Positions 1-64,000 of a stretch of 64,000 bases of DNA are shown one piece after another (the stretch's first letter is position 1; the number at the start of each line of letters is the position of its first letter). The position numbers were made by a program, and so were the translations under genes. Source of the DNA: Euzebya tangerina (GTDB taxonomy: Bacteria > Actinomycetota > Nitriliruptoria > Euzebyales > Euzebyaceae); NCBI RefSeq assembly GCF_003074135.1, contig NZ_PPDK01000001.1, forward strand, positions 248,001-312,000, in the 5' to 3' direction. The notes beneath the pieces are model-generated. The model was not told the origin of the DNA. It searched no databases and worked only from the letters and a program-made list of their open reading frames with translations.

Positions 1-1
1 C

Positions 2-316
2 ACCGAGTCCGGCGGGATGGGACACACGGTCCTGACCCTCGAGCCGACACGGCGGTCCCAGCTCGGGCCGCTGCTGCTGGCCACCTACGAGCTGACCGAC
101 CGGGAGGAGGAGATCGTCAGCCTGCTGCTGCGGGGTGACTCCGCCCAGCAGATCGCCACGCGGCTGGGGATCTCCCTGCACACCGTCCGGACCCACACCA
201 AGCGGATCCACGACAAGACCGGCGTGTCCTCGCGGGCAGAGCTCACCATGCTCTTCATCGACGAGGAGTTCCTGCCGAACGCCGACATCACCACGCATGT
301 CGCCGGTCAGCCGTAG
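2..316 (+). CDS. LuxR-type HTH regulator, C-terminal part (5' end outside window)
   Basis: The reading frame is open to the left edge, so only the C-terminal 104 residues are visible. They contain a complete LuxR/FixJ DNA-binding domain: LTDREEEIVSLLL, then QQIATRLGISLHTVRTH as the recognition helix-turn-helix, then a fourth helix. A short acidic tail follows. The family binds DNA as a dimer, usually downstream of a receiver, ligand-binding or ATPase domain; that sensing part lies outside the window, so the signal cannot be named. A convergent cupin gene ends 12 bp downstream. Confidence 0.85.
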   Translation, partial: TESGGMGHTVLTLEPTRRSQLGPLLLATYELTDREEEIVSLLLRGDSAQQIATRLGISLHTVRTHTKRIHDKTGVSSRAELTMLFIDEEFLPNADITTHVAGQP

Positions 317-328
317 TGTGACCGCCAC

Positions 329-706
329 TCAGTGCGGGGGAGGAGCCTCCTCCACATTCACCGTCGGGATGCCGGTACCTGACCGGCCGATGATCACCAG
401 GGACGGCTCGGTGCCCGGGTTGGACTCGCGATGCACGGTCATCGCCGGAACCTCGACGTAGTCACCGGCCATCGCGTCGACGTGTCCCGCAATCCCTTCG
501 CACTCGAACCGCAGCACTCCGCGGACGATGTAGAGAAAGGAGACGTTGGTGTCGTGGTGGTGCCATCCCGAGGTCACGCCTGGCTCGGTGATCACTTGAC
601 CGGCCCACAGTCCTGGCGTCTCGACGGCCCGGCGGCGGACCATGCCCGAGGTCGGATCAGCTTCCACCAAGGCGTCGTCACGGATGACTCGGACAGGCTC
701 GGCCAT
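329..706 (-). CDS. Small cupin-domain protein
   Basis: A 125-residue single-domain beta-barrel protein. The metal-binding cupin motif 1 is seen as GWHHHDTNVSFLYIVRG, and motif 2 around GDYVEVPAMTVHRESNP. Length and fold fit small stand-alone cupins, whose substrates range from sugars to amino acids; nothing here fixes the substrate. The start is supported by AACCTA on the plus strand (TAGGTT on the coding strand, 713-718) six bases before the ATG, which suggests a leaderless transcript. Confidence 0.8.
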   Translation of the reverse strand: MAEPVRVIRDDALVEADPTSGMVRRRAVETPGLWAGQVITEPGVTSGWHHHDTNVSFLYIVRGVLRFECEGIAGHVDAMAGDYVEVPAMTVHRESNPGTEPSLVIIGRSGTGIPTVNVEEAPPPH

Positions 707-767
707 GGCGACAACCTAGTCCATCATCGCCCCCGCCCGATGACATCCTGATCGGATCCCAACGGAA

Positions 768-1976
768 TCAGAAGTAGTCGTACATCACGGGCTGCGGGCC
801 GGCGAAGGCCACGTCCAGCGCGGTGATGTCTTCAGCCGACCCACCCCCCAGCCGGCCGTGGTCGGCGAGGGCCCGCGCCGACACATGACCGGTGAACAAG
901 GCCGAGAGGGCGCCGATGTCCATCGTGGCGGTCCCCTCCGACCGGCGGGCAGGCGCCAGCTCCGCGCTGCCGCGAGACACGATCAGGTGATACGCCCCAC
1001 TGTTGTGCCGCAGGATCGGGTCGTCGATCTGGAGGGGAACCGTGACATCGGCGCCGGCCGGCCAGCCACGCTGCTCGACGGCAGCCCTGATGTCGATGAC
1101 CCGCGCCATCCAGCGCTGCACCTGATCGGTGCCGTCGTACTCGAGCATCGAGACGTGGTCCAGCAGCGGGTCGTGGGGACTGGTCCGGTACTCGGTGAAC
1201 TGCGCCTCGGTCCCGTCCGATCCGACCAGCCGCCACAGGGTGAGCCAGACCTCCTGGTCCACAGCGGCCAACTCGTCGACCACGAGCTTGCGCAGTGAAC
1301 GATCACCGTGATCAGGCTCGCGCCGTTCCCACTGGAGATAGCCGACGATGTTCCCGTCCTCGACGGCCACCCACGAGCGGATCTCGTCGTCCTGCTCGAG
1401 CATGTTCCGGTGACGCCGCTCGTCGCGCTGCATCCGACCATGTGTCCTGCTCCTCGCGTCGAGCAGCTCGATGACCGCGGCGAGGTCCCGTTCGGGGTCG
1501 AATGGCCGCAGCCGAGCGGGGTTCTCGGGACGCGGGAGCTGCAGCAGCGCAGCCGTCCTGATGGTCCGCGTCAATCGCAGTCCGGCCAACGCGTAGCCGT
1601 GCGCTCGATAGAAGGCGGGGACGGTGGGATAGAGGCAGCTGAGCGCATCACCCCACTCGTGCTCGGCGTGCAGCATCGTGCGCACCAGGGTGCTGCCGAC
1701 GCCGCGACCCCGGGCCTCGGGCGCGATGACCACGCCACCAACCCCACCCATCGCCACCCGCCGCCCGCCGAGCCACTGCCCGAAGGGCCACACGCCGCAG
1801 GATCCGACCAACTCGCCGTCGGCGTACGCACCCAAGCGGCGCTCGTCAGGGATGTAGGTGGGCTGCCCGTCCTCCGGCCACGCCACCACTCCGGCAGCGG
1901 AGAAGGCGTCCACCCGCATCTGGAAGGCCGCCGGGTAGTCGGCTTCCGCGAGCTGCCTGACTTCGACATCGTTCAC
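768..1976 (-). CDS. eis: Eis-family GNAT N-acetyltransferase
   Basis: A 402-residue protein with an N-terminal GNAT domain (acetyl-CoA loop with RGRGVG), a second GNAT-like half and a C-terminal sterol-carrier-like domain, as in the enhanced intracellular survival family that acetylates amines such as aminoglycosides. In the mycobacterial enzyme the free carboxylate of the last residue, Phe402, serves in catalysis; this protein also ends in Phe and has the same length when started at GTG 1976. That start has a TACGCT box (1983-1988, coding strand) six bases upstream. A longer frame to 2081 exists but lacks such support. The natural substrate is unknown. Confidence 0.8.
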
Positions 1977-2161
1977 GCGTCGAGCGTACGTCCAGGTCAC
2001 CCTCGGCCACGACGCCGGCCCAGAGGTGCGTTTGGCACACATCGACCACTCCTGGGGCATCATCGGCCTCACACCGCCCAAGAGTCGTCTGTGACCTCAC
2101 CTGCTGGGGAGGTTCTGGTCGATGTGTGCCGAGATCGTGGTCGTCTACCCTGCCTGCTCAG

Positions 2162-4390
2162 ATGACTGCGCCTGCGCCCGCTCCTGACCCCCGCACCCTG
2201 GCTCGTGAGCTCGGGATGACCGATGACGAGTACGAGAAGGTGGTCCTGACGCTCGGCCGCGAGCCGTCGACTGCCGAGCTCGGGACGTACTCGGTCATGT
2301 GGTCCGAGCACTGCTCCTACAAGTCCTCCAAGATCTACCTCAAGACCCTGCCGACCGAGGGGCCGAACATCCTGGTCGGCCCGGGGGAGAACGCCGGCGT
2401 GGTCGACGTCGGCGACGGCCTGGCCGTGACGTTCAAGATCGAGTCGCACAACCACCCCTCCTACGTCGAGCCGTTCCAGGGCGCTGCAACCGGGGTCGGC
2501 GGGATCATCCGCGACATCCTCACGATGGGTGCGCGACCGATCGCCCTGATGGACCCGTTGCGCTTCGGCGACCCAGCGCTGGCCAAGACCCGCCAGGTCG
2601 TCGACGGGGTCGTGCGAGGGATCTCGCACTACGGCAACTCGATCGGGGTCCCGACCGTCGGCGGGGAGGTCGCGTTCGACCCCTGCTACAACGGCAACCC
2701 GCTGGTCAACGTCTTCTGCGTCGGCGTGCTCCCGTCCGACAACATCCAGCTGGCCAAGGCCGAGTCGGTCGGCGACATCGCCGTGCTGATCGGCCAGCGA
2801 ACCGGCCGCGACGGCATCGGGGGCGCCTCGATCCTCGCGAGTGAGGAGTTCGACGAGGACGGCATCGACGATGCCAAGCGGCCCAACGTCCAGGTCGGCG
2901 ACCCCTTCGCCGGCAAGCAGCTGATCGAGTCGTGTCTGGAGCTCTACGCCGCCGATCTGCTCAGCGGCATCCAGGACATGGGCGCGGCGGGGATCGCCTG
3001 CTCGACCTCGGAGATGGCCTCGGCCGCCGGGCTCGGCATGTCAGTGGATCTCGACAAGGTCGAGCTGCGTGAGGCGTCGATGGAGGCGTGGGAGATCCTG
3101 TGCAGCGAGTCGCAGGAGCGCATGCTCGCCATGGTCAGCCCGGACAAGCTGGACGAGGTGCTGGCCATCTGCGAGCGGTGGCAGATCGACGCCTCCCCCA
3201 TCGGGGAGGTGACGGGTGGCGACCGGCTGGTGTTCCACCGGCATGGGGAACTGGTCCACGATGCGCCTGCCGGCTCGCTGGCGCACGACGGTCCGACGTA
3301 CGAGCGGCCCGTCGCCGAGTGGGTCCACCCCCTCCGCGATGTCGACGTGGACGGCGACGCGGCAGCGCAGTTCGCCGACGGCCGTGACCTGATCGCCGAT
3401 GTGATGGCGGTCCTGACCAGCCCGAACATCGCGCCGCCGGCGTGGGTGACCCAGCAGTACGACTCGATCGTGGGCCATGGCACCGTGCAGGGCATCGGTG
3501 CCGACGCGGCCGTCATCCGCCTGGATCCGGGTGTCACCCGTGGGATCGCGATCGCCACGGACGGCAATGGACGCTGGTGTGCACTCGATCCGACGGAGGG
3601 TGCCCGCCGGGTGGTGGCCGAGTCGGCTCGCAACGTCGCCTGCACGGGCGCCCGACCGGTGGCCGCGACCAACTGCCTCAACTTCGGCTCGCCGGAGAGC
3701 CCAGCGATCATGGGCCAGTTCCGCGACACCATCACCGGCATGGGTGAGGCGTGCCTGGCCCTCGGCACCCCGATCACCGGCGGCAACGTCAGCTTCTACA
3801 ACCAGACCGGTGAGGTCGCAGTCCACCCCACTCCGGTGATGGGTGTCCTGGGCGTCCACCCCAACGTCGCCATCGCGACCCCGTCGGGCTTCACGTCGGC
3901 CCGGCACGCGGTGCTCCTGATCGGCGCCAAGACGGCGCCAGGTCTCAGCGGCAGCGAGTGGGACTGGGTGACCGGTGAGCGAATCGCCGGCTCCCTGGAC
4001 CCGATCGATCTCGAACGTGAGGCCCGGCTGCACACCTTCCTCGCCATCGCGGGCACCGATGGGGTGATCGCCAGTGCGCACGACGTCTCCACCGGCGGGC
4101 TGGCCACCAGCCTGGTCGAGGCGTGCGGGACGGACTTCGGGGTCACGCTGGACCTGCGAACGCCGCTGCCGGAGCACCAGATGTGGTTCTCGGAGTCACC
4201 GGGACGGGTCGTGGTGTCGGCGGCTGACCCGCGCGCGGTTGATGCCCTGGCTCGTGAGCACGACCTCGACGTCGAGGTCCTCGGACTGACCACCAACGCT
4301 CGTCGACTGGTGGGCGGCTCGCTGGACCTGGATCTGGATGCCGTCGCGACGGCGCAGGCACGCGTCTTCCCCGACCTCCTCGGGCCCTGA
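2162..4390 (+). CDS. purL: Phosphoribosylformylglycinamidine synthase subunit PurL
   Basis: PurL makes FGAM from FGAR, glutamine and ATP in step 4 of purine synthesis, in the cytoplasm, working with PurQ and PurS in organisms with the small form. The 742-residue length is that of the small, three-subunit type. Visible motifs include [20 protein letters not shown] near residue 90 and the second AIRS-like half with [14 protein letters not shown] 2162 is chosen over an upstream start because TACCCT (2146-2151) lies ten bases before it. PurQ and PurS are not in this window. Confidence 0.95.
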
Positions 4391-4422
4391 TGACGGCGTC
4401 TGCTCCCCGGCGGACATATCGC

Positions 4423-4443
4423 TTCGGGATCTGCTGTCCCGAA
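4423..4443. terminator. Inverted repeat after purL
   Basis: TTCGGGA and TCCCGAA form perfect 7-bp arms around a 7-nt loop. It lies 33 bp after the purL stop and 54 bp before the next gene, so it could end purL transcription or act as an operator for the following regulator. No T-run follows, so the terminator reading is uncertain. Confidence 0.4.
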
Positions 4444-4496
4444 TGGTGGGGCATGTGTCATTGACGCCGTAGCGTGCGAATCGCAGGGTACGGTCG

Positions 4497-5516
4497 ATGG
4501 ACTCCCCCAGCGCCCACAACATCGTGTTCCTGGCCTACGACGGCATCCAGACCTTGGATCTCGCCGGCCCACACGACGTGTTCGCGGGCGCCAACGCCGT
4601 GTTGGCCGACCAGGGCCGTCAGCCGGCCTACCAGCTGACCGTGGTGACGCCCACGGGCAGCGTGATCGCCAGCGAGAGCGGCCTTCGCATCGCCACCGTG
4701 CGAGTCGCCGAGGCTCCTGATCCCCTCCACACACTGGTGATCCCCGGCGGCATCGGGACCCGGACGGTCTCCAACGACCCGGCGTTCACAGCGGTCGCCG
4801 AAACTCTCGGCCGCCGAGCTTCACGCGTCCTGACGATCTGCAGTGGCGCCTTCGTCGCGGCCGCAGCGGGGCTCCTCGATGGTCACACGGTCACCACGCA
4901 CTGGGCGAGGGCAGACGGACTGGCGCGTCGCTTTCCTGACGTCACGGTGGATCCAGAACCGATCTACATCGAGGACGGAGCCGTTTGGTCCTCCGCAGGC
5001 GTCACGGCCGGCATCGACCTGGCGCTGGCCATCGTCGAGCACGATCACGATGTCGAGGTCGCCCAGAGGATCGCCCGGTGGCTGGTGATGTTCCTGCGCA
5101 GACCCGGAGGCCAGAGCCAGTTCGCCACGCCGGTCTGGACCGACCGGGCCCGTACCGGACCCATTCGGCAGGCCCAGCATCGGATCGATGAGGATCCCGG
5201 CGCTGATCACCGCGTCGCGGTGATGGCGCGACGGGCCGGGATGAGCCAACGGCACTTCACCAGACGATTCAGCGATGAGGTCGGGCTGAGCCCCGCTCGC
5301 TACGTGGCGGCTGTCCGGCTGGAAGCTGCACGCCGGTCCCTCGAGAGCAGCGACGCCACCGTCAGCGCCATCGCCGGCGCGTGCGGCTTCGGCACAGCCG
5401 AGACCATGCGACGCACGTTCGTCCGTCGGCTGCGGACCTCACCCGACCAGTACCGACGTCGCTTCAGGGCAACACCCGAAACCCCAACACCCGACAGAAC
5501 ACGGAGTTCAGCATGA
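4497..5516 (+). CDS. GlxA-type transcriptional regulator (DJ-1/PfpI domain plus AraC HTH)
   Basis: A 339-residue protein. Residues about 8-190 form a class I amidotransferase-like DJ-1/PfpI domain with the nucleophile-elbow TICSGAF; residues about 230-325 form a double helix-turn-helix AraC domain (MSQRHFTRRF and later VSAIAGACGFGTAETMRR). This architecture is typical of regulators of small-molecule catabolism, with the PfpI fold as sensor. The stop overlaps the next start (ATGA), so the two genes are translationally coupled, and the partner is itself a PfpI enzyme, suggesting a shared substrate. Confidence 0.88.
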   Translation: MDSPSAHNIVFLAYDGIQTLDLAGPHDVFAGANAVLADQGRQPAYQLTVVTPTGSVIASESGLRIATVRVAEAPDPLHTLVIPGGIGTRTVSNDPAFTAVAETLGRRASRVLTICSGAFVAAAAGLLDGHTVTTHWARADGLARRFPDVTVDPEPIYIEDGAVWSSAGVTAGIDLALAIVEHDHDVEVAQRIARWLVMFLRRPGGQSQFATPVWTDRARTGPIRQAQHRIDEDPGADHRVAVMARRAGMSQRHFTRRFSDEVGLSPARYVAAVRLEAARRSLESSDATVSAIAGACGFGTAETMRRTFVRRLRTSPDQYRRRFRATPETPTPDRTRSSA

Positions 5517-6157
5517 GCATCCAAGCCGTCATCCCCCTCTTCGACCGGTTCACCGCCCTGGATGGCATCGGGCCGTACGAGGTGTTGCAACGCATCCCCG
5601 ACATCGACGTGACCTTCATCGGTCACGGCAGGGGCGAGGTCCGGTCCGAGAACGGCTTCCTCGGCGTGACCCGCGACGCGACCTTCGAGGACGTGCCCCG
5701 GCCGGACGTGATCGTCTTTCCGGGAGGCGTGGGTTCGCGACCACTGATGACCGATACCCGGGTGCTCGACTGGGTCCGCGCTGCACATGAGACGTCGACG
5801 TTCACGACGTCGGTGTGCACCGGCTCGCTGGTGCTCGGCGCCGCAGGTCTGCTGGATGGGCTGACCGCGACGACGCACTGGGGGGCGTTCGAGACGCTCG
5901 AGGGGACGGGCGCGACCCCGGTCCCGGACCGTGTGGTGGAGCACCTCGATGATCGCATCATCACCGCAGCCGGTGTGTCCTCTGGCATCGACATGGCGCT
6001 GCGCCTGGTCGAGCTGTTGATCGACCGCACGGCGGCCGAGGCGGCACAGCTCATGATCGAGTACGACCCGCAGCCGCCGTTCGATGCCGGTTCGGTCGAG
6101 GCAGCCGGGCCGGAGGTGAAGCAACGGGTGCAGGAGTACGCCACGCAGCGGAAGTAG
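5513..6157 (+). CDS. DJ-1/PfpI family protein
   Basis: A 214-residue single DJ-1/PfpI domain with the nucleophile region TTSVCTGSLVLGAAGLL and downstream TTHWGAFETL, as in isonitrile-hydratase-like and GlxA-sensor-like members. The start ATG 5513 overlaps the stop of the upstream regulator by the ATGA pattern. The Cys at the elbow argues for an enzymatic role (hydratase, amidase or glyoxalase-type); which one cannot be read from sequence. It converges on a lipoprotein gene 7 bp away. Confidence 0.85.
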   Translation: MSIQAVIPLFDRFTALDGIGPYEVLQRIPDIDVTFIGHGRGEVRSENGFLGVTRDATFEDVPRPDVIVFPGGVGSRPLMTDTRVLDWVRAAHETSTFTTSVCTGSLVLGAAGLLDGLTATTHWGAFETLEGTGATPVPDRVVEHLDDRIITAAGVSSGIDMALRLVELLIDRTAAEAAQLMIEYDPQPPFDAGSVEAAGPEVKQRVQEYATQRK

Positions 6158-6164
6158 CTGGCCC

Positions 6165-6641
6165 TCAAGCCCCGTCCTGCAGGACCAGGGACGCCTCCGC
6201 GCCCGCGATCACCAGCGCATCACCGTCGGTCTCCCATGTCAGGCCTTCTCCAGCCAGCAGATCCATCAGCCAGCGGTCCTGCGCCATCAACGGCTCCGCA
6301 CATCCGCGGCGGGTCATCGAGCCGTTCGTCAAGCTCACCTGACCGTCCTGGTCGACGGACCAGGCGAATCGGATCACGTTGCAGCCAGCCATGACCGCAA
6401 CTCGCTCGTCCTCGAAGGTCATCGTGATGCCGGTCCCGTCGACCATCTCGTAGCCCTGCACCGTGGTCGCCTCGAGTGTCCGCCCCATGAGATCGTCTGC
6501 CGTCAGCGGCGCCGCGGCTGCTGCCTCCGTCGAGGTCGACGTGTCCTCGGCTGACCCGGTGGAACTGACCTCACCCGCACGGGAGGCACAGGCCGACAGC
6601 AGGAGGGCGAGAACAGTCAGGCTGGGCATCAGATGTCGCAT
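6165..6641 (-). CDS. META-domain lipoprotein
   Basis: A 158-residue protein with a short hydrophobic signal ending in the lipobox LSAC, then a low-complexity Ser/Thr/Ala linker, then one META/HslJ-like domain (LMGRTLEATTV, ITMTFEDERVAVMAGCNVIRFAW). It should be anchored to the outer face of the cytoplasmic membrane. META domains occur in heat-induced and motility-related surface proteins; the function here is unknown. ATG 6629, four codons in, is an equally possible start. Confidence 0.8.
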   Translation of the reverse strand: MRHLMPSLTVLALLLSACASRAGEVSSTGSAEDTSTSTEAAAAAPLTADDLMGRTLEATTVQGYEMVDGTGITMTFEDERVAVMAGCNVIRFAWSVDQDGQVSLTNGSMTRRGCAEPLMAQDRWLMDLLAGEGLTWETDGDALVIAGAEASLVLQDGA

Positions 6642-6684
6642 GTCCGGTCCGACGCTGGCGGGAGCCGGAACGTTCCCGCCATCA

Positions 6685-6802
6685 CGGTCTCCGAGTCGGT
6701 GGGATTCTCAACCGGCTGCGCGAGCTCTGCATCACCGGTCGCTCGCGCCAAGACGCCGGTCTCCGAGCCGGTCGGATTCTCAACCGGCTGCGCGAGCTCT
6801 GC
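6685..6802. repeat. 46-bp direct repeat, two copies
   Basis: Copies at 6685-6730 and 6757-6802 start CGGTCTCCGAG and end GCGCGAGCTCTGC; they match at 44 of 46 positions with a 72-bp period. The second copy supplies the last six codons and the stop of the leftward membrane-protein gene; the first lies in the gap before the lipoprotein start. Only two copies are seen locally. Confidence 0.9.
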
Positions 6803-7232
6803 GCAACTGCCACAGGAAGAGCGTCAACCCGGCTGGTCCGAACCACCACGTGAGCAGGCAGGCCAGCCGTGCGTTGATCCCCTCCTCCTGCGCTGTCCGC
6901 CAGATCCACTCACCGACGAAGAGGTCGAACGTCAGGTAGTGCGTCCAGCCGACCAACGTCCCCTCGGGGCGGGAGAAGCCTCTGGCGACCGAGGGCCCGC
7001 TAATGAAGTTCACCCGTTCGCCGCCTGACTGGGACGCCTTGACCAGCAGTCCCACGTAGGTCAGGCCAAGCCCCGCATGGACGGGCGCGGTGTGCTTCAC
7101 GACGGTCTCGGTGAGCCTCTGTCGCGGCAGCAGGATGAGGAGGAGCCAGACCGGAACGGTCGAGAAGCTGATCGCGCTCCAGGCCCGCAACTGCCATGGC
7201 TGCCACTCGGTCGAGTTGCTGGGGGTGGTCAT
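6780..7232 (-). CDS. ABA4-like (DUF4281) membrane protein
   Basis: A 150-residue polytopic membrane protein with about four hydrophobic helices. The block GWTHYLTFDLFVGEWIWR near residue 95 is the hallmark of the ABA4/DUF4281 family, whose plant member is needed to make neoxanthin and which in bacteria accompanies carotenoid pathways. A lycopene cyclase gene lies 11 kb away, so a role in carotenoid modification is a reasonable inference. The C-terminal codons lie inside a duplicated 46-bp repeat. It diverges from purF with a 64-bp gap. Confidence 0.75.
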   Translation of the reverse strand: MTTPSNSTEWQPWQLRAWSAISFSTVPVWLLLILLPRQRLTETVVKHTAPVHAGLGLTYVGLLVKASQSGGERVNFISGPSVARGFSRPEGTLVGWTHYLTFDLFVGEWIWRTAQEEGINARLACLLTWWFGPAGLTLFLWQLRRARAAG

Positions 7233-7283
7233 GACCCTCTTCTACACCGCCATCGGGTCGGTGGCCGATGAGCCTCTGCCGTC

Positions 7284-7289
7284 TACCCT
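7284..7289 (+). promoter_or_regulatory. -10 box for leaderless purF transcript
   Basis: TACCCT lies seven bases before GTG 7297, which would place the transcription start at or next to the start codon. The same arrangement recurs at many genes here. Confidence 0.55.
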
Positions 7290-7296
7290 GCTACGC

Positions 7297-8814
7297 GTGA
7301 CCGCAGACCAGACGGCCGAGTGGGGCAAGGAGGGGCCGAAGGACGCCTGCGGTGTCTTCGGAGTGTTCGCACCGTCCGAGCACGCCGCCAAGCTGTGCTA
7401 CTACGGCCTCTACGCGCTGCAGCACCGAGGCCAGGAGTCGGCGGGGATCGCGGTCAGCGACGGCACCTCCATCCTGGTCACCAAGGAGATGGGGCTGGTC
7501 AACCAGGTCTTCGACGACGGCGGCCTGGACGCCCTCGAGGGACACCTGGGCATCGGGCACGTGCGATACTCCACCACCGGCGCCTCGACCTGGGACAACG
7601 CCCAGCCGACGTTCCGCTCGACGCCGGGCGGGCACGTCATCTCCCTGGGCCACAACGGCAACCTGACGAACACGCGGTTCCTGTCCGGCCAACTGCAGGA
7701 TCTTCGCTCCGCCCGAGCCGCTGCTCTCCGAGCCGGCGGGATCCTCGATCAGCTGGCGGAGCTGCCCGGCGACAAGTGCTCCTCCGACTCCGACCTGCTC
7801 AGCGCGCTGATCAGCGAGACGCGAGATGAGTTGAGCGACGGCGGCACCATGGAAGCCCTGCAACAGGTACTGCCCAACGTCGACGGCGCCTTCTCGTTGG
7901 TCGTGATGGACGAGACCACCATCTACGGCGCCCGCGACCCCCAAGGCGTCCGCCCCCTCGTCATCGGTCGCCTCAAGAGCGGCGGCTGGGTGATCGCCAG
8001 CGAAACCGCCGCTCTCGACATCGTCGGCGCCTCCCGCGTCAGGGACGTCGAACCCGGCGAGGTCGTGGCCATCAACGCCGACGGCTTCACGACGGCGCGG
8101 TTCGCAGACGCACGTCCCAAGTCGTGTGTCTTCGAGTACATCTACGTGGCGCGGCCCGATCACATGACCGAGGAGACGACGATCTACGGCGCTCGCCGGC
8201 GCATGGGCGAGCTGCTGGCCGAGGAGGCGCCGGTCCAGGCAGACCTCGTCATCCCGGTCCCGGACTCCGGGCTCGCGGCAGCTGGGGGCTACTCGGCGGC
8301 CAGCGGCATCCCCTACGCCGAGGGACTGACCAAGAACCGATACGTCGGCCGGACCTTCATCCAGCCGACCCAGTCGCTGCGGCAACTGGGCATCCGCCTG
8401 AAGCTCAATCCCATCGTCGACATCATCGAGGGCAAGCGCCTGGTCGTGGTGGACGACTCGATCGTCCGCGGCAACACCTCACGGCAGCTGATCCAGATGC
8501 TCAAGACTGCCGGCGCGTCAGAGGTCCACCTGCGCATCACCGCGCCGCCGATCAAGTGGCCCTGCTTCTACGGCATCGACTTCCCGACACGAGCCGAGCT
8601 CATCGCCGGCGGCCTGGCCGTGGAGGAGATCCGCACCTTCCTTCGGGCCGACTCGCTGGCCTACCTGTCGATGGACGGTCTGATCGAGACGACCAAGCTG
8701 CCGGCGTCGAAGCTCTGCATGGCCTGTCTCGACGGCAACTATCCGATCCCCGTCGAGGAGCTGCAGCGCAAGGACGGCAAGGCGGTCATGGCAACGCTGT
8801 TCGACCAGGCCTGA
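7297..8814 (+). CDS. purF: Amidophosphoribosyltransferase PurF
   Basis: PurF makes phosphoribosylamine from PRPP and glutamine, the first committed step of purine synthesis. The 505-residue protein has a short propeptide, then the N-terminal nucleophile Cys in DACGVFGVF, and a phosphoribosyltransferase domain with the PRPP motif VVVDDSIVRGNT. It is the Fe-S type known from Bacillus: the four cluster cysteines are visible in KSCVFEY, WPCFYGID and LCMACLDG. GTG 7297 is favoured by the TACCCT box and by propeptide length. PurM follows after 18 bp. Confidence 0.96.
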   Translation: MTADQTAEWGKEGPKDACGVFGVFAPSEHAAKLCYYGLYALQHRGQESAGIAVSDGTSILVTKEMGLVNQVFDDGGLDALEGHLGIGHVRYSTTGASTWDNAQPTFRSTPGGHVISLGHNGNLTNTRFLSGQLQDLRSARAAALRAGGILDQLAELPGDKCSSDSDLLSALISETRDELSDGGTMEALQQVLPNVDGAFSLVVMDETTIYGARDPQGVRPLVIGRLKSGGWVIASETAALDIVGASRVRDVEPGEVVAINADGFTTARFADARPKSCVFEYIYVARPDHMTEETTIYGARRRMGELLAEEAPVQADLVIPVPDSGLAAAGGYSAASGIPYAEGLTKNRYVGRTFIQPTQSLRQLGIRLKLNPIVDIIEGKRLVVVDDSIVRGNTSRQLIQMLKTAGASEVHLRITAPPIKWPCFYGIDFPTRAELIAGGLAVEEIRTFLRADSLAYLSMDGLIETTKLPASKLCMACLDGNYPIPVEELQRKDGKAVMATLFDQA

Positions 8815-8832
8815 GGCGGGTAGAGGACACCC

Positions 8833-9867
8833 GTGACCACCGACCCTCCAGCGGGAGGCCAGACCTACGCGGCCGCCGGCGTCGACCTGGATGCCGCCGA
8901 TGCCGTCATCGAGCGGATCAAGCCACACGTCGAGCGGACGCGACGGCCGGAGGTCCTCGACTCCATCGGCGGCTTCGGCGGCCTCTTCGCCCTGGACACC
9001 ACCCGGTTCTCCGAGCCGGTGATGGTCACCGCAACCGACGGCGTGGGCACCAAGTTGGCACTGGCTCGCCAGTTGGGTCGGCACGACACCGTCGGCATCG
9101 ATCTGGTGGCGATGGTCGTGGATGACATCGTCGTCTCCGGCGCCGAGCCGCAGGTCTTCCTGGACTACATCGCCGTCGGTGCGCTGGATCCTGACATCGT
9201 CACCGACGTCGTCGCCGGCATCGCGGACGGCTGCGTCCAGGCCGGTTGCGCGCTCGTCGGCGGCGAGACCGCCGAACACCCCGGCGTCATGGCGGCCACC
9301 GACTACGACCTGGCCGGCTTCGGCGTCGGCATCGTCGAGCGCAACCAGATCCTCGGTCCGCATCGTGTGCGCGCGGGCGACCAGCTGATCGGCATGCGGT
9401 CCAGTGGTGCCCACAGCAACGGCTACAGCCTCATCCGCCGTCTGGTCGAGGACGTGGACCTGGCTGACACCCACGGCCTGGACGCCCCCCTCGGCGAGGT
9501 GTTGCTGCGGCCGACCGCGATCTACACCAAGCCGTGCCTCGCACTGGCGGAGGCGGGGCTCGCGTCTGCCCTGTGCCACGTCACCGGTGGGGGGCTGCCT
9601 GGCAACCTGCCGCGGGTGCTGCCGTCGGGGCTCGGCGCAGAGATCGACACGGGGTCCTGGGAGCCCGGCCCGCTGTTCGAGTTGCTGGCCGGCCTCGGTG
9701 ACGTCGCCGCCGCGGAGATGTTCCGCGTCTTCAACATGGGGGTCGGCATGGTGGCGGTGACCGACCCGGCCCGGACGGCAGGTGCTCTTGAGGTGGTGGC
9801 CGAACACGGCGTAGACGCGTGGGTGATGGGGAGCGTCACCGAATCCTCGGGCGTGCACGTGCGGTGA
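8833..9867 (+). CDS. purM: Phosphoribosylformylglycinamidine cyclo-ligase PurM
   Basis: PurM closes the imidazole ring, turning FGAM and ATP into AIR. The 344-residue length is standard for the AIR synthetase family. Visible motifs are the N-terminal AAAGVDLDAADAVIERIK, the ATP-binding TDGVGTKLALA, and MRSSGAHSNGYSLIRR. GTG 8833 has an AGAGG ribosome-binding site seven bases upstream; the gene is 18 bp after purF and surely in its operon. Its stop codon abuts a large inverted repeat. Confidence 0.96.
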   Translation: MTTDPPAGGQTYAAAGVDLDAADAVIERIKPHVERTRRPEVLDSIGGFGGLFALDTTRFSEPVMVTATDGVGTKLALARQLGRHDTVGIDLVAMVVDDIVVSGAEPQVFLDYIAVGALDPDIVTDVVAGIADGCVQAGCALVGGETAEHPGVMAATDYDLAGFGVGIVERNQILGPHRVRAGDQLIGMRSSGAHSNGYSLIRRLVEDVDLADTHGLDAPLGEVLLRPTAIYTKPCLALAEAGLASALCHVTGGGLPGNLPRVLPSGLGAEIDTGSWEPGPLFELLAGLGDVAAAEMFRVFNMGVGMVAVTDPARTAGALEVVAEHGVDAWVMGSVTESSGVHVR

Positions 9868-9915
9868 CGCATGCGTGACCTTCCTCGCTCATGGCGGGAC
9901 AACTCACGCATGCGT
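9867..9915. terminator. Bidirectional hairpin between purM and the GGDEF gene
   Basis: ACGCATGCGTGA (9867-9878) pairs with TCACGCATGCGT (9904-9915), giving a 12-bp perfect stem and a 25-nt loop. Each arm also contains the self-complementary 10-mer ACGCATGCGT. Two operons converge here, so a shared terminator is the simplest reading; paired protein-binding sites are an alternative. There is no T-run on either side. Confidence 0.5.
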
Positions 9916-9959
9916 AGGCACCAGCGCGCCGAGCCGGACCCGTCCATCCGGCGCGGACG

Positions 9960-11180
9960 TCAACCGCGACCGACCGCCCGTCGGAAGCGTGCAGCGATGA
10001 CCGCTGCCGGCATGCCATCGTTGATGACATCGGCGGCCCCCAGATCAAGCGCCGTCTCCTCGGTCCGGATGTCGGGCGAGGACAGCGCCACGATCACCGG
10101 CAGCGACGTCGTGGCAGGCCGACTCCGCAGGGTCGTCAGCGCCTCCGAGAGGTCGCGGGCCTCGGCACCCACCACGATCAGGTCCACGGACGACTCGCGA
10201 CAGCGGTCGAGTGCCTCCTCCAGCGTCTCCACCTGCTGGATCGGATGATGGGCCGGCACCGCCTCGGACACGATCGCACCCGTCAGCTGGTCACCGAGGA
10301 CGAGCACACGCATGTTGCCTGAGGTCTTGCGCTTCTCGCGATACATGTGCGCGTCGGCGACATCCATCAACTCGCTGATCGAGGGGTTGACGTGTGGGTC
10401 GAACCGCGCAGCACCGATCGTGACCGCCAACGGGAAGTCCACCAGGTCGTCGATGGACGACGCGGCCGACTCGAGCCGGTCGAAGGCCTCGTCCAGTGAC
10501 TCCGGACGACCCTTCGTGCCGGTCAGCAGCACACAGAACTCATCACCCCCCACGCGGGCCACGATGTCGGAGTCACGCACCGTCCGGGTCAACATGTGAG
10601 CGGTCTCGATGACTGCGCGATCCCCTGCCCGATGACCGAAGCGGTCGTTGATGAACTTCATGTCATCGATGTCGATGAAGACCATCAGCGCTTCGCGGCC
10701 CTCTCGCTGGGCTACTCGGAGCGCCTGCTCCCCGAGCGCCAGGAATGCCCGACGGTTGCCGACACCCGTCAACTGGTCAGCCAGGGCGAGACGCTGCAAC
10801 TCCTTGCGCATCCGGACCCGCTGGCTGACGTCGCGCAGCATCGCCACCTGGGTGCCGTTGCCTGCCTGGGCCACGCGGAGCTCGGCCACTCGAACCCCGC
10901 GAGTGCCGCTGATCAACTCGATCTCGACCGCCTCTCCGGTGGCCAGTGGCAGCCCGAGGTCGGTGCCGATCAGCTCGTCCGGGTCACGGCCCAGCAGGTC
11001 AGCCGCTGCCGCATTGGCGAAGGTCACCATCCCATCGGGATCGATGGCGAGCATTCCGTCCGTGCTGACGCGGACCATCAGCTCGAAGAGCTCAGGTCGC
11101 AGGTCGGGGTCAACCTCGTCAGGCACGGAGGACGGTCGCTCGCTAGTCGTCAAAGAGGGTCTCGATCCGTGTGACCTCAT
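9960..11180 (-). CDS. PAS-GGDEF diguanylate cyclase with C-terminal pseudoreceiver
   Basis: A 406-residue protein. A PAS domain (about 30-110, MLAIDPDGMVTFANAAAADL) precedes a GGDEF domain with an intact GGDEF active site (211-215) and RDSD inhibitory site (202-205), so synthesis of c-di-GMP with product inhibition is expected. The last 120 residues resemble a receiver fold, but the phosphoryl Asp position reads VDLIVVGAEARD and lacks it. It is the last gene of the kai-like set and its ATG overlaps the kaiC stop by 38 bp; GTG 11126 would avoid the overlap. Co-transcription suggests it is an output of, or input to, the Kai proteins. Confidence 0.88.
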   Translation of the reverse strand: MRSHGSRPSLTTSERPSSVPDEVDPDLRPELFELMVRVSTDGMLAIDPDGMVTFANAAAADLLGRDPDELIGTDLGLPLATGEAVEIELISGTRGVRVAELRVAQAGNGTQVAMLRDVSQRVRMRKELQRLALADQLTGVGNRRAFLALGEQALRVAQREGREALMVFIDIDDMKFINDRFGHRAGDRAVIETAHMLTRTVRDSDIVARVGGDEFCVLLTGTKGRPESLDEAFDRLESAASSIDDLVDFPLAVTIGAARFDPHVNPSISELMDVADAHMYREKRKTSGNMRVLVLGDQLTGAIVSEAVPAHHPIQQVETLEEALDRCRESSVDLIVVGAEARDLSEALTTLRSRPATTSLPVIVALSSPDIRTEETALDLGAADVINDGMPAAVIAARFRRAVGRG

Positions 11181-12678
11181 CGGAGGTGATTTGTCGCGGA
11201 TTTCCGGCCAGAATCCCGCTGACGCCGTGGAAGGCCGAACCCAGGTGTATGCCCTCGCCGTTGATGGTGAACTCGCGGATGTCCTTGTCGTGCATCGACC
11301 CGCGCATCTTGAGCACGGTCAGCCCACGTCGCATCTGCCCGGCCAGTTCGACGTAGCGCAGCAGGATGATCGCGTCGGTCAGCGTCGAGATGTGCGCGTC
11401 GGTGACCGACGCGCCGCCCATCAACGACGCCGTCGTGGACGTGAACATCGCGGCTGCCCGCTCCTGCTTCAGGAACGATGTCAGCGCGATCACGAACTCG
11501 CGGAAGGACGCATCGGTCGAGCCCCGCTCCAGTGCCGAGAGGCTGTCGACCGCCACCCGATTCGGCTGGAACTCTGACACCACCCGCCGGACGTGGAGCA
11601 GGTGGTTCTCGAGGGATGCGCTCTCGGGGTAGTCGTTCACCACCAACAGGTCCCCGGACGCCTCGTACTGCTCCAGGTCGAAGCCCCAGCCCACGGCGTT
11701 GCGGAACAGTTGCTCGCGCCCCTCCTCGTAGGCCAACAGCAAGGACCGCTCACCGCGTTCGAGACCGCCGGCGACGAAGTGTGTGGCCATCAGGGTCTTG
11801 CCGGTGCCCGTCGCCCCGCTGAGCAGCACGATCGAGTCGTCGTACAGACCGCCGTGCAGCATCCGGTCGAGCTGGTCCGAGCCGGTGGTGATCCGGTGCC
11901 CGGAACCGTGCGAGGTCAGCTCCATGGCAGCCGACGGGATCATGACGATGCCCTGCTGCGGCACGACCGTGTAGGGGTACTGACCCGTGTGGTGCATCGC
12001 CCCGCGCATCTTCAGGATCTCGATGCTGCGACGACGGTGCTCACCGGTGAGTGCGTTGCGCAAGATCACGACGTTGTCGCTGACGAACTCCTCCACACCC
12101 CACTTCGAGACCGGCCCGTAGTCGAGGTCCCGCTCCGCGGTGAGGACGGCGGTGACGCCGATCGCCTTCAAGGCGGTTGCCAGTCGATACACCTCCTGTC
12201 TGATGGTGTCGGCGCTGACGAAGTGGTTGAACAGCGCACCCAGCGAGTCGATCGACACCCGCTTGGCACCGACCCGGTCAGCCGCATGGCTGATGCGACT
12301 GATCAGACCCTCCAGGTCGAAGGGGCCGGACTCGACCGGTCGCTCGACGTCAGACGGGGCACCGTCGACGAAGGCCCACCTGCCCTCCTGCTCCCACTGC
12401 TGGATCGGAAAGCCGAGACCGCTGGTGTTTCGTCGTATGTCCTCGACGGACTCCTCGAACGTGACGAAGACGCCTGGTATGCCCAGCCGGATCCCTTCTG
12501 CCAGGAACTGGCAGGCGAAGATCGTCTTCCCGGCACCGGCCGTCCCCGAGACGAGGGTCAGCCGGCTGCTCGGAAGGCCGCCGTAGCTGATCACGTCGAG
12601 CCCGGAGATGCCGGTGGGCGTCTTCTCCACCTCATCCTCCGGGTGGAGGAGACCCGCAACGCTCGGTCGTGATCTCAT
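11143..12678 (-). CDS. kaiC: KaiC, two-domain clock-type ATPase/autokinase
   Basis: A 511-residue protein with two RecA-like domains, the layout of cyanobacterial KaiC. CI: Walker A GTAGAGKT at 45-52, catalytic Glu pair 75-76, GVEEFVSDNVVILRN at 194-208. CII: GATGTGKT at 288-295, Glu 318-319, and VTDAHISTLTD, in which Thr426, Ser431 and Thr432 fall at the same residue numbers as the phosphorylation residues of Synechococcus KaiC. The C-terminal A-loop region (GNPRQITSDEV) is present though the tail is short. ATP hydrolysis in CI and a phosphorylation cycle in CII are therefore expected. Start ATG overlaps the kaiB stop as ATGA. Confidence 0.95.
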   Translation of the reverse strand: MRSRPSVAGLLHPEDEVEKTPTGISGLDVISYGGLPSSRLTLVSGTAGAGKTIFACQFLAEGIRLGIPGVFVTFEESVEDIRRNTSGLGFPIQQWEQEGRWAFVDGAPSDVERPVESGPFDLEGLISRISHAADRVGAKRVSIDSLGALFNHFVSADTIRQEVYRLATALKAIGVTAVLTAERDLDYGPVSKWGVEEFVSDNVVILRNALTGEHRRRSIEILKMRGAMHHTGQYPYTVVPQQGIVMIPSAAMELTSHGSGHRITTGSDQLDRMLHGGLYDDSIVLLSGATGTGKTLMATHFVAGGLERGERSLLLAYEEGREQLFRNAVGWGFDLEQYEASGDLLVVNDYPESASLENHLLHVRRVVSEFQPNRVAVDSLSALERGSTDASFREFVIALTSFLKQERAAAMFTSTTASLMGGASVTDAHISTLTDAIILLRYVELAGQMRRGLTVLKMRGSMHDKDIREFTINGEGIHLGSAFHGVSGILAGNPRQITSDEVTRIETLFDD

Positions 12679-12968
12679 GGGAGCTCGCCCGCCTCAGGGT
12701 CGAGCTGCAGGCTGTGCAGCACCACGGCCGTGTCGGACAGGTCGCCGATCAGCCGTCGGGGTGGCAGCGGGTTGTTGCGGAGCAGCGTCGGCGTCGCCAG
12801 GATCAGCGCCTTCTCAGCCAGGTCCGGCCGGTCCAACACGTCGACGACCTCGACCTCGAACGGGATCCCGCGGTGGTCCAGCAGTCGCTGCAGGTTCTGG
12901 AGCGCTCGCTCGGCTCTTGGGCTTCGGCCCGCCACGTAGAGGGTCAAATCGAGCGGTGAGGACGTCAC
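12675..12968 (-). CDS. kaiB: KaiB clock protein
   Basis: A 97-residue KaiB. It shows LTLYVAGRSP at the N terminus, ILATPTL at about 56-62 and RRLIGDLSD at about 71-79, all hallmarks of the thioredoxin-like, fold-switching family that binds the CI ring of phosphorylated KaiC. Both ends overlap neighbours (GTGA with the receiver gene upstream, ATGA with kaiC downstream), so the three are translationally coupled. The C-terminal tail after residue 90 is short and acidic, as in cyanobacterial KaiB. Confidence 0.95.
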   Translation of the reverse strand: MTSSPLDLTLYVAGRSPRAERALQNLQRLLDHRGIPFEVEVVDVLDRPDLAEKALILATPTLLRNNPLPPRRLIGDLSDTAVVLHSLQLDPEAGELP

Positions 12969-13810
12969 GGTGCGCCACCGGTGCTGGCGGCGGCTGCGGG
13001 CGTCGCCTCGTTCACGCCAGCCATCATCTGCCCGCGATAGGCCCGCACCAGGTGGCCCATCACCTCCACCAGCAGCAACCGCCCCTCCGAGGTGATCACC
13101 CCGCCCAACTCGCGGTCGCTGGTGCGGAACTGTCGCCGCAGCACGGCCCCGTGCACCTCCGTGAGCTCCCGCGGGCCGAACCGAAGGTCGGCGAGCGTGG
13201 CGGCGTAGGCCCGGATCTCCTCACGCGGATGCTGCGGCTCCGTGGAGGTCCGCGCGTGGACGACCGCGTCGAGGAGCCGCTCGTGCTCGTCGAGCAGGGC
13301 CAGCACAACACCGGGCACCATCTCCACCAGTGGGTCGGACGGCAGCCCGCGTCCGAGGGACTCGCGATCGCTGAGCCGCCCCAGTTCCCGCGCCACGGCC
13401 GCACCTGCTCGCTGTTCCTCGGCGCTCTCCGGACCACGAGCGGCCCTGGTCTGCCGACGTGCCAGCGCACGTCGCAACGAGCGTCCGAGCGACTCCGCAG
13501 TGATCTCATCCTTCAGGAGGACCTCCTGCGCACCGGCGAGGATCGGCTTGATCTCATCCTCGGGGCTGAGGAACGAGGACATGACGATTACGGCCACACC
13601 CGGGTCCAGGCCCCGGATGTTCTCGATGCTCCGGTTCAGGCGTGAGTCGGGCAGATGTAGATCGAGCAGCACGACGTCGCAGTCGTCGAGGGCAGCCTGC
13701 GCTGCCCCCCAGGTCCGCACCGCGTGGGTGCTCACTCCATCGAGCTGCGAGACATAGGTCTGCACCAGCGCGAGGAAGTCGGGGTCGTCTTCGACTATCA
13801 GGACGCGCAT
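12965..13810 (-). CDS. KaiA-like receiver protein (REC plus KaiA/RsbU-type helical domain)
   Basis: A 281-residue protein. Residues 1-115 form an intact receiver: acidic pair Asp8/Asp9, phosphoryl Asp50 (VVLLDLHLPD), Ser78/79 and Lys100. After a linker, residues about 165-262 form a helical domain with LTEVHGAVLRRQF and LLLVEVMGHLVRAYRG. These two blocks resemble the C-terminal domain of KaiA and the N-terminal domain of RsbU, which share one fold. Receiver-like plus this domain, encoded directly before kaiB and kaiC, is the domain order of KaiA, although here the receiver looks phosphorylatable. The alternative is an RsbU-type partner-switch regulator, but no phosphatase domain is present. 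SD GAAGG lies 5 bp before ATG. Confidence 0.8.
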   Translation of the reverse strand: MRVLIVEDDPDFLALVQTYVSQLDGVSTHAVRTWGAAQAALDDCDVVLLDLHLPDSRLNRSIENIRGLDPGVAVIVMSSFLSPEDEIKPILAGAQEVLLKDEITAESLGRSLRRALARRQTRAARGPESAEEQRAGAAVARELGRLSDRESLGRGLPSDPLVEMVPGVVLALLDEHERLLDAVVHARTSTEPQHPREEIRAYAATLADLRFGPRELTEVHGAVLRRQFRTSDRELGGVITSEGRLLLVEVMGHLVRAYRGQMMAGVNEATPAAAASTGGAP

Positions 13811-13815
13811 GCAGA

Positions 13816-13846
13816 CCTTCGGGCTGGTGACAGTCCCGGAATGGTA
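13816..13846 (-). promoter_or_regulatory. Candidate promoter and RBS of the kai-like operon
   Basis: On the minus strand TACCAT (13841-13846) is followed by a leader of about 30 nt and SD GAAGG (13816-13820). No good -35 box is seen. This would give the receiver-kaiB-kaiC-GGDEF genes a promoter separate from the glutaredoxin gene 72 bp upstream. Confidence 0.4.
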
Positions 13847-13882
13847 AACGAGTCCGGCGACGCCCGTTGCCCTGGCGGCCGG

Positions 13883-14212
13883 TTAGGCGCCACCGAGGAG
13901 GCGATTGATCCCCCGGGCCAGCCGAGTTGGCTCGGGCGGGGCCGGAAGGTCGGTCTCTGGATCCTGCTCGTGGACGGCAGCCAGCACCTGGCCGATCTGG
14001 GGGTTGGAGAGGGAGCGGTCACCCACGGTGAGGGTGGGGACGAGCTCATTGCCATCGTTGACGCTGCGGACGAACGCTGCGCCCTGCGAGTCCTCCCAGA
14101 TGTTCACGTCCTCGTAGGGCACCCCGCTGGAGTCGAGCTGCGACTGCAGTCCCGCACAGAAGGGACAGCCGGGGCGCCAGTACAGCGTGATCGGAACGGT
14201 TGTTGTGGGCAT
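13883..14212 (-). CDS. Glutaredoxin-like (mycoredoxin-type) protein
   Basis: A 109-residue thioredoxin-fold protein with the redox motif CPFC in ITLYWRPGCPFCAGLQ and the cis-Pro region ELVPTLTVGD. It reduces disulfides or mixed disulfides in the cytoplasm; in actinobacteria the usual thiol is mycothiol. The C-terminal 25 residues (PAPPEPTRLARGINRLL) extend beyond the core. It lies 72 bp upstream of, and reads into, the KaiA-like gene, so partial co-transcription and redox input are possible. ATG 14212 has GAAGGA ten bases upstream. Confidence 0.85.
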   Translation of the reverse strand: MPTTTVPITLYWRPGCPFCAGLQSQLDSSGVPYEDVNIWEDSQGAAFVRSVNDGNELVPTLTVGDRSLSNPQIGQVLAAVHEQDPETDLPAPPEPTRLARGINRLLGGA

Positions 14213-14307
14213 GGGCGCAAGGTCCTTCGCGAGGCGTCGATCGGTCTGCCGAGTGGGGCCGGAGGACATATGAACTCTCCGGTCGGCCAGCGTGTTCCCG
14301 GCCGCCC

Positions 14308-14313
14308 TACTCT
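14308..14313 (+). promoter_or_regulatory. -10 box for leaderless receiver transcript
   Basis: TACTCT is followed by seven bases and then ATG 14321, in the 108-bp gap shared with the leftward glutaredoxin gene. Confidence 0.5.
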
Positions 14314-14320
14314 GGTGCGG

Positions 14321-14674
14321 ATGCACGAGCTCGTCATCGTCGTCGACGACCACGCCGGGATCCGGGAGCTGCTGGTGCGAACGTTGGCGGCCCACGGCTT
14401 CACGGCGTCTGCGTTCGCGTCCGCCGAGGCTGCGCAGGCGGGCGCCAACTGGGCCGAGGCTTCGCTGGCCCTGATCGACTGGATGATGCCGGGGATGCCC
14501 GGCACCGATCTGATCACCTGGGTGGCCGAGCACCATCCCGACGTTCACCTCGTGGTGGTCACCGCCGCCCGGGAGGCGCTGCTGCTCAGCATGCCGGAGA
14601 TCGTCGACCACGCCGTGATCCTGGACAAGACCGATCTGACGCCGGAGCGATTGCGGCAGATCATCGCCGCCTAG
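14321..14674 (+). CDS. Stand-alone receiver domain (CheY-like response regulator)
   Basis: A 117-residue single receiver with no output domain. The acidic pocket (VIVVDDH), phosphoryl Asp in LIDWMMPGMPG, the Thr/Ser in VVVTAA and the Lys of ILDKTDL are all present, so it should accept a phosphoryl group. Single receivers act by protein contact, as phosphorelay intermediates or motor and enzyme switches. It diverges from the glutaredoxin/kai gene set, making it a candidate partner, but no histidine kinase is encoded in the window. The stop lies 3 bp from the convergent polymerase-domain gene. Confidence 0.88.
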   Translation: MHELVIVVDDHAGIRELLVRTLAAHGFTASAFASAEAAQAGANWAEASLALIDWMMPGMPGTDLITWVAEHHPDVHLVVVTAAREALLLSMPEIVDHAVILDKTDLTPERLRQIIAA

Positions 14675-14677
14675 CCA

Positions 14678-15784
14678 TCACTCCTTCTTGGCGCGACTGG
14701 GTGCGACACGGGGCGGCTCTCCCGGCATCTTCGGGTACACCGGTGGCCACGGCGCGTCCATCAGCCCGGCCGCCATGTCGCGATCGTGCAGCGCGAGCAG
14801 CGGCTCCAGTGACTGCGGGTCGTCGTACATGGCGGCCCAGGGGTCCCCTTCGGCGGCCACCTTCGGCGGCACGGTGCTGATGGTCAGATCGTCGGGGACG
14901 ATGTCGCCCAACTCCTCCCATCGGAACGGCGCGGAGACCTGCGCACCGACCTTGGGACGGGCGCCCCACGCACCGAACACCGTCTTGTGCGGCGCGTTCT
15001 GGTTGTAGTCGACGAACACCCGCTCGCCCCGCTCCTCCTTCCACCACGACCAGGTCAGCTGCTCCGGATGCCGGCGCTCGAGCTCGCGTGCCAGGGCAAC
15101 AGCCCCCGCACGAACCTCGTAGGAGTCCCACCTCGGCTCCAGTCGCACGTACACGTGGATGCCGCGCTTCCCGCTGGTCTTGGGGAAGCAGGCGATGCCA
15201 AGTTCGTCCAGCAGGTCCTTCAGGAGCAACGCCGCCCGCTGCAGCTCACCGAAGCCCACACCCTTGGCCGGATCGAGATCCAGCCGCAGCTCGTCGGCGA
15301 CGGCACGGCGTTGCCTCCCGCCCCACTGCTCGACGTCGATGTCAGGTTGCTCGATCCGTGATCTGGTGGCGGAGTCGAACACGACCACCTCCCCGTCGTC
15401 GCCGACCCGCAACGGCCAGACGTGGAAGCCCAGACAGCCCATGTTGACCGCCCACGCGATGTGGGCCAGATCGACACCCACCAGCGCATTGGACGGCGTG
15501 CCGTTGACGGTCTGGACCATGGTGGTCTGCAGCCACTCCGGGACACCCTTGGGCACCCGCTTCTGGAAGAACGACTTGCCGCGGGCGCCGTCGGGGAAGC
15601 GCTCGAGGAGGAGGGGTCGGCGGCCGAGGGTGGCCATGAGCGGCTCTTCGACGGCCTCGTAGTAGCGAACCAGGTCCAGCTTGGTCTCCTCGCGCTTGGG
15701 GAAGAAGACCTTGTCGGGGCTGGTGATCCGCACCGCCCGACCGGCGAGGTCGAGCACGATCGGGTCACCGGCGCTGTCGGACAC
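14678..15784 (-). CDS. LigD-type polymerase/primase domain protein
   Basis: A 368-residue protein of the archaeo-eukaryotic primase superfamily, matching the polymerase domain of bacterial end-joining ligase LigD: TSPDKVFFP at the N terminus, LLLERFPDGARGKSFFQKRV, WAVNMGCLGFHVWPLR and the metal-binding DELRLDLDP. It can add nucleotides, often ribonucleotides, at DNA ends. Ligase and nuclease domains are absent, so it is the stand-alone form; Ku is not in the window. About 25 residues after HVWPLR are longer than the mycobacterial form as I recall it. GTG start. Confidence 0.85.
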   Translation of the reverse strand: MSDSAGDPIVLDLAGRAVRITSPDKVFFPKREETKLDLVRYYEAVEEPLMATLGRRPLLLERFPDGARGKSFFQKRVPKGVPEWLQTTMVQTVNGTPSNALVGVDLAHIAWAVNMGCLGFHVWPLRVGDDGEVVVFDSATRSRIEQPDIDVEQWGGRQRRAVADELRLDLDPAKGVGFGELQRAALLLKDLLDELGIACFPKTSGKRGIHVYVRLEPRWDSYEVRAGAVALARELERRHPEQLTWSWWKEERGERVFVDYNQNAPHKTVFGAWGARPKVGAQVSAPFRWEELGDIVPDDLTISTVPPKVAAEGDPWAAMYDDPQSLEPLLALHDRDMAAGLMDAPWPPVYPKMPGEPPRVAPSRAKKE

Positions 15785-15836
15785 GCCACCAGTGTGCCTG
15801 ACGGGACGACGCCGGCGGAGAAGCCCCCAAGCGCCG

Positions 15837-16871
15837 TCAGCTCAGCAGGGCAAGGGCCCGGTTGTGGGCCGGGTCGACGGTCTCGCCCTCGGCCACCGGT
15901 CCGGGTGGTGTCCCGTCGCCGAAGGGACTGCCGCCCAGCTCCTCCCGGTGGTGCGGCGTGGCCCAGACGCGCTCGTCAGGGCCGAGCGGCACCACGCCGG
16001 TCGGGTTGATGTCGAGGTGGGTGGCGTAGTAGTGCTCCTTGATGCGCTGGAAGTCCTGGGTGTCGCCGAACCCCGGGGTCTGGAACAGGTCGCGGGCGTA
16101 CGCCCAGAGGACGGGCATCTCCGTCAGCTTGCTCCGATTGGCCTTGAAGTGGCCGTGGTAGACCGCGTCGAAGCGAACCAGCGTGACCCACAGCCGCACA
16201 TCGGCCTCGGTGATCGTGTCACCGACCAGGTAGCGCTGCGTCTCAAGCCGCTCGGAGAGCTGGTCCATCCGCGACCACAGGGCGGTGTAGGCCTTCTCGT
16301 AGGCCGCTTGGGAGCCGGCGAACCCGCACTTGTAGACCCCGTTGTTGATGTCCTCGTAGAAGCTGTCCGCCACCTCGAGGATCTCGTCCCGGTGCTCCTC
16401 CGGGAACAGGTTCGGCGCGCCTTCGCGGTGGTAGGCCGTCCACTCGGTGTTGAAGTCCAGCGTGATCTGCGGGAAGTCGTTCGTGACGACCCGGCCCGAG
16501 GACACCTCGACGATTGCAGGGACCGTGATGCCCTTGGGGTAGTCCGGGAAGCGCTTGAGGTAGGCGTCCTTGAGCTTGGGGATGCCGAGCACCGGATCGA
16601 CCTCGCCCGGATCGAGATCGAAGGTCCACGAGTCGCTATCGTGCACCGGCCCGGCGATCGCCATCGAGATCGCGTCCTCGAGCCCGAGGAGGCGACGCGT
16701 GATCAGCGTTCGGTTGGCCCAGGGACAGGCGTGGGCCACGGCCAAGCGATAGCGACCCGGCTCGACCGGCCACTCGTACTTCCCGTCCGGCTCGGCCACG
16801 ATCCGATCCTCGATGTAGGCCGTGTCGCGCGTGAACTCTTCTTCGATGTACTCGGTGTGATCCTTCGCCAT
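15837..16871 (-). CDS. Xi-class thiol transferase (glutathionyl-hydroquinone reductase family)
   Basis: A 344-residue protein of the YqjG/ECM4 family. The thioredoxin-like domain carries the catalytic Cys in AHACPWANRTLI (near residue 49) and the C-terminal all-helical domain has the usual DADVRLW-like segment (EADVRLWVTLVRFD). Family members reductively remove glutathione from quinones; actinobacteria usually contain mycothiol instead, so the donor thiol is uncertain. ATG 16871 is preceded, on the coding strand, by TACCGT with a 7-bp spacer. Confidence 0.85.
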   Translation of the reverse strand: MAKDHTEYIEEEFTRDTAYIEDRIVAEPDGKYEWPVEPGRYRLAVAHACPWANRTLITRRLLGLEDAISMAIAGPVHDSDSWTFDLDPGEVDPVLGIPKLKDAYLKRFPDYPKGITVPAIVEVSSGRVVTNDFPQITLDFNTEWTAYHREGAPNLFPEEHRDEILEVADSFYEDINNGVYKCGFAGSQAAYEKAYTALWSRMDQLSERLETQRYLVGDTITEADVRLWVTLVRFDAVYHGHFKANRSKLTEMPVLWAYARDLFQTPGFGDTQDFQRIKEHYYATHLDINPTGVVPLGPDERVWATPHHREELGGSPFGDGTPPGPVAEGETVDPAHNRALALLS

Positions 16872-16913
16872 GGGGAGAACGGTACCCGTACGAATTCAAA
16901 CGAATCCCTCTGC

Positions 16914-16960
16914 GGTGACTCAGAAGACAAGTAACTCAAATGTGAGGTGACTCAGAAGAC
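16914..16960. repeat. 15-bp direct repeat spanning the purU stop
   Basis: GGTGACTCAGAAGAC occurs at 16914-16928 and 16946-16960. The second copy contains the purU stop codon, the first lies 32 bp further downstream of purU. A short tandem duplication is the likely origin. Confidence 0.85.
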
Positions 16961-17812
16961 GACCGTCCGCTCGGCGAAGCGGAACACCCGCTGCTCGGCG
17001 AAGGCCTTGACGGCACGCGAGAGCACGATCCGCTCGACGTCCCGACCGATGATCACGAGGTCCTCGGGGGTCTGGAGGTGGGAGACCCGGGCCACGTCCT
17101 GGTCGATGATCGGTCCCTCGTCCAGATCCGCGGTGACGAAGTGAGCGGTGGCGCCGATCAGCTTGACCCCTCGCTCCCAGGCCTGGTGGTAGGGCTTGGC
17201 CCCCTTGAAGCCCGGGAGGAAGGAGTGGTGGATGTTGATGGCGCGACCGTCGAGCTTCCGACAGAGGTCGTCGGAGAGGATCTGCATGTACCGCGCCAGC
17301 ACCACCAGTTCGGCACCGTGTTCGTCGACCAACTCGAGCAGACGACCCTCCGCCTGCGGCTTCGTCTCGCGCGTCACCGGAACGTGGACGAAGGGCACAC
17401 CGTACTGGGCAGCCACCGGCTGCAGGTCCCAGTGGTTGGAGACGACCGCTGCGACGTCCAGCGGCAACTCACCCGCGTGCCAGCGGTAGAGCAGGTCGCG
17501 CAGGCAGTGGTCGAACCTGCTGACCATGATGATGGTCCGCGTCCGGTGCTCGGCGGGGCGGATCTGCAGGCCACCGTCCCCCACGTTGACCGCGCTGCGA
17601 ACCGTGGCCTCGAGCTCCTCGACCAGGTCGTGATGGTCGCCGGTAGCGGCCAGGGTGAAGCGGGTCCGCATGCAGAACCGCTCGACGGACGGCTCGCTGA
17701 ACTGCACGTTGGAGAGGATGTTCCCACCGGACCCGGCGATCCCGGCCGTGACCGCAGCGACGATTCCTGGCTGATCCGGACAGTCGAGCGTGAGGATGTG
17801 GCTGGTCGTCAT
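16952..17812 (-). CDS. purU: Formyltetrahydrofolate deformylase PurU
   Basis: PurU hydrolyses 10-formyl-THF to formate and THF, balancing one-carbon pools and feeding formate to purine synthesis. The 286-residue protein has an N-terminal ACT domain (LTLDCPDQPGIVAAVTAGI) and a formyltransferase fold with the catalytic Asn-His pair in INIHHSFLPGFKGAKPY and the Asp in DLDEGPII. The length is typical. The start codon shares one base with the stop of the lycopene cyclase gene, so it is the second gene of that transcript. Confidence 0.95.
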   Translation of the reverse strand: MTTSHILTLDCPDQPGIVAAVTAGIAGSGGNILSNVQFSEPSVERFCMRTRFTLAATGDHHDLVEELEATVRSAVNVGDGGLQIRPAEHRTRTIIMVSRFDHCLRDLLYRWHAGELPLDVAAVVSNHWDLQPVAAQYGVPFVHVPVTRETKPQAEGRLLELVDEHGAELVVLARYMQILSDDLCRKLDGRAINIHHSFLPGFKGAKPYHQAWERGVKLIGATAHFVTADLDEGPIIDQDVARVSHLQTPEDLVIIGRDVERIVLSRAVKAFAEQRVFRFAERTVVF

Positions 17813-19035
17813 CAGCCCGATGGTGACACGGCCCGTGCGATGTGGTCACCCTGGGGAGGCAGGCCCCACCGCCACAGATGTCGGCGAAGCGGGTTGTCCG
17901 CGCGTCGGAAGATCTGCCACATGACGGCCATGAGAGCTCCGACATCGTTGCGGTCCGAGAGGTAGACCCGCTGCGCAGACGTCGGTAGGGAGAAGAAGAC
18001 GTCGAAGAAGTCCACCACGCCCGCCGCATCCAGGGCGAGTACCGCCTCGAGGCCACGCCGACGGAGGTGATGGACGACGAGGGCGGAGCGTGGCCACAGA
18101 ACCTCACGCACAGCCGCCGCGGCCTCGACCTCGTCGGGGAGACCCGCGATCAGGGCCTCGACGACGGCGTCGACCAGCATCAACGAGGCTCCCAGGCTGT
18201 AGCCCGTGGCCGGGTGCATGGTCGGCGCCGCCGCACCGAAGGCCACGACGGGGCCGACGCCGGCGGTCGGCGGGGTGTCCACGGGGAACCGAACCTGCTC
18301 CGCGTGGGCGGCCGACGTCTCGATGCCGCGAGCCCGCAGGCGGAGGTGCAGGCGACGCTCGAGCACCGGCACGGGCAGCGCAGGGCGGCGGGCCAGCGCA
18401 GTCTCCTCGAGCAGCACCAGCGGGGTGCCGTCCGCGGACTCACCCATCGGCACGGCGTAGAGGAACGAGGGCCAGCCGTTCTGGCCGTGGTCAGCACGCC
18501 AGTCCATGAAGGCCTGCGTGATCCCACCCTGGTCGGGCACGGTGATCCCGTACGCCGTCTGCTCGGCGCGCACACCGGCCGGAACACCGCCTGAGAGCAC
18601 GCGACGGGGGCCACTGCAGTCCACGATGACCCGCGTGTCGACCTCGGCGCCGCCGCCCAGGAGGAGCGTCGCCCCACGTGCACCCCGTCGGAAACTGATC
18701 GCCCGACTCGGGACGACGGTCACCCGCTCATGGGGGGCTGTCAGGGACGACTGGAGGCGGCGTGTGGACAGCATGGCGTAGGGCCGCTGGATGAGATGCT
18801 CACGTCGCGCGATCGCCCGTGGCGTGGCCATCGTCGCGGCGACGACCCCGTCCGGGAGCCACTCCGGCAGCTCATCGTGCCAGGCCCCGTAGGTTGCCGG
18901 CCAGGCTCGTCCTGCAGCCGGGTCGACGAGACAGACCTCGAGGCCGCGTGCAGCGGCTCGACGCGCGAGAGCGGATCCGGCGGGCCCGCCACCGGCCACG
19001 GCGACGTCGCAGGTGGTTCGGTCGGCCGACGACAT
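17812..19035 (-). CDS. FAD-dependent lycopene cyclase (CrtL/CrtY type)
   Basis: A 407-residue flavoprotein with an N-terminal dinucleotide fold (CDVAVAGGGPAGSALARR), FLYAVPMG, and VLLEETALA near the middle, the Glu pair being needed for cyclisation in this family, followed by FGAAAPTMHPATGYSLG. It should form ionone rings on lycopene. Start ATG 19035 has TACGAT eight bases upstream on the coding strand; 13 more codons are open upstream. It diverges from engB with only 37 bp between starts. No phytoene synthase or desaturase is in the window. Confidence 0.85.
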   Translation of the reverse strand: MSSADRTTCDVAVAGGGPAGSALARRAAARGLEVCLVDPAAGRAWPATYGAWHDELPEWLPDGVVAATMATPRAIARREHLIQRPYAMLSTRRLQSSLTAPHERVTVVPSRAISFRRGARGATLLLGGGAEVDTRVIVDCSGPRRVLSGGVPAGVRAEQTAYGITVPDQGGITQAFMDWRADHGQNGWPSFLYAVPMGESADGTPLVLLEETALARRPALPVPVLERRLHLRLRARGIETSAAHAEQVRFPVDTPPTAGVGPVVAFGAAAPTMHPATGYSLGASLMLVDAVVEALIAGLPDEVEAAAAVREVLWPRSALVVHHLRRRGLEAVLALDAAGVVDFFDVFFSLPTSAQRVYLSDRNDVGALMAVMWQIFRRADNPLRRHLWRWGLPPQGDHIARAVSPSG

Positions 19036-19072
19036 GAGCCACGATCGTAGAGGTCTCGGCAGACTGGTCGTC

Positions 19073-19681
19073 ATGGCAGGACAACTGCAACTGCGGTTCC
19101 GGATGTCGGTCGATGATCCCTCCGAGATGCCTCACTCGCGAGCCGAGGTTGCGGTGATCGGCCGTTCCAACGTGGGCAAGTCCTCGTTGGTCAACGCCCT
19201 GGCCCGCACGCCGGGGTTGGCCCGCACGTCCAAGACACCGGGGCGGACGCAGCTGCTCAACGTCTTCGACGCGACCACGGCATCGGGCGCCGTCGGAACC
19301 CTGGTGGACCTTCCGGGCTACGGCTACGCCAAGGCGCCAGCCGCCCTGCGCGTGCGGTGGCAGGAGCGCATGGAGGCCTACCTGCTGGACCGCGAGCCGC
19401 TCAGCATGATCATCAGCCTGATCGACGGCGCCGTCGGGCCGACTCGTCTGGACATCGCAACCGTTCGGTGGATGACCTACAACCACCTGCCCTTCACGGT
19501 CGTCGCCACCAAACAGGACAAGGTGAAGTCATCGAGGCGACAAGCGCGGCGGAGGGAGGTGGTGGCCGGCCTCGAGCTGCCGACAGATGTCGTCATGTGG
19601 GTCAGCGCGGAGCGCAACACCGGCATGGATCGACTTCGCGCCGCCACGGCTCGCTGGATCGAGCGCCCCAGCGGTGACTAG
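19073..19681 (+). CDS. engB: Ribosome-biogenesis GTP-binding protein YsxC/EngB
   Basis: A 202-residue small GTPase that helps assemble the large ribosomal subunit. G1 is GRSNVGKSS, G2 TSKTPGRTQ, G3 DLPGYGYAK, G4 TKQDK and G5 VSAE, all intact. ATG 19073 is chosen because the protein then begins just before the family's usual RFRMSV segment; earlier starts would overlap the divergent cyclase promoter. Length is standard. Confidence 0.94.
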   Translation: MAGQLQLRFRMSVDDPSEMPHSRAEVAVIGRSNVGKSSLVNALARTPGLARTSKTPGRTQLLNVFDATTASGAVGTLVDLPGYGYAKAPAALRVRWQERMEAYLLDREPLSMIISLIDGAVGPTRLDIATVRWMTYNHLPFTVVATKQDKVKSSRRQARRREVVAGLELPTDVVMWVSAERNTGMDRLRAATARWIERPSGD

Positions 19682-19834
19682 CCAGGCCTGCCCATTCACA
19701 CACTGTCCGTTCGGCGGTGAGGGCTCAGATTCAGGACACCATGAGTGGGTAGGTTTAGGCGGTGTCGAGCTCACACCCGAGTTCGATGAGTTGTGTGCCA
19801 GCAGCCCGCCGGCCCGTCAAAGAGAGTGATCACA

Positions 19835-20041
19835 GTGGTTCAAGGAACAGTCAAGTTTTTCAACGCCGAGAAGGGGTTCGGGTTCATCGCGCCGGACGGA
19901 GGTGGCGACGACGTCTTCGTCCACTTCTCCAACATCGTGGCAACGGGCTACAAGAGCCTCGACGACGGCCAACGGGTCGAGTTCGAGATCGGCCCGGGAC
20001 GCAAGGGCGACGAAGCTCGCGACGTGAAGCCGCTGGACTAG
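19835..20041 (+). CDS. Cold-shock domain protein
   Basis: A 68-residue CspA-type protein: [15 protein letters not shown] contains RNP1, and DVFVHFSNI is RNP2. It binds single-stranded RNA and DNA as a chaperone. GTG 19835 is chosen because the family begins MxxGTVKFFN; GAGAG lies a few bases upstream. The 150-bp gap before it may hold an untranslated leader, common for csp genes, but no defined structure was identified. A strong terminator follows 25 bp after the stop. Confidence 0.95.
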
Positions 20042-20066
20042 GCGCGCCGTCCGCCAGCCGCCATTC

Positions 20067-20096
20067 GAAGGCCGACCCGTTCGAGGGTCGGCCTTC
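20067..20096 (+). terminator. Strong intrinsic terminator of the cold-shock gene
   Basis: GAAGGCCGACCC (20067-20078) pairs perfectly with GGGTCGGCCTTC (20085-20096) across a 6-nt loop, followed by GTCGTTG. The convergent serine hydrolase gene ends 28 bp beyond, so it may work in both directions. Confidence 0.85.
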
Positions 20097-20123
20097 GTCG
20101 TTGCTCCGGCGGTCCGGCTCTGC

Positions 20124-21476
20124 TCACAACCCGTCGATGATGTCGGAGAGCATCTCGTTGTACCCCAACTCCGACGACGGGATCTGCGGCGTGAATCCCA
20201 TGCGAACAACCACCAGCTCTTCGGATGGGACGACGAAGACCCGCTGACCGTCATGTCCGGAGGCCCAGAAGGCATCTGCCGGCACATCGGGCAGCACGAG
20301 GTCGCCGTCACCCGTGTCGTTGGCCCACCAGTGCGCAGCGTGGCCGGCGTCCTCCCCCTCCGCGGCGCGACTCTCGCTGGAGTACTCGACCCACTCCGGC
20401 GGCAGGAGCTGCTCGCCCTGCCACGATCCGCCGTCGGCGAACCAGAGTCCGAAACGCGCCCAGTCGCGAGGGGTCGCCCACAGGTAGGAGGAGCAGACCA
20501 GGTCGCCGCTCGCGTCCGGCTCCAGCACGGCGGTGTGCATCCCCAGGGGTCGGAACACCAGCTCGTGGGCCAGCGCCTCACCGGTGCCGGTCTCGGTGTG
20601 CAGGATGTCGCAGATGATGTTCGTCGTGCCGCTGGAGTACTGGGTGACCGAGCCGATGTCGCTCTCCAGGGGGAGGTCTGCTGCGTAGGCCCCCATGTCG
20701 GTCTGGCGGTACAACATCTCGGTCACGGGCGTGCCGAGGGCATAGGTCTCGTCCCACTCGAGCCCACTGGCCATGTGCAGCAGGTCGTCGAGGGTGATCG
20801 CGGCCCGATCGCCCGTCCAGGCCGACACCAGGTTGTCCTGGTCGAGGGTGAGGACGCCGTCGGCCACGAGACGGCCGACCATCGCGTTGGTGACCGACTT
20901 CGCCATGGACCACCCCAACTGGGGCGTGTCGGCGTCGAAGCCGTCGGCGTAGCGCTCGGCGACGATCTGGCCCTCGTGGACGACCACGACCGCTCGTGCC
21001 CCGACGGCACGGCCCGCTGGGTCATCTTCGGCGAACGCCGAGTCGAGAGCCGCTTCCAGGGCGGCGCTGTCGACGTCAGCCGGTGGCGGGGGGACGGTCT
21101 CACCCAGCGGCCACACCTCGTCCGCCACGATCTCCACCGGGTCGGGGCTGGTCAGGGTGGGACGCTCGTCGGCCAAGGTGCATCCGAGGCCGGGCGTGTG
21201 CCACGCAGTCTGGCCGAACAGCCCGAACAGGGCCGCCGATGCGGTTCCCTCCGACTCATCGACGCTGGTCGACATGAGCGGAACCAAGGGGTTCGGCGGA
21301 AGATCTGCGGCCGGAGCCTCGACGCCACGCCCAGCCAGCAAACGAACGGCGCAGGCGTTGTGTGCGGCGTAGCCGGTGGCGGTCTCGAGGAGGGGGCGGG
21401 CGTAGAGCAGGACACCCGCCACGATGAGCACGACGGCGACGCCTGAACCCAACAGGACCTTCCGCGCGCGGCTCAT
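20124..21476 (-). CDS. Membrane-anchored beta-lactamase-family serine hydrolase
   Basis: A 450-residue protein with an N-terminal signal anchor (VLLGSGVAVVLIVAGVLLYA) and an extracytoplasmic serine beta-lactamase/esterase domain (COG1680 type). The nucleophile motif SxxK is SMAK, the Tyr motif is YSSG, and the third motif is HDG in ASGHDGQRVFVV. Such proteins are esterases, D-aminopeptidases or amide hydrolases; the substrate is unknown. ATG 21476 has TACGGT seven bases upstream on the coding strand. Confidence 0.85.
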   Translation of the reverse strand: MSRARKVLLGSGVAVVLIVAGVLLYARPLLETATGYAAHNACAVRLLAGRGVEAPAADLPPNPLVPLMSTSVDESEGTASAALFGLFGQTAWHTPGLGCTLADERPTLTSPDPVEIVADEVWPLGETVPPPPADVDSAALEAALDSAFAEDDPAGRAVGARAVVVVHEGQIVAERYADGFDADTPQLGWSMAKSVTNAMVGRLVADGVLTLDQDNLVSAWTGDRAAITLDDLLHMASGLEWDETYALGTPVTEMLYRQTDMGAYAADLPLESDIGSVTQYSSGTTNIICDILHTETGTGEALAHELVFRPLGMHTAVLEPDASGDLVCSSYLWATPRDWARFGLWFADGGSWQGEQLLPPEWVEYSSESRAAEGEDAGHAAHWWANDTGDGDLVLPDVPADAFWASGHDGQRVFVVPSEELVVVRMGFTPQIPSSELGYNEMLSDIIDGL

Positions 21477-21499
21477 GGCGGCAACCGTACCCCCCACTC

Positions 21500-23005
21500 T
21501 CAGCGGTTGAAGCCGCGAGACTCCGCGACGATCTGGTGACCGATCATGTCAGCCTTCGATGCCAGTTCGTCGGCGCGCGCCAAGTCGGTCGCCAGGAGTC
21601 GTTGCGCCTCGGCCAGCATCTGACCGGCGCTCTGGAGGCGAACCTTGGCCTCTCGGCTCCAGCCGATCAGGCCGAGACCGCTGGCCGCCGTCGCGCGGTT
21701 GATGGCCCACGTGGCGTCCTGGATCTTCCGGGCGACGTGGCCGTGGTAGGCCTGCGTTCGTTGCTGATCGCTCCGGGCACCGAACAGCACCGCATCGGTG
21801 ACCGAATCGATCTCCCGCAGTCGCGCGCAGGCGACGAACGGGTCGGCACGGCCGCTGGCAGCCATCGCCTCGGTCTGGGCCAAGGTCTCGGCCGCTCGCT
21901 GCAACTGCGCCCCGTGGGCTGGCGAGACCTGCGGGCGGTGCTGCGCCACGAATGCGCGGGCCGCCTCCAGGCTGCGGACGGCCTCGGCGTGCAGGGCCGG
22001 GTAGGCCCGGATGGCGGCCTCGAGATCCTGCCGCAGGGTGTGGACGCTCGTGTTCAACTGGTCCAGCCTGGCCAGGTCGGCCTCGACGCCTGCCAATGAT
22101 TCCTCGGCGCGGGCGAAGCTCTGGACGTCCATCGTGAGGGCCTGGCGGGCATGATCGAGCCCGGTATGGGCCTGCCGGATGAGCGCGGTCGCCTGAGCTG
22201 GCGAGTCCGCCAGACCGTCCCAGACGGACGGGGCGAAGCGGTCGCGAATGGCGTGCAGACCGTCATTGATGTCCTGGATGGTCTGGGATGCGCCGTCCGC
22301 CCGCGCCATCAGCGCCGCATGCCGACGAAGCAGGTCGGCCCGGCGTGCGCCCAACCCTCGAGCCTGCCCGAGGACGTGATCAACTGACTCGCTGACCCGG
22401 CGGAGCGTCGTCGTCGCCTCCCACAGCTGTGCGCCGGCCAGTGTCCGGCGAGCCACCTCCAGCTGCCGACCGTCGGTCTCCAGCCGGTCAGTCAGGTGGT
22501 CGACCCCGAAGCCGATGGCGCGGGCGTCCTCGATCGCCTGCGCGGCCGCCTCCATCCGGTCCTCGATCTGCCCGAGCAGGGCGGCGCTCCCGCTCTCCGC
22601 CCGCTCTGCCGCGTGGACCACACCCGACAGCTCGGCAATCGCCTGACCGGCCTGGTCGATGATCCCAGCGACTCGGCTCCAGCCGTCACGGACGGCGTGG
22701 GCGACCGGCACCGAGTCGAGCTCGGGCTCCTCATCGGCTTCGATGCGGACGTAGGCCGAGGTGGCCAACTGGACCGCGTCCGCGGCGGCCCGCCGATACT
22801 CCTCGAGTTGGATGGCAAAGCCGTCGTCCGGTCCCAGACGTCCCTGCAGCACGACGACATCCGAGACCACGTCGGTCCATCGACCGTCGAGGGTGAGGTA
22901 GCCGTTGCGGACGTGGGAGCGGACGTCCTCGACCTGCTCTCGGGCATCACGCAGATGGGCCGATCCGGAGAACGGCCCGCCCAGGAACGAGGCGACGGCG
23001 AGCAT
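21500..23005 (-). CDS. Helical, coiled-coil protein of unknown function
   Basis: A 501-residue protein that is almost entirely predicted helix, rich in Ala, Arg, Glu and Gln, with many heptad-like stretches and no enzyme motif. It resembles the long helical C-terminal parts seen in actinobacterial TPM-domain proteins, but the TPM domain itself is not recognised here. ATG 23005 lies ten bases after TAGGCT on the coding strand. It diverges from the orphan ABC ATPase (43 bp) and reads toward the serine hydrolase. Function is not assigned. Confidence 0.7.
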   Translation of the reverse strand: MLAVASFLGGPFSGSAHLRDAREQVEDVRSHVRNGYLTLDGRWTDVVSDVVVLQGRLGPDDGFAIQLEEYRRAAADAVQLATSAYVRIEADEEPELDSVPVAHAVRDGWSRVAGIIDQAGQAIAELSGVVHAAERAESGSAALLGQIEDRMEAAAQAIEDARAIGFGVDHLTDRLETDGRQLEVARRTLAGAQLWEATTTLRRVSESVDHVLGQARGLGARRADLLRRHAALMARADGASQTIQDINDGLHAIRDRFAPSVWDGLADSPAQATALIRQAHTGLDHARQALTMDVQSFARAEESLAGVEADLARLDQLNTSVHTLRQDLEAAIRAYPALHAEAVRSLEAARAFVAQHRPQVSPAHGAQLQRAAETLAQTEAMAASGRADPFVACARLREIDSVTDAVLFGARSDQQRTQAYHGHVARKIQDATWAINRATAASGLGLIGWSREAKVRLQSAGQMLAEAQRLLATDLARADELASKADMIGHQIVAESRGFNR

Positions 23006-23047
23006 GCGCGGGTGGAGCCTACGTGGGAGACGGTGATACTGGAGGGC

Positions 23048-24163
23048 GTGGCCACCATCACCCTGGAAGGGATCCGCCGGGTGCACCCGGACGGGACAGC
23101 CGCGCTCGACGGCATCGATCTGCACGTCGAGGACGGTGAGTTCCTGGGCGTCATCGGCCCCTCGGGGGCCGGCAAGTCGACCTTGCTGCGAGTCATCGCC
23201 GGCTTGGAGGAGCCGTCGGCCGGAGTGGTGCGCCTGGACGGTCAGGACGTCGAGGGCATGCGGATGAAGGACCGCAACCTGGCCATGGTGTCGCAGTCGC
23301 AGAACCTGCTGAGCTTCCTCGACGTGGCGGGGAACGTGGCGCTGCCGCTCGAGTTCCAGAAGAAGTCGGCACAAGAGGTGGACCGGCGCACGGGCCAGGA
23401 GCGGCGGTCATTCCGCCTGGGCTCGATCTGGGGGAAGAAGGCCAGTGCGCTGTCCGGTGGGGACGCGCAGCGCACGGCTCTGGCGCGTGCCATGGTCCGG
23501 GCGCCCCGGGCACTGCTGGCCGACGAACCCCTCCAGCTGCTGGATCCACCGTCTGCGAACGAGCTGCGCCGCGAGATGCATCGCGTCCAGCGCGAGCATC
23601 ACCTGACCATGATCTACACCACCAACGACCACAACCAGGTACTGGGGATCGCTGATCGGGTCGCGGTGATCCGGCGTGGCCGGCTGGTGCAGGTGGGCCC
23701 GCCGGAGGAGTTGCTGCACCGCCCGGTGTCGAGCTACGTGGCCGGGTTCGTCGGCGAGCCGGCGATGACGATGGTGACCGCCCGACTGGGCGATGAGAGT
23801 GGCCTGGGGCGGCTGTGGTTCGGCCAGCAGTGGGTGCGCTTCCCCGGCGGCCTGCCGGGTCCGCTGCGGGATCGCGTCGGCCAGGAGGTTCTGGTTGGGG
23901 CGCGGCCGGACCGGCTGCGCGGCTCGGAACTGGTTGACCCCGTCGACGCCCGGCTCGAGGGCACCGTGGTCACGGTGCAACGGCTGGGACCTTACGACCT
24001 GGTGGAGGTCCGCGTGTCGACCGGCGTCTGGCAAGCCACGTTCGACAGCGATCGTCGCGTCCAGCCGGGCGATCAGGTCGAGGTCACCGTGGACGTCCGC
24101 GGTCTGACCGTCTTCTCGCGGAACGGTGCGAGCGCCCTGTGGCACGCAGACGAGCCGGGGTGA
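23048..24163 (+). CDS. Orphan ABC ATPase with TOBE-like C terminus and divergent motifs
   Basis: A 371-residue ATPase built like MalK/UgpC: nucleotide-binding domain to about residue 240, then a TOBE-like barrel. Walker A GPSGAGKST is normal. Other motifs diverge: the signature reads LSGGDAQR, Walker B ALLADEP is followed by LQLLD rather than SNLD, and the H-loop reads TTNDHNQ with no His at the usual place. No permease or binding protein is adjacent. It may be a weakened transporter ATPase or have another role. GTG 23048 gives the usual N terminus and has GATACT seven bases upstream. Confidence 0.8.
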   Translation: MATITLEGIRRVHPDGTAALDGIDLHVEDGEFLGVIGPSGAGKSTLLRVIAGLEEPSAGVVRLDGQDVEGMRMKDRNLAMVSQSQNLLSFLDVAGNVALPLEFQKKSAQEVDRRTGQERRSFRLGSIWGKKASALSGGDAQRTALARAMVRAPRALLADEPLQLLDPPSANELRREMHRVQREHHLTMIYTTNDHNQVLGIADRVAVIRRGRLVQVGPPEELLHRPVSSYVAGFVGEPAMTMVTARLGDESGLGRLWFGQQWVRFPGGLPGPLRDRVGQEVLVGARPDRLRGSELVDPVDARLEGTVVTVQRLGPYDLVEVRVSTGVWQATFDSDRRVQPGDQVEVTVDVRGLTVFSRNGASALWHADEPG

Positions 24164-24250
24164 CAGCTCCCCGGGTATGAACGTCGCCCCGCCGGGCAGG
24201 CCGACGAGGCGAAGCTGGGATTCGTGGGATCTGGGGTGACTGCGGGCGTC

Positions 24251-24820
24251 CTAGGGCGCGGACAGGTAGCGACCGCATGAGGGCCACGCGCCAGGTCCCT
24301 GGGGGCGGTTGTTGCCATGCCCGTAGAAGGCGACGCGCTCCGCGATGTCGATCTGCTGCTCGGGCAATGCCTGGTGGGCGTAGGCTGCGTACTCCGTTCC
24401 GCCGAAGGCACGCCACGTCGAGGGGCTGAACTGCAGGCCTCCGTCGAAGCCGGAGCCACCGTTGTAGCCCCAGCGCCAGGTGGACTCGCAGAACGCAACG
24501 CGGTCCCACATGGCGCGTCGGGCGGGGTCGTACCGGCCCGGCCACTGGACGGCGATCAACTCGCGGTTGTCCGCGCCGCCGTCGGGCAGGCGCTGATAGG
24601 CGATGCCGAGGCGGCACTCGCCGCCCCCGCCACGGGTGAAGTGGGTGGGGCAGTGCTCGTAGACGCACCCGTAGGTCTCGCAGCCCGGGTTCTGCTCGGG
24701 GGCCGCAGCGCGAGCTGGGGAAGCGGGAAGCAACTGGACCGCCGTCGCCACGACGAGCACCAGGAACCCCTGGACCAACCGAGAGCGAAAGTTATCGTAG
24801 TGCTTGCTTTGGTTAAACAT
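24251..24820 (-). CDS. Secreted Rpf-like transglycosylase
   Basis: A 189-residue exported protein. A signal peptide (VQGFLVLVVATAVQLLPASPARA) precedes a Cys-rich segment and a C-terminal resuscitation-promoting-factor domain: WDRVAFCESTWRWGYN with the catalytic Glu after Cys, and FDGGLQFSPSTWRAFGG. Rpf enzymes cleave peptidoglycan and help dormant actinobacteria resume growth. The spacing of CES to GGLQFSPSTW matches the family. ATG 24820 starts an ordinary signal peptide; a longer frame upstream adds no hydrophobic segment. Confidence 0.85.
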   Translation of the reverse strand: MFNQSKHYDNFRSRLVQGFLVLVVATAVQLLPASPARAAAPEQNPGCETYGCVYEHCPTHFTRGGGGECRLGIAYQRLPDGGADNRELIAVQWPGRYDPARRAMWDRVAFCESTWRWGYNGGSGFDGGLQFSPSTWRAFGGTEYAAYAHQALPEQQIDIAERVAFYGHGNNRPQGPGAWPSCGRYLSAP

Positions 24821-24926
24821 GTGCACTACCGTATGAAGCAGACGACCGGCGTCACCCATCCCATCTGGGTCCATCGGTCAACTGTCTGATCGGGAACGTT
24901 TGGGACAGGTCAAGCCGGTCCGCGGC

Positions 24927-25694
24927 TCACTCCCAGAGCGGGCTGTCCATGATGTCCGGACACCCCTCCATGCCGTGTTGCCAGTAGTCGTCGCGCCCGG
25001 CGTCGAGGCGGACCGCGTCTGCTGGCGAGCGCTGGATGGGCCCCTGGTAGAGGACGTCGTTCGGATCGTCGAAGACGTGACCGGTGCCCGTCGAATGGGG
25101 CGCGCAGTCCATGACCGCCCCCATCCCGTGCACCAACTCGTGTGCCACGGTGTGACTGGCGTGCGAACCCCACGTCGAGAAGGTGGTCGGCTCGAAGCCC
25201 CGACAGTTGCCCAGGAAGATCACGATCCCGGTCGGACCGCCCAGGCCGCAGGTCTGTGGACCGTGGTCGAGCAGTTCGGTGCGAACGTCGGCCATCACGA
25301 CGGGAAAGACGTCGGACCGGAGGGCCTGCGGCACGATCTCGGTCAGGATCCGGAGGTAGGCGGCCCGTGCGTCTCCGCGTAGTTCACCGGTGGTCGCCTG
25401 GAGGTCCACGACGTAGCCGAAGTCGACGTCGCCCCGCAACGTTTCGCCGGTCTGCCCCTCCAACCAGTCCACGGCAAGGGTGGCCTCGTGGACCGCAGCA
25501 TCAGCCAGTCCGTAGTTCGGCGTGTGGTCACCGGGGACCGCAACGAACAGTTGGATCTCACTGAACGCGGACAGCCCGTCGTCCGTTTGCACGGCGGCTC
25601 CCACCAGCGCCAGCAGTCCCACCACCAGGACGACCAGCGACAGCGCGGTCCTGCTCGGGCGCGCCTGAGCCTCCCAGGTGGTGTCATCCGTCAC
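24927..25694 (-). CDS. Membrane-anchored or secreted zinc metalloprotease
   Basis: A 255-residue protein with one N-terminal hydrophobic helix (LSLVVLVVGLLALVGAAV) and an outward domain carrying the zinc motif HTVAHELVHGMGAV. Four or more Cys flank the site, suggesting disulfides. The motif has the extended HExxHxxG form of metzincins, but a third His and Met-turn cannot be placed with certainty. The substrate is unknown. GTG 25694 is taken as the start; further starts lie upstream. Confidence 0.65.
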   Translation of the reverse strand: MTDDTTWEAQARPSRTALSLVVLVVGLLALVGAAVQTDDGLSAFSEIQLFVAVPGDHTPNYGLADAAVHEATLAVDWLEGQTGETLRGDVDFGYVVDLQATTGELRGDARAAYLRILTEIVPQALRSDVFPVVMADVRTELLDHGPQTCGLGGPTGIVIFLGNCRGFEPTTFSTWGSHASHTVAHELVHGMGAVMDCAPHSTGTGHVFDDPNDVLYQGPIQRSPADAVRLDAGRDDYWQHGMEGCPDIMDSPLWE

Positions 25695-25875
25695 CCAGCC
25701 TGTATCGGCACGCGCCGCTGTGGCTTGACCCGAGCAGTCCCTGTGCGTGGCCGACAACACGCCGGCCTGATCACCGCCACCGACGACGTACTACGCTGAT
25801 CACACGAGCCCGATGGCAGCCAGGACACCAACCGACACAGACTTGACCGACGAATCCGCAGGGGAAGGGGTGGAC

Positions 25876-27399
25876 ATGGTCCCGATCACACGCTCGATGT
25901 TCCTCGTCATCGTGCTGGCGATGGCTGTGAGCGTCGCCGTCGCCGCGCCCGCGTCGGCGCAGGCGACAGCCGCTCGGATCGACGGCGGAAACCGGTACGA
26001 CACGGCCGCGGCGATTGCGGAGCAGGACTACCCGAACGGGACGTCGACGGTGATCCTCGCCCGCGCCGACGACTACGCCGACGCGCTGTCCTCGGCACCG
26101 GTGTCCCGACGATTCGGCGCGCCAGTCCTGGTCACCGACACCGGGAACCTGAATGCCGAGACCCGCGCCGCGATCGTCGACCTCGACCCCGAGAACGTGG
26201 TGATCTTCGGCGGTCCGGCCGCGGTCAACGAGACCGTGGTCGCCCAACTTCGCGCCTCCTTCGACGTCTCGCTGAGTCGGATCGCGGGGCCCAACCGCTT
26301 CGCCACCGCCGCCGCTGCCGGCGGGTTCATGGCCGCCAACGGCGGAATCGGACAGTTCCCCGCCGGCAACTCCGTCGCCTTCGTGACCCAGGCGAACGAC
26401 TTCGCCGGCACCCTGGCTGCTGGGGCACCTGCCGCCGCCCAGGCCTTCCCGATCCTCCTGGCCGAGACGAACCGGCTGCCAGCGGAGACCAGCCAGGCCT
26501 TGGCCGACCTCTCCATCGACCGGGTGTACCTGATCGGCAACGAGGCCCAGATCGACCCCAGTGTGCAGAATTCGATCGCTGCGCTCGGCATCGAGGTGAT
26601 CCGCATCGGCGGGGCCACCCGACTCGGGACCGTGACGGCTGTGGCGAACGCCGCCATCGCCGCCCCCTGGCTGGCCGGGACCAACGTCGTGCTGGCCCGC
26701 GGCGATCTCTTCGTCGACACCCTGGCGGCCGCGCCCCACGCAGCGGCCATCTCGGCACCCATCATCCTCAGCGACAGCCCGACCGCGTTGGGTTCGGCTG
26801 CCAGCGAGTGGCTGGGAGCGGGCACGACTCCTGACATCGGCGTCATCCAGGCAATCGGTGGTCCGGCCGCACTCAGTGAGCCCACGCTGGCCGCTGCCGT
26901 GGCCGCTGCTGACGGTGGCAACGATCCCGACCCCAAGAACAGCCCGAACCAGGTGTTCGTCGTCCAACCCCTTCAGGAGTTGGTCAACGACGTCGGGGAG
27001 AACGCCCGCTTCACGGTGACGGGGCGGTACGACAACCTGCCGCTTCCGGCGACCCTCAACGTCGGGCTCTACCCCTGCGCGACCACCCGTGTCGTGGGCA
27101 CCGAGAACGACACCTTCGCCGACATCGAACCTGACGGGCTGGCGGACGGTCTGGGGCGGACCGACACCCAGTTCGCTGCCATCGCGACCCTGAACGGGGC
27201 CGACATCACCGACACCCGGATCGTCCGGCCGGCGACGGTCGTCGGCGGGCAGGTGACGATGCAGGTGGTGAGCGTCTCCGGGCCCGACTGCACGGTCGTC
27301 GTCGTCTGGCAGGACCGCAACGGCGACGGACAGTTGGGGGTCAACAGCGCCGGCCAACCCACCGAGTTGTACGGGGTGGGGAAGGTCACCTTCGGCTGA
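25876..27399 (+). CDS. Cell wall-binding repeat 2 (CWB2) protein, copy 1
   Basis: A 507-residue secreted protein: signal peptide ending near APASAQA, then three CWB2 repeats (about residues 35-120, 120-235, 235-345, each with a GGxNRxxTA-like start and a VxxGGPAA-like end), then a C-terminal beta-rich domain of about 150 residues with unknown role. CWB2 triplets bind secondary cell-wall polymers noncovalently in other Gram-positives. The start has a GGGGAAGGGG ribosome-binding site. The next gene is a paralogue in tandem with the same layout. Confidence 0.9.
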   Translation: MVPITRSMFLVIVLAMAVSVAVAAPASAQATAARIDGGNRYDTAAAIAEQDYPNGTSTVILARADDYADALSSAPVSRRFGAPVLVTDTGNLNAETRAAIVDLDPENVVIFGGPAAVNETVVAQLRASFDVSLSRIAGPNRFATAAAAGGFMAANGGIGQFPAGNSVAFVTQANDFAGTLAAGAPAAAQAFPILLAETNRLPAETSQALADLSIDRVYLIGNEAQIDPSVQNSIAALGIEVIRIGGATRLGTVTAVANAAIAAPWLAGTNVVLARGDLFVDTLAAAPHAAAISAPIILSDSPTALGSAASEWLGAGTTPDIGVIQAIGGPAALSEPTLAAAVAAADGGNDPDPKNSPNQVFVVQPLQELVNDVGENARFTVTGRYDNLPLPATLNVGLYPCATTRVVGTENDTFADIEPDGLADGLGRTDTQFAAIATLNGADITDTRIVRPATVVGGQVTMQVVSVSGPDCTVVVVWQDRNGDGQLGVNSAGQPTELYGVGKVTFG

Positions 27400-27511
27400 G
27401 CCGATGGCCCATCACGTTTATCGCCACGGGCCACCGTCAAAAGCATCTGTAGGGGCTGATTCGCCCTCGGGTCGACCAGGCCCGACGCAATGCAGAGGCA
27501 GGTACACCGCC

Positions 27512-29038
27512 GTGACCGTCCGATTCTTCCCGACCGCGCTCCTCGTCCTGGCGGTGATTGCCCTGCTCTCCTCGGTCCTCGCCGCCCCGGTCAGGGCCCA
27601 GCCGCAACCCGCGCGAGCCGACGGCGCCAACCGCTACGACACTGCCGCCACCATCGCCGCGTTGGACCATCCCGGGGGATCCGACACCGTGATCCTGGCG
27701 CGTGCCGACGACTATGCCGACGCGATGGCCTCGGCAACCGTCAGCGGGCGGCTCGACGCCCCCGTCCTGGTCACCGACACGATACGACTGAACGACGAGA
27801 CCCGGTTCGCCATCGAGCGGCTCGATCCAGACGACGTCGTCATCTTCGGTGGCACGGCGGCCATCACCAGTCAGGTCGAGACCGACATCGCGACGACCTT
27901 CGACGTCGACGTCCGGCGGATCGCCGGTGGCAACCGGTTCGAGACGGCGGCCGACGCCGCGGCGGTGATCGCCGACTCCGGCGGGCTGGGGCAGTACCCG
28001 GCAGGCACCACCGTGGCGTTCGTCACCGAGGCGGACGACTTCGCCGGCACGCTGGCCGCCGGGGCGCCTGCCGCTGCGCAGGGCTTCCCGATCCTGTTGG
28101 TGGAGAGCGACCGACTGCCCCCGGCCACGGCTGACGCCATCGTCGACCTGGTCATCGGCCGCGTCTACGTGATCGGGAACGAGACGCAGATCTCCGACGA
28201 CGTCGCCGACCAGATCGCGAGCCTTGGTGCGGAGGTCCAGCGCATCGGCGGTCCAGACCGACTCGGCACCGTCACCGCCGTGGCCGACGTCGCCGTCCGT
28301 GCTCCGTGGTTGACCGGCGAGAACGCTGTCCTGGCCCGCGGCGACCTCTTCGTCGACACCCTTGCTGCCGCACCCCACGCCGCCAGGCTGGGTGCCCCCG
28401 TCGTGTTGGCCGAGCAGCCCGACGTGCTCGGGGACGCTGCACGCACCTGGCTGGCCGATCCGACGACACCAGCACTTGACGCCGTGCAGGCCATCGGTGG
28501 CACGGCCGCCATCACCGTCGGCACGCTGGAGGAGGCCACCCTGGCCGCGTCCGAGGCTGGCGGTGGACAGCCCCCGGCTGTACCGAGCCAGGAGATCAGG
28601 GTCACGCCGATGGAGAGCCTGATCCGAGCGGTCGGCTCCCCGGCTGACTTCTCGGTCACCGGCCGGTACGACGACCGCCCACTGGCCGCGACGGTGGATC
28701 TGGCCCTGTTCCCCTGCGCGAACGCTGACATCGTCGGCAGCGGGCCCGATACCTTCATCGACGCCGACGCCGATGGGCACGCTGACGGGTTGGGCGAGAC
28801 CGACACCGGTCTGGCTGCCTTCGCCACCCTGAACGAGGAGGACATCACCGACCAGCGGGTGCTGTACGAGGCGATCGTCCGAGACGGGCAGGTCACCACC
28901 GCCGTCGTCAGCATCGACGGCCCGGACTGTGCCGTCGTCATGGCCTGGCAGGACGCCGACGACGACGGAGAGGTGGCGGTCGACGGTGAGGGCCAGCCCG
29001 TGGAGTCCTACGGCGTGGGCCGTGTGACCTTCAACTGA
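27512..29038 (+). CDS. Cell wall-binding repeat 2 (CWB2) protein, copy 2
   Basis: A 508-residue secreted paralogue of the gene just upstream, with the same order: signal peptide ending APVRAQ, three CWB2 repeats starting ADGANRYDTAATIAALD, and the same C-terminal beta-rich domain. By eye well over half the residues agree along the whole length, so it arose by tandem gene duplication. GTG 27512 is chosen because it begins a proper signal peptide and has AGGCAGG upstream. Both paralogues are likely surface-exposed. Confidence 0.9.
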   Translation: MTVRFFPTALLVLAVIALLSSVLAAPVRAQPQPARADGANRYDTAATIAALDHPGGSDTVILARADDYADAMASATVSGRLDAPVLVTDTIRLNDETRFAIERLDPDDVVIFGGTAAITSQVETDIATTFDVDVRRIAGGNRFETAADAAAVIADSGGLGQYPAGTTVAFVTEADDFAGTLAAGAPAAAQGFPILLVESDRLPPATADAIVDLVIGRVYVIGNETQISDDVADQIASLGAEVQRIGGPDRLGTVTAVADVAVRAPWLTGENAVLARGDLFVDTLAAAPHAARLGAPVVLAEQPDVLGDAARTWLADPTTPALDAVQAIGGTAAITVGTLEEATLAASEAGGGQPPAVPSQEIRVTPMESLIRAVGSPADFSVTGRYDDRPLAATVDLALFPCANADIVGSGPDTFIDADADGHADGLGETDTGLAAFATLNEEDITDQRVLYEAIVRDGQVTTAVVSIDGPDCAVVMAWQDADDDGEVAVDGEGQPVESYGVGRVTFN

Positions 29039-29062
29039 CACCGCGCCGGTGCCGTCCGGAGC

Positions 29063-30196
29063 TCACCCTGATCGGTCCCGCTCAGGCGGGATCAGGTCGA
29101 GCACCTCGGGGTGGGTCTCGGACAGCAGCGGCACATCCAGGGTTCGGAGCGGCCAGAACCCCCGTGGCGCGAGGAAGTAGTCGATCAGGAACTCGAGTTG
29201 CGGGGCGTACCCGTCGCGGATCTGGCGAGCGTGGGCGCGACCGATCTCGAACGGCACCAGCTCGAACCCGTGATCCTCGAGCGCGGCACGCGTCTGCCGG
29301 AAGGTCTCGCCATCGTCCTCTCGGAGCAGGTCCTCACGCTGCGCCTGGTACTCCGCCAACCGGGACTCGCCGGCGAAGAGCGTCATCTCGTCGAACAGCG
29401 CGGTCGCTCGTCGGATCATCCAGTAGCCGTGCCCGTCGTACGCACCGAGGATCTGCTGCGCCAGCAGCGCCGCATCGGTGACGACGCCGAGGGCGGTGAT
29501 CCAGTGCTGGCCCCGGTCGTGGGAGCGGAAGAGCCGGAGGAAAGGATGGGTGGCGTGGGTCTCGTACACCTCAGCGGTCCACCGCTCCCATTCGGCGAAG
29601 CGGGCCTCCAGCTTCTTCGGGTCGGCGTCCGGCGACCAGGCCTTGAGCAGCGTGACCGGTGTGATTCGCTCCGAGCTGCCGTGGTCCAACGTCATCAGCT
29701 GCCGCTCACGGGCGGAGTAGGCGCTGTACAACGTCGGCAGGTAGCCGATGACCAACGCCGTCGTCACCACGCCGGTGTAGGCCTGGACCAGCGCGCCGAC
29801 CCGCGGGACCAGACCGGCCGGGACGATCTCGCCGAACCCGATGGTGAAGGAGACGACACCGGAGTAGTACACCGCCGTCCCGATGCCGACCTCGTCGGAC
29901 AGGCCTTGCGTCGCCCACCACAGCAGCCCGAAGCCGACGATCTGCAGGGTCACCCAGGTCGTGAGCAGGACGACCATCATCAGCGGGCCGAAGGCGGCCA
30001 GCAGATGTCGTCGAACCCGACTCTCACGGTCGAAGAGCCCAGCGAACCACCGCAGGCCTCCGTAGGTGAGCTGCCACACCAGTGTGGTCAGCCAGAATCG
30101 CGCGTAGCTGGTCGAGGGCGTGACCAGGGTGTTGACGACGTCGACGAGGACCGCGAGGACCACGACCACACCGAGTGCTCCGACGAGGACCTCCAC
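29063..30196 (-). CDS. Two-helix potassium-channel-type ion channel with cytoplasmic domain
   Basis: A 377-residue membrane protein. An N-terminal helix and a pair of helices around a pore loop (VVSFTIGFGEIVPAG) resemble the Ion_trans_2 pore, with the filter as TIGFGE instead of TVGYGD. The C-terminal 220 residues are soluble and carry no recognised RCK domain. A cation conductance is likely but the altered filter makes K+ selectivity unproven. GTG 30196 is seven bases after TAGGGT on the coding strand. Confidence 0.8.
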   Translation of the reverse strand: MEVLVGALGVVVVLAVLVDVVNTLVTPSTSYARFWLTTLVWQLTYGGLRWFAGLFDRESRVRRHLLAAFGPLMMVVLLTTWVTLQIVGFGLLWWATQGLSDEVGIGTAVYYSGVVSFTIGFGEIVPAGLVPRVGALVQAYTGVVTTALVIGYLPTLYSAYSARERQLMTLDHGSSERITPVTLLKAWSPDADPKKLEARFAEWERWTAEVYETHATHPFLRLFRSHDRGQHWITALGVVTDAALLAQQILGAYDGHGYWMIRRATALFDEMTLFAGESRLAEYQAQREDLLREDDGETFRQTRAALEDHGFELVPFEIGRAHARQIRDGYAPQLEFLIDYFLAPRGFWPLRTLDVPLLSETHPEVLDLIPPERDRSG

Positions 30197-30224
30197 TCGG
30201 GAAACCCTAGCGAGATCCCACGGC

Positions 30225-30252
30225 TTGACCCCTTGGCGTCCATCGCTACTGT
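30225..30252 (+). promoter_or_regulatory. Promoter of ileS
   Basis: TTGACC (30225-30230) and TACTGT (30247-30252) are separated by 16 bp, a standard housekeeping-sigma layout, placing the transcript start near 30259 at the 5' end of the T-box leader. Confidence 0.65.
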
Positions 30253-30258
30253 GGAGGC

Positions 30259-30468
30259 ACAGGCGCTGATCCGGCCATCACCGGGGAGCCATCGGAAGAA
30301 CCGGGCCACGCGGCCCCAACTAGACCCGGTCGGGTAGGCCCGTCACAGCCCGTCAGAACGAAGTGGTCATCCGAACCGGATGGCAAGCGAGGTGGTACCG
30401 CGCAGACCCGCAAGCACCGGGTCGACGTCCTCGGGAATCCGTTCCACATCAGACTCCCAGGACCTGCG
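30259..30468 (+). promoter_or_regulatory. T-box riboswitch (ileS, translational type)
   Basis: The leader contains the T-box GGTGGTACCGCG (30391-30402) and, near the 5' end, a candidate isoleucine specifier ATC at 30269-30271 in a very short Stem I, followed by CACCGGGGAGCC. This matches the actinobacterial ileS class. There is no terminator; instead GTCCTCGGG (30427-30435) can pair with CCCAGGAC (30456-30463), which contains the Shine-Dalgarno AGGA six bases before the ileS start. Uncharged tRNA-Ile binding would thus release the ribosome-binding site. Several other ATC triplets are present, so the exact specifier needs a covariance model. Confidence 0.88.
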
Positions 30469-33400
30469 ATGAGCGCCCACGACGGCTCTGACACCCCCAC
30501 GGCCTATCCCCGGCACGGCGGCACCGTTGCCTCCTCCCCCGTCTTCCCGGAGATCGAGCAGCGGATCCTGTCCTACTGGGAGTCCGACGGCACCTTCGAG
30601 GCGTCAGTCGAGGCCCGCGTTGCCGGTGAGGGCGGGGCGAATGAGTACGTCTTCTACGACGGCCCGCCCTTCGCCAACGGGCTCCCGCACTACGGCCATC
30701 TGCTGACCGGGTACGTCAAGGACGTCGTCCCGCGCTTTCGGACCATGCTGGGAAACCGGGTCGAGCGACGGTTCGGCTGGGACTGCCACGGCCTGCCGGC
30801 CGAGGTCGAGGCCGAGAAGCAGCTGGGCATCACCCACAAGTCCGAGATCGAGGAGATGGGCATCGACGTCTTCAACGACGCGTGCCGGACCTCGGTGCTG
30901 CGCTACACCGACGAGTGGGAGGACTACGTCACCCGGCAGGCTCGCTGGGTCGACTTCGAGGGTGACTACAAGACCCTCGACCTCGACTACATGGAGTCGG
31001 TCATGTGGGCCTTCAAGGCCCTGCACGACAAGGGTCTGATCTACGAGGGCTTCCGGGTCCTGGCCTACTGCTGGCGCTGCGAGACCCCGCTGTCCAACAC
31101 CGAGACCCGGATGGACGACGTCTACCGGCAGCGGCAGGACCCGGCCGTGACCGTCGGGCTTCGTCTTGAGGATTCCGGCGCGGACGATCCGCTCGATGGT
31201 GCCCTGGCGATGGTCTGGACCACGACGCCCTGGACGCTCCCGTCCAACCTGGCTGCCGCCGTCCACCCCGAGCTGACCTACCAGGTGCTCCGTCCCTCCG
31301 AGGGTGCGTTCGCGGGCCGCAAGTTGGTGCTGGCCGAGGCAGCGGTGGCCCGGTACGTCCGCGAGCTGGGCGAGGCGCCGGAGGTGGTGGCGACGGTGGT
31401 CGGCGCCGATCTGCTGGGCCGCTCCTACACCCCGCCGTTCCCGTACTTCGCGGGGCGGGAGAACGCCCACCAGGTCCTCGAAGCCGACTACGTGTCGGCC
31501 GAGGACGGGACCGGGTTGGTCCACATCGCCCCGGCGTTCGGTGAGGAGGACAAGGTCGTGACGGACGCTGCCGGGATCACGCCGGTCGTGCCGGTGGACT
31601 CCAAGGGCGAGTTCACTGCGGAGGTCTCCGACTTCGCCGGCATGCACGTGTTCGAGGCCAACACGCCCATCATGCGGATGCTGCGGGAGGACGGCGTGCT
31701 GCTGCGGCACGAGACCTACGACCACCCCTACCCCCACTGCTGGCGCTGTGACAACGCCCTGATCTACCGGGCGGTCTCGTCCTGGTTCGTCGAGGTCAGC
31801 CGGTTCCGCGACCGCATGGTCGAGCTGAACGAGCAGATCACCTGGGTGCCGGAGCACGTCAAGGCCGGCTCGTTCGGCCAGTGGCTGGAGGGTGCGCGGG
31901 ACTGGTCGATCTCCCGGAACCGGTTCTGGGGTTCGCCCATCCCGGTGTGGCAGTCCGACGACCCCACCTACCCGCGAACCGACGTGTACGGCTCACTTGA
32001 CGAGCTGGAGGCTGACTTCGGCGTCCGCCCGGAGGACCTCCACCGGCCGACCATCGACCACCTCACCCGCCCGAACCCGGACGACCCCACCGGCAACTCG
32101 ACCATGCGGCGGGTCCCGGAGGTGCTGGACTGCTGGTTCGAGTCCGGCTCGATGCCCTTCGCCCAGGTTCACTACCCGTTCGAGAACGCCGAGTGGTTCG
32201 AGAGCCACAACCCCGGCGACTTCATCGTGGAGTACATCGGGCAGACCCGTGGGTGGTTCTACACCCTGCACGTCCTGGCCACGGCGCTGTTCGACCGGCC
32301 GGCGTTCACGACGTGCATCTCCCACGGGATCCTGCTGGGCGACGACGGGCGCAAGATGAGCAAGTCGCTGCAGAACTACCCGGATGTGCGGGAGGTCTTC
32401 GACCGCGACGGGGCCGACGCCATGCGGTGGTTCCTGATGAGCTCGCCGGTCCTGCGTGGCGGCAACCTGATCGTGACCGAGCAGGGCATCCGCGACGCCG
32501 TCCGACAGGTGATGCTGCCGCTGTGGAACACCTGGTACTTCCTGCAGCTCTACGCCGGGGCGGCCGGGACGTCCGGGCGGGTCCGGACCGACTCCTCCGA
32601 CCTGCTGGACCGCTACGTCCTGGCCCGGGTCCGGACCACGGTCACGGCCATGACCGAGGCGTTGGAGGCCGGCGACATCGCCGGCGCGACGGCTGTGTTC
32701 GCCGACACCCTCGACTCGATCACGAACTGGTACGTCCGCCGGTCGCGGGACCGGTTCTGGAATGCCGAGACAGAGGACGGACAGGCCGCCGTCGACACGC
32801 TCCACACCGTGCTCGAGGTCATGTGTCGGCTGGCGGCGCCCCTGCTGCCGCTGGTCACCGAGGAGATCTGGCGTGGCCTGACCGGCGACCGCTCGGTCCA
32901 CCTCACGGACTACCCGACCGCGGCCGAGCTACCTGAGGACGACGAGTTGGTCACCGCGATGGACAACGTCCGGGCGGTGGCCTCGACGACGCTCGGGATC
33001 CGGGAGGCGGAGCGCCTCCGGGTCCGCCTGCCCCTGTCCACCTTGACCATCGCCGTGACCGACCCCGACGCACTCAAGCCGTTCGTGGCGCTCCTGGCCG
33101 ACGAGGTGAACGTCAGGGACGTCGAGCTGATGACCGTGGAGGCGGCGGAGGCGGCCGGCGTCGGCGTGTCGCAGCAGCTGACGGTCAACGCACGTGCGGC
33201 CGGTCCGCGGCTCGGTCGCGAGGTGCAGGGCGTGATCCAGGCCTCCAAGACCGGCAATTGGTCAGTCGAACCTGACTGCGTCATCTGTGGTGGTGTTCGC
33301 CTGGAGGAGGGCGAGTACGACCTGTCGACGGTGGTCGAGGGGTCCGACGACCATCACGTCGTGGCCCAGCTGCCAGCTTCCGTCGGCGGCTTCGTCCTGC

Positions 33401-33660
33401 TCGATACCCAGGTGACGCCGGAGCTGGAGGCGGAGGGTTGGGCCCGGGACCTGGTGCGGGCCATCGCGGAGAAGCGACGCGAGGCGGACCTGCACGTCTC
33501 GGACCGCATCACGCTGACGCTGAGCGTCCCGGTCGAGCGTGAAGGCGCCTTGGCCACACATCTGGACATGATCGCGGCCGAGACCCTGGCAACCGACGTG
33601 GCCATCACCGCGGAGGACCGCCCCGATGACAGCGTCGGCATCACGGTCCAACGGACCTGA
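30469..33660 (+). CDS. ileS: Isoleucyl-tRNA synthetase
   Basis: A 1063-residue class I synthetase that charges tRNA-Ile. The HIGH-type motif is PHYGH near residue 75, KMSKS is at about 628, and the editing domain lies between. [17 protein letters not shown] and the extended C terminus indicate the eukaryote-like (IleS2) branch often found in actinobacteria, which is generally tolerant of mupirocin. Expression should follow tRNA-Ile charging through the T-box leader. ATG 30469 lies six bases after the sequestered SD. Confidence 0.96.
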
Positions 33661-33718
33661 AGGCCGGTTTACTGAGACCGGGCTTAGGGATCTCGGGATC
33701 GACCGGCTTGTGAGCGCA

Positions 33719-33751
33719 CCGGCCCTGGACCCGCCGTCCGGGGTGGGCCGG
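33719..33751 (+). terminator. Possible ileS terminator
   Basis: CCGGCCC (33719-33725) and GGGCCGG (33745-33751) form a stem that continues imperfectly with GGAC/GTCC inside. It lies 59 bp after the ileS stop, with no T-run. Confidence 0.3.
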
Positions 33752-33817
33752 AGCTGATCATCCGTGCCTCAAGAACTCGGCCGGAACGCCGACAGATCTC
33801 CCGGCGTCAAAGGGGTG

Positions 33818-35197
33818 ATGAGGCGACGTCTGGGCCTGCTGTTGATCGCGCTGGCTGTGGCGCCGTCGTTGTTGGTTGCGGTCGCGCCGGCGGCCTCGGC
33901 GTGCTCCTGTGTGTTGACGGAGTCGTTCAGCGTTTCTGATGTCCGGGAGGGTGGCGGCCTGCTGCAGGCCGTCGCAGTCGATGGGACCGCCGAGGGTGAC
34001 ACGATCGTGGAGGTCCTCGTCGAGCGGGCCTGGGACGCAGCCGACGCAACGCCCCAGATGTACCTTGACGTGCTGACGTCGGACGGCGACTCCTGCGGCA
34101 CGCGACTGATGCCGGGTGCGCGGGTTTGGGTCGGGGTCGATGAAGTGATCTCCTTGTGCACCCCCAGCGGCGTCGTGGGTACGGACGCCGCAGCAACCTT
34201 GGACGCGATTACGGGTGACGTCGAACCCACCTCCAGGGGGCCGGTGGTGCAACTGCGGCGACCAGGTATTCGCCAGGAACTCGCGTTGGCGCTGGCCGAG
34301 GACGCCGACGGACAACTGGTCACCGCCGTCCTGCCACCCGCCGGCTGGCCGGTAGGGGCGCGGATGGAGGTCCTGGCCCGTTGTCCGGGCAGCGACCGGC
34401 TGACGGTCGGTCGGCTGCTCGGCGAGTTCAACGGCGGCGACCCGGCACCGATCGGTGTGCTCGATCCGTCCACGATGACAGTCCAGACGTTCACGACCCG
34501 GTCGGCGGTCAACGGGAGCCCATACGAGCACCCAAACTGGCTGGCCCGCACCATCTGCCTCGATCCGAGTGGACAAGATGTGCTCGCGCTCTTCGCCACC
34601 TTCGAGTCTCCGCTTGTCTCACCGACTCGGCTGATGCGGATCACCAATGGCGAAGCCATGGAGGTAGCCGAGGGAGTCATCTGGGACATCGGTCGTGACG
34701 ACGAGGGGCTGGTGCAGGCCGTCGTTGACGACCCGCCGCGCCTGGTCACCGTCGACCTGGGCAGCTCCGCTCTCATCGACGCGGGACCCTCACCGATCGG
34801 AGCAGAGGTGCGCGCCGACGGCCTGGGTCTGCCCGCCACCGGCCTGCCAGTGGCCGGCCGGACCGCCGCGCGGGACATGGCGCTCGTGGGCGATCCCTAC
34901 ACCCGGGGTCCGGCCGACGAGGTGCTCATCGACCTGCCCGAGCCAACGGCGCTCACGGGCGACCCGAACCCTGTTCCCGGCCTTACGCTGACAACCTTCG
35001 ACCGGCCAACCGCCGAGCCGTCGGAGCCGATGCCAGCCCCAGCCGCCACGCGCAGTCCCGGCACCGATCAGACCGATGAGGCAGTCCCAAGCATCACAGT
35101 CCCCTGGGCCGTGGCCCTCACGACGGCAGTGGGCGTAGCCGCCGCACTCCTGTTGCGGCGTCGCAGATCTAGGGGCCGTCGAGGCCGTCCAGGATGA
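33818..35197 (+). CDS. Secreted, C-terminally membrane-anchored protein of unknown function
   Basis: A 459-residue protein: signal peptide (LGLLLIALAVAPSLLVAVAP), cleavage just before ACSC, a large extracellular region, a Pro/Thr-rich stretch and a C-terminal helix (VPWAVALTTAVGVAAALLLR) with an Arg-rich tail. The mature Cys-x-Cys start and a distant SCGTRLMPG recall NTR/TIMP-like folds, but this is only suggestive. The middle looks beta-propeller-like without clear repeats. ATG 33818 follows AAAGGGG. The 3' end overlaps the convergent TetR gene by 29 bp. Confidence 0.7.
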   Translation: MRRRLGLLLIALAVAPSLLVAVAPAASACSCVLTESFSVSDVREGGGLLQAVAVDGTAEGDTIVEVLVERAWDAADATPQMYLDVLTSDGDSCGTRLMPGARVWVGVDEVISLCTPSGVVGTDAAATLDAITGDVEPTSRGPVVQLRRPGIRQELALALAEDADGQLVTAVLPPAGWPVGARMEVLARCPGSDRLTVGRLLGEFNGGDPAPIGVLDPSTMTVQTFTTRSAVNGSPYEHPNWLARTICLDPSGQDVLALFATFESPLVSPTRLMRITNGEAMEVAEGVIWDIGRDDEGLVQAVVDDPPRLVTVDLGSSALIDAGPSPIGAEVRADGLGLPATGLPVAGRTAARDMALVGDPYTRGPADEVLIDLPEPTALTGDPNPVPGLTLTTFDRPTAEPSEPMPAPAATRSPGTDQTDEAVPSITVPWAVALTTAVGVAAALLLRRRRSRGRRGRPG

Positions 35198-35795
35198 GGT
35201 CGAGGACGAACTCGAACTCCTGGCTCTCCGGTCCGGTCTCGTGCCAGCGGATGTGCTCCATGATCCAGGGGAACCGCTCGACGTCCAGCGTGCGCTTGAA
35301 GTCCTCGAGGAAGGCTTCAGCACCGTCATCCTGCGGGCTGGGCAGGGTGTAGCTCTGCTCCTGGAGCGCGAAGCCCTCCAGGTGGTTGTTGAGCGCGTGG
35401 AACCCGTGGTCCATCCGCTCCGGTGTGAGCGAGGCGGATGCCAGGGTTGCAAGGAAGGCCTCGAGCACATCCAATCGGGCTGGACCGGGAACGCGCGTGC
35501 TCAAGAGGGGGACGACCCACGGGTGCGCCTGCAGCACCCGCAGCCCACCGATCATCGCGCGCCGTAGTTCCGCCTTCCAGGGGCCCTGCGGATCGGGTCG
35601 CGGGAGTTCGGCCGCGACGGCATCGATCATCCGGGTGACCAACTCCTCCTTGTTGGCCACGTGGTTGTACAGCGACATGACCTCATAGCCGAGGGTCGTC
35701 GCGAGGCGGCGCATGGTCAGCCCACCCATCCCCACCTCGTCGGCCAGGGCGACTGCCGCGGTGACGATCCTGTCGGTGGTCAGCGGGTCGCGCAT
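35169..35795 (-). CDS. TetR-family repressor (TetR_C-type)
   Basis: A 208-residue regulator with an N-terminal HTH (TMRRLATTLGYEVMSLYNHV) and a large ligand-binding domain with the AHPWV and NNHLEGFALQEQ segments of the tetracycline-repressor-like C-terminal group. It diverges from a quinone-reductase/ABC-exporter operon across a gap with two palindromes, so it probably represses that operon and itself. ATG 35795 is seven bases after TAGGAT, a leaderless layout. Confidence 0.88.
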   Translation of the reverse strand: MRDPLTTDRIVTAAVALADEVGMGGLTMRRLATTLGYEVMSLYNHVANKEELVTRMIDAVAAELPRPDPQGPWKAELRRAMIGGLRVLQAHPWVVPLLSTRVPGPARLDVLEAFLATLASASLTPERMDHGFHALNNHLEGFALQEQSYTLPSPQDDGAEAFLEDFKRTLDVERFPWIMEHIRWHETGPESQEFEFVLDLILDGLDGP

Positions 35796-35824
35796 GGCCA
35801 AAATCCTAGCGTGCCGGTTGACGG

Positions 35825-35873
35825 ACGTACGCCGTACATGTACAACGTACGTTAGCGGACGTACACAGTACGT
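35825..35873. promoter_or_regulatory. Twin TetR operators
   Basis: ACGTAC-N3-GTACAT (35825-35839) and ACGTAC-N3-GTACGT (35859-35873) are 34 bp apart centre to centre, with the perfect palindrome AACGTACGTT (35844-35853) between them. They lie between the TetR gene and the MDR gene. Confidence 0.7.
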
Positions 35874-35907
35874 TTTTCGATTCCGAACGACATACAAAGG
35901 ACTCCCG

Positions 35908-36966
35908 ATGCACACCGAGACAACACCTGAGGAGGACGCCGTGCCCAGACAGGAGCTGCACGCCAGACCCGAGAGCCACCGCCTGATGAGGGCGGCCATC
36001 CACACCGCGTATGGCCCTCCCGAGGCGGCCCTCCAGCTGCAGCAGCTGCCCCGCCCCAGCGCAGGTCCTGGCGAGGTGCTCGTCAGGGTGACGGCCTCCT
36101 CGGTCAACCCCGCCGACCTCTATCGGACCACCGGCCGGCCGTGGGTGGGCCGGATCGGCGGCGGACTCCGCCGGCCCTCCCGGCCGGTTCCAGGCGTCGA
36201 CCTCGCCGGGGTCGTCGACGACGTCGGGGACGGCGTCACGACGTTCGCGCCAGGGGACGCCGTCTTCGGGTGGGTCCGGGGCGGCGCGTACGCCGAGTAC
36301 GCCGTGGTTCCCGCTGATCAGTTGACGATCCGTCCCGCCGAGATCACCGACGTGCAGGCGGGGGCGGTGGCCATCGCCGGCATGACCGCGCTCCAGGGGC
36401 TCCGCGACCACGGCAAGGTCACCGACGGCACGCGCGTGCTGATCAATGGTGCATCGGGTGGCGTCGGTACCTTTGCCGTGCAGATCGCCCGTGCGCTCGG
36501 CGCCCACGTCACCGCGGTCTGCAGCACCCGCAACGTCGAGCAGGCCGAGCGGCTCGGCGCCGATCGTGTGGTGGACTACCGAACGCAGGACCTCTCGGTC
36601 CTGGCCGACGGCTCCGTCGACGTGCTCTTCGACGTCGCCAGCTCGATCCCCTCCGCCGAGGTCGGTCGGCTGCTGTCGCCGCGTGGACGTCGCGTCATCG
36701 TAGGCGGAAACGTCGAGCGCAACCGCGTGATCGGCCCGCTCGGGCCGACGCTGCGCGCCCTGCTCCGCTTCGCGCTGTCCAAGCGACGCGTGGTGGTCTT
36801 CGTCTCCACGGAGAACCTCCCCGACCTCGAAGAACTGGCCCGTCTGATGGCCGACGGCGCCGTGACACCGGTCGTCGAGCACACCTGGCCACTGACCCAA
36901 CTGGTGGACGCGATAGATGAGATCGGAGGCGGCCGTGCACGCGCGAAGCTGGGCATCACCATCTGA
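35908..36966 (+). CDS. MDR-family NAD(P)H:quinone oxidoreductase
   Basis: A 352-residue zinc-independent medium-chain dehydrogenase: GroES-like domain (VNPADLYRTTGRP, PGVDLAGVVDDVGDGV), then a Rossmann fold with VLINGASGGVGTFAVQIAR near residue 180. Members reduce quinones or enones using NADPH. ATG 35908 has AAAGGA upstream. It is the first gene of a TetR-controlled set whose next two genes form an ABC exporter, suggesting joint handling of one toxic compound. Confidence 0.88.
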   Translation: MHTETTPEEDAVPRQELHARPESHRLMRAAIHTAYGPPEAALQLQQLPRPSAGPGEVLVRVTASSVNPADLYRTTGRPWVGRIGGGLRRPSRPVPGVDLAGVVDDVGDGVTTFAPGDAVFGWVRGGAYAEYAVVPADQLTIRPAEITDVQAGAVAIAGMTALQGLRDHGKVTDGTRVLINGASGGVGTFAVQIARALGAHVTAVCSTRNVEQAERLGADRVVDYRTQDLSVLADGSVDVLFDVASSIPSAEVGRLLSPRGRRVIVGGNVERNRVIGPLGPTLRALLRFALSKRRVVVFVSTENLPDLEELARLMADGAVTPVVEHTWPLTQLVDAIDEIGGGRARAKLGITI

Positions 36967-37759
36967 GGCAGCGCCGAGGGACGCCGCCATCGCCACGGTC
37001 GGACTCGGTCGAGACTTCGGGACCACGACCGCGGTCCGCAGCATCGATCTGACCATCGCCGACGGGGAGATCTACGGCCTCCTCGGCGCCAACGGCGCGG
37101 GCAAGTCCACCACGGTGCGGATGCTGGTCACCCTCCTCCGCCCCTCCCGTGGCACGGCCACCGTCGCCGGTCACGACGTCGTCTCGGCCGCTGACCAGGT
37201 GCGCCTGCGCATCGGTGTGGCGCTGCAGGAGGCGGCTCTGGATCCCACCCAGACCGGCCGTGAGCTGCTGACCCTGCAGGCTCGTCTGTACGGACTGCGC
37301 GGTCGGACGGCAAGCCGGCGACTGGATGAGGTGGTCGGCCTGGTCGACCTCGGCGATGCCCTGTCGGCACGGGTGGCCACCTACTCCGGCGGCATGGCCC
37401 GTCGCCTGGACCTGGCGTGCGCCCTGATCCACCAGCCGTCGGTCCTCTTCCTCGACGAACCCACGACCGGCTTGGATCCCACCAGCAGGGCACGGGTGTG
37501 GGAGGAGGTGAGGCGGCTGAACGCAGCCGGCACCACTGTGCTGCTGACCACCCAGTACCTGGAGGAGGCAGACGCCCTCGCCGACCGCGTCGGGCTGATC
37601 GTCGACGGTCGACTTGCCGTCCAGGGCAGCCCCGGAGCGCTCAAGGAGGCCGTGCAGCCACACGTGTCCGGCCGCGCCGCAACCCTCGACGACGTCTTCC
37701 TCCACCACACCGCCCACACGGGTCGGCCGAGCCTGCCGGCTGCGGGGAGTGCCGCGTGA
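36935..37759 (+). CDS. DrrA-type ABC exporter ATPase
   Basis: A 274-residue ATPase of the drug/antibiotic exporter class: Walker A GANGAGKST, signature YSGGMARRLDLA, Walker B VLFLDEPTTGLD and a His-free switch at LLTTQYLEEAD, where Gln replaces His as is usual in DrrA. GTG 36935 follows GGAGG and overlaps the upstream MDR gene by 32 bp. The permease gene overlaps its stop (GTGA). Confidence 0.9.
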   Translation: MHARSWASPSEAAPRDAAIATVGLGRDFGTTTAVRSIDLTIADGEIYGLLGANGAGKSTTVRMLVTLLRPSRGTATVAGHDVVSAADQVRLRIGVALQEAALDPTQTGRELLTLQARLYGLRGRTASRRLDEVVGLVDLGDALSARVATYSGGMARRLDLACALIHQPSVLFLDEPTTGLDPTSRARVWEEVRRLNAAGTTVLLTTQYLEEADALADRVGLIVDGRLAVQGSPGALKEAVQPHVSGRAATLDDVFLHHTAHTGRPSLPAAGSAA

Positions 37760-38547
37760 GCGCCGCACCACTCGCTCGCCCAGCCGGCGTCGCGTCCGAC
37801 TTGATCACCGTCGCGGGTCGGGCGCTGCGACAGGCCCGACGCGACACCGAGGCGGTCATCCCGCCGGTCTTCGTCGGCGTCTTCTTCTACGCCGTCCAGG
37901 TCGGAATGCTCCAGGACGTCTTCGAGTCGCCCGGCGGGGGCGTCAGCGACTACCGCGCCTTCCTGCTGCCCATGGGCATTCTCTTCGCCGTGACCGGCGT
38001 GTCCCGGGCAACCGCCCTGGTCACCGACATCCAGGGCGGGTACTTCGACCGGATGCTGGTGACGCCGATTGCACGCCCGACGCTGCTGCTGGGCCTCATG
38101 GTCGCCGACCTCGTGGTCGTGGCAGGCGTTGCCGTCGCCGTGACCGCCGCCGGCCTGGCCATGGGGGTGGAGATCGCGACCGGGGTGGTCGGGATCGCTG
38201 CCTCCCTGGTGCTGTGGGGACTGTGGGCCCTCGCCTTCGCCGGCTTCCCCTACGCCGTTGCCCTCCGAACCGGCAACCCGGCCGCCGTCGGCTCGAGCTG
38301 GCTGCTGTTCATGCCCTTCACGTTCCTCTCCACGGCCTTCGTGCCGGAGGGAGCGATGACCGGTTGGATGGCCTCCGTGGTCGAGCTGAACCCGGTGACC
38401 CACCTGCTGGGTGCCCAGCGGGCGCTGGTCTCCGAGGGCTGGGCCTGGGCGACGATCGGCCGGGGTCTGCTGGCGACGGGGGCGGTCTTCGTGGTGACCT
38501 TCGGAGCAGCCATGGCCGCTCTCCGCCGGCGTCTGAGCCGGCACTGA
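37756..38547 (+). CDS. ABC-2-type exporter permease (DrrB-like)
   Basis: A 263-residue membrane protein with about six helices and the DrrB-type segment TALVTDIQGGYFDRMLVTPI, in which the short amphipathic helix contacts the ATPase. With the preceding ATPase it should form a homodimeric two-component exporter for a hydrophobic compound. The start overlaps the ATPase stop (GTGA). It lies in the TetR-controlled set that begins at 35.9 kb. Confidence 0.9.
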   Translation: MSAAPLARPAGVASDLITVAGRALRQARRDTEAVIPPVFVGVFFYAVQVGMLQDVFESPGGGVSDYRAFLLPMGILFAVTGVSRATALVTDIQGGYFDRMLVTPIARPTLLLGLMVADLVVVAGVAVAVTAAGLAMGVEIATGVVGIAASLVLWGLWALAFAGFPYAVALRTGNPAAVGSSWLLFMPFTFLSTAFVPEGAMTGWMASVVELNPVTHLLGAQRALVSEGWAWATIGRGLLATGAVFVVTFGAAMAALRRRLSRH

Positions 38548-38657
38548 GCGCTGCCGCCACGAGACCGCCGCTCGCTGAATGCGGCGCCACGATCGTCTAG
38601 CGTCCGGCCGGTGTCGTCTCACCCCGCGTCCGATCGTCGCCGCGGGCCGGCACCAGC

Positions 38658-39407
38658 ATGAGCGAGTGGGCGCTGCTGGCACTCTGCGCGCTCACGATCG
38701 GGTTCAGCAAGACCGGGATCGCCGGTGTCGGGACCCTAGGCATCGTCGGGTTCGCCCTGGTCCTGCCTGCACGCGAGTCCACGGGTGCCGTCCTCCCTGT
38801 CCTGATCGCCGCTGACCTCGTGGCGATCACGGTGTACCGGCGAGATGCGGAGTGGCGGCTGCTCACCCGACTGGGACCGTGGGTGGCGGCAGGCCTGCTC
38901 ATGGGCGTGGGCTACCTCGCGCAGGCCGATGACGAGCTGATCAGGATCACCCTTGGCGTGCTGGTGCTGATCGGGGTGGTCGTCACCGCCGTGGTGCTGC
39001 CCCGTCGGGAACACCTCGCCGAGGAGACCGAAGCCGGGCAGGCCGACCCACCACGACGGGGCCTGGCCGGGAGCGTCGGCGTCGCCGCCGGCTTCTCGAC
39101 GATGGTGGCCAACGCCGGCGGCCCACCGATGGTGCTGTACCTGCTGTTCCAAGGGCTCCCCGTCAAGCGCTTCGTGGGCACCGCTGCGTGGTTCTTCTTC
39201 CTCGTCAACGTGGCCAAGCTGCCGTTCAGCTCCGGGCTCGGCATCCTCGACCTCGACGCCCTCACACGTGCCGCGACCCTCCTGCCCGCCATCGGCCTCG
39301 GCGCCTGGCTGGGCGTGGTCGTGATCAACCGGATCTCACGCAGGCTCTTCGAGAAGGTCGTGCTCCTCCTGGTGGCCCTGTCCGCCATCCCACTGCTCAT
39401 CGGCTGA
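38658..39407 (+). CDS. TauE/SafE-family membrane transporter
   Basis: A 249-residue polytopic protein of about eight helices. GFSKTGIAGVGTLGIV at the start and the repeated half-motif GFSTMVANAGGPPMVLYLL are the family signatures. Members export sulfite, sulfoacetate or other organosulfur anions; the substrate here is not shown by context. Convergent with a PPOX gene 15 bp downstream. Confidence 0.87.
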   Translation: MSEWALLALCALTIGFSKTGIAGVGTLGIVGFALVLPARESTGAVLPVLIAADLVAITVYRRDAEWRLLTRLGPWVAAGLLMGVGYLAQADDELIRITLGVLVLIGVVVTAVVLPRREHLAEETEAGQADPPRRGLAGSVGVAAGFSTMVANAGGPPMVLYLLFQGLPVKRFVGTAAWFFFLVNVAKLPFSSGLGILDLDALTRAATLLPAIGLGAWLGVVVINRISRRLFEKVVLLLVALSAIPLLIG

Positions 39408-39422
39408 CCAACCACTGCACGG

Positions 39423-39803
39423 CTATCCGTCGGGCTGTGCGAAGAGCCACTTCCGTGGCCGGATCTCCCACAGGACGACCGTGCCGACGTCGTCGTCCTC
39501 TGCCCGCTCGATGTTCCAGCCGTACTTCCGGTCGAAGGCGAGGACGACGTCGTCAGGCCGCTCGTCGGGATGGACCTCCACCACACCTTCCGCGACGACG
39601 GGGGCATCTCCGTCCTGCAGGGCGACGGACACGACCGGATTGGCGGTGACGTTGGCGGTCTTCACGTTGTCGGCACCCGTGCCGATCCAGAACCGCTGGC
39701 GGACGTAGACGAACCACACCGGCGTGAGGTGCGGCCGACCGTCGGGACGGGTGGTGGCGAGCCACACGTTGCGTTCGATCTCCAAGCGCTCCTCGACACT
39801 CAT
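39423..39803 (-). CDS. PPOX-class (pyridoxamine-oxidase-fold) F420/flavin-dependent protein
   Basis: A 126-residue split-barrel protein. It begins LATTRPDGRPHLTPVWFVY and contains DNVKTANVTANPVVSVAL and a C-terminal WEIRPRKW, as in actinobacterial PPOX-fold enzymes that often bind F420 or FMN. The exact reductase or oxidase reaction cannot be read. GGGAAG lies nine bases before the ATG. Confidence 0.85.
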   Translation of the reverse strand: MSVEERLEIERNVWLATTRPDGRPHLTPVWFVYVRQRFWIGTGADNVKTANVTANPVVSVALQDGDAPVVAEGVVEVHPDERPDDVVLAFDRKYGWNIERAEDDDVGTVVLWEIRPRKWLFAQPDG

Positions 39804-39931
39804 GCATCAACACTTCCCGGCGTCGGTGCATCCCACCCCCGGCCGAGCCGGGTCTCATCCCTGCCGGCTGGACCCTTGGCCGTCGCCGCTCACGGCGTGA
39901 TAGTGAGACCTCCGCCGCTGTCACACGCCTC

Positions 39932-40813
39932 GTGAAGGATTCCGTCATGTTCGAGCCCGTCCCTGATCCGGAACTGCCGCAGCCGCCGTTCAGCATCGAG
40001 GTGGAGTTCATCGGTGGGCTGACCTTCACCCAACGCGCAGTGTTCGCGGAGGCGGCGGCGCGCTGGGAGGCCATCATCACCGAACCGCTGTCGACGGTCA
40101 GCGTCGGTGGACGAACCTTCGACGGCGTCGTCATCAGTGCCAGCGGCACCCGGATCGATGGTGAGGGGCGGATCCTGGGTCGTGCCGGTCCGACGATGCT
40201 CCGGCCAGACAGCCTGCTCCCCGCGACCGGCGTGATGGAGTTCGACACGGCCGATCTGGCAGCGCTCGAGGCGGACGGCAGCCTCGACGAGGTCATCGTC
40301 CACGAGATGGGACACGTCCTCGGCATCGGCACGTTGTGGCAGCCGGCTGGCCTGCTCGACGGACCGGGGGGCGCCGACCCGCGCTTTCGGGGTGTGCTGG
40401 CGACCGAGGAGTACGACGACCTCCTGGCCCCGGCGCCGGATCCCGAAACCGATACCGGCACCGACACACCGCTGATCCCGAACGGTCCGAGCGACCCGAC
40501 AGCCGGGGTGCCGGTGGCGAACACCGGTGGTCCCGGAAGCCGTGACGGGCACTGGCGTGAGCTGGTCTTCGGAACGGAGCTGATGACCCCGTTCCTGGGA
40601 GCCGGGCCCCAGCCGCTGTCGCGACTGACCATCGCGTCGCTGGCCGACCTCGGCTACGTCGTCTCCTTCGACACCGCCGATCCCTACCGGCTGCCGAGTG
40701 CCACCGAACTGGCGCTCCGCGGCGTGGGCGACCCCGGCGCACGCCGCTGCCACCTGTCACACGAAGAGCGCTTCCCGCCGCCGATCGTCCTTCCAACATC
40801 CGCCCTGGTGTGA
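39932..40813 (+). CDS. Leishmanolysin-like zinc metalloprotease
   Basis: A 293-residue protein with HEMGHVLGIGTLW, the extended zinc motif of metzincins, a later His in DGHWRELVFG and a following ELMTP that fits the Met-turn, as in leishmanolysin-related (M8) enzymes. The N terminus lacks a signal peptide in any available start (GTG 39932 or ATG 39947), so export is unexplained. It is 7 bp upstream of a phosphotransferase gene, possibly the same transcript. Confidence 0.78.
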   Translation: MKDSVMFEPVPDPELPQPPFSIEVEFIGGLTFTQRAVFAEAAARWEAIITEPLSTVSVGGRTFDGVVISASGTRIDGEGRILGRAGPTMLRPDSLLPATGVMEFDTADLAALEADGSLDEVIVHEMGHVLGIGTLWQPAGLLDGPGGADPRFRGVLATEEYDDLLAPAPDPETDTGTDTPLIPNGPSDPTAGVPVANTGGPGSRDGHWRELVFGTELMTPFLGAGPQPLSRLTIASLADLGYVVSFDTADPYRLPSATELALRGVGDPGARRCHLSHEERFPPPIVLPTSALV

Positions 40814-40820
40814 CCACCTG

Positions 40821-42014
40821 ATGGAGCGCGGCCGCCGAGTCCGACTGGTCGTCGTCGACCGGGACCGCGTGGTCCGCGGCGTGATCGAGGACCTCCGCGT
40901 GGCTGAGCCGTGGTGGCCGGAGACCGGGCCGATCCTGGACGTGGTCCCCGAGATCGTGGTCCTGCGTCTGCTGGATGCCACCCCCGACCCGGATGAGCCG
41001 ATGGGCGGCCGCGTCACCTACCTGGTCCAACACGACGGGGTGGTCCCGCTTGACGGCGAGGGACCAGCCCAGGTGGCGGGCCACGCCGTGACGAGCCTCC
41101 CCACCGCTTGGGGCGCGGTCCTGGATGACCACCCGCTGCGCCAGCCGTGGGCGCGGGTGAATGGCCCCGCCGCGGATCTTCGCTGGGCCTCCTCGCACGT
41201 GGGACGCACCGGCCGGGCCAGACAGCACCGCACGTGGAACCTCTCCTCCATCTGGTCGTTGCCGACGACCGGAGGCGTGGCGTGGCTCAAGTGCGTCCCA
41301 TCGTTCATGCAGCACGAGTCGGTCGTGCTCGCAGCACTCGCCGGGCAGGCCGTCCCCCGTCTGATCGCTGCCGCGGACCATCGTCAGCTGCTGGCGCCGA
41401 TGCAGGGCGTGGATGGGTACGCGGCAACGGAGGACGACCAGCGCCGGATGCTGGCCGCGCTGGTGCGGCTCCAGCTCGACACCGTCGATCTGCTGCCAGG
41501 ACTGCTGGCCGCCGGCGTACCGGACCGACGGACGCCGACGCTGCAGGAGGAGCTGCTCGCCTTCCTGGACCGCTTGGGCCGGGAGGGGCCCGAGTTGGCT
41601 CGGCTCCGCGAGGAGTTGCCCGGCCGCCTGGCGGCCGCTGAGGCCAGCGGACTCCCCGATGTGCTCGTCCACGGGGACGTCCATCCGGGGAACTGCAGGC
41701 TCGGGACCGATCCGCCGCTGTGGTTTGACTGGGGCGACAGCGTCGTGGGCCATCCGCTCCTGGATCTCGCCACGGCCGATCGGTTGCCAGCGGGCGTCCG
41801 TGCCTTCTGGCTCAGCCTCTGGGCCGATGCCGTACCGCACAGTCGTCCTGATCTGGCTTGGACGGCCCTCGAACCGGTTGCCCTCCTGCGCCAAGCCAGC
41901 GTGTATCAGGGCTTCCTCGACCGCATCGAACCCTCGGAGCGGATCTACCATGCCGATGATGTCGGCCGCTGGCTCAGGAAGGCCGAGGCAGCGATGCGAC
42001 GACATTGGTCGTGA
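40821..42014 (+). CDS. APH-family phosphotransferase with extra N-terminal domain
   Basis: A 397-residue protein. The C-terminal part carries the aminoglycoside/choline-kinase-type motifs HGDVHPGNC (catalytic loop) and WFDWGDSVVGHP (metal-binding). The N-terminal 110 residues (RLVVVDRDRVVRGVIEDL onward) form a separate alpha/beta region not usual in this family and not identified. Substrate unknown; a sugar, amino alcohol or antibiotic are all possible. The stop is 3 bp from the convergent alkC. Confidence 0.75.
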   Translation: MERGRRVRLVVVDRDRVVRGVIEDLRVAEPWWPETGPILDVVPEIVVLRLLDATPDPDEPMGGRVTYLVQHDGVVPLDGEGPAQVAGHAVTSLPTAWGAVLDDHPLRQPWARVNGPAADLRWASSHVGRTGRARQHRTWNLSSIWSLPTTGGVAWLKCVPSFMQHESVVLAALAGQAVPRLIAAADHRQLLAPMQGVDGYAATEDDQRRMLAALVRLQLDTVDLLPGLLAAGVPDRRTPTLQEELLAFLDRLGREGPELARLREELPGRLAAAEASGLPDVLVHGDVHPGNCRLGTDPPLWFDWGDSVVGHPLLDLATADRLPAGVRAFWLSLWADAVPHSRPDLAWTALEPVALLRQASVYQGFLDRIEPSERIYHADDVGRWLRKAEAAMRRHWS

Positions 42015-42017
42015 GCC

Positions 42018-43181
42018 TCACGGCTGGCGAAGCTCGAACGCCCCGATCTCCGTCGCCACCCCGTTCAGCAGCGCGTCGATCTGGTGGGTGCCCGGGTAGT
42101 GGGTCCGGGTCGACTGCTGGTTGAGGCGCACACGCTTGCGGACCGTCCGCTCCTCGCCGGGGTCGAGCTCCACCTCCGCGCCCTTGAACACCTTCGGGCT
42201 GGTACGACCGTCGGCCTTCACGAAGTGCAGCCGGAGGTCCAGCAGCCCGGCCCCCGGTTGATCCGAGGGGTTGTGCAGGGTCACTCGGATGTCGACCGCC
42301 TCGCCGATCACCAGCTCACTCGGTGCGACTTCGGCAGTCGCGATCGCAATCGGTGAGGCGGCGTGGAAGCCGAGCACGGCCAGCGCGTCAGCGTCGCCCT
42401 GCTTGATGAGCGTCCGCAGTGCGTGGCGGATCATCCAGCGTTCACGGAGGGCCTGCTGATCACCGGCACGGGCGGCGCGATGGTCGATGTCGGACCACCA
42501 CCGCTGCGCAACCGCAACGACGGTGTCGGGGTGGTCCTTGGCGATGTCGTTGAGGTTGTTCGCCACCGAGCGTCGGACGTACTCCGAGGGGTCATGTCGC
42601 AGCTCCTCGAGCAGCGCCAGCACGGGGGCGGGATCCTCGATGAAGCTCCGCAGTCGAGGCGCCCAGGGCAGACGGGGCCGGCTCCCCTCCGACACCAGAC
42701 GTCGCACATGCTCGTCGGGGTCGCCGGCCCAGCGGCGCAGCCGCGCCAACGTCGCATCTCGGTGCGGCCCCTCCAGGTAGCTGCGGATCGAGAACTCGGC
42801 GGTGAACCGAGTGGTGACCGCCTTCTGGAAGGCGAGCGCGGCCTCGAGGTGGTCGTGGCCGTGATCGGCCACGAAGAACACGAACGGCAGGTAGCGGAAC
42901 GGCGCCATGCCCTCCTCCCCCGTCTCGGCCAGCGGTGGTCCAAAGGAGTCCTCGAGCACGGCCAGGGCCACTGCGCGATCGGCGGGGAGGTGATCGGCCA
43001 TCACGGCCGCGACCTGCCGGGCCCGTGGCGTGAGCTCGAGGTCGTCGAACCCGGCACCCGCCGCCTCGGTGAAGGCGTCGGGGTCGAACGGGACCGAGGC
43101 CCGCGAGGCGGCGTCGTCGATCATGGTCGCGATCTCACGCACGACAGGGATGCCGAAGCTGTTCTTGAGGGGCTCAGCCAT
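42018..43181 (-). CDS. alkC: AlkC-type 3-methyladenine DNA glycosylase with Ig-like domain
   Basis: A 387-residue DNA repair protein. HEAT-like repeats run to about residue 275 (for example DPDEHVRRLVSEGSRPRLPW and DPSEYVRRSVANNLNDIAKD), a pattern specific to AlkC/AlkD glycosylases that excise alkylated adenine without base flipping. Residues about 280-387 form a bacterial Ig-like domain, known in one AlkC branch. ATG 43181 is eight bases after TAGCGT on the coding strand. Confidence 0.88.
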   Translation of the reverse strand: MAEPLKNSFGIPVVREIATMIDDAASRASVPFDPDAFTEAAGAGFDDLELTPRARQVAAVMADHLPADRAVALAVLEDSFGPPLAETGEEGMAPFRYLPFVFFVADHGHDHLEAALAFQKAVTTRFTAEFSIRSYLEGPHRDATLARLRRWAGDPDEHVRRLVSEGSRPRLPWAPRLRSFIEDPAPVLALLEELRHDPSEYVRRSVANNLNDIAKDHPDTVVAVAQRWWSDIDHRAARAGDQQALRERWMIRHALRTLIKQGDADALAVLGFHAASPIAIATAEVAPSELVIGEAVDIRVTLHNPSDQPGAGLLDLRLHFVKADGRTSPKVFKGAEVELDPGEERTVRKRVRLNQQSTRTHYPGTHQIDALLNGVATEIGAFELRQP

Positions 43182-43215
43182 AGCTGCAGACGCTAACGGG
43201 GCCCGGTGACATCGC

Positions 43216-43758
43216 CTACCGCCGTGGCGCCACCGCCAGCAGCACCGGCACCGCCACCGCCAGGACCGTCCGTATCAGGTTCAGCTGGTTCCACGGTCCC
43301 TCGAACGCCGCGCGGGCCGCGGCCGCACCGCTCGGCGAGAGGTCGGTCACGATGGCCAGCGTGTTGTTGAGCGGGATGTTGCCCGCGAAGGTGATGCCGA
43401 GGACGGCGAGGTAGCACAGCAGCGCGGCCGCCGTCACCGCCACCATCCGGCGTCCCTGGTCACGGACGAGGACCAGCGCCGCGACCAGCACCGGCCCGGT
43501 GCCGAAGAAGATCGCCGCGAAGGGCGCGTTGCGGATGGTCTCGTTCACCGCTTGGAAGGTCTGGACGTAGGTCGCGTCATCAACCAGCTCGAGGCCGGGT
43601 AGGACCGAGATCTGGTAGGTGAAGAAGAACCCGGCCAGCATGCCGGAGAAGACCATCGCAACCCTGATCGGCCAGGTCTTGCGGGCCACGAGCAGGGGGA
43701 GTGCGGCAGACGGGCTCGCGGCGAGGTGGGTCGCCGGGGTGTGGGCCAGAGCGGTCAT
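43216..43758 (-). CDS. DUF1772 (anthrone-oxygenase-like) membrane protein
   Basis: A 180-residue membrane protein of four helices with GFFFTYQISVLPGL, FQAVNETIRNAPFA and FAGNIPLNN, the typical DUF1772 blocks; the family includes fungal anthrone oxygenase, but bacterial roles are unknown. It diverges from a TetR gene, with a palindrome in the gap, and is likely repressed by it. ATG 43758 is chosen over an upstream start that would run through that operator. Confidence 0.83.
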   Translation of the reverse strand: MTALAHTPATHLAASPSAALPLLVARKTWPIRVAMVFSGMLAGFFFTYQISVLPGLELVDDATYVQTFQAVNETIRNAPFAAIFFGTGPVLVAALVLVRDQGRRMVAVTAAALLCYLAVLGITFAGNIPLNNTLAIVTDLSPSGAAAARAAFEGPWNQLNLIRTVLAVAVPVLLAVAPRR

Positions 43759-43784
43759 CGGAGTCTCGCTTTCAGTAATCGAAC

Positions 43785-43805
43785 TAGTAGGTACGTTTCC
43801 TACTA
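43785..43805. promoter_or_regulatory. TetR operator palindrome
   Basis: TAGTAGG-N7-CCTACTA has perfect 7-bp arms; CGTAC-N6-GTACG (43807-43822) follows. Both lie between DUF1772 and the TetR gene. Confidence 0.6.
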
Positions 43806-43833
43806 TCGTACGTGAGGGTACGGTTGTCAACCG

Positions 43834-44457
43834 ATGGGAGATTCACGACGTGGGCGGCTGCCTGCTGCAGAGCGCGAGCAGCGCCGTCAGCAGGTCCTCG
43901 ACGCAGCGTTCGCCGAGCTGCTCGATCAGGGCTTCGCCAAGGTCACGATGCTCGGCATCGCCGAGCGCGCTGGCGCCTCGAAGGAGACGCTGTACCGCTG
44001 GTTCGGCAGCCGTGACGGGCTGTTCAGCGCGATGATCCAGGCCAACGCCGACGCCTCGGCGGCCCGTGTCCGGGCGGCGCTGGACGAACCGGCCGATCCA
44101 CGGCAAACGCTGATCGGCTTCGCCTCAGGGCTCCTCCGCTTGCTGACCGGCAGCCGATCGGTCGCCCTCAACCGGGCAGCCATGGAGTCCCCGGAGCTCG
44201 CCCGCCTGCTCCTCGAGTCCGGCCGACTGCGGGTCGGCCCGCTGGTCGAGCAGTACCTCTCACACCTTCGCGACGAGGGCGTCCTGGCCTTCGACGATGC
44301 CGAGGAGGCCTTCCGACTGCTCTACGGACTGACGATCAGCGACGCCCAGATCCGCGTGCTCCTGCATGACACCCCACCCACACCGGACGAGATCGAGCGC
44401 CGCGCGGCAGCGGCGGTCGATCAGTTCCTGGTCCTGCTCGCACCACGTGCGCGGTGA
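43834..44457 (+). CDS. TetR/AcrR-family repressor
   Basis: A 207-residue regulator: HTH in VTMLGIAERAGASKETLYRWF and a C-terminal domain of the TetR_C_7/C_39-like kind (LNRAAMESPELARLLLESG). The gene diverges from the DUF1772 gene and the shared gap contains a 7+7 palindrome. Ligand unknown. Confidence 0.88.
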   Translation: MGDSRRGRLPAAEREQRRQQVLDAAFAELLDQGFAKVTMLGIAERAGASKETLYRWFGSRDGLFSAMIQANADASAARVRAALDEPADPRQTLIGFASGLLRLLTGSRSVALNRAAMESPELARLLLESGRLRVGPLVEQYLSHLRDEGVLAFDDAEEAFRLLYGLTISDAQIRVLLHDTPPTPDEIERRAAAAVDQFLVLLAPRAR

Positions 44458-44461
44458 GCCC

Positions 44462-44896
44462 TCAGCGGCGGTCGGGCGGCGTGATCCGGTCCGCCTCCTG
44501 CAGCATCGCCGTCAGGCCGTCCAGGTCCAGGTCCTCGAGCCGCTTGAACGACACGTTGGCGGCGCCCAGCTTGACTGCGCCGAGCCGCTCGGCGTAGGCG
44601 TGACCGAGATAGGTCCCATCAGCGGCGGCGTTCACGTAGAGGCTGTAGGTCGCCTTCTGGCGGGCCAAGCCGACCAGGAACCACTCGACATCGGGCCCCT
44701 TGGGCCGAGACTGGACGATGTCGCCGTAGCCGATGATGGTCTGCTCCGAGCCGCCCCAGAACGTCCCCTCCCAGAGGACGCGCACACGCTCGGGCATCGC
44801 GGCGACGATCGTGTCGTCCACCGCGCGCATCACCTCCCCGGCCTCTCCGTCGAGTGACTCGAGGTAGGCATCGGGGGTGGTCTCACTGATCTCCAC
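44462..44896 (-). CDS. DUF1801-family protein
   Basis: A 144-residue soluble protein starting VEISETTPDAYLESL with RVRVLWEGTFWGG and SLYVNAAADGTYLG, fitting the DUF1801/YdhG-like fold of unknown function. GTG 44896 is seven bases after TAGGAT on the coding strand, which supports it over a longer frame reaching 44950 that would overlap the next gene. Confidence 0.75.
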   Translation of the reverse strand: MEISETTPDAYLESLDGEAGEVMRAVDDTIVAAMPERVRVLWEGTFWGGSEQTIIGYGDIVQSRPKGPDVEWFLVGLARQKATYSLYVNAAADGTYLGHAYAERLGAVKLGAANVSFKRLEDLDLDGLTAMLQEADRITPPDRR

Positions 44897-44931
44897 GATG
44901 CTGATCCTACGCCTGAGGGTGCACCGTCCGC

Positions 44932-46380
44932 CTACGGCGCCTCGGACCACGTCGAGCTCATCCGAGCCAGCGCGACCAGCATTCGGGCGTCGGCGACGGA
45001 GAATGCGACCGCGTGCGATCGCAGCCAGCGCACGACCCCCTTGACCGTCGTGACGTGGACGTCGGCCGGCATGCGCTCGATGGCCAGGTCGTCCTGCCCG
45101 TCGATGACCACGGCCGGGCTGACCACGATCGGCCGTCCGAACGCTCGGGAGAGGGCCGATGACGCCTCGTCTGCGGCAAATCGTGCATCGCCCAGGTGGC
45201 TCGTGGCCTGCCCGTCAACCAGGATCTGCAACTCCTCGACCAGCACTCGGCTGCCGCGGTGCTGCGTGGTCGAGAGCAGGAAGGCCCCCTGCTGACCGAG
45301 TAGCAGGTGCCGGATGCCCCCGTGAGCGGTGGCCTGCATCACGAACCAGTCCTCGCCCAGGCGCTCCAACCGACGGGACACCTGCGTGGCCAACTCGGCG
45401 TCGTCAGGACCCGTGGCGGCTGAGCCCCGCGGCCGACGAACCATCTGCAGCAGGCTGCGTGCCGAGGTGGAGGGCCCGTCGTGCGCGTCAGCCTCTCCCA
45501 TCGCACGGGATCGTGGTGCGGCGATGCCGACCTGCCGCAACTGCGCCTCACCGAAGAGTTCAAGTGCACAGACGGCGCAGGTCAGCACGATGGTGTCGGT
45601 GCCTGACGTCCACAACTGGACCTCCGGGGGTACCGGACCAGTGCTGCGACGCAGCACGGCGTCCCCGAGGCACACCGGACACGTGACCCACTCGTCGTCC
45701 TCCCCCGTCGATCCGGTCATCGGCGCCGACGTGGCGGCGAGTGCTGCGTGACGGTCGCGAGCAAGTGCCACGCGTCTGGCCGTCGACCAGGCCAACCCGT
45801 CGGGATCCGGTCCGCGCAGCGCCGCGACGGCGTCGCCGAACGAGCCCCACAGTGCCTCCACCGACCGGTCGGGGCTGCTCCACACCGCCTCCACGACGTC
45901 CAACGCAGCGATCGTGAACTCGTCCAGGCCGTCAGCCACCGTCAACTCCACGCCCTGGCTGCGGACCTCGAACAGCGTCGTGGCCGCCTCGACGTCCAGA
46001 CGGTTCGGCAGTCCCAGCTTGCGAAGGACGGTGATCGCCTGCGGCCCGTTGATGCTCCTGCGACCAAGCAGCTCCCTGCGGGCAGCAACACGGTCCTCCT
46101 CCGGCAGGAGATCCATGGCGGTGGCAGGGTCGCCGACCGGCTCCGACGGCGCTTCGCGCAGCAGCCGGAGGGCGCGGTCGCTCAGCTGCCCGGGCTTGCG
46201 GAACAGGTAGCGGGGGTCGTGGTCGGCGATGGCGGCCTTCGCGAGGTAGGAGGCCGCCGTGGACGCCGCGACCGCGAAGGCCAGTGGCTGGTCACGGCAC
46301 AACTCGAGGATTCCGCGCTGGGCCGACTGCCGTCCGGTTCGGCGCAGCCGTTGCGCTACATCGGTCTCCGAGATCCCCAC
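44932..46380 (-). CDS. Zinc-ribbon protein of unknown function
   Basis: A 482-residue protein not recognised as a whole. Residues about 230-280 carry CPVCLGD and, some 35 residues later, CAVCALELFG, a four-Cys zinc ribbon. The C-terminal 150 residues, with EDWFVMQATAHGG and HLLLGQQGAFLLSTT, loosely recall a NERD nuclease-like fold, but the expected Asp-x-Lys is not clear. The N-terminal half is helical. No transmembrane segment. GTG start follows GGGGAGG. It might be a nucleic-acid-related protein; this is a guess from domain type. Confidence 0.6.
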   Translation of the reverse strand: MGISETDVAQRLRRTGRQSAQRGILELCRDQPLAFAVAASTAASYLAKAAIADHDPRYLFRKPGQLSDRALRLLREAPSEPVGDPATAMDLLPEEDRVAARRELLGRRSINGPQAITVLRKLGLPNRLDVEAATTLFEVRSQGVELTVADGLDEFTIAALDVVEAVWSSPDRSVEALWGSFGDAVAALRGPDPDGLAWSTARRVALARDRHAALAATSAPMTGSTGEDDEWVTCPVCLGDAVLRRSTGPVPPEVQLWTSGTDTIVLTCAVCALELFGEAQLRQVGIAAPRSRAMGEADAHDGPSTSARSLLQMVRRPRGSAATGPDDAELATQVSRRLERLGEDWFVMQATAHGGIRHLLLGQQGAFLLSTTQHRGSRVLVEELQILVDGQATSHLGDARFAADEASSALSRAFGRPIVVSPAVVIDGQDDLAIERMPADVHVTTVKGVVRWLRSHAVAFSVADARMLVALARMSSTWSEAP

Positions 46381-46436
46381 GGTCCTCCCCCATCGACAGC
46401 AACGCGACGATCCTGAAGGATCGCCGGGAACACCCG

Positions 46437-47144
46437 CTAGCGACGTCCTCCAAGGATCGAACCGAGCAGATCATCCAACCCGCCGCCGCCACCGGCCTTG
46501 CCGCCCAACTGGCCGAGGATGTCCCCGAGCCCACCGCCGCCGCCCGACGAGGACTCCTCACGCGAACGCGATCCCCCGAAGACGTCGCCCAGGATGTCGC
46601 CGATCTCGGCGTTCCGGCCACCGGTCGAGCCGCCCGGCCGACCGTCACCGCCGCTCGGCCCACCGCCCAGCACCGAGCCGAGGATGTCGCCGAGACCTCC
46701 GCCGCCACCCTCGGCCGGACGAGGCTGCCCGCCGCCGCCTTCGAACATCTTCCCAGCCAGGTAGCTCATCACCAGCGGCGCGAGCATCGGCAGCACCTTC
46801 GACATCAGGCCGCCGCCACTGCCGCCGAGGAACCCCTGCAGTTCGTTCTCGACGCGCCCTCGATCATCCCCGAAGACATGCCCGAGGATCTTCTGCCCGT
46901 CCGCGGCATCGACCCGGTCGAGTGGGTCGTCGTGCTCCAGGACAGCGGGGTCGTGGTCTCGCTGAACGGCGGTGGCCAGGCCCTGCCGTTGCTGCGGGTC
47001 ACGGGCTTGGCGGGTCATGCCTGCCAGGAGCGTCGGCAGTGCCGCTTCGGCCGCCTCGCGGGCCGTCGCCTCATCGGTACCGAGCCGCTGGGCCAGTCGG
47101 CTGATGGACACGTTGGACAAGATCTCTTCGCTCGGCGTTGCCAT
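46437..47144 (-). CDS. DUF937 protein with Gly-rich GLGDILG repeats
   Basis: A 235-residue protein: a DUF937 domain (LAQRLGTDEATAREAAEAAL, LPTLLAGM, VLPMLAPLVMSYL) followed by a Gly-rich tail in which GLGDILG-like units occur four to five times (GLGDILGSVLGG, EIGDILGDVFGG, GLGDILGQLGG, GLDDLLGSILGG). Family members are conserved but uncharacterised. ATG 47144 has GAGGAG upstream. It diverges from the VanW gene. Confidence 0.8.
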   Translation of the reverse strand: MATPSEEILSNVSISRLAQRLGTDEATAREAAEAALPTLLAGMTRQARDPQQRQGLATAVQRDHDPAVLEHDDPLDRVDAADGQKILGHVFGDDRGRVENELQGFLGGSGGGLMSKVLPMLAPLVMSYLAGKMFEGGGGQPRPAEGGGGGLGDILGSVLGGGPSGGDGRPGGSTGGRNAEIGDILGDVFGGSRSREESSSGGGGGLGDILGQLGGKAGGGGGLDDLLGSILGGRR

Positions 47145-47246
47145 TGACGGCTCCTCGGATCGTGTGGCTGGCATGGGGTCCAAGAATCCCCTGGGCACAC
47201 GCCCGAAGCAAGGTCTGACTTCCTCACCAGCTCAGACCGCCTGTCC

Positions 47247-47252
47247 TATGGT
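47247..47252 (+). promoter_or_regulatory. -10 box for leaderless vanW-like transcript
   Basis: TATGGT lies seven bases before GTG 47260 in the gap shared with the DUF937 gene. Confidence 0.5.
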
Positions 47253-47259
47253 GGGCCGG

Positions 47260-49083
47260 GTGTCTGATCCGTCCTTCCCCACCGTCACCGTGCGGAGTGG
47301 GCGCAACCGTCAGCTGTGGATCATCGTCGCACTGACCGCTGTGGTCGTCGCGCTCGCTGCAGCGGCCGCACTCCGGGTCGCCTTCTCACAACTGCCGCCT
47401 GGAACCACCGTGGCCGGCGTCGACGTTCGAACTCCGTCCGATGCGACCAACGTCGCTCGGGACATCAGCAATCAGCTGATCTCCCTCCCGGTGGAGTTGT
47501 CCACGACCGCTGGGTCGACCACCGTCCCTGCCGGCCAGCTCGGTGCACAGTTGGATGTCGAGGCGCTCTCGATGGCGGCGGAGGAGGGAACGGGGGCCGA
47601 CGCGTGGACCGACCGCTTCACCGGCGGAGGGCGCCTTGAACTCCCGGTCGAGGTGACCGTGGCGGGCGGCAACTTGGATCCCATCGTGGCCGACGTGTCC
47701 TCCGACCCTGTGGACGGCGACGTCACCATCGCGGCCGGTCAGATCGAGACCACCGAGCCGGTGGTCGGCATCCGCGTGGAGCCGCAGCAGGTCACCACGG
47801 CGGTCACCCCCCGACTGGTCGAGTTGGCGGAGGTTCCAGCTGCGGAGTGGCCCCGCCCCCTGACCGTCCCGATCGAGGGCGAGGAGATCGAGCCCGCGGT
47901 CACGCAGGCCAGCGTCGACGCGGCCGTCGCGGAGCTGGAGCGGATCGCCGAGGCCGAGATCGAGTTGGTGACGTCCGTGGTGCCGGAGGATGCCCAGACC
48001 GTGGAGGGTGTGGGCGTGCCGACCCGCGAGGACGCCTCGATCGTGGTGACGGGACCACAGCTGCTCGAGCTGATGCAGACCCGGGTTGATCCTGACGCGA
48101 TCCAGGTCCAGCGATTGCAGATCATCCCGAACGTCGAGAACCCACCGGCGGCGCTCGAGGAGTTCCTCGACGACGCCGACGTCGTGCCCGACATGACCGT
48201 GTCCGTCGAGAACCGGTCGCCCACACCTCCACGTGAGGGGCCGCAGGGGACCGGCCCGGGCGGACCAGCGGACCAGCCGCGCCTGGCTGACGTCACCGGG
48301 ATCACCGGCGACCTGGTCGCCGAGGTCCGCCGCCCCGGTCTTGACGCCGACGTCGAGGCGACCATCACCGCCATCGTCGAGGCGGCAGTTGCAGGGGCCT
48401 CGAGCGCCGAGGTGCAGGGGCAGCCGATCACCGACGCCGACCCGGCTCTGCTCGGCATCACGACGCCGGTCAGCACCTACACCACGTTCTTCACGCCCGG
48501 TGAGGCACGGGTGACCAACATCACCAGGATCGCCCAGATCCTGGACGGCACGCTGGTGCCACCGGGCGGGAACCTGGAGATCAACCACGCGGTCGGGGAA
48601 CGGACGGAGGCCGACGGGTTCGTTCCCTCCGGGGCCATCCTGGAGGGGGAGTTCATCACTGACGTGGGGGGCGGCGTCAGCCAGTTCGCGACCACGTTCT
48701 TCAACGCGATGTGGTTCGCCGGGCTCGACATCATCACCCACACGCCCCACTCCTTCTACTTCGAGCGGTACCCGGCCGGTCGTGAAGCCACGATCGACTT
48801 CCCCGGCGTCGACCTCGAGTTCAACAACAACACGCCGTACTGGGTGCTGGTGGACACGGCCACGACGGCCGACTCGGTGACGGTGACGTTCTGGTCGACG
48901 CCCTACTTCGAGGTGACCCAGTCGATCGGGCCCCGTGTGCCGGTCGAGGGTGGTGCGTTCCAGCTGGCCATCGAACGGCTGGCGGTCGCCCCCGAGATCC
49001 CCGACCCGCGTGATCCCGAGGAGATCATCCCGGCCATCAGCGACGACGACCGGTTCGTGCACGCCTACGGCAACCCGCCGTAG
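47260..49083 (+). CDS. VanW-family membrane-anchored protein
   Basis: A 607-residue protein: signal anchor (LWIIVALTAVVVALAAAAAL), two peptidoglycan-binding-4-like regions, and a VanW domain from about residue 400 with NITRIAQILDGTLVPPGG, DVGGGVSQFATTFFNAMWFAGL and HSFYFERYPAGREATID. VanW proteins act at the cell wall in unknown ways. The start GTG 47260 follows a TATGGT box. Its end overlaps the convergent NAD(P)-binding gene by 19 bp. Confidence 0.9.
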   Translation: MSDPSFPTVTVRSGRNRQLWIIVALTAVVVALAAAAALRVAFSQLPPGTTVAGVDVRTPSDATNVARDISNQLISLPVELSTTAGSTTVPAGQLGAQLDVEALSMAAEEGTGADAWTDRFTGGGRLELPVEVTVAGGNLDPIVADVSSDPVDGDVTIAAGQIETTEPVVGIRVEPQQVTTAVTPRLVELAEVPAAEWPRPLTVPIEGEEIEPAVTQASVDAAVAELERIAEAEIELVTSVVPEDAQTVEGVGVPTREDASIVVTGPQLLELMQTRVDPDAIQVQRLQIIPNVENPPAALEEFLDDADVVPDMTVSVENRSPTPPREGPQGTGPGGPADQPRLADVTGITGDLVAEVRRPGLDADVEATITAIVEAAVAGASSAEVQGQPITDADPALLGITTPVSTYTTFFTPGEARVTNITRIAQILDGTLVPPGGNLEINHAVGERTEADGFVPSGAILEGEFITDVGGGVSQFATTFFNAMWFAGLDIITHTPHSFYFERYPAGREATIDFPGVDLEFNNNTPYWVLVDTATTADSVTVTFWSTPYFEVTQSIGPRVPVEGGAFQLAIERLAVAPEIPDPRDPEEIIPAISDDDRFVHAYGNPP

Positions 49084-50039
49084 CTCATCTCGTGGGCCAG
49101 CGTCGCCTGCAGCGCCTGCCGCAGGTCGGTGCGAGGCGCCGCGCCGTAGGTCTCCTCGAACGCTGACCCGTCGACCTCCCAGGGCCGATCGAACTGGACC
49201 TGCACCGAGCGCGACTCGCGGATCATCGGGTCGAACAGGCCGCCGATCCGCATGGCCAGCGGTCCGACACGGCCGACCCGGACCGGCTTGGGCAGCAGGT
49301 CGTTGACGATGGCAAAGACCTCTCGTTGGGTCTTGGCAGGGGTCGTCGGAAGGATCCAGATGTCGCCATCACCCGCGTCGCTGTCGATCATCCTGACGAA
49401 GCAGGCAGCGGCGTCGGGCAGGTAGTGGAAGGCGTGGGGCTGATCGAGGTCGAACATCGCGCGCATGGTCTTGCCCTTGGCTGCGGGGTTGAGGGCCAGC
49501 ATCGACAGACCCGAGTTGGACGCGCCAGGACCGAAGTAGTCGGTGAAGCGGCCGATGGTCACGCGGATGCGCCCGTCGCGATGGGCGGCCAGGAGTTGCT
49601 GCCCCATCTGAGCCCTGAGCTTGCCCTTGGTGTCGGTCGCGTGCTCTGGTGAGCGCTCGGTGATGACGCCCTGCGCGGGGGCGTAGGCGTAGAGGTTGTC
49701 GACGAAGACCAGCCGTGCCCCGGTGGCGGCTGTCGCCTCGATGACGCTATCGAGCATCGTCGGCCAGTCCGATGCCCACCGGGGGTACGGGGGCTGGGCC
49801 GACATGACGATCACCGCAGCGTCGGCACACGCCTCTTTGACACCCGCGGGATCCATCATGTCGGCGTCGTGGGTCTCGACCGCCGCCGGCAGATTCGAGG
49901 TCGTTGCACTTCGACTGACGGCGCGGACACGACGGCCGGGCGTGGTCATCAGTTCGTCGACGATCGCGCGACCGATGCCGCCGGTTGCGCCGAGGACCGT
50001 GATGAGGTCTCCGGTGGGCTGGTGGTTTGCGTGTGGCAT
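49065..50039 (-). CDS. NAD(P)-binding Rossmann protein (SDR/NmrA-like)
   Basis: A 324-residue protein with the dinucleotide motif TVLGATGGIGRAIVDELM, VFVDNLYAYAP and a C-terminal substrate region typical of extended/atypical SDRs of the NAD-epimerase kind. The substrate is not known. It diverges from a TetR gene, with two operators between, and is the probable target. ATG 50039 is chosen because upstream starts would run through those operators. Confidence 0.82.
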   Translation of the reverse strand: MPHANHQPTGDLITVLGATGGIGRAIVDELMTTPGRRVRAVSRSATTSNLPAAVETHDADMMDPAGVKEACADAAVIVMSAQPPYPRWASDWPTMLDSVIEATAATGARLVFVDNLYAYAPAQGVITERSPEHATDTKGKLRAQMGQQLLAAHRDGRIRVTIGRFTDYFGPGASNSGLSMLALNPAAKGKTMRAMFDLDQPHAFHYLPDAAACFVRMIDSDAGDGDIWILPTTPAKTQREVFAIVNDLLPKPVRVGRVGPLAMRIGGLFDPMIRESRSVQVQFDRPWEVDGSAFEETYGAAPRTDLRQALQATLAHEMSYGGLP

Positions 50040-50064
50040 GGCGGTGACTCCTCTGATCGATAGT

Positions 50065-50113
50065 GCGAACACTGTTCGCGTTGTTGGTTGGATCGTACGC
50101 GAACATTGTTCAC
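50065..50113. promoter_or_regulatory. Twin TetR operators
   Basis: GCGAACACTGTTCGC (50065-50079), a perfect palindrome, and GCGAACATTGTTCAC (50099-50113), with one mismatch, are 34 bp apart centre to centre. Confidence 0.8.
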
Positions 50114-50140
50114 AGTGCAAGCATCGTTTAGGATCGTCGT

Positions 50141-50869
50141 GTGCCGACCTCAGCAGATGTGCAACCAGAAGGCCGCCGAGCTCGCCTACGCCGTGAGGCG
50201 ATCGAGCAGATCAAGACCGCCGCGCTGGACCAGGTGCGGACCAAGGGCGCCGCCGACGTCTCGCTACGAGCGATCGCCCGTGAGGCGGGGATGAGCCCCG
50301 CTGGTCTGTACCGCTACTTCGACGGTCGAGATGCACTGCTGACGGCCCTGATCGCCGACTCCTTCGACCGTCTGGCGGCGACCATCACGGCCGCCACGGA
50401 CCGCAAGGAGACGCAGGACCACAGCGCTCGCCTGCTGGCTGCGATGCGGGCCTATCGCGAGTGGGGCGTCAGCCACCCGCACGAGTTCGGGCTGGTGTTC
50501 GGCAACCCGATCCCCGGCTACGCCGCGCCGCCCGACGGCGCCACCGTCGTCGCCATGAGCGGCGTGAGCGTCGCCCTGTTCACGCCCCTGTTGACGCTGT
50601 GGGCCGAGGGTCGGGTGGCCATCCCATCGTCCTTCGAGGACACCCGATGGGCTGAGCCGATCGCCGGACTGGCCGACGAGATCGCGGGGCTGATGGGCGG
50701 GATGGAGGTGCCTGCCAGGGTGGCCGGGATGATGCTCGCGGTCTGGGGGCGCCTGCACGGCATCGTGTCGCTGGAGGTGTTCGGGCAGCTCGACTGGGTG
50801 TACCCGGATGGGTCTGGACAGCTGTTCGAGGCCGAGATGGCCGCGCTGCTGTCCACGGTGCTCCGCTAA
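50141..50869 (+). CDS. TetR-family repressor (TetR_C_13/WHG-like)
   Basis: A 242-residue regulator: HTH SLRAIAREAGMSPAGLYRYF, then a C-terminal domain with AYREWGVSHPHEFGLVFGNP and LHGIVSLEVFGQL typical of the WHG-type ligand domain. GTG 50141 is six bases after TAGGAT, a leaderless layout, with operators just upstream. Confidence 0.9.
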   Translation: MPTSADVQPEGRRARLRREAIEQIKTAALDQVRTKGAADVSLRAIAREAGMSPAGLYRYFDGRDALLTALIADSFDRLAATITAATDRKETQDHSARLLAAMRAYREWGVSHPHEFGLVFGNPIPGYAAPPDGATVVAMSGVSVALFTPLLTLWAEGRVAIPSSFEDTRWAEPIAGLADEIAGLMGGMEVPARVAGMMLAVWGRLHGIVSLEVFGQLDWVYPDGSGQLFEAEMAALLSTVLR

Positions 50870-50980
50870 CCAGGGACCCCTGGTGCGCAGCCTGGGCTCT
50901 ACCCCCTCTGGTGACGGGACCGCCCGTCGGGCACGTTCAGGCCGACGCCGGTGTGACAGGAGATCCGGCGAGCCGCGTGA

Positions 50981-51127
50981 TATCGCCGCAACGACACCGC
51001 GTTCATGGACCGCATCCACGCCTACCTCGCCGGGAGGGACGTCCTCAAGCTCAACCCCTCGTTCTTCACCCACCCTTTCGGGTTCGTGAGCGACTTCCTC
51101 GCCGAGTGCTGGACCCACCTGCGGCGG
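50981..51127 (+). pseudogene. Fragment of a BREX brxL-like (Lon-type ATPase) gene
   Basis: A 49-codon open stretch encodes NDTAFMDRIHAYLAGRDV, then KLNPSFFTHPFGFVSDFL and ECWTHLRR. From memory of BrxL, the Lon-like ATPase of BREX phage-defence systems, this matches the region after the ATPase core (DRxHxYxPGW..PK..P..FT..FG...DxL.E..RELR). Everything before and after is gone: a stop lies at 50978 and the frame turns to unrelated sequence at 51127. A search with the BrxL profile would decide it. Confidence 0.6.
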
Positions 51128-51378
51128 AGTACCGTCAGCAGCATGCGAACGCTGTGAGAGGCCACCCGTCCGATCAGCACCGCCGACCGCGAGATCGGCA
51201 GGGCGCAGAACCGGTCGACGATCCCGTCGTGCAGGTCCTCGACCAGCGCCACCGACGTCGAGGTGGTCCCGAGCACCAGCGACTGGACCAGCACCCCGGT
51301 CTCCCCGAAGCGCTTGCGAAGGCCCCGCGTCCGGATCATCGGCTGGTCGCGGCGCCCCGTCACGGCCCACCCCGTCAC
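51127..51378 (-). pseudogene. Deletion fusion of a drrA start and a drrB middle
   Basis: A GTG at 51378 overlaps the upstream stop (GTGA) and starts an ATPase-like N terminus, MIRTRGLRKRFGE, which jumps at about 51300 into TGVLVQSLVLGTTSTSVALV and VDRFCALPISRSAVLIGRV, the middle of a DrrB-type permease. At about 51127 it runs into the antisense of the BrxL fragment. So an exporter operon downstream of the P450 lost almost the whole ATPase and most of the permease by internal deletion. The product can hardly be functional. Confidence 0.75.
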
Positions 51379-51599
51379 GACCGGCTCCCCTGAGCGTCGG
51401 GTGCCGGTGCCTGTTCGCCGCGGCGGCGGCGTCCTCGCCACCAGACGACGGGGGCGCCGAGCACCGGCAGCAGGACCAGCACGAACACGGCGGGGCCGAG
51501 AACATCCCCCAGGTCGGTGAACCGGGCGAGCACGATCATGACTCCTGTCGCCAGGATCATCGGGAGCAGGCTGCGAAGCCGCGGCCGGCCTGCGTCCAC
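51375..51599 (-). CDS. Small two-helix membrane protein
   Basis: A 74-residue protein with two hydrophobic segments (LLPMILATGVMIVLARF and AVFVLVLLPVLGAPVVWW) and a basic C terminus. GTG 51599 comes one base after the P450 stop and its own stop overlaps the pseudogene start, so it sits in a tight operon behind the P450. The role is unknown. Confidence 0.55.
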   Translation of the reverse strand: MDAGRPRLRSLLPMILATGVMIVLARFTDLGDVLGPAVFVLVLLPVLGAPVVWWRGRRRRGEQAPAPDAQGSRS

Positions 51600-51600
51600 C

Positions 51601-52851
51601 TCAGCGACCCCCGGCGAGCGTGACGGGCAGGGACTCGAGGCCCCGCACGAGGAAGCTGGAGCGCCAGCGCAGCTGCTCGGGCGGCACCGCCAGTCGGATC
51701 TCCGGCGCGCGGCGGAGCAGCGTCTGCAGGCCGATGGCGCCCTCCATGCGCGCCAGCGGCGCACCCACGCAGTAGTGAATGCCCTTGCCGAACGCCAGGT
51801 GCGGGTTGGGAGAACGCCGCAGATCCAGGGTGTCGGGGTCGGTGAAGTGCGCCGGGTCGCGGTTGGCGGAGGCGATCACCCCGAGCACCAGCTCTCCGCG
51901 AGGGATGGTGACGTCGTGGAGGGTCACGTCCCCGAGGGCGTAGCGCTCGGTGGCGGTCTCGACCGGGGCGACGAAGCGCAGCAGCTCCTCGACCGCCGTC
52001 GTGCCGACCGACGGGTCGTCCCGGAGCAGGGCCAGCTGCTCGGGGTGCTGCAGCAGTGCCAGCGTCCCGCTGCCCAGCAGGTTCACGGTCGTCTCGTGGC
52101 CGGCGCTGAGCAGCAGGAAGATCATGGCCACGACCTCGTCCTCGCTCAGGCGGTCCCCGTCCTGATGCGCGACGGCCAGCGCGCTGACCAGGTCATCCTT
52201 CGGCGAGCGAGTTCGCTCCTTGACCAGGCGGCGCATGAACCGGAGCATGCGCAGCAGCGTCGGGACGACCCGGAGGGCACTGCTGCCGCCATCCCCGGCC
52301 GTCACGAACGTCTGCCACCAACGGTGGAAGCGGGTGGCGTCGGACTCCGGGACGCCGAGCATGCGTCCGATGACGATCAGCGGCAGCGGGGTGGCGTAGT
52401 CGGCGATCAGGTCGATGGTGTCCTTGCGCAGGGCGGCGTCGAGGAGCTGATCGGCCAGCACCTGGACGTCCTCGCGCAGCTCCTCGATCATCCGGGGGGT
52501 GAACGCGGAGCTGACCAGCCGCCGCAGGCGCGTGTGGTCGGGCGGGTCGACGGAGAGCAGGCCGGTCTGGAGCGGCTTGAACGGCCCGCCCGGGATCTTG
52601 GGTGCCCGCCGATACTGCGCCCGGGTCATCGCGTCGGCCGGGTTCTTGGCGAACCGGTCGTCTCGCAGCAGTGCGGTGACGTCGTCGTAGCGAGTGAGGA
52701 TCCAGGCGGATCCCATCCGCTTGCCGGCGTTGACCTGCGCGACCGGCGCGGTCTGCCGCAGCTGGGCGTAGAAGGGAAAGGGGTCGGCCTTGAAGGTCGA
52801 GGCGGTGATGTCCACGCCGCTCGGGTCGATCCTCGGCAGGTCCTGGGTCAC
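51601..52851 (-). CDS. Cytochrome P450
   Basis: A 416-residue soluble bacterial P450. The heme motif FGKGIHYCVGAPLARMEG carries the Cys ligand, the I-helix oxygen-binding site is LSAGHETT, and the K-helix ExxR is EELLR. It oxidises an unknown substrate with electrons from a ferredoxin pair encoded elsewhere. GTG 52851 follows GGAGGAG. It diverges from a TetR gene with twin operators and once headed an operon with an ABC exporter that is now decayed. Confidence 0.95.
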   Translation of the reverse strand: MTQDLPRIDPSGVDITASTFKADPFPFYAQLRQTAPVAQVNAGKRMGSAWILTRYDDVTALLRDDRFAKNPADAMTRAQYRRAPKIPGGPFKPLQTGLLSVDPPDHTRLRRLVSSAFTPRMIEELREDVQVLADQLLDAALRKDTIDLIADYATPLPLIVIGRMLGVPESDATRFHRWWQTFVTAGDGGSSALRVVPTLLRMLRFMRRLVKERTRSPKDDLVSALAVAHQDGDRLSEDEVVAMIFLLLSAGHETTVNLLGSGTLALLQHPEQLALLRDDPSVGTTAVEELLRFVAPVETATERYALGDVTLHDVTIPRGELVLGVIASANRDPAHFTDPDTLDLRRSPNPHLAFGKGIHYCVGAPLARMEGAIGLQTLLRRAPEIRLAVPPEQLRWRSSFLVRGLESLPVTLAGGR

Positions 52852-52876
52852 GTCGCACTCCTCCGGAAGCGTCTGG

Positions 52877-52925
52877 CCTAGCGATCGCTAGGTCGGCAAT
52901 GTTGGCTACCCTAGCGAGTGCTAGG
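52877..52925. promoter_or_regulatory. Twin TetR operators
   Basis: CCTAGCGATCGCTAGG (52877-52892) is a perfect 16-bp palindrome; CCTAGCGAGTGCTAGG (52910-52925) has perfect 6-bp arms. Their centres are 33 bp apart, between the P450 and TetR starts. Confidence 0.82.
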
Positions 52926-52939
52926 TAGGCTGTCCACCG

Positions 52940-53506
52940 ATGAGTTCACGACCGACGCCGAAGCCGGCCGACATGCGCCAGCGGATCCTCCAGACCGCCG
53001 GGCGCCTATTCGCCGAGCGCGGGTACGACGCGACGTCGGTGCGTCAGATCGCCGCCGAGCTCGGCATCGCCAACCCGTCGCTGTACCACCACTTCCCCTC
53101 CAAGGGCGACCTGCTGGCCGAGCTGCTGCGCGGGCCGCTTGACCGCGTCACCAGCGCGCTGGCCGAGGCGGAGGACCTGACCGGCGAGGCGCGGACGCGA
53201 CGCATCGTGGAGGGCATGGTCCAGGCCGTCCTCCTGCACGGCGGGGTCGCCGCCACGGCGCTGCAGAGCCCGGCCGGGACCAGCGAGGACGTCCGTCGCG
53301 CCCTGGCCGACGCCGGCCGTCCGGACGTGACGAGCGTCCTGGCGAGCACCATCACCACAGACCGTCAGGAGCTGCGGATCAGCATGGCCATGGGTGCCGT
53401 CGAGGGGGCGATCCGAGGCCTGGCCGAGGCGTCCGGGGAGGCCGACCCGACCGACCTCCAGCACGACATCGTCGAGCTCGTCATGCGCCTGCTGGTCGAC
53501 CCGTGA
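52940..53506 (+). CDS. TetR-family repressor
   Basis: A 188-residue regulator with HTH SVRQIAAELGIANPSLYHHF. The C-terminal domain is not assignable to a ligand class. ATG 52940 lies eight bases after TAGGCT. With the twin palindromes upstream it should control both itself and the P450 gene. Confidence 0.9.
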   Translation: MSSRPTPKPADMRQRILQTAGRLFAERGYDATSVRQIAAELGIANPSLYHHFPSKGDLLAELLRGPLDRVTSALAEAEDLTGEARTRRIVEGMVQAVLLHGGVAATALQSPAGTSEDVRRALADAGRPDVTSVLASTITTDRQELRISMAMGAVEGAIRGLAEASGEADPTDLQHDIVELVMRLLVDP

Positions 53507-53522
53507 GGTTCGCACGCCCCTC

Positions 53523-53543
53523 TGGTCTGTTGCGGTCAGACCA
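53523..53543 (+). terminator. Hairpin after the TetR gene
   Basis: TGGTCTG (53523-53529) pairs with CAGACCA (53537-53543) across a 7-nt loop, 16 bp after the TetR stop. Confidence 0.45.
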
Positions 53544-53551
53544 CGCCGGAG

Positions 53552-53594
53552 CCTCCAAATCCTGGAGGAAAAACCCTCCAACAGTTGGTAGGAT
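53552..53594 (+). promoter_or_regulatory. Promoter with nested inverted repeats
   Basis: CCTCCA (53552-53557), TGGAGG (53563-53568) and CCTCCA (53575-53580) allow two mutually exclusive hairpins or two overlapping operators; CCAACAGTTGG (53578-53588) is a further palindrome touching the -10 box TAGGAT (53589-53594), which is six bases before ATG 53601. Autoregulation at DNA level is likely because the transcript would start at the ATG. Confidence 0.55.
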
Positions 53595-53600
53595 CTGTCG

Positions 53601-54674
53601 ATGGATGTATCGCCGTTCCCGTTTCATGGGCCGCTGCGACCCGAACTCGTCAGGGGTCGCGACGACCTACTCGGCCGGCTCGTTGAGCAAGTCTCGTCCC
53701 GACGGCCGACGGTCTTGGTCGCACCTCGTCGGTTCGGCAAGACCAGTCTCCTTCGCCGCCTCGATGCTGAGCTGGCCGAAACCGTCACCACGATCTTCGT
53801 GGACCTCTACCAACTTCGGTCGTGGGCAGACCTGGCGGCACGACTGGACGACGGATTGTCGAAGGTCACTACCGAGCACCGCGCGATCCTCGAGCAGATC
53901 GCCGCTGGGTTCGAGATCAACCTTGGCTTCGTGAAGGCCTCCCTCACCGGACGGAAGCGCGACGACGGAGACCTCACGGCGGACAGGCTGCTGGACGTGG
54001 TCATCACGATGGCACAGCGAACGCCCACGTTGCTGATCCTCGACGAGTTCTCCTCGATCGTTCGGGTGGACGGTGCCGCAGGGCTGCTGCGAACCAAACT
54101 GCAGCAGCACTTCGACGAGGTCGGACTGATCTTCGCGGGGTCCGAACCCTCAACCATGCGAATGCTCTTCAGCGACACCGACCAGCCGTTCTACGCCCAA
54201 GCTGATCTGCTGAACCTCGGCGGGCTGGACAGGCACGTCGTCCAAGAGGTGGTCAGCAACGGCTTTGCCGGCCGCCCACCACGAGGACTGGCGGCAAAGA
54301 TACTGCAGGTCGCTGGTGGTCACCCGCAACGAACCATGCAGCTAGCCGATGCGGCGTGGCGGCTGCGCAACGACATCGATGACGACGACGAGCTTTGGGA
54401 ACTGGCACTTGGGGACGTCCGGGACGCCACCGCAGACGGATTCGAGCTTCGATTCGCAGAGCTGTCCTCCGCCGACCAGGCCGTCCTTCGCCTGGTCGCG
54501 TCGGACTCGCCACTCTTCGGGAACACTGCTGCCCTGCTGGGGCTGTCCGCCTCCTCAGCAGATCGGGCACGCAAGTCGCTGGTCGGCAGCGGCCAACTGG
54601 ACACCGACGAGGACGGCCTGTCGGTCGTGGACCCGTTCTTCGGCGACTGGATACGCACTCGGTTCTCCCTCTGA
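53601..54674 (+). CDS. AAA-type ATPase (archaeal ATPase/STAND-like) with winged helix
   Basis: A 357-residue protein: Walker A APRRFGKTSLLRRL near residue 42, Walker B LLILDEFSSIV near 147, sensor region IFAGSEPSTMRMLF, and a C-terminal winged-helix stretch (LSSADQAVLRLV, LLGLSASSADRARKSLV). This is the solitary prokaryotic ATPase type found in mobile and defence settings. Its function is unknown. The promoter carries nested repeats and the neighbours are relics of defence genes. The codon usage looks somewhat less GC-rich than flanking genes. Confidence 0.78.
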   Translation: MDVSPFPFHGPLRPELVRGRDDLLGRLVEQVSSRRPTVLVAPRRFGKTSLLRRLDAELAETVTTIFVDLYQLRSWADLAARLDDGLSKVTTEHRAILEQIAAGFEINLGFVKASLTGRKRDDGDLTADRLLDVVITMAQRTPTLLILDEFSSIVRVDGAAGLLRTKLQQHFDEVGLIFAGSEPSTMRMLFSDTDQPFYAQADLLNLGGLDRHVVQEVVSNGFAGRPPRGLAAKILQVAGGHPQRTMQLADAAWRLRNDIDDDDELWELALGDVRDATADGFELRFAELSSADQAVLRLVASDSPLFGNTAALLGLSASSADRARKSLVGSGQLDTDEDGLSVVDPFFGDWIRTRFSL

Positions 54675-54697
54675 GCTCTGGGAGGTCAGTGCACGGC

Positions 54698-54880
54698 TCA
54701 CCCTGATCGAGCCGGGTCGTGGAGAAGCTGGTCCAGCACCTGCTCCTCGAAGACCGCCTGGCCGTGCCGGCGCATCGCCTGACCCAGCGCCGAGGACCAG
54801 GAGGGAGCGGGCCACTGCTCGTGGGCCAGACCAACCGTCGACCGCTCAACGGCAGCCTCGTACTCCGCCGCGGCCGCGGG
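54698..54880 (-). pseudogene. Out-of-frame remnant downstream of the jetA-like gene
   Basis: In a frame different from the preceding DUF2397 gene, the minus strand encodes AAAAEYEAAVERSTVGLAHE and ALGQAMRRHGQAVFEEQVLD before a stop at 54698. It has protein-like composition but no start of its own and is not identified; it is probably the 3' end of a lost gene joined to jetA by a deletion or frameshift near 54880. Confidence 0.4.
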
Positions 54881-55742
54881 GCAGCATGCCGTCGAACAGC
54901 CGGGCACCGTCGGCGCCGAACCACTCGAGGATCCCGTGGATCTCGGCAGTCAGTTGGGTGACTGCACCAGCCCGTGGGTCCTCACCGGTCAACGTGGGGG
55001 CGAGGTTGGCACCCTCAACGGCCAGTTCAGCCAGTCGGTCGACGCCGACGTCCACGATTCGTGTGCAGGCGCGTCGGATCGCCCCGGCCGGCCGATCGGC
55101 ATCGAGCACGAACTGCTGCAGGTAGCTGAGGATCGCCTGCTTGGCCGCGTACACCTCGTCGTCCCCGGCGTCCACGCCGGTCAGGAACCGGTTGACGTCC
55201 TGCATGAAGGTGCGCAGGTTCTCCACCAGCGTCAGGTGGGTCCGGACCGCCTCGCTCAGCCGGGAATGCACGATCCCGACGTCGGGCGGAGTGGCCCGTG
55301 TCGCATCGACGGTCTGGGACAGTGCGGCAGCCAGGTCGTCCATGACGGCCGGCTGGAGTGCGGCGTATCGCGTCCTGGCCGCGACCGCGCCGTGCAGCGT
55401 TGCGATTGCGGCCTGCCCGTCGCGGGTCAGCTGCCACTGACGCGTCCGTCGGCGAAACTCGGCCGGATCTCGGTACCGAGCGGTCTCGTCGCGGGACTCT
55501 GTCAGCAGTCCCCAGCCCGTGGTCAGCTGATCCAGTGTCGCGTCTAGGGCTGCGTCATCGGCGAGTTCCGGCGCGTCAACCCTGGCCAGTTCGGCGTTCA
55601 GGGCCGGCTCGAAGGCGTTGGCGTCGAAGCAGGCGAGGACGGCCAGGTATCGGCGTCTGTTCTCGCCGGAGTTGAACGACCACAGGTCTCTCGGCAGGTC
55701 CGACCAACCGATGTCGGCCAGTCGATCCCTTTCCCGGTCCAT
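54846..55742 (-). pseudogene. Truncated Wadjet JetA-like (DUF2397/TIGR02677) gene
   Basis: A 298-residue reading frame. It matches the N-terminal and central parts of DUF2397 proteins as I recall them: LPRDLWSFNSGENRRRYLAV, the winged-helix region with LDQLTTGWGLL, YRDPAEFRRRTRQWQLT, then the long helices with VENLRTFMQDVNRFL and KQAILSYLQQFV. DUF2397 proteins are the kleisin-like JetA subunit in one Wadjet anti-plasmid type and are normally close to 500 residues, so the C-terminal part is missing; the frame ends in a Gly/Arg-rich junk tail. No jetB, jetC or jetD is present. Confidence 0.72.
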
Positions 55743-55779
55743 GAGCGGAATAGGTTACTGTCAGCAGCGGCCGTGCTGC

Positions 55780-56169
55780 CTACGGCGAGATCAGGTCCGT
55801 CACGTCCGGCTGGGCCGTGGCGAGCCCTCGATCAAGGGTCAGCACCCGGCCGTCGTTCGCTCGCGCCAGGGCTGCGAGGTAGGCATCGGTGATCTCGCGG
55901 TGGCCTTGGATTCCCTTGGCAGGCACTACGTCGAAACCAAGCAGGTCGGGCCAGAACTCGTGATCGGGATGGGCGCAGATCTGCGACAAGACCTGCCACG
56001 ACTCCGCTGCAGAATGGTCCATCCGGACCAAGTAGCGCAGCAGTGCCCCTTGCGTCATCGGACAGGTCGCGAAGGGGTGGCCCACACCGACGTGCGTGGC
56101 CACGAGGTCGTGATGGACGTGCTGCGACTCGGTGGCCGCGATCAGGACGTTGGCGTCGAGGAGGCTCAC
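55780..56169 (-). CDS. vapC: VapC-type PIN-domain toxin
   Basis: A 129-residue PIN nuclease: LLDANVLIAA holds the first acidic residue, PMTQGALLRYLV the second region and VLTLDRGLA the third Asp, as in VapC toxins that cut RNA. GTG 56169 overlaps the antitoxin stop (GTGA). The gene lies 37 bp upstream of the truncated jetA-like gene. Confidence 0.88.
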   Translation of the reverse strand: MSLLDANVLIAATESQHVHHDLVATHVGVGHPFATCPMTQGALLRYLVRMDHSAAESWQVLSQICAHPDHEFWPDLLGFDVVPAKGIQGHREITDAYLAALARANDGRVLTLDRGLATAQPDVTDLISP

Positions 56170-56393
56170 CACTCCTCGTCGAGCTCCCGTACGTCCTCGG
56201 AGGTGACGGGACGCCCGGCATCCACGACCGGCCACCCGCGCCCATCCGTTCGTATGCCCCTCGCCTCCCCTGTTGCGGTCAGGCCGCGCCGCAGGAGCAT
56301 GGCCACCGCTTCGCTCAGCGTGATGCCCGAGTCCCTCGCGATCGCCTTGGCGCGACCGTGCAGATCCTCCGGCAGATCGATCGTGGTCCGCAT
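56166..56393 (-). CDS. vapB: VapB-type ribbon-helix-helix antitoxin
   Basis: A 75-residue protein beginning MRTTIDLPEDLHGRAKAIA with the RHH DNA-binding strand and two helices (TLSEAVAMLLRRGL), and a C-terminal arm that should neutralise the PIN toxin. ATG 56393 is six bases after TATGGT on the coding strand, a leaderless start; palindromes lie just upstream. Confidence 0.88.
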   Translation of the reverse strand: MRTTIDLPEDLHGRAKAIARDSGITLSEAVAMLLRRGLTATGEARGIRTDGRGWPVVDAGRPVTSEDVRELDEEW

Positions 56394-56399
56394 ACCTGC

Positions 56400-56434
56400 A
56401 CCATAACATCATGATGCGCTCGCATCGCGATGCG
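56400..56434. promoter_or_regulatory. vapBC promoter and operator palindromes
   Basis: The coding-strand -10 TATGGT (56400-56405) is next to CATCATGATG (56407-56416) and CGCATCGCGATGCG (56421-56434), both perfect palindromes, as expected for VapB autorepression. Confidence 0.6.
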
Positions 56435-56558
56435 GCGGACGGACTGCGACAGGGTCCGCGACCGAACCTGAACCCTGGGCGACGATCCCGACGGGTGGAC
56501 CCCGGGCGGGACGGGCACGTCACAACCATCCCGTCCCACCCGATCCGAACGGCTGACC

Positions 56559-56801
56559 ATGTCGAGCACCGCACAGACCTCCAGCGATCCGTCACCCCGG
56601 GAGCGGCTCAGAGCCCTCTCCCCACTCCACCGCGCCAAGCTCCTGTTCATGGTCGCCGGGTTCGTCTCGCTGGTCCTCAGCGTGTCGCTGTGGGCGACCG
56701 GCAACGAGACCGAGGCCATCTTCGTCGGGCTGTGGGTGCCGAGCGTCCACTCCCTCGGCACGCTCGTCCTGACCGGAGAGCGGTTCGATCGCGATGAGTA
56801 G
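56559..56801 (+). CDS. Small two-helix membrane protein
   Basis: An 80-residue protein with two hydrophobic helices (LLFMVAGFVSLVLSVSLW and IFVGLWVPSVHSLGTLVL) and charged ends. No family is recognised. It overlaps the next small membrane gene by 8 bp, so the two are probably made together. No clear promoter or ribosome-binding site is seen. Confidence 0.65.
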   Translation: MSSTAQTSSDPSPRERLRALSPLHRAKLLFMVAGFVSLVLSVSLWATGNETEAIFVGLWVPSVHSLGTLVLTGERFDRDE

Positions 56802-57021
56802 CACCGTGCTCCTCGGCGCCGGCACCATCGTCTTCCTGCTGACCGTCTGGGCCACGCTGGCCGTCGGCTACTCGATCTTCGGCAGCCTGTACGACGACGA
56901 CAAGGCCAAGGAGATCAAGCGTCGTCGTGAGCAGGACGCCGCGACGAAGGACCGGGGTGAGGCGCCCCCGTCCCGCGCGCCAGAAGACGTCGCTCACGAC
57001 CGACCTGAGGACCTCGTCTAA
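56794..57021 (+). CDS. Small single-helix membrane protein
   Basis: A 75-residue protein: one N-terminal helix (VLLGAGTIVFLLTVWATLAV) and a highly charged cytoplasmic tail with KRRREQDAATKDRGE. Overlap with the upstream gene suggests a two-protein unit at the membrane. Unknown function. Confidence 0.65.
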   Translation: MSSTVLLGAGTIVFLLTVWATLAVGYSIFGSLYDDDKAKEIKRRREQDAATKDRGEAPPSRAPEDVAHDRPEDLV

Positions 57022-57056
57022 CGTCCGGGCGCCGCAACCACATCACGTCCGCTGAC

Positions 57057-58397
57057 TCAGGGCCACAGCCGGCGGGCGCGCTGGGCCAGGTCACGCCGGG
57101 CCGCGGCCAGATCCAAGCCGCGGAGCATCCCGTCCTGCACGACCGGCTGACCGCCCACGAACACCAGCCGGGCCCTCCGGTCGGGGCCGAACACCAGCGC
57201 CTCGACCGGGTCGGGGATGTCGGCCAGGTCCTCCCCCGGCCACACCACCAGGTCGGCCCGCGCACCCGGGACCAGCCGTCCGACGTCCGGCCGACCGAGA
57301 CAGTTCGCCCCGCCGACGGTCGCCATGTCCAGAGCGTCGGCCGCGGCCAGCGCCGCGGGGTCCTGCGTGCCCTGCCGGGCCGACCACAGCGCCTGGCGCA
57401 TCTCGGTCATGAGCGTCCCCTGCTCGTTGCTTGCCACCCCGTCCACGCCGAGCCCCACCGGAACCCCGGCAGCCCGGAGGTCGCGGGTCCGGCAGAACCC
57501 GGCCGCCAGTCGGGCGTTGGAGGAGGGGCAGTGGGCCACGCCGGCCCCGGCCTGCGCGAGCCGGGCGATCTCGGCGTCGTCGAAGTGGACGCCGTGGGCG
57601 TACCAGACATCAGAGGCGACCCAGTCCCACTCCTCCAGCACCGCCAGCGGTCGTTGGCCGAAGCGGGCCAGGCAGTCCGCCTCCTCCTCCCGGGTCTCGG
57701 CCAGGTGGGTGTGCAGCTTCAGGCCGTGGCGGCGGGCGAGCGCCGCCGACTCGCGCATGAGCGTCTCGCTGACGCTGAACGGGCTGCAAGGAGCGACGGT
57801 CACCACAACCATCTCGCCGTCGTGCCAGCGGTCGATCACCCGCTCGGTGGAGACCAGGATCGACTCGGTGTCCTCCACGACGTGGTCGGGAGGCAGCCCC
57901 CCGTCGGACTCGCCGAGGTCCATCGAGCCGCGGGCCAGGTGGAGCCGGATCCCCACCTCAGCCGCCGCCGTGGCGATGGCGTCGAACACGCTGTCGTCTC
58001 CCCGCGGCACCAGGTAGTGGTGATCCGCGGCAGTGGTGCAGCCGGACAGGGCCAGCTCAGCCAGACCCACGCGGGCCGCGGCCAGCACGTCCTCGACGTC
58101 GAGCTGCGCCCACACCGGATACAGAGTGACCAGCCAGTCGAACAGGTTGCACCCGGTGGCCCGCCCGCGGGTCATCCACTGGTAGAGGTGATGGTGGGTG
58201 TTGACCAGCCCCGCGGTGATGATGTCGCCGTCGACGTCGATGACGGTGTCGCCGCCGCGACGCTCGACCTGCCCGGCCGCGGACCCGACCTGCGCGATCA
58301 GGCCGTCTGCGATGGCGATCTCGGCGACGGCGCCCGGTGTGTCCGCGGTCGTATCGCTCGCGCGTCCGCCGACCAGGACGGTCCGGCCCTCAGCCAT
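57057..58397 (-). CDS. 8-oxoguanine deaminase / amidohydrolase
   Basis: A 446-residue metal-dependent amidohydrolase. NTHHHLYQW binds metal, HLAETREEE and HGVHFDDAEI continue the active site, and GVDGVASNE holds the catalytic Asp. NTHHHLYQ and the length match 8-oxoguanine deaminase (8-oxoguanine to urate). The gene overlaps the xanthine dehydrogenase large subunit by 8 bp, which fits a pathway to urate; another hydroxy- or amino-purine/pyrimidine substrate is possible. GTG/ATG upstream extensions are not needed. Confidence 0.82.
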   Translation of the reverse strand: MAEGRTVLVGGRASDTTADTPGAVAEIAIADGLIAQVGSAAGQVERRGGDTVIDVDGDIITAGLVNTHHHLYQWMTRGRATGCNLFDWLVTLYPVWAQLDVEDVLAAARVGLAELALSGCTTAADHHYLVPRGDDSVFDAIATAAAEVGIRLHLARGSMDLGESDGGLPPDHVVEDTESILVSTERVIDRWHDGEMVVVTVAPCSPFSVSETLMRESAALARRHGLKLHTHLAETREEEADCLARFGQRPLAVLEEWDWVASDVWYAHGVHFDDAEIARLAQAGAGVAHCPSSNARLAAGFCRTRDLRAAGVPVGLGVDGVASNEQGTLMTEMRQALWSARQGTQDPAALAAADALDMATVGGANCLGRPDVGRLVPGARADLVVWPGEDLADIPDPVEALVFGPDRRARLVFVGGQPVVQDGMLRGLDLAAARRDLAQRARRLWP

Positions 58398-60711
58398 CAG
58401 CCGTGGCACCGAGCGCGATGTCGGGCGCCCGGACCGGGACCCGTGGCAGCTCCAGGCCCGTGGCCGCACGGATGGCCGCCACGACGGCGGGGGTCGAGCT
58501 GATCGTCGGCGGCTCCCCGACGCCCTTCGCGCCGAAGGGGGCGCCGGGCTCGGGCTGCTCGATCCAGGTCTGGACGACGTCGGGCATGTCGAGGAACGTC
58601 GGGATGAGGTAGTCGGTGAAGGAGGGGTTGCGGACCAGGCCGTCGGAGACCAGCACCTCCTCCATGATCGCCAGGCCCACGCCCTGGGCGATGCCGCCCT
58701 CGATCTGCCCGGTGACCGCGAGGGGGTTCAGCGCGCGGCCGATGTCCTGCCCGGTCGCGATCTGCACGACCTTGACCAGCCCGAGATCGGGGTCGACGTC
58801 GACCACGGCCCGGTGGGCGGCGAAGGCGAAGCTGACGTGGGCGTTGCCCTGACCGTTGGAGTCCAGGGGGTCGGTCGGCGGGTGGTGGTGCTCGCGCAAC
58901 GCCTCGACCGGCGCACCGGCCAGCAGGTCCGCCAGCGCCACCCGAGCCTCGCCGTCGACCTGCACGACCTCGCCGCCCTCCAGGTCCAGCAGCGCCCGGC
59001 GGGCCCCGGACACCTCCACGTCCAGCGCCGCGCCGGCGCGCTCGAGCAGCTCCTCCTTCACGGCCTGGCAGGCCAGCTGGACCGCGCCACCGCTCATCCA
59101 GGTCTGCCGCGAGGCGCTGGAGGAGCCGGCTGACCCGATCGAGGTGTCCGTCGGGCCGAGGTGCACCTGCTCGATCCCGAGCTCGCTCCGCACGATCTGC
59201 AGGGCGAGGGTGTGGAAGCCCTGCCCCACCTCGGCCGCCGCGCAGCGCACGGTCGCGACGACCTCCCCGGCGGCATCCAGCTCGACCCGGACCGCAGCCG
59301 TGGAGTAGTCGTCGAAGCCCTCGGAGAACATCAGGTTCTTGAAGCCCACGGCCATGCCGACGCCCCGCTCGACGTCCAGACTCATCGCCGTCAGGCCGGT
59401 GCCGCCGGGCAGGAGCTCCTCGGGGTCACCGGTGGCCCGGTCGGGCGGCAGGGGGTGGGCCATGGCCGCCTCGATGACCTCCCGGACCGGCGCGGTGCCG
59501 GCGATGACCTGGCCGGTGAGCAACCGGTCGCCGGTCGACAGGGCATTGCGCAGCCGCAGGTCGACCGGGTCCATGCCGAGGGCGTGCGCCAGCTTGTCCA
59601 TCTGCGCCTCGTGGGCGAAGCAGGTCTGCACCGCCCCGAAGCCGCGCATCGCCCCGCACGGCGGGTTGTTGGTCCGCACGACGTAACCGTCGATGGCGGC
59701 GTGGGGGATCTTGTACGGACCGGCCGCGAAGCAGGTGGCGTTGGCGATGACCGCGGTGGAGGAGCTGGCGTAGGCCCCGCCGTCCAGCAGCACCCGCGCC
59801 TCGACCTTCACCAGCTCGCCGGTCGAGGTGGCGTGGTGGCGGTACCACATGCGGGCGGGGTGGCGGTGGACGTGGCCGTAGAAGCTCTCCTCGCGGGAGT
59901 ACATCATCTTCACCGGCCGACCGGTCAGCATCGCCAGCAGGCAGACGTGGATCTGCAGGCTGACGTCCTCCCGGCCGCCGAACGCACCGCCGACGCCGGC
60001 CAGGTGGAGCCGGACCTGGTCCTTGTCGAGGCCGAGGCAGTCCGCGACCTGGTCCCGGTCGACGTGCAGCCACTGGGTGGAGATGTGCAGGTCGATCCCG
60101 CCCTGCCCGTCGGGGATGGCAAGGCCCGACTCGGGGCCGAGGAACGCCTGGTCCTGCATCCCGACCTCGTAGGTGCCCTCGACGACGACGTCGCCGGTCA
60201 CCTCGTCCGGCTCGCCGTGCCGCAGCGTGATGTGGCGGAAGACGTTGCCGTCGGGGTGGATCGGCTCGGCGGTGATGGCGGCCTCGCTGTCGGCCAGCGG
60301 CTCGAGCGGCTCGTAGGTCACCTCGATCGCCTCGACGGCGCGCAGGGCGAGCTCGGGGTGGCTGGCGGCGACAGCCGCGATGGCCTCGCCGTCGTAGCGG
60401 ACGACGTCGCGGGCGAACACCGGCTGGTCGCGGTGCTCCATCCCGAAGGTCCCCTGGCCCATCACGTCCTCGGCCAGGATGACCGCCTCGACACCGGCCA
60501 TCGCCGTGGCCGCGGAGGTGTCGATCGAGACGATCCGGGCGGCCGCGTGGGGGCTGCGCAGCGTCCGGCCGAACAGCATCCCGTCGAGGTGGAGGTCGGA
60601 GGAGAAGGCGAACTCGCCGCTCACCTTCGCCACGCCATCGGGCCGGTCGGCGTCCTGGCCGAGCCCGCCGTCGACGTCGGTGGCGACGGTGCTGGTCCGC
60701 ACGTCGCTCAT
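58390..60711 (-). CDS. xdhA: Xanthine dehydrogenase, molybdenum cofactor subunit
   Basis: A 773-residue subunit that binds the molybdopterin cofactor and oxidises hypoxanthine/xanthine to urate. Visible are GVGGAFGGRED, AMRGFGAVQTCFAHEAQMD and the C-terminal GVGEPPTI with the catalytic Glu. Length is standard. ATG 60711 overlaps the iron-sulfur subunit stop (ATGA). It is third in the operon FAD-FeS-Mo-deaminase. Confidence 0.9.
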   Translation of the reverse strand: MSDVRTSTVATDVDGGLGQDADRPDGVAKVSGEFAFSSDLHLDGMLFGRTLRSPHAAARIVSIDTSAATAMAGVEAVILAEDVMGQGTFGMEHRDQPVFARDVVRYDGEAIAAVAASHPELALRAVEAIEVTYEPLEPLADSEAAITAEPIHPDGNVFRHITLRHGEPDEVTGDVVVEGTYEVGMQDQAFLGPESGLAIPDGQGGIDLHISTQWLHVDRDQVADCLGLDKDQVRLHLAGVGGAFGGREDVSLQIHVCLLAMLTGRPVKMMYSREESFYGHVHRHPARMWYRHHATSTGELVKVEARVLLDGGAYASSSTAVIANATCFAAGPYKIPHAAIDGYVVRTNNPPCGAMRGFGAVQTCFAHEAQMDKLAHALGMDPVDLRLRNALSTGDRLLTGQVIAGTAPVREVIEAAMAHPLPPDRATGDPEELLPGGTGLTAMSLDVERGVGMAVGFKNLMFSEGFDDYSTAAVRVELDAAGEVVATVRCAAAEVGQGFHTLALQIVRSELGIEQVHLGPTDTSIGSAGSSSASRQTWMSGGAVQLACQAVKEELLERAGAALDVEVSGARRALLDLEGGEVVQVDGEARVALADLLAGAPVEALREHHHPPTDPLDSNGQGNAHVSFAFAAHRAVVDVDPDLGLVKVVQIATGQDIGRALNPLAVTGQIEGGIAQGVGLAIMEEVLVSDGLVRNPSFTDYLIPTFLDMPDVVQTWIEQPEPGAPFGAKGVGEPPTISSTPAVVAAIRAATGLELPRVPVRAPDIALGATADG

Positions 60712-61259
60712 CGGCCGGTCCCCCCGATGCTGGATCCTCCCTGGGAGGTCGCCGTCCCGCCCGCGTTGAGCCGGTCGTCGCGGACGGTCCGGACGGCCTG
60801 GAGGATCCGGCCGTAGCCGGTGCAGCGGCAGAGGTTGCCGGACAGCGCCTCGCGGATGGTGAGGTCGTCGGCCTCGGGGTCGCGGTCCAGCAGGTCGTGC
60901 GTGGCCAGGATCAGCCCGGGCGTGCAGAAGCCGCACTGGACCGCGCCGGCGGAGAGAAACGCTTGCTGCACATCGCTGGTGCCGTCCAGCGCCTCGATGG
61001 TGATGAGCTCGGCACCCACGGCGTCGGCGGCCATGACGCAGCAGGACACCACGGGCTGGCCGTCCATGATGACTGTGCAGGACCCGCACTCGCCCTGGTC
61101 GCACGCGTTCTTGGTGCCGGCGAAGCTCAGGCGGTCGCGGAGGACGTGCAGCAGGCTCTCGCCGATCCAGGACGAGTCGACGTGCACGTCCTCGCCGTTG
61201 ACAGTCAGCGCGTAGGGCTGGGCGGCCTCCGGCGCGTCGGGAGGGGTTGAGTCGCTCAC
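60708..61259 (-). CDS. xdhC: Xanthine dehydrogenase, [2Fe-2S] subunit
   Basis: A 183-residue subunit with two [2Fe-2S] clusters: ACDQGECGSCTV for the plant-ferredoxin-type cluster and CGFCTPG with NLCRCTGYG for the helical one. It passes electrons from the Mo to the FAD subunit. GTG 61259 overlaps the FAD subunit stop (GTGA). The C-terminal Gly/Ser-rich tail is extra. Confidence 0.92.
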   Translation of the reverse strand: MSDSTPPDAPEAAQPYALTVNGEDVHVDSSWIGESLLHVLRDRLSFAGTKNACDQGECGSCTVIMDGQPVVSCCVMAADAVGAELITIEALDGTSDVQQAFLSAGAVQCGFCTPGLILATHDLLDRDPEADDLTIREALSGNLCRCTGYGRILQAVRTVRDDRLNAGGTATSQGGSSIGGTGR

Positions 61260-62095
61260 GTGAACAGGCACCTCGTCAGGGTTCGGGTGGCCAGGACACC
61301 GACGGCGTGGCGGCGGTACTCGGCGGTGCTGCGGTGGTCGGTGATCGGCGCGGCGGCCCGGGCGACGGCCTGCCCGAAGGAGTCGACGTCGTCGGCGGTG
61401 CAGGACAACGCGTCCCAGTCGATGGCCTGGCTGATCGCATCCTCGGCGGCGGTCGGCCGGATCGGCGTGGGACCGACCGAGCCGAGGGCCGCCCTGACCC
61501 GCCGGCCCGCGGTGTCGAGGACGAGGGCGAGGCTCGCCACGGAGATCGCCATGGCGCTGCGGGGCCCGATCTTGGCGACGTGCTGCGGTCCCTGGATGTC
61601 GGGGACGTGGACGCGGGTCACGATCTCGCCAGCGGCGATGGCGGTCTGCTTGACACCAACCAGGAACTCAGCCAGCGGCAGCCGGCGGGTGCCCTCTGGG
61701 CCGGCCAGCTCCACCTCGGCGTCCATCGCGATCAGCCACGGCAGGGCGTCCCCGGCAGGGCTCGCGGTGCCGATGTTGCCGCCGATCGTGCCGGCGTTGC
61801 GGATCTGCGGGGACCCGACGGTCCGGGAGGCCATCGCCAGGCCCGGGGCGTCGGCGGCCAGGTCGGTCTCGACCTGCCGATAGGTCGTCAGAGCGCCGAG
61901 GTCGATGCCGTCGTCGGTGCTGTCGACCCCCTGCAGCTCGGCCACGCGCCGGAGAGCGACGATGCGGCGAGGCCGCCGCTGGCCGTGGTTGACCTCGACC
62001 ATCAGGTCGGTGCCGCCCGCCAGGAGGTGGGCGTCGGGCATGTCCTGGAGGGCGTCCAGGGCCTGGTCCAGGGTGGTGGGGCGGGCGATGGTCAC
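61256..62095 (-). CDS. xdhB: Xanthine dehydrogenase, FAD-binding subunit
   Basis: A 279-residue CO-dehydrogenase-type flavoprotein: LLAGGTDLMVEV near the N terminus and AGTIGGNIGTASPAGDALP bind FAD. It hands electrons to NAD. GTG 62095 is the first gene of the leftward catabolic operon; a 156-bp gap separates it from the transglutaminase-like gene, and no clear promoter box was found in it. Confidence 0.92.
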   Translation of the reverse strand: MTIARPTTLDQALDALQDMPDAHLLAGGTDLMVEVNHGQRRPRRIVALRRVAELQGVDSTDDGIDLGALTTYRQVETDLAADAPGLAMASRTVGSPQIRNAGTIGGNIGTASPAGDALPWLIAMDAEVELAGPEGTRRLPLAEFLVGVKQTAIAAGEIVTRVHVPDIQGPQHVAKIGPRSAMAISVASLALVLDTAGRRVRAALGSVGPTPIRPTAAEDAISQAIDWDALSCTADDVDSFGQAVARAAAPITDHRSTAEYRRHAVGVLATRTLTRCLFT

Positions 62096-62251
62096 AGCAG
62101 CAGACGGTCCCGGTCGTCGGATCGTGGCGGGCGGGGTCAGCCTCCCATGATCTCATCAGATCGTGTCGGACGTGTGACATCGGGCCAGGGCCTGCTGCCG
62201 CGCATCGCCGTGCATGCCCACCCCCGGGCTCGCGAGATCATCACGGGCGGG

Positions 62252-63043
62252 TCAGCTGAGCGTGGCGGGCACGTGACCGCGGTCGACGGGCAACTCGTCG
62301 ACGACGGCCGTCACCTCGATCGCGACCAGCTCGGCCGAGCCGTCGTGAACCGAGAGGAACGCGGTGTCGGAGGCATCGCGGCCGGTGGCGATGCGCAGCA
62401 TCGAGCCGCGCGGCGCCAGCCCGGTCGCGTCCACCACGCGCCACGAGCCGTCCACCCACGCCTCGGCGACCGCGTGGAAGTCCATCGGGGAGAGCCCCGG
62501 CGCGTACACCGCAGCCAGCCGGGCCGGGATGTCGCGAGCCCGCAGCATCGAGATGACGACGTGGGCGTAGTCACGACACACCCCCTCGCCCAGCAGGAGG
62601 CTGTCGACGGCGTCGTCGGTCGGACCGCTTGACCCGCTGCTGTAGGTCAGTCGCCGCTGGACCCAGTCGGCGACCGCGTTCACCGCGTCCCCGGGTTCGG
62701 TGATGTGACCGAACTCCGCGGCCTCCAGCGCCAGGAACCGGTCAGAGGGGCAGTACCGGCTGGGACGGCGGTACAGCAGCGGGTCGTGCTCGCTGCCCGG
62801 TGCGGTCAGCAGGCGGCCCTCCAACTGGGCGGTGTAGTCGACGATCAGCATGCCGGGCTCCGCATCGAGGAGGTGCATGCGGCCGTCGTGGGGGGCGGCG
62901 ATCTCGCGGAGGAAGACGGGCTGGCCGTCGACCGACGCCAGCAACTGCTGCTGCCCCACGTGCGTCGCGATGGCGATCTGGAACGCGAGCAGCGCCTGTC
63001 GGGTGATGTCGACTTCGAGGTGGACCTGAACGCTGCGGTGCAT
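62252..63043 (-). CDS. Transglutaminase-like cysteine protease-fold protein
   Basis: A 263-residue protein with an N-terminal beta domain and a C-terminal transglutaminase core: Cys in LGEGVCRDYAHVV, His in DFHAVAEAWVDG and Asp in VVDATG form the triad. Such bacterial proteins (COG1305) are often peptidases or linked to peptide ligation; no substrate is known. It reads toward the xdh operon and diverges from the allantoinase gene. Confidence 0.83.
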   Translation of the reverse strand: MHRSVQVHLEVDITRQALLAFQIAIATHVGQQQLLASVDGQPVFLREIAAPHDGRMHLLDAEPGMLIVDYTAQLEGRLLTAPGSEHDPLLYRRPSRYCPSDRFLALEAAEFGHITEPGDAVNAVADWVQRRLTYSSGSSGPTDDAVDSLLLGEGVCRDYAHVVISMLRARDIPARLAAVYAPGLSPMDFHAVAEAWVDGSWRVVDATGLAPRGSMLRIATGRDASDTAFLSVHDGSAELVAIEVTAVVDELPVDRGHVPATLS

Positions 63044-63160
63044 GGCCGTCCGTGGCTTGGGAACCGGGAGCCTACTGGTGCCGTGGCTCCGCCGTCGGTT
63101 GCCGGTGTCGTCGGGGACCTGTCTTGACCGCGGCATCGGCCGGTGCAACGGTGCACGGTC

Positions 63161-64000
63161 ATGCCGACCGCGCCTGTCGATCCATCCGAGTGGGCCCTGA
63201 CCAGCACGCGCGTCCTGCTCGACGGTGCGCTCGGGCCAGCCACCATCGTCGTCCGCGACGGGGTCATCGCTCGGATCGACCGGAACGGCAACGGAACGGT
63301 GGACACCGACGGCGTCTCGAAGGTGGCTGGCGTCGACGTGGCCGACCGGGTTGTGCTCCCCGGTCTGGTCGACAGCCACGTCCACGTCAACGAGCCCGGC
63401 CGGACCCACTGGGAGGGCTTCGAGACGGCCACGCGCGCCGCGGCGGCCGGCGGGGTCACGACCATGGTCGACATGCCGCTGAACTGCCTGCCCCCGACGA
63501 CGGACGTCCCAGCCCTGCAGGCCAAACGCCAGGTCGCTGGACCGAAGGCCCACGTCGACGTGGCCTTCTGGGGCGGGGCGGTCCCCGGCAACGACGACCA
63601 GTTGGCCGCCCTGCTGGACGCCGGCGTCCGCGGGTTCAAGACGTTCCTCTGCGACAGCGGCGTCCCCGAGTACGGCTGCGTGCACCCGAGCGACGTGACG
63701 CCCCTGCTCCGGCGGGTGGCCGAGCTCGACACCACCCTGATCGTCCACGCGGAGGACCCCGACGTCTGCGACGCCGCCGCGACCGCACAGCAAGGCGCCG
63801 ACCATCGCCGCTACACCACCTGGCTGGACAGCCGGCCGCCGCAGGCCGAGATGGCCGCCGTCACGGCTCTGGTCGAGGCATGCCGGACGACCGGCGCGCG
63901 GGTCCACGTGCTGCACCTCTCCGCCGCCGACGCCGGCGAGGTACTGGCCGACGCGAAGGCCGAGGGGCTTCCGATCACGGTCGAGACCTGCCCCCACTAC
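63161..64000 (+). CDS. allB: Allantoinase, N-terminal part (3' end outside window)
   Basis: 280 residues are visible and the frame is open at the right edge. Metal ligands are seen in VDSHVHVNEPGRTHWEGF, the carboxylated-Lys region in GFKTFLCDSG, and HAEDP. The spacing and EPGRTHWEGF favour allantoinase (allantoin to allantoate) over dihydroorotase. Its place beside xanthine dehydrogenase and 8-oxoguanine deaminase supports ureide degradation. ATG 63161. Confidence 0.88.
   Translation, partial: MPTAPVDPSEWALTSTRVLLDGALGPATIVVRDGVIARIDRNGNGTVDTDGVSKVAGVDVADRVVLPGLVDSHVHVNEPGRTHWEGFETATRAAAAGGVTTMVDMPLNCLPPTTDVPALQAKRQVAGPKAHVDVAFWGGAVPGNDDQLAALLDAGVRGFKTFLCDSGVPEYGCVHPSDVTPLLRRVAELDTTLIVHAEDPDVCDAAATAQQGADHRRYTTWLDSRPPQAEMAAVTALVEACRTTGARVHVLHLSAADAGEVLADAKAEGLPITVETCPHY

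Follow-up and report, generated by a model that had tools for sequence, protein, structure and literature searches.

The locus examined here lies in a window of 64,000 nucleotides of DNA from Euzebya tangerina, and it raises the question of whether an actinobacterium carries a Kai-type timer in one operon with an enzyme that reads it out. Reading frames and sequence place four leftward genes on the minus strand, from 13810 to 9960, encoding in turn a KaiA3-type protein, KaiB, KaiC and a PAS-GGDEF protein. The genes, their domains and one upstream neighbor are as follows.

12965..13810, minus strand: KaiA3-type protein, 281 aa, with a receiver, a linker and a KaiA-like four-helix bundle (profiles, predicted structure, family search)
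13451..13810, minus strand: its receiver domain, residues 1-120, with D8, D50 and K100 present (PF00072, 41.6 bits, cut-off 30.2)
13004..13315, minus strand: its KaiA-like four-helix bundle, residues 166-269 (model helices 166-188, 196-208, 213-230 and 233-269)
12675..12968, minus strand: KaiB, 97 aa, start codon within the GTGA overlap (PF07689, 80.1 bits, cut-off 27)
11143..12678, minus strand: KaiC, 511 aa with two ATPase domains, start codon within the ATGA overlap (NF006799, 638 bits)
9960..11180, minus strand: predicted diguanylate cyclase of 406 aa with PAS, GGDEF and pseudo-receiver domains; a GTG at 11126 is an alternative start (domain profiles)
10797..11099, minus strand: its Kai-linked PAS module, residues 28-128 (comparison of PAS domains)
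9963..10313, minus strand: its degenerate receiver, residues 290-406 (sequence, match to PleD)
13883..14212, minus strand: mycoredoxin-like gene, 72 bp upstream of the operon (TIGR02200, 85.5 bits, cut-off 89.5)

The original prediction had named a leftward string of four genes for a KaiA-like receiver protein, KaiB, a full two-domain KaiC and a PAS-GGDEF protein, and both the gene order and the domain families were borne out by reading frames and domain profiles, with the first protein now refined to the KaiA3 type, that is, a true receiver joined to a KaiA-like bundle. Its 4-bp overlaps also stand, GTGA between the receiver-protein gene and kaiB and ATGA between kaiB and kaiC. The overlap that it proposed between kaiC and the cyclase gene depends on the start codon: the first ATG gives 38 bp, which is not certain, and with the in-frame GTG at 11126 the two genes would be separated by 16 bp. 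The tight packing of the four genes makes their co-expression likely. Whether the mycoredoxin-like gene belongs to the operon is uncertain; the two clusters of the same A-B-C order (KaiA-like gene, kaiB, kaiC) found in a second genome of the genus, G002, have no same-strand gene directly upstream in the gene calls. A scan for promoters and terminators, which covered one promoter type, detected neither. Because the operon sits on a 3.4-Mb contig and the source genome has three WhiB matches (among 14 control genomes, only Corynebacterium glutamicum matches), we conclude that its host is actinobacterial and that it does not lie on a stray small contig.

PMC11372060 describes KaiA3 as a receiver with a phospho-acceptor Asp followed by a KaiA-like bundle, encoded upstream of kaiB3 and usually with kaiC3. 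The receiver of the 281-aa protein is complete, and D8, D50 and K100 are invariant among four aligned sequences. Pfam searches with this protein alone returned the receiver and one insignificant row, so the KaiA-like label is unobtainable in that way; it is weak by sequence alone and was assigned by a family profile together with fold comparison. When the bundle was modeled as a separate domain, KaiA occupied ranks 1-6 in both Foldseek and VIA-align. With the full-length model, the VIA-align rows matched the receiver, and in Foldseek KaiA (5c5e) ranked 31st, aligned across 290 columns with an rmsd of 17.7. It is the domain-only model that settles the predicted KaiA-like fold. A search with residues 100-270 recovered, besides the window protein itself, a single relative, P0002, and a search from P0002 opened a family of 34 proteins, P0002 included. 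When contigs were scanned with the entire receiver protein, the listed matches at the 35 loci obtained all fell inside query residues 1-133, the receiver part, and six genomes behind such loci yielded no match when searched with A4. When 386 genomes of the cyanobacterial phylum were searched with a profile of the bundle domain, KaiA3-type genes turned up in 27, and in 21 of these 27 kaiB is adjacent. Sequence comparison supports kinship between the 281-aa protein and cyanobacterial KaiA3-type proteins encoded upstream of kaiB, with 22-28% identity to those that were found. Canonical KaiA was considered and rejected, since neither the window protein nor the first member of the family matches PF07688. 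As judged from sequence and predicted structure, the 281-aa protein belongs with KaiA3 and not with canonical KaiA.

The identities of the next two proteins are clear from profile searches. KaiB stays below two stricter equivalog thresholds (NF006798 and TIGR02654), its best solved relative is the KaiB structure 4kso (E 1.5e-17), and it is the sole KaiB-family match in the source genome; the lack of a second, SasA-like match there is a weak test. KaiC matches PF06745 in two stretches (370 bits, cut-off 26.6) and exceeds the NF006799 'circadian clock protein KaiC' cut-off of 408, and it falls just below that of TIGR02655 circ_KaiC (546.0 versus 546.25). No other full-length KaiC match occurs in the source genome, and the best solved match of this KaiC is PDB 8zn5. 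The Walker motifs and both catalytic Glu (EE) pairs are kept. In columns aligned with Thermosynechococcus elongatus KaiC, so are HIST, which we take to be the equivalent of the S431/T432 phosphosites, and the A-loop-like segment GILAGNPRQI, presumably the A-loop. Over residues 15-277, KaiC is slightly nearer to five KaiC proteins encoded beside KaiA3 (52-55%) than to T. elongatus KaiC (51%). In a KaiC tree with many open forks and unsettled bootstrap, the window protein groups with two proteins (100/100; 72% identity to P0037), apart from the cyanobacterial rows. A recent transfer of kaiC from cyanobacteria is unsupported by this tree.

The operon shares with the KaiABC system of Synechococcus elongatus its gene order, KaiB, the KaiC phosphosites and Glu pairs, and a C-terminal fold of KaiA type; it differs in that its first protein has a true receiver in place of a pseudo-receiver and no KaiA Pfam match. 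The KaiA3-KaiB3-KaiC3 set of Synechocystis and relatives comes closer, having in common the receiver with its Asp, the KaiA-like bundle and the gene order, whereas the window operon has an actinobacterial host and a fourth gene for a PAS-GGDEF-pseudo-receiver protein. The KaiB-KaiC hourglass of Rhodobacter (Cereibacter) sphaeroides resembles it in having KaiC and KaiB; a sensory kinase gene lies beside them. Its KaiC lies outside the window protein's part of the tree, in which many forks are open, and is described in PMC10076222 as having a C-terminal extension and working without KaiA. KaiA3-type proteins have already been reported outside cyanobacteria, in five genera named in PMC11372060. 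The original statement that no actinobacterial version had been described was too strong, given that PMC8113500 lists a 'Propionibacteriaceae bacterium' with those that possess KaiA and a syntenic, cyanobacterial-type kaiABC operon. Nor is the gene order peculiar to this genome, as A-B-C recurs twice in G002, one of three other genomes of the genus that were searched. Both of those clusters lack the cyclase, and among the 16 kaiC loci examined A-B-C directly followed by a cyclase gene occurs only in the source genome. A single origin of the three A-B-C clusters is unsupported by kaiC in the same tree with its many open forks, as one kaiC of G002 groups with kaiC genes of another family (99/92). 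What looks new is an actinobacterial form of a known set, wired to c-di-GMP.

From these features we infer, with somewhat more confidence than doubt, that the four genes form a phosphorylation timer, the state of which is predicted to set c-di-GMP synthesis. In cyanobacteria, KaiA acts on the A-loop of KaiC. Here, a histidine kinase would phosphorylate the receiver of the KaiA3-type protein, which would target the tail of KaiC and increase KaiC autophosphorylation; KaiB would then bind phosphorylated KaiC and restrain the KaiA3-type protein, such that phosphorylation drops again. The outcome would be a damped or hourglass-like timer and not a proven 24-h clock. The same proteins might instead form a stress or nutrient switch, in which the KaiA3-type protein relays a histidine-kinase signal and KaiC flips between two states, gating the cyclase with no cycle. 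The complete receiver would suit such a relay, as would the histidine kinase genes near KaiA-like genes in two genomes: in G364, a receiver-KaiA-like gene at a contig end follows a phytochrome-type histidine kinase, and the end of another contig reads kaiB-kaiC-phytochrome N-terminus; in the gene calls for G002, one KaiA-like gene has a histidine kinase gene as its divergent neighbor. The patchy occurrence of kaiC with a KaiA-like gene, in two of four genomes of the genus, is also as expected for an accessory regulator. We nevertheless consider the switch rather unlikely, as KaiC has lost neither of its phosphosites nor the A-loop-like segment, and the related KaiA3 set of cyanobacteria is reported in PMC11372060 to oscillate in vitro.

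The fourth gene product, the presumed output of the timer, is predicted to be a diguanylate cyclase, with a GGDEF domain (PF00990, 109.7 bits, cut-off 23.8), a PAS domain and, in RDSD-IVARV-GGDEF, an RxxD I-site five residues ahead of the GGDEF motif. To our knowledge, c-di-GMP is not a kind of clock output known from cyanobacteria. The PAS domain is nearest to those encoded at kai loci elsewhere, in other families and phyla; each of the six closest relatives among those examined has a kai gene no more than about 1.7 kb away, and the six come from three phyla. Control PAS domains came from three genomes (G000, G364 and G267); the Sphingobium, Rhizobium and Aquisphaera records contributed none, and searches over all plasmids served as the check for them. 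This PAS is possibly a Kai-docking module. The degenerate C-terminal receiver had escaped the original prediction. At the expected positions it lacks the phospho-acceptor Asp, the acidic pair and the Lys, and among solved structures it comes closest to PleD's second receiver, the adaptor (E 1.1e-4); CikA is not among its 23 solved-structure rows, which excludes nothing. CikA, PleD and the window cyclase all have a degenerate receiver fused to a signaling enzyme. CikA is a kinase whose pseudo-receiver docks on KaiB, whereas that of the cyclase is only a candidate for KaiB binding. The cyclase may likewise dock on the KaiC-KaiB ring, through the Kai-linked PAS, the pseudo-receiver or both, and would make c-di-GMP in one phase, with the I-site limiting its level.

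It could also be that the cyclase is a bystander that shares the operon and not the mechanism. Its absence from both G002 clusters fits this view, as does its GGDEF domain, which is closer to ordinary cyclases of the control set, the source of all 12 top matches, than to kai-linked ones. We regard this as improbable in light of the PAS relationships, the tight packing and the neighbors of other kaiC loci: a GGDEF gene is a neighbor at 7 of the 16 actinobacterial kaiC loci versus 0.21 expected, an expectation devised after the pattern was seen, at 950 genes per Mb, with divergent and convergent neighbors counted and contig ends ignored. One locus with a gene in between (L074) was scored as having no immediate neighbor. 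Gene calls around the loci came from a crude codon-usage caller that was wrong on L055 and L058, the EAL-GAF-GGDEF genes of which were recognized by comparison with L056; L055 has no KaiB match in its 12.5-kb stretch and counts as a kaiC locus only. It is more improbable still that the C-terminal bundle is a stressosome-type adaptor, kin to RsbU-N or RsbR-N, with a partner other than KaiC and a merely historical position before kaiB, considering the KaiA ranks in both fold lists and the proximity of the same domain family to kaiB across the cyanobacterial phylum.

A broader reading of the timer and its cyclase is possible, and we offer it tentatively: KaiB-KaiC rings of actinobacteria, planctomycetes and alphaproteobacteria may have their output relayed by a PAS dedicated to docking, which is joined, depending on the lineage, to a diguanylate cyclase, a cyclase-phosphodiesterase or a histidine kinase, with the KaiA3-KaiB-KaiC timer here hard-wired by that PAS to c-di-GMP. 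If confirmed, the Kai-linked PAS module would make the outputs of kaiBC loci readable from sequence. If the timer reading is true, a single actinobacterial operon holds a three-protein timer and its output enzyme, and its four small genes would allow two questions to be addressed directly: whether timers of the KaiA3 type operate in such bacteria, and by what route Kai proteins act on physiology outside cyanobacteria.

The cluster occupies 13810-9960 of the window and comprises four genes, in this order:

First gene, minus strand: KaiA3-type receiver protein, 281 aa
Second gene, minus strand: KaiB, 97 aa
Third gene, minus strand: KaiC, 511 aa
Fourth gene, minus strand: PAS-GGDEF protein, 406 aa

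The original prediction held that each gene overlaps the next. The first two overlaps are indeed 4 bp each, and the last is either 38 bp or absent, according to which start codon is used. A single KaiB-family match and a single full-length KaiC are present in the genome, which measures 4.78 Mb in 12 contigs and has the window in a 3.4-Mb contig. A mycoredoxin-like gene, also on the minus strand (window 13883-14212), directly precedes the cluster. The genome has three WhiB matches; among 14 control genomes, the only one matching this family is that of the actinobacterium Corynebacterium glutamicum.

To place the 281-aa protein, we ran a profile of its KaiA-like domain on 386 genomes of the cyanobacterial phylum, entered via a Melainabacteria MAG. 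The profile matches 27 genomes, with the strongest frames at approximately 290-330 aa, and kaiB adjoins the matched gene in 21 of the 27 loci, with none seen in the other 6. When longer flanks were taken for 19 of those 21 loci, several of them from genomes near-identical at the locus, kaiB was adjacent in all 19 and kaiC lay inside the stretch in 5. The loci with kaiB beside the KaiA-like gene are the KaiA3-KaiB3 arrangement described in passages of PMC11372060. The window protein shares 22-28% identity with the 21 kaiB-adjacent proteins, mostly over residues 2-259; it is a divergent member of the KaiA3 type and forms the longest branch of the domain tree. Further copies of the KaiA-like bundle (P0012, P0030, P0035; L103-L105) follow PAS or MEDS domains or sit in extended reading frames of 613-1188 aa from the cyanobacterial phylum, and the 3.3-kb loci gave no KaiB match. 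These copies suggest a more general KaiA-like module.

Alignments of the window KaiC with KaiC proteins of solved structure span the full length. Both Walker motifs, both Glu pairs and the HIST phosphosite of T. elongatus KaiC are retained, and there is an A-loop-like GILAGNPRQI. Over residues 15-277, the window KaiC shares 52-55% identity with five KaiC proteins encoded beside KaiA3 and 51% with T. elongatus KaiC. A 56-row tree groups it with two other proteins (100/100), apart from the cyanobacterial rows, and leaves most deeper forks open. At three other loci (L074, L059, L076), the KaiC phosphosites are partly or wholly gone (PA, SV or SA in place of ST), the A-loop region is short or unaligned, and no KaiA-like gene lies beside kaiC.

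At E <= 1e-60, 9 of the 66 genomes searched in the class have KaiC; at E <= 1e-100, so do 9 of a 396-genome sample of the phylum. Together these amount to 16 kaiC loci in 13 genomes. The KaiA-like domain was found in 2/66 and 3/396 genomes, at most 11 candidates per genome being scored in the phylum set. The order of the first three genes recurs in a related genome: G002, of the same genus, carries two clusters of KaiA-like gene, kaiB and kaiC. Two further genomes of the genus (G001, G003) have neither a KaiC nor a KaiA-like match. In G364, an actinobacterium of another family, one contig ends with kaiB, kaiC and a phytochrome N-terminus, and a second ends with the remainder of a phytochrome kinase and, after it, a receiver-KaiA-like gene. 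These ends (L073:7256-7804 and L067:6870-9379) resemble two halves of one phytochrome kinase gene and may represent a single kaiB-kaiC-bphP-kaiA operon with red-light input. The phytochrome kinase beside the receiver-KaiA-like gene suggests that a light-sensing kinase may feed such a receiver. In the titles and abstract openings of the Kai papers examined and in passages of PMC11372060 and PMC10173096, we found neither an actinobacterial KaiA3 cluster nor a kai-encoded cyclase; a passage of PMC8113500 reports a 'Propionibacteriaceae bacterium' with a cyanobacterial-type kaiABC operon.

A GGDEF gene immediately adjoins a kai gene or cluster in 7 of the 16 kaiC loci (the window, L055, L056, L058, L061, L075 and L076), compared with 0.21 expected from each genome's own GGDEF count, for a pattern that was spotted before its test and with crude gene calls. 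Collapsing three same-genus orthologues gives 5/14 (0.20 expected), and also leaving out the window gives 4/13 (0.18 expected). In L074 the GGDEF domain is in the second gene from kai, and at the other loci the neighbours are kinases, receivers or unrelated genes. A tandem pair of KaiB genes occurs in L061 (L061:3676-4403, genome G048), between kaiC and a PAS-GGDEF-EAL gene. L054, L055, L056 and L058 belong to one genus of another family, and a divergent EAL-GAF-GGDEF gene lies upstream of kaiC in three of the four. In L054, L056 and L058, kaiC is followed by kaiB, after which come a single-receiver protein and, facing it, a kinase-like protein; L055 gave no KaiB match.

The PAS module of the window cyclase was used alone as a query against 20 loci with kai genes and 37 controls, the latter comprising 38 frames with GG[DE]EF from genomes G000, G364 and G267. 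All of the top six matches are at kai loci.

Best matches to the window PAS
1. Sphingobium PAS-kinase-receiver-receiver, directly after kaiC, E 1.4e-16
2. G364 PAS-GGDEF-EAL, one gene from kaiC
3. Aquisphaera PAS-kinase-receiver, directly before kaiB
4. G267 PAS-GGDEF-EAL, convergent with kaiC
5. G042 PAS-kinase, directly after kaiC
6. Rhizobium 11515TR, unannotated frame, ~1.7 kb after a kaiC match
7. Cereibacter sphaeroides kinase, after kaiB, E 2e-5

The best control match is at 1.1e-4. The GGDEF domain of the same cyclase shows no kai bias, its 12 best matches being controls. Among 72,556 plasmid records, 29 match the window PAS, the best two being Sphingobium (E 2e-12) and Aquisphaera (5e-6), with Rhizobium lower (4e-4). 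The Sphingobium PAS matches 28 plasmid records, of which the best non-self is Rhizobium (E 3e-11) and the next a haloarchaeon (3e-6); Aquisphaera was not found at E 1e-3. Only these three, Sphingobium, Aquisphaera and Rhizobium, have a plasmid KaiC of at least 48% identity among the best 40 of 285 records. Against a Kai-linked PAS, a six-member profile scores one control (L134) at E 4.5e-12. None of the 19 kaiA3 loci from cyanobacteria shows a PAS of this kind, and L075 and L061 carry PAS domains of a different sort.

By analogy with known Kai biochemistry, the KaiA3-type protein would be tuned by phosphorylation of its own receiver and would raise KaiC phosphorylation, which KaiB would reverse. 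The cyclase would dock via its PAS, its pseudo-receiver or both. Analogy supports such docking, since passages of PMC12632262 report that the CikA pseudo-receiver binds KaiB and that PleD combines a receiver, a pseudo-receiver and a cyclase; the best solved relative of the window pseudo-receiver is that of PleD. Given that c-di-GMP is reported to alter the period and phase of the S. elongatus clock (PMC13001216), a return path from c-di-GMP to the Kai timer is conceivable. The system would be expected to behave as a damped or hourglass timer; a 24-h clock is less likely but conceivable.
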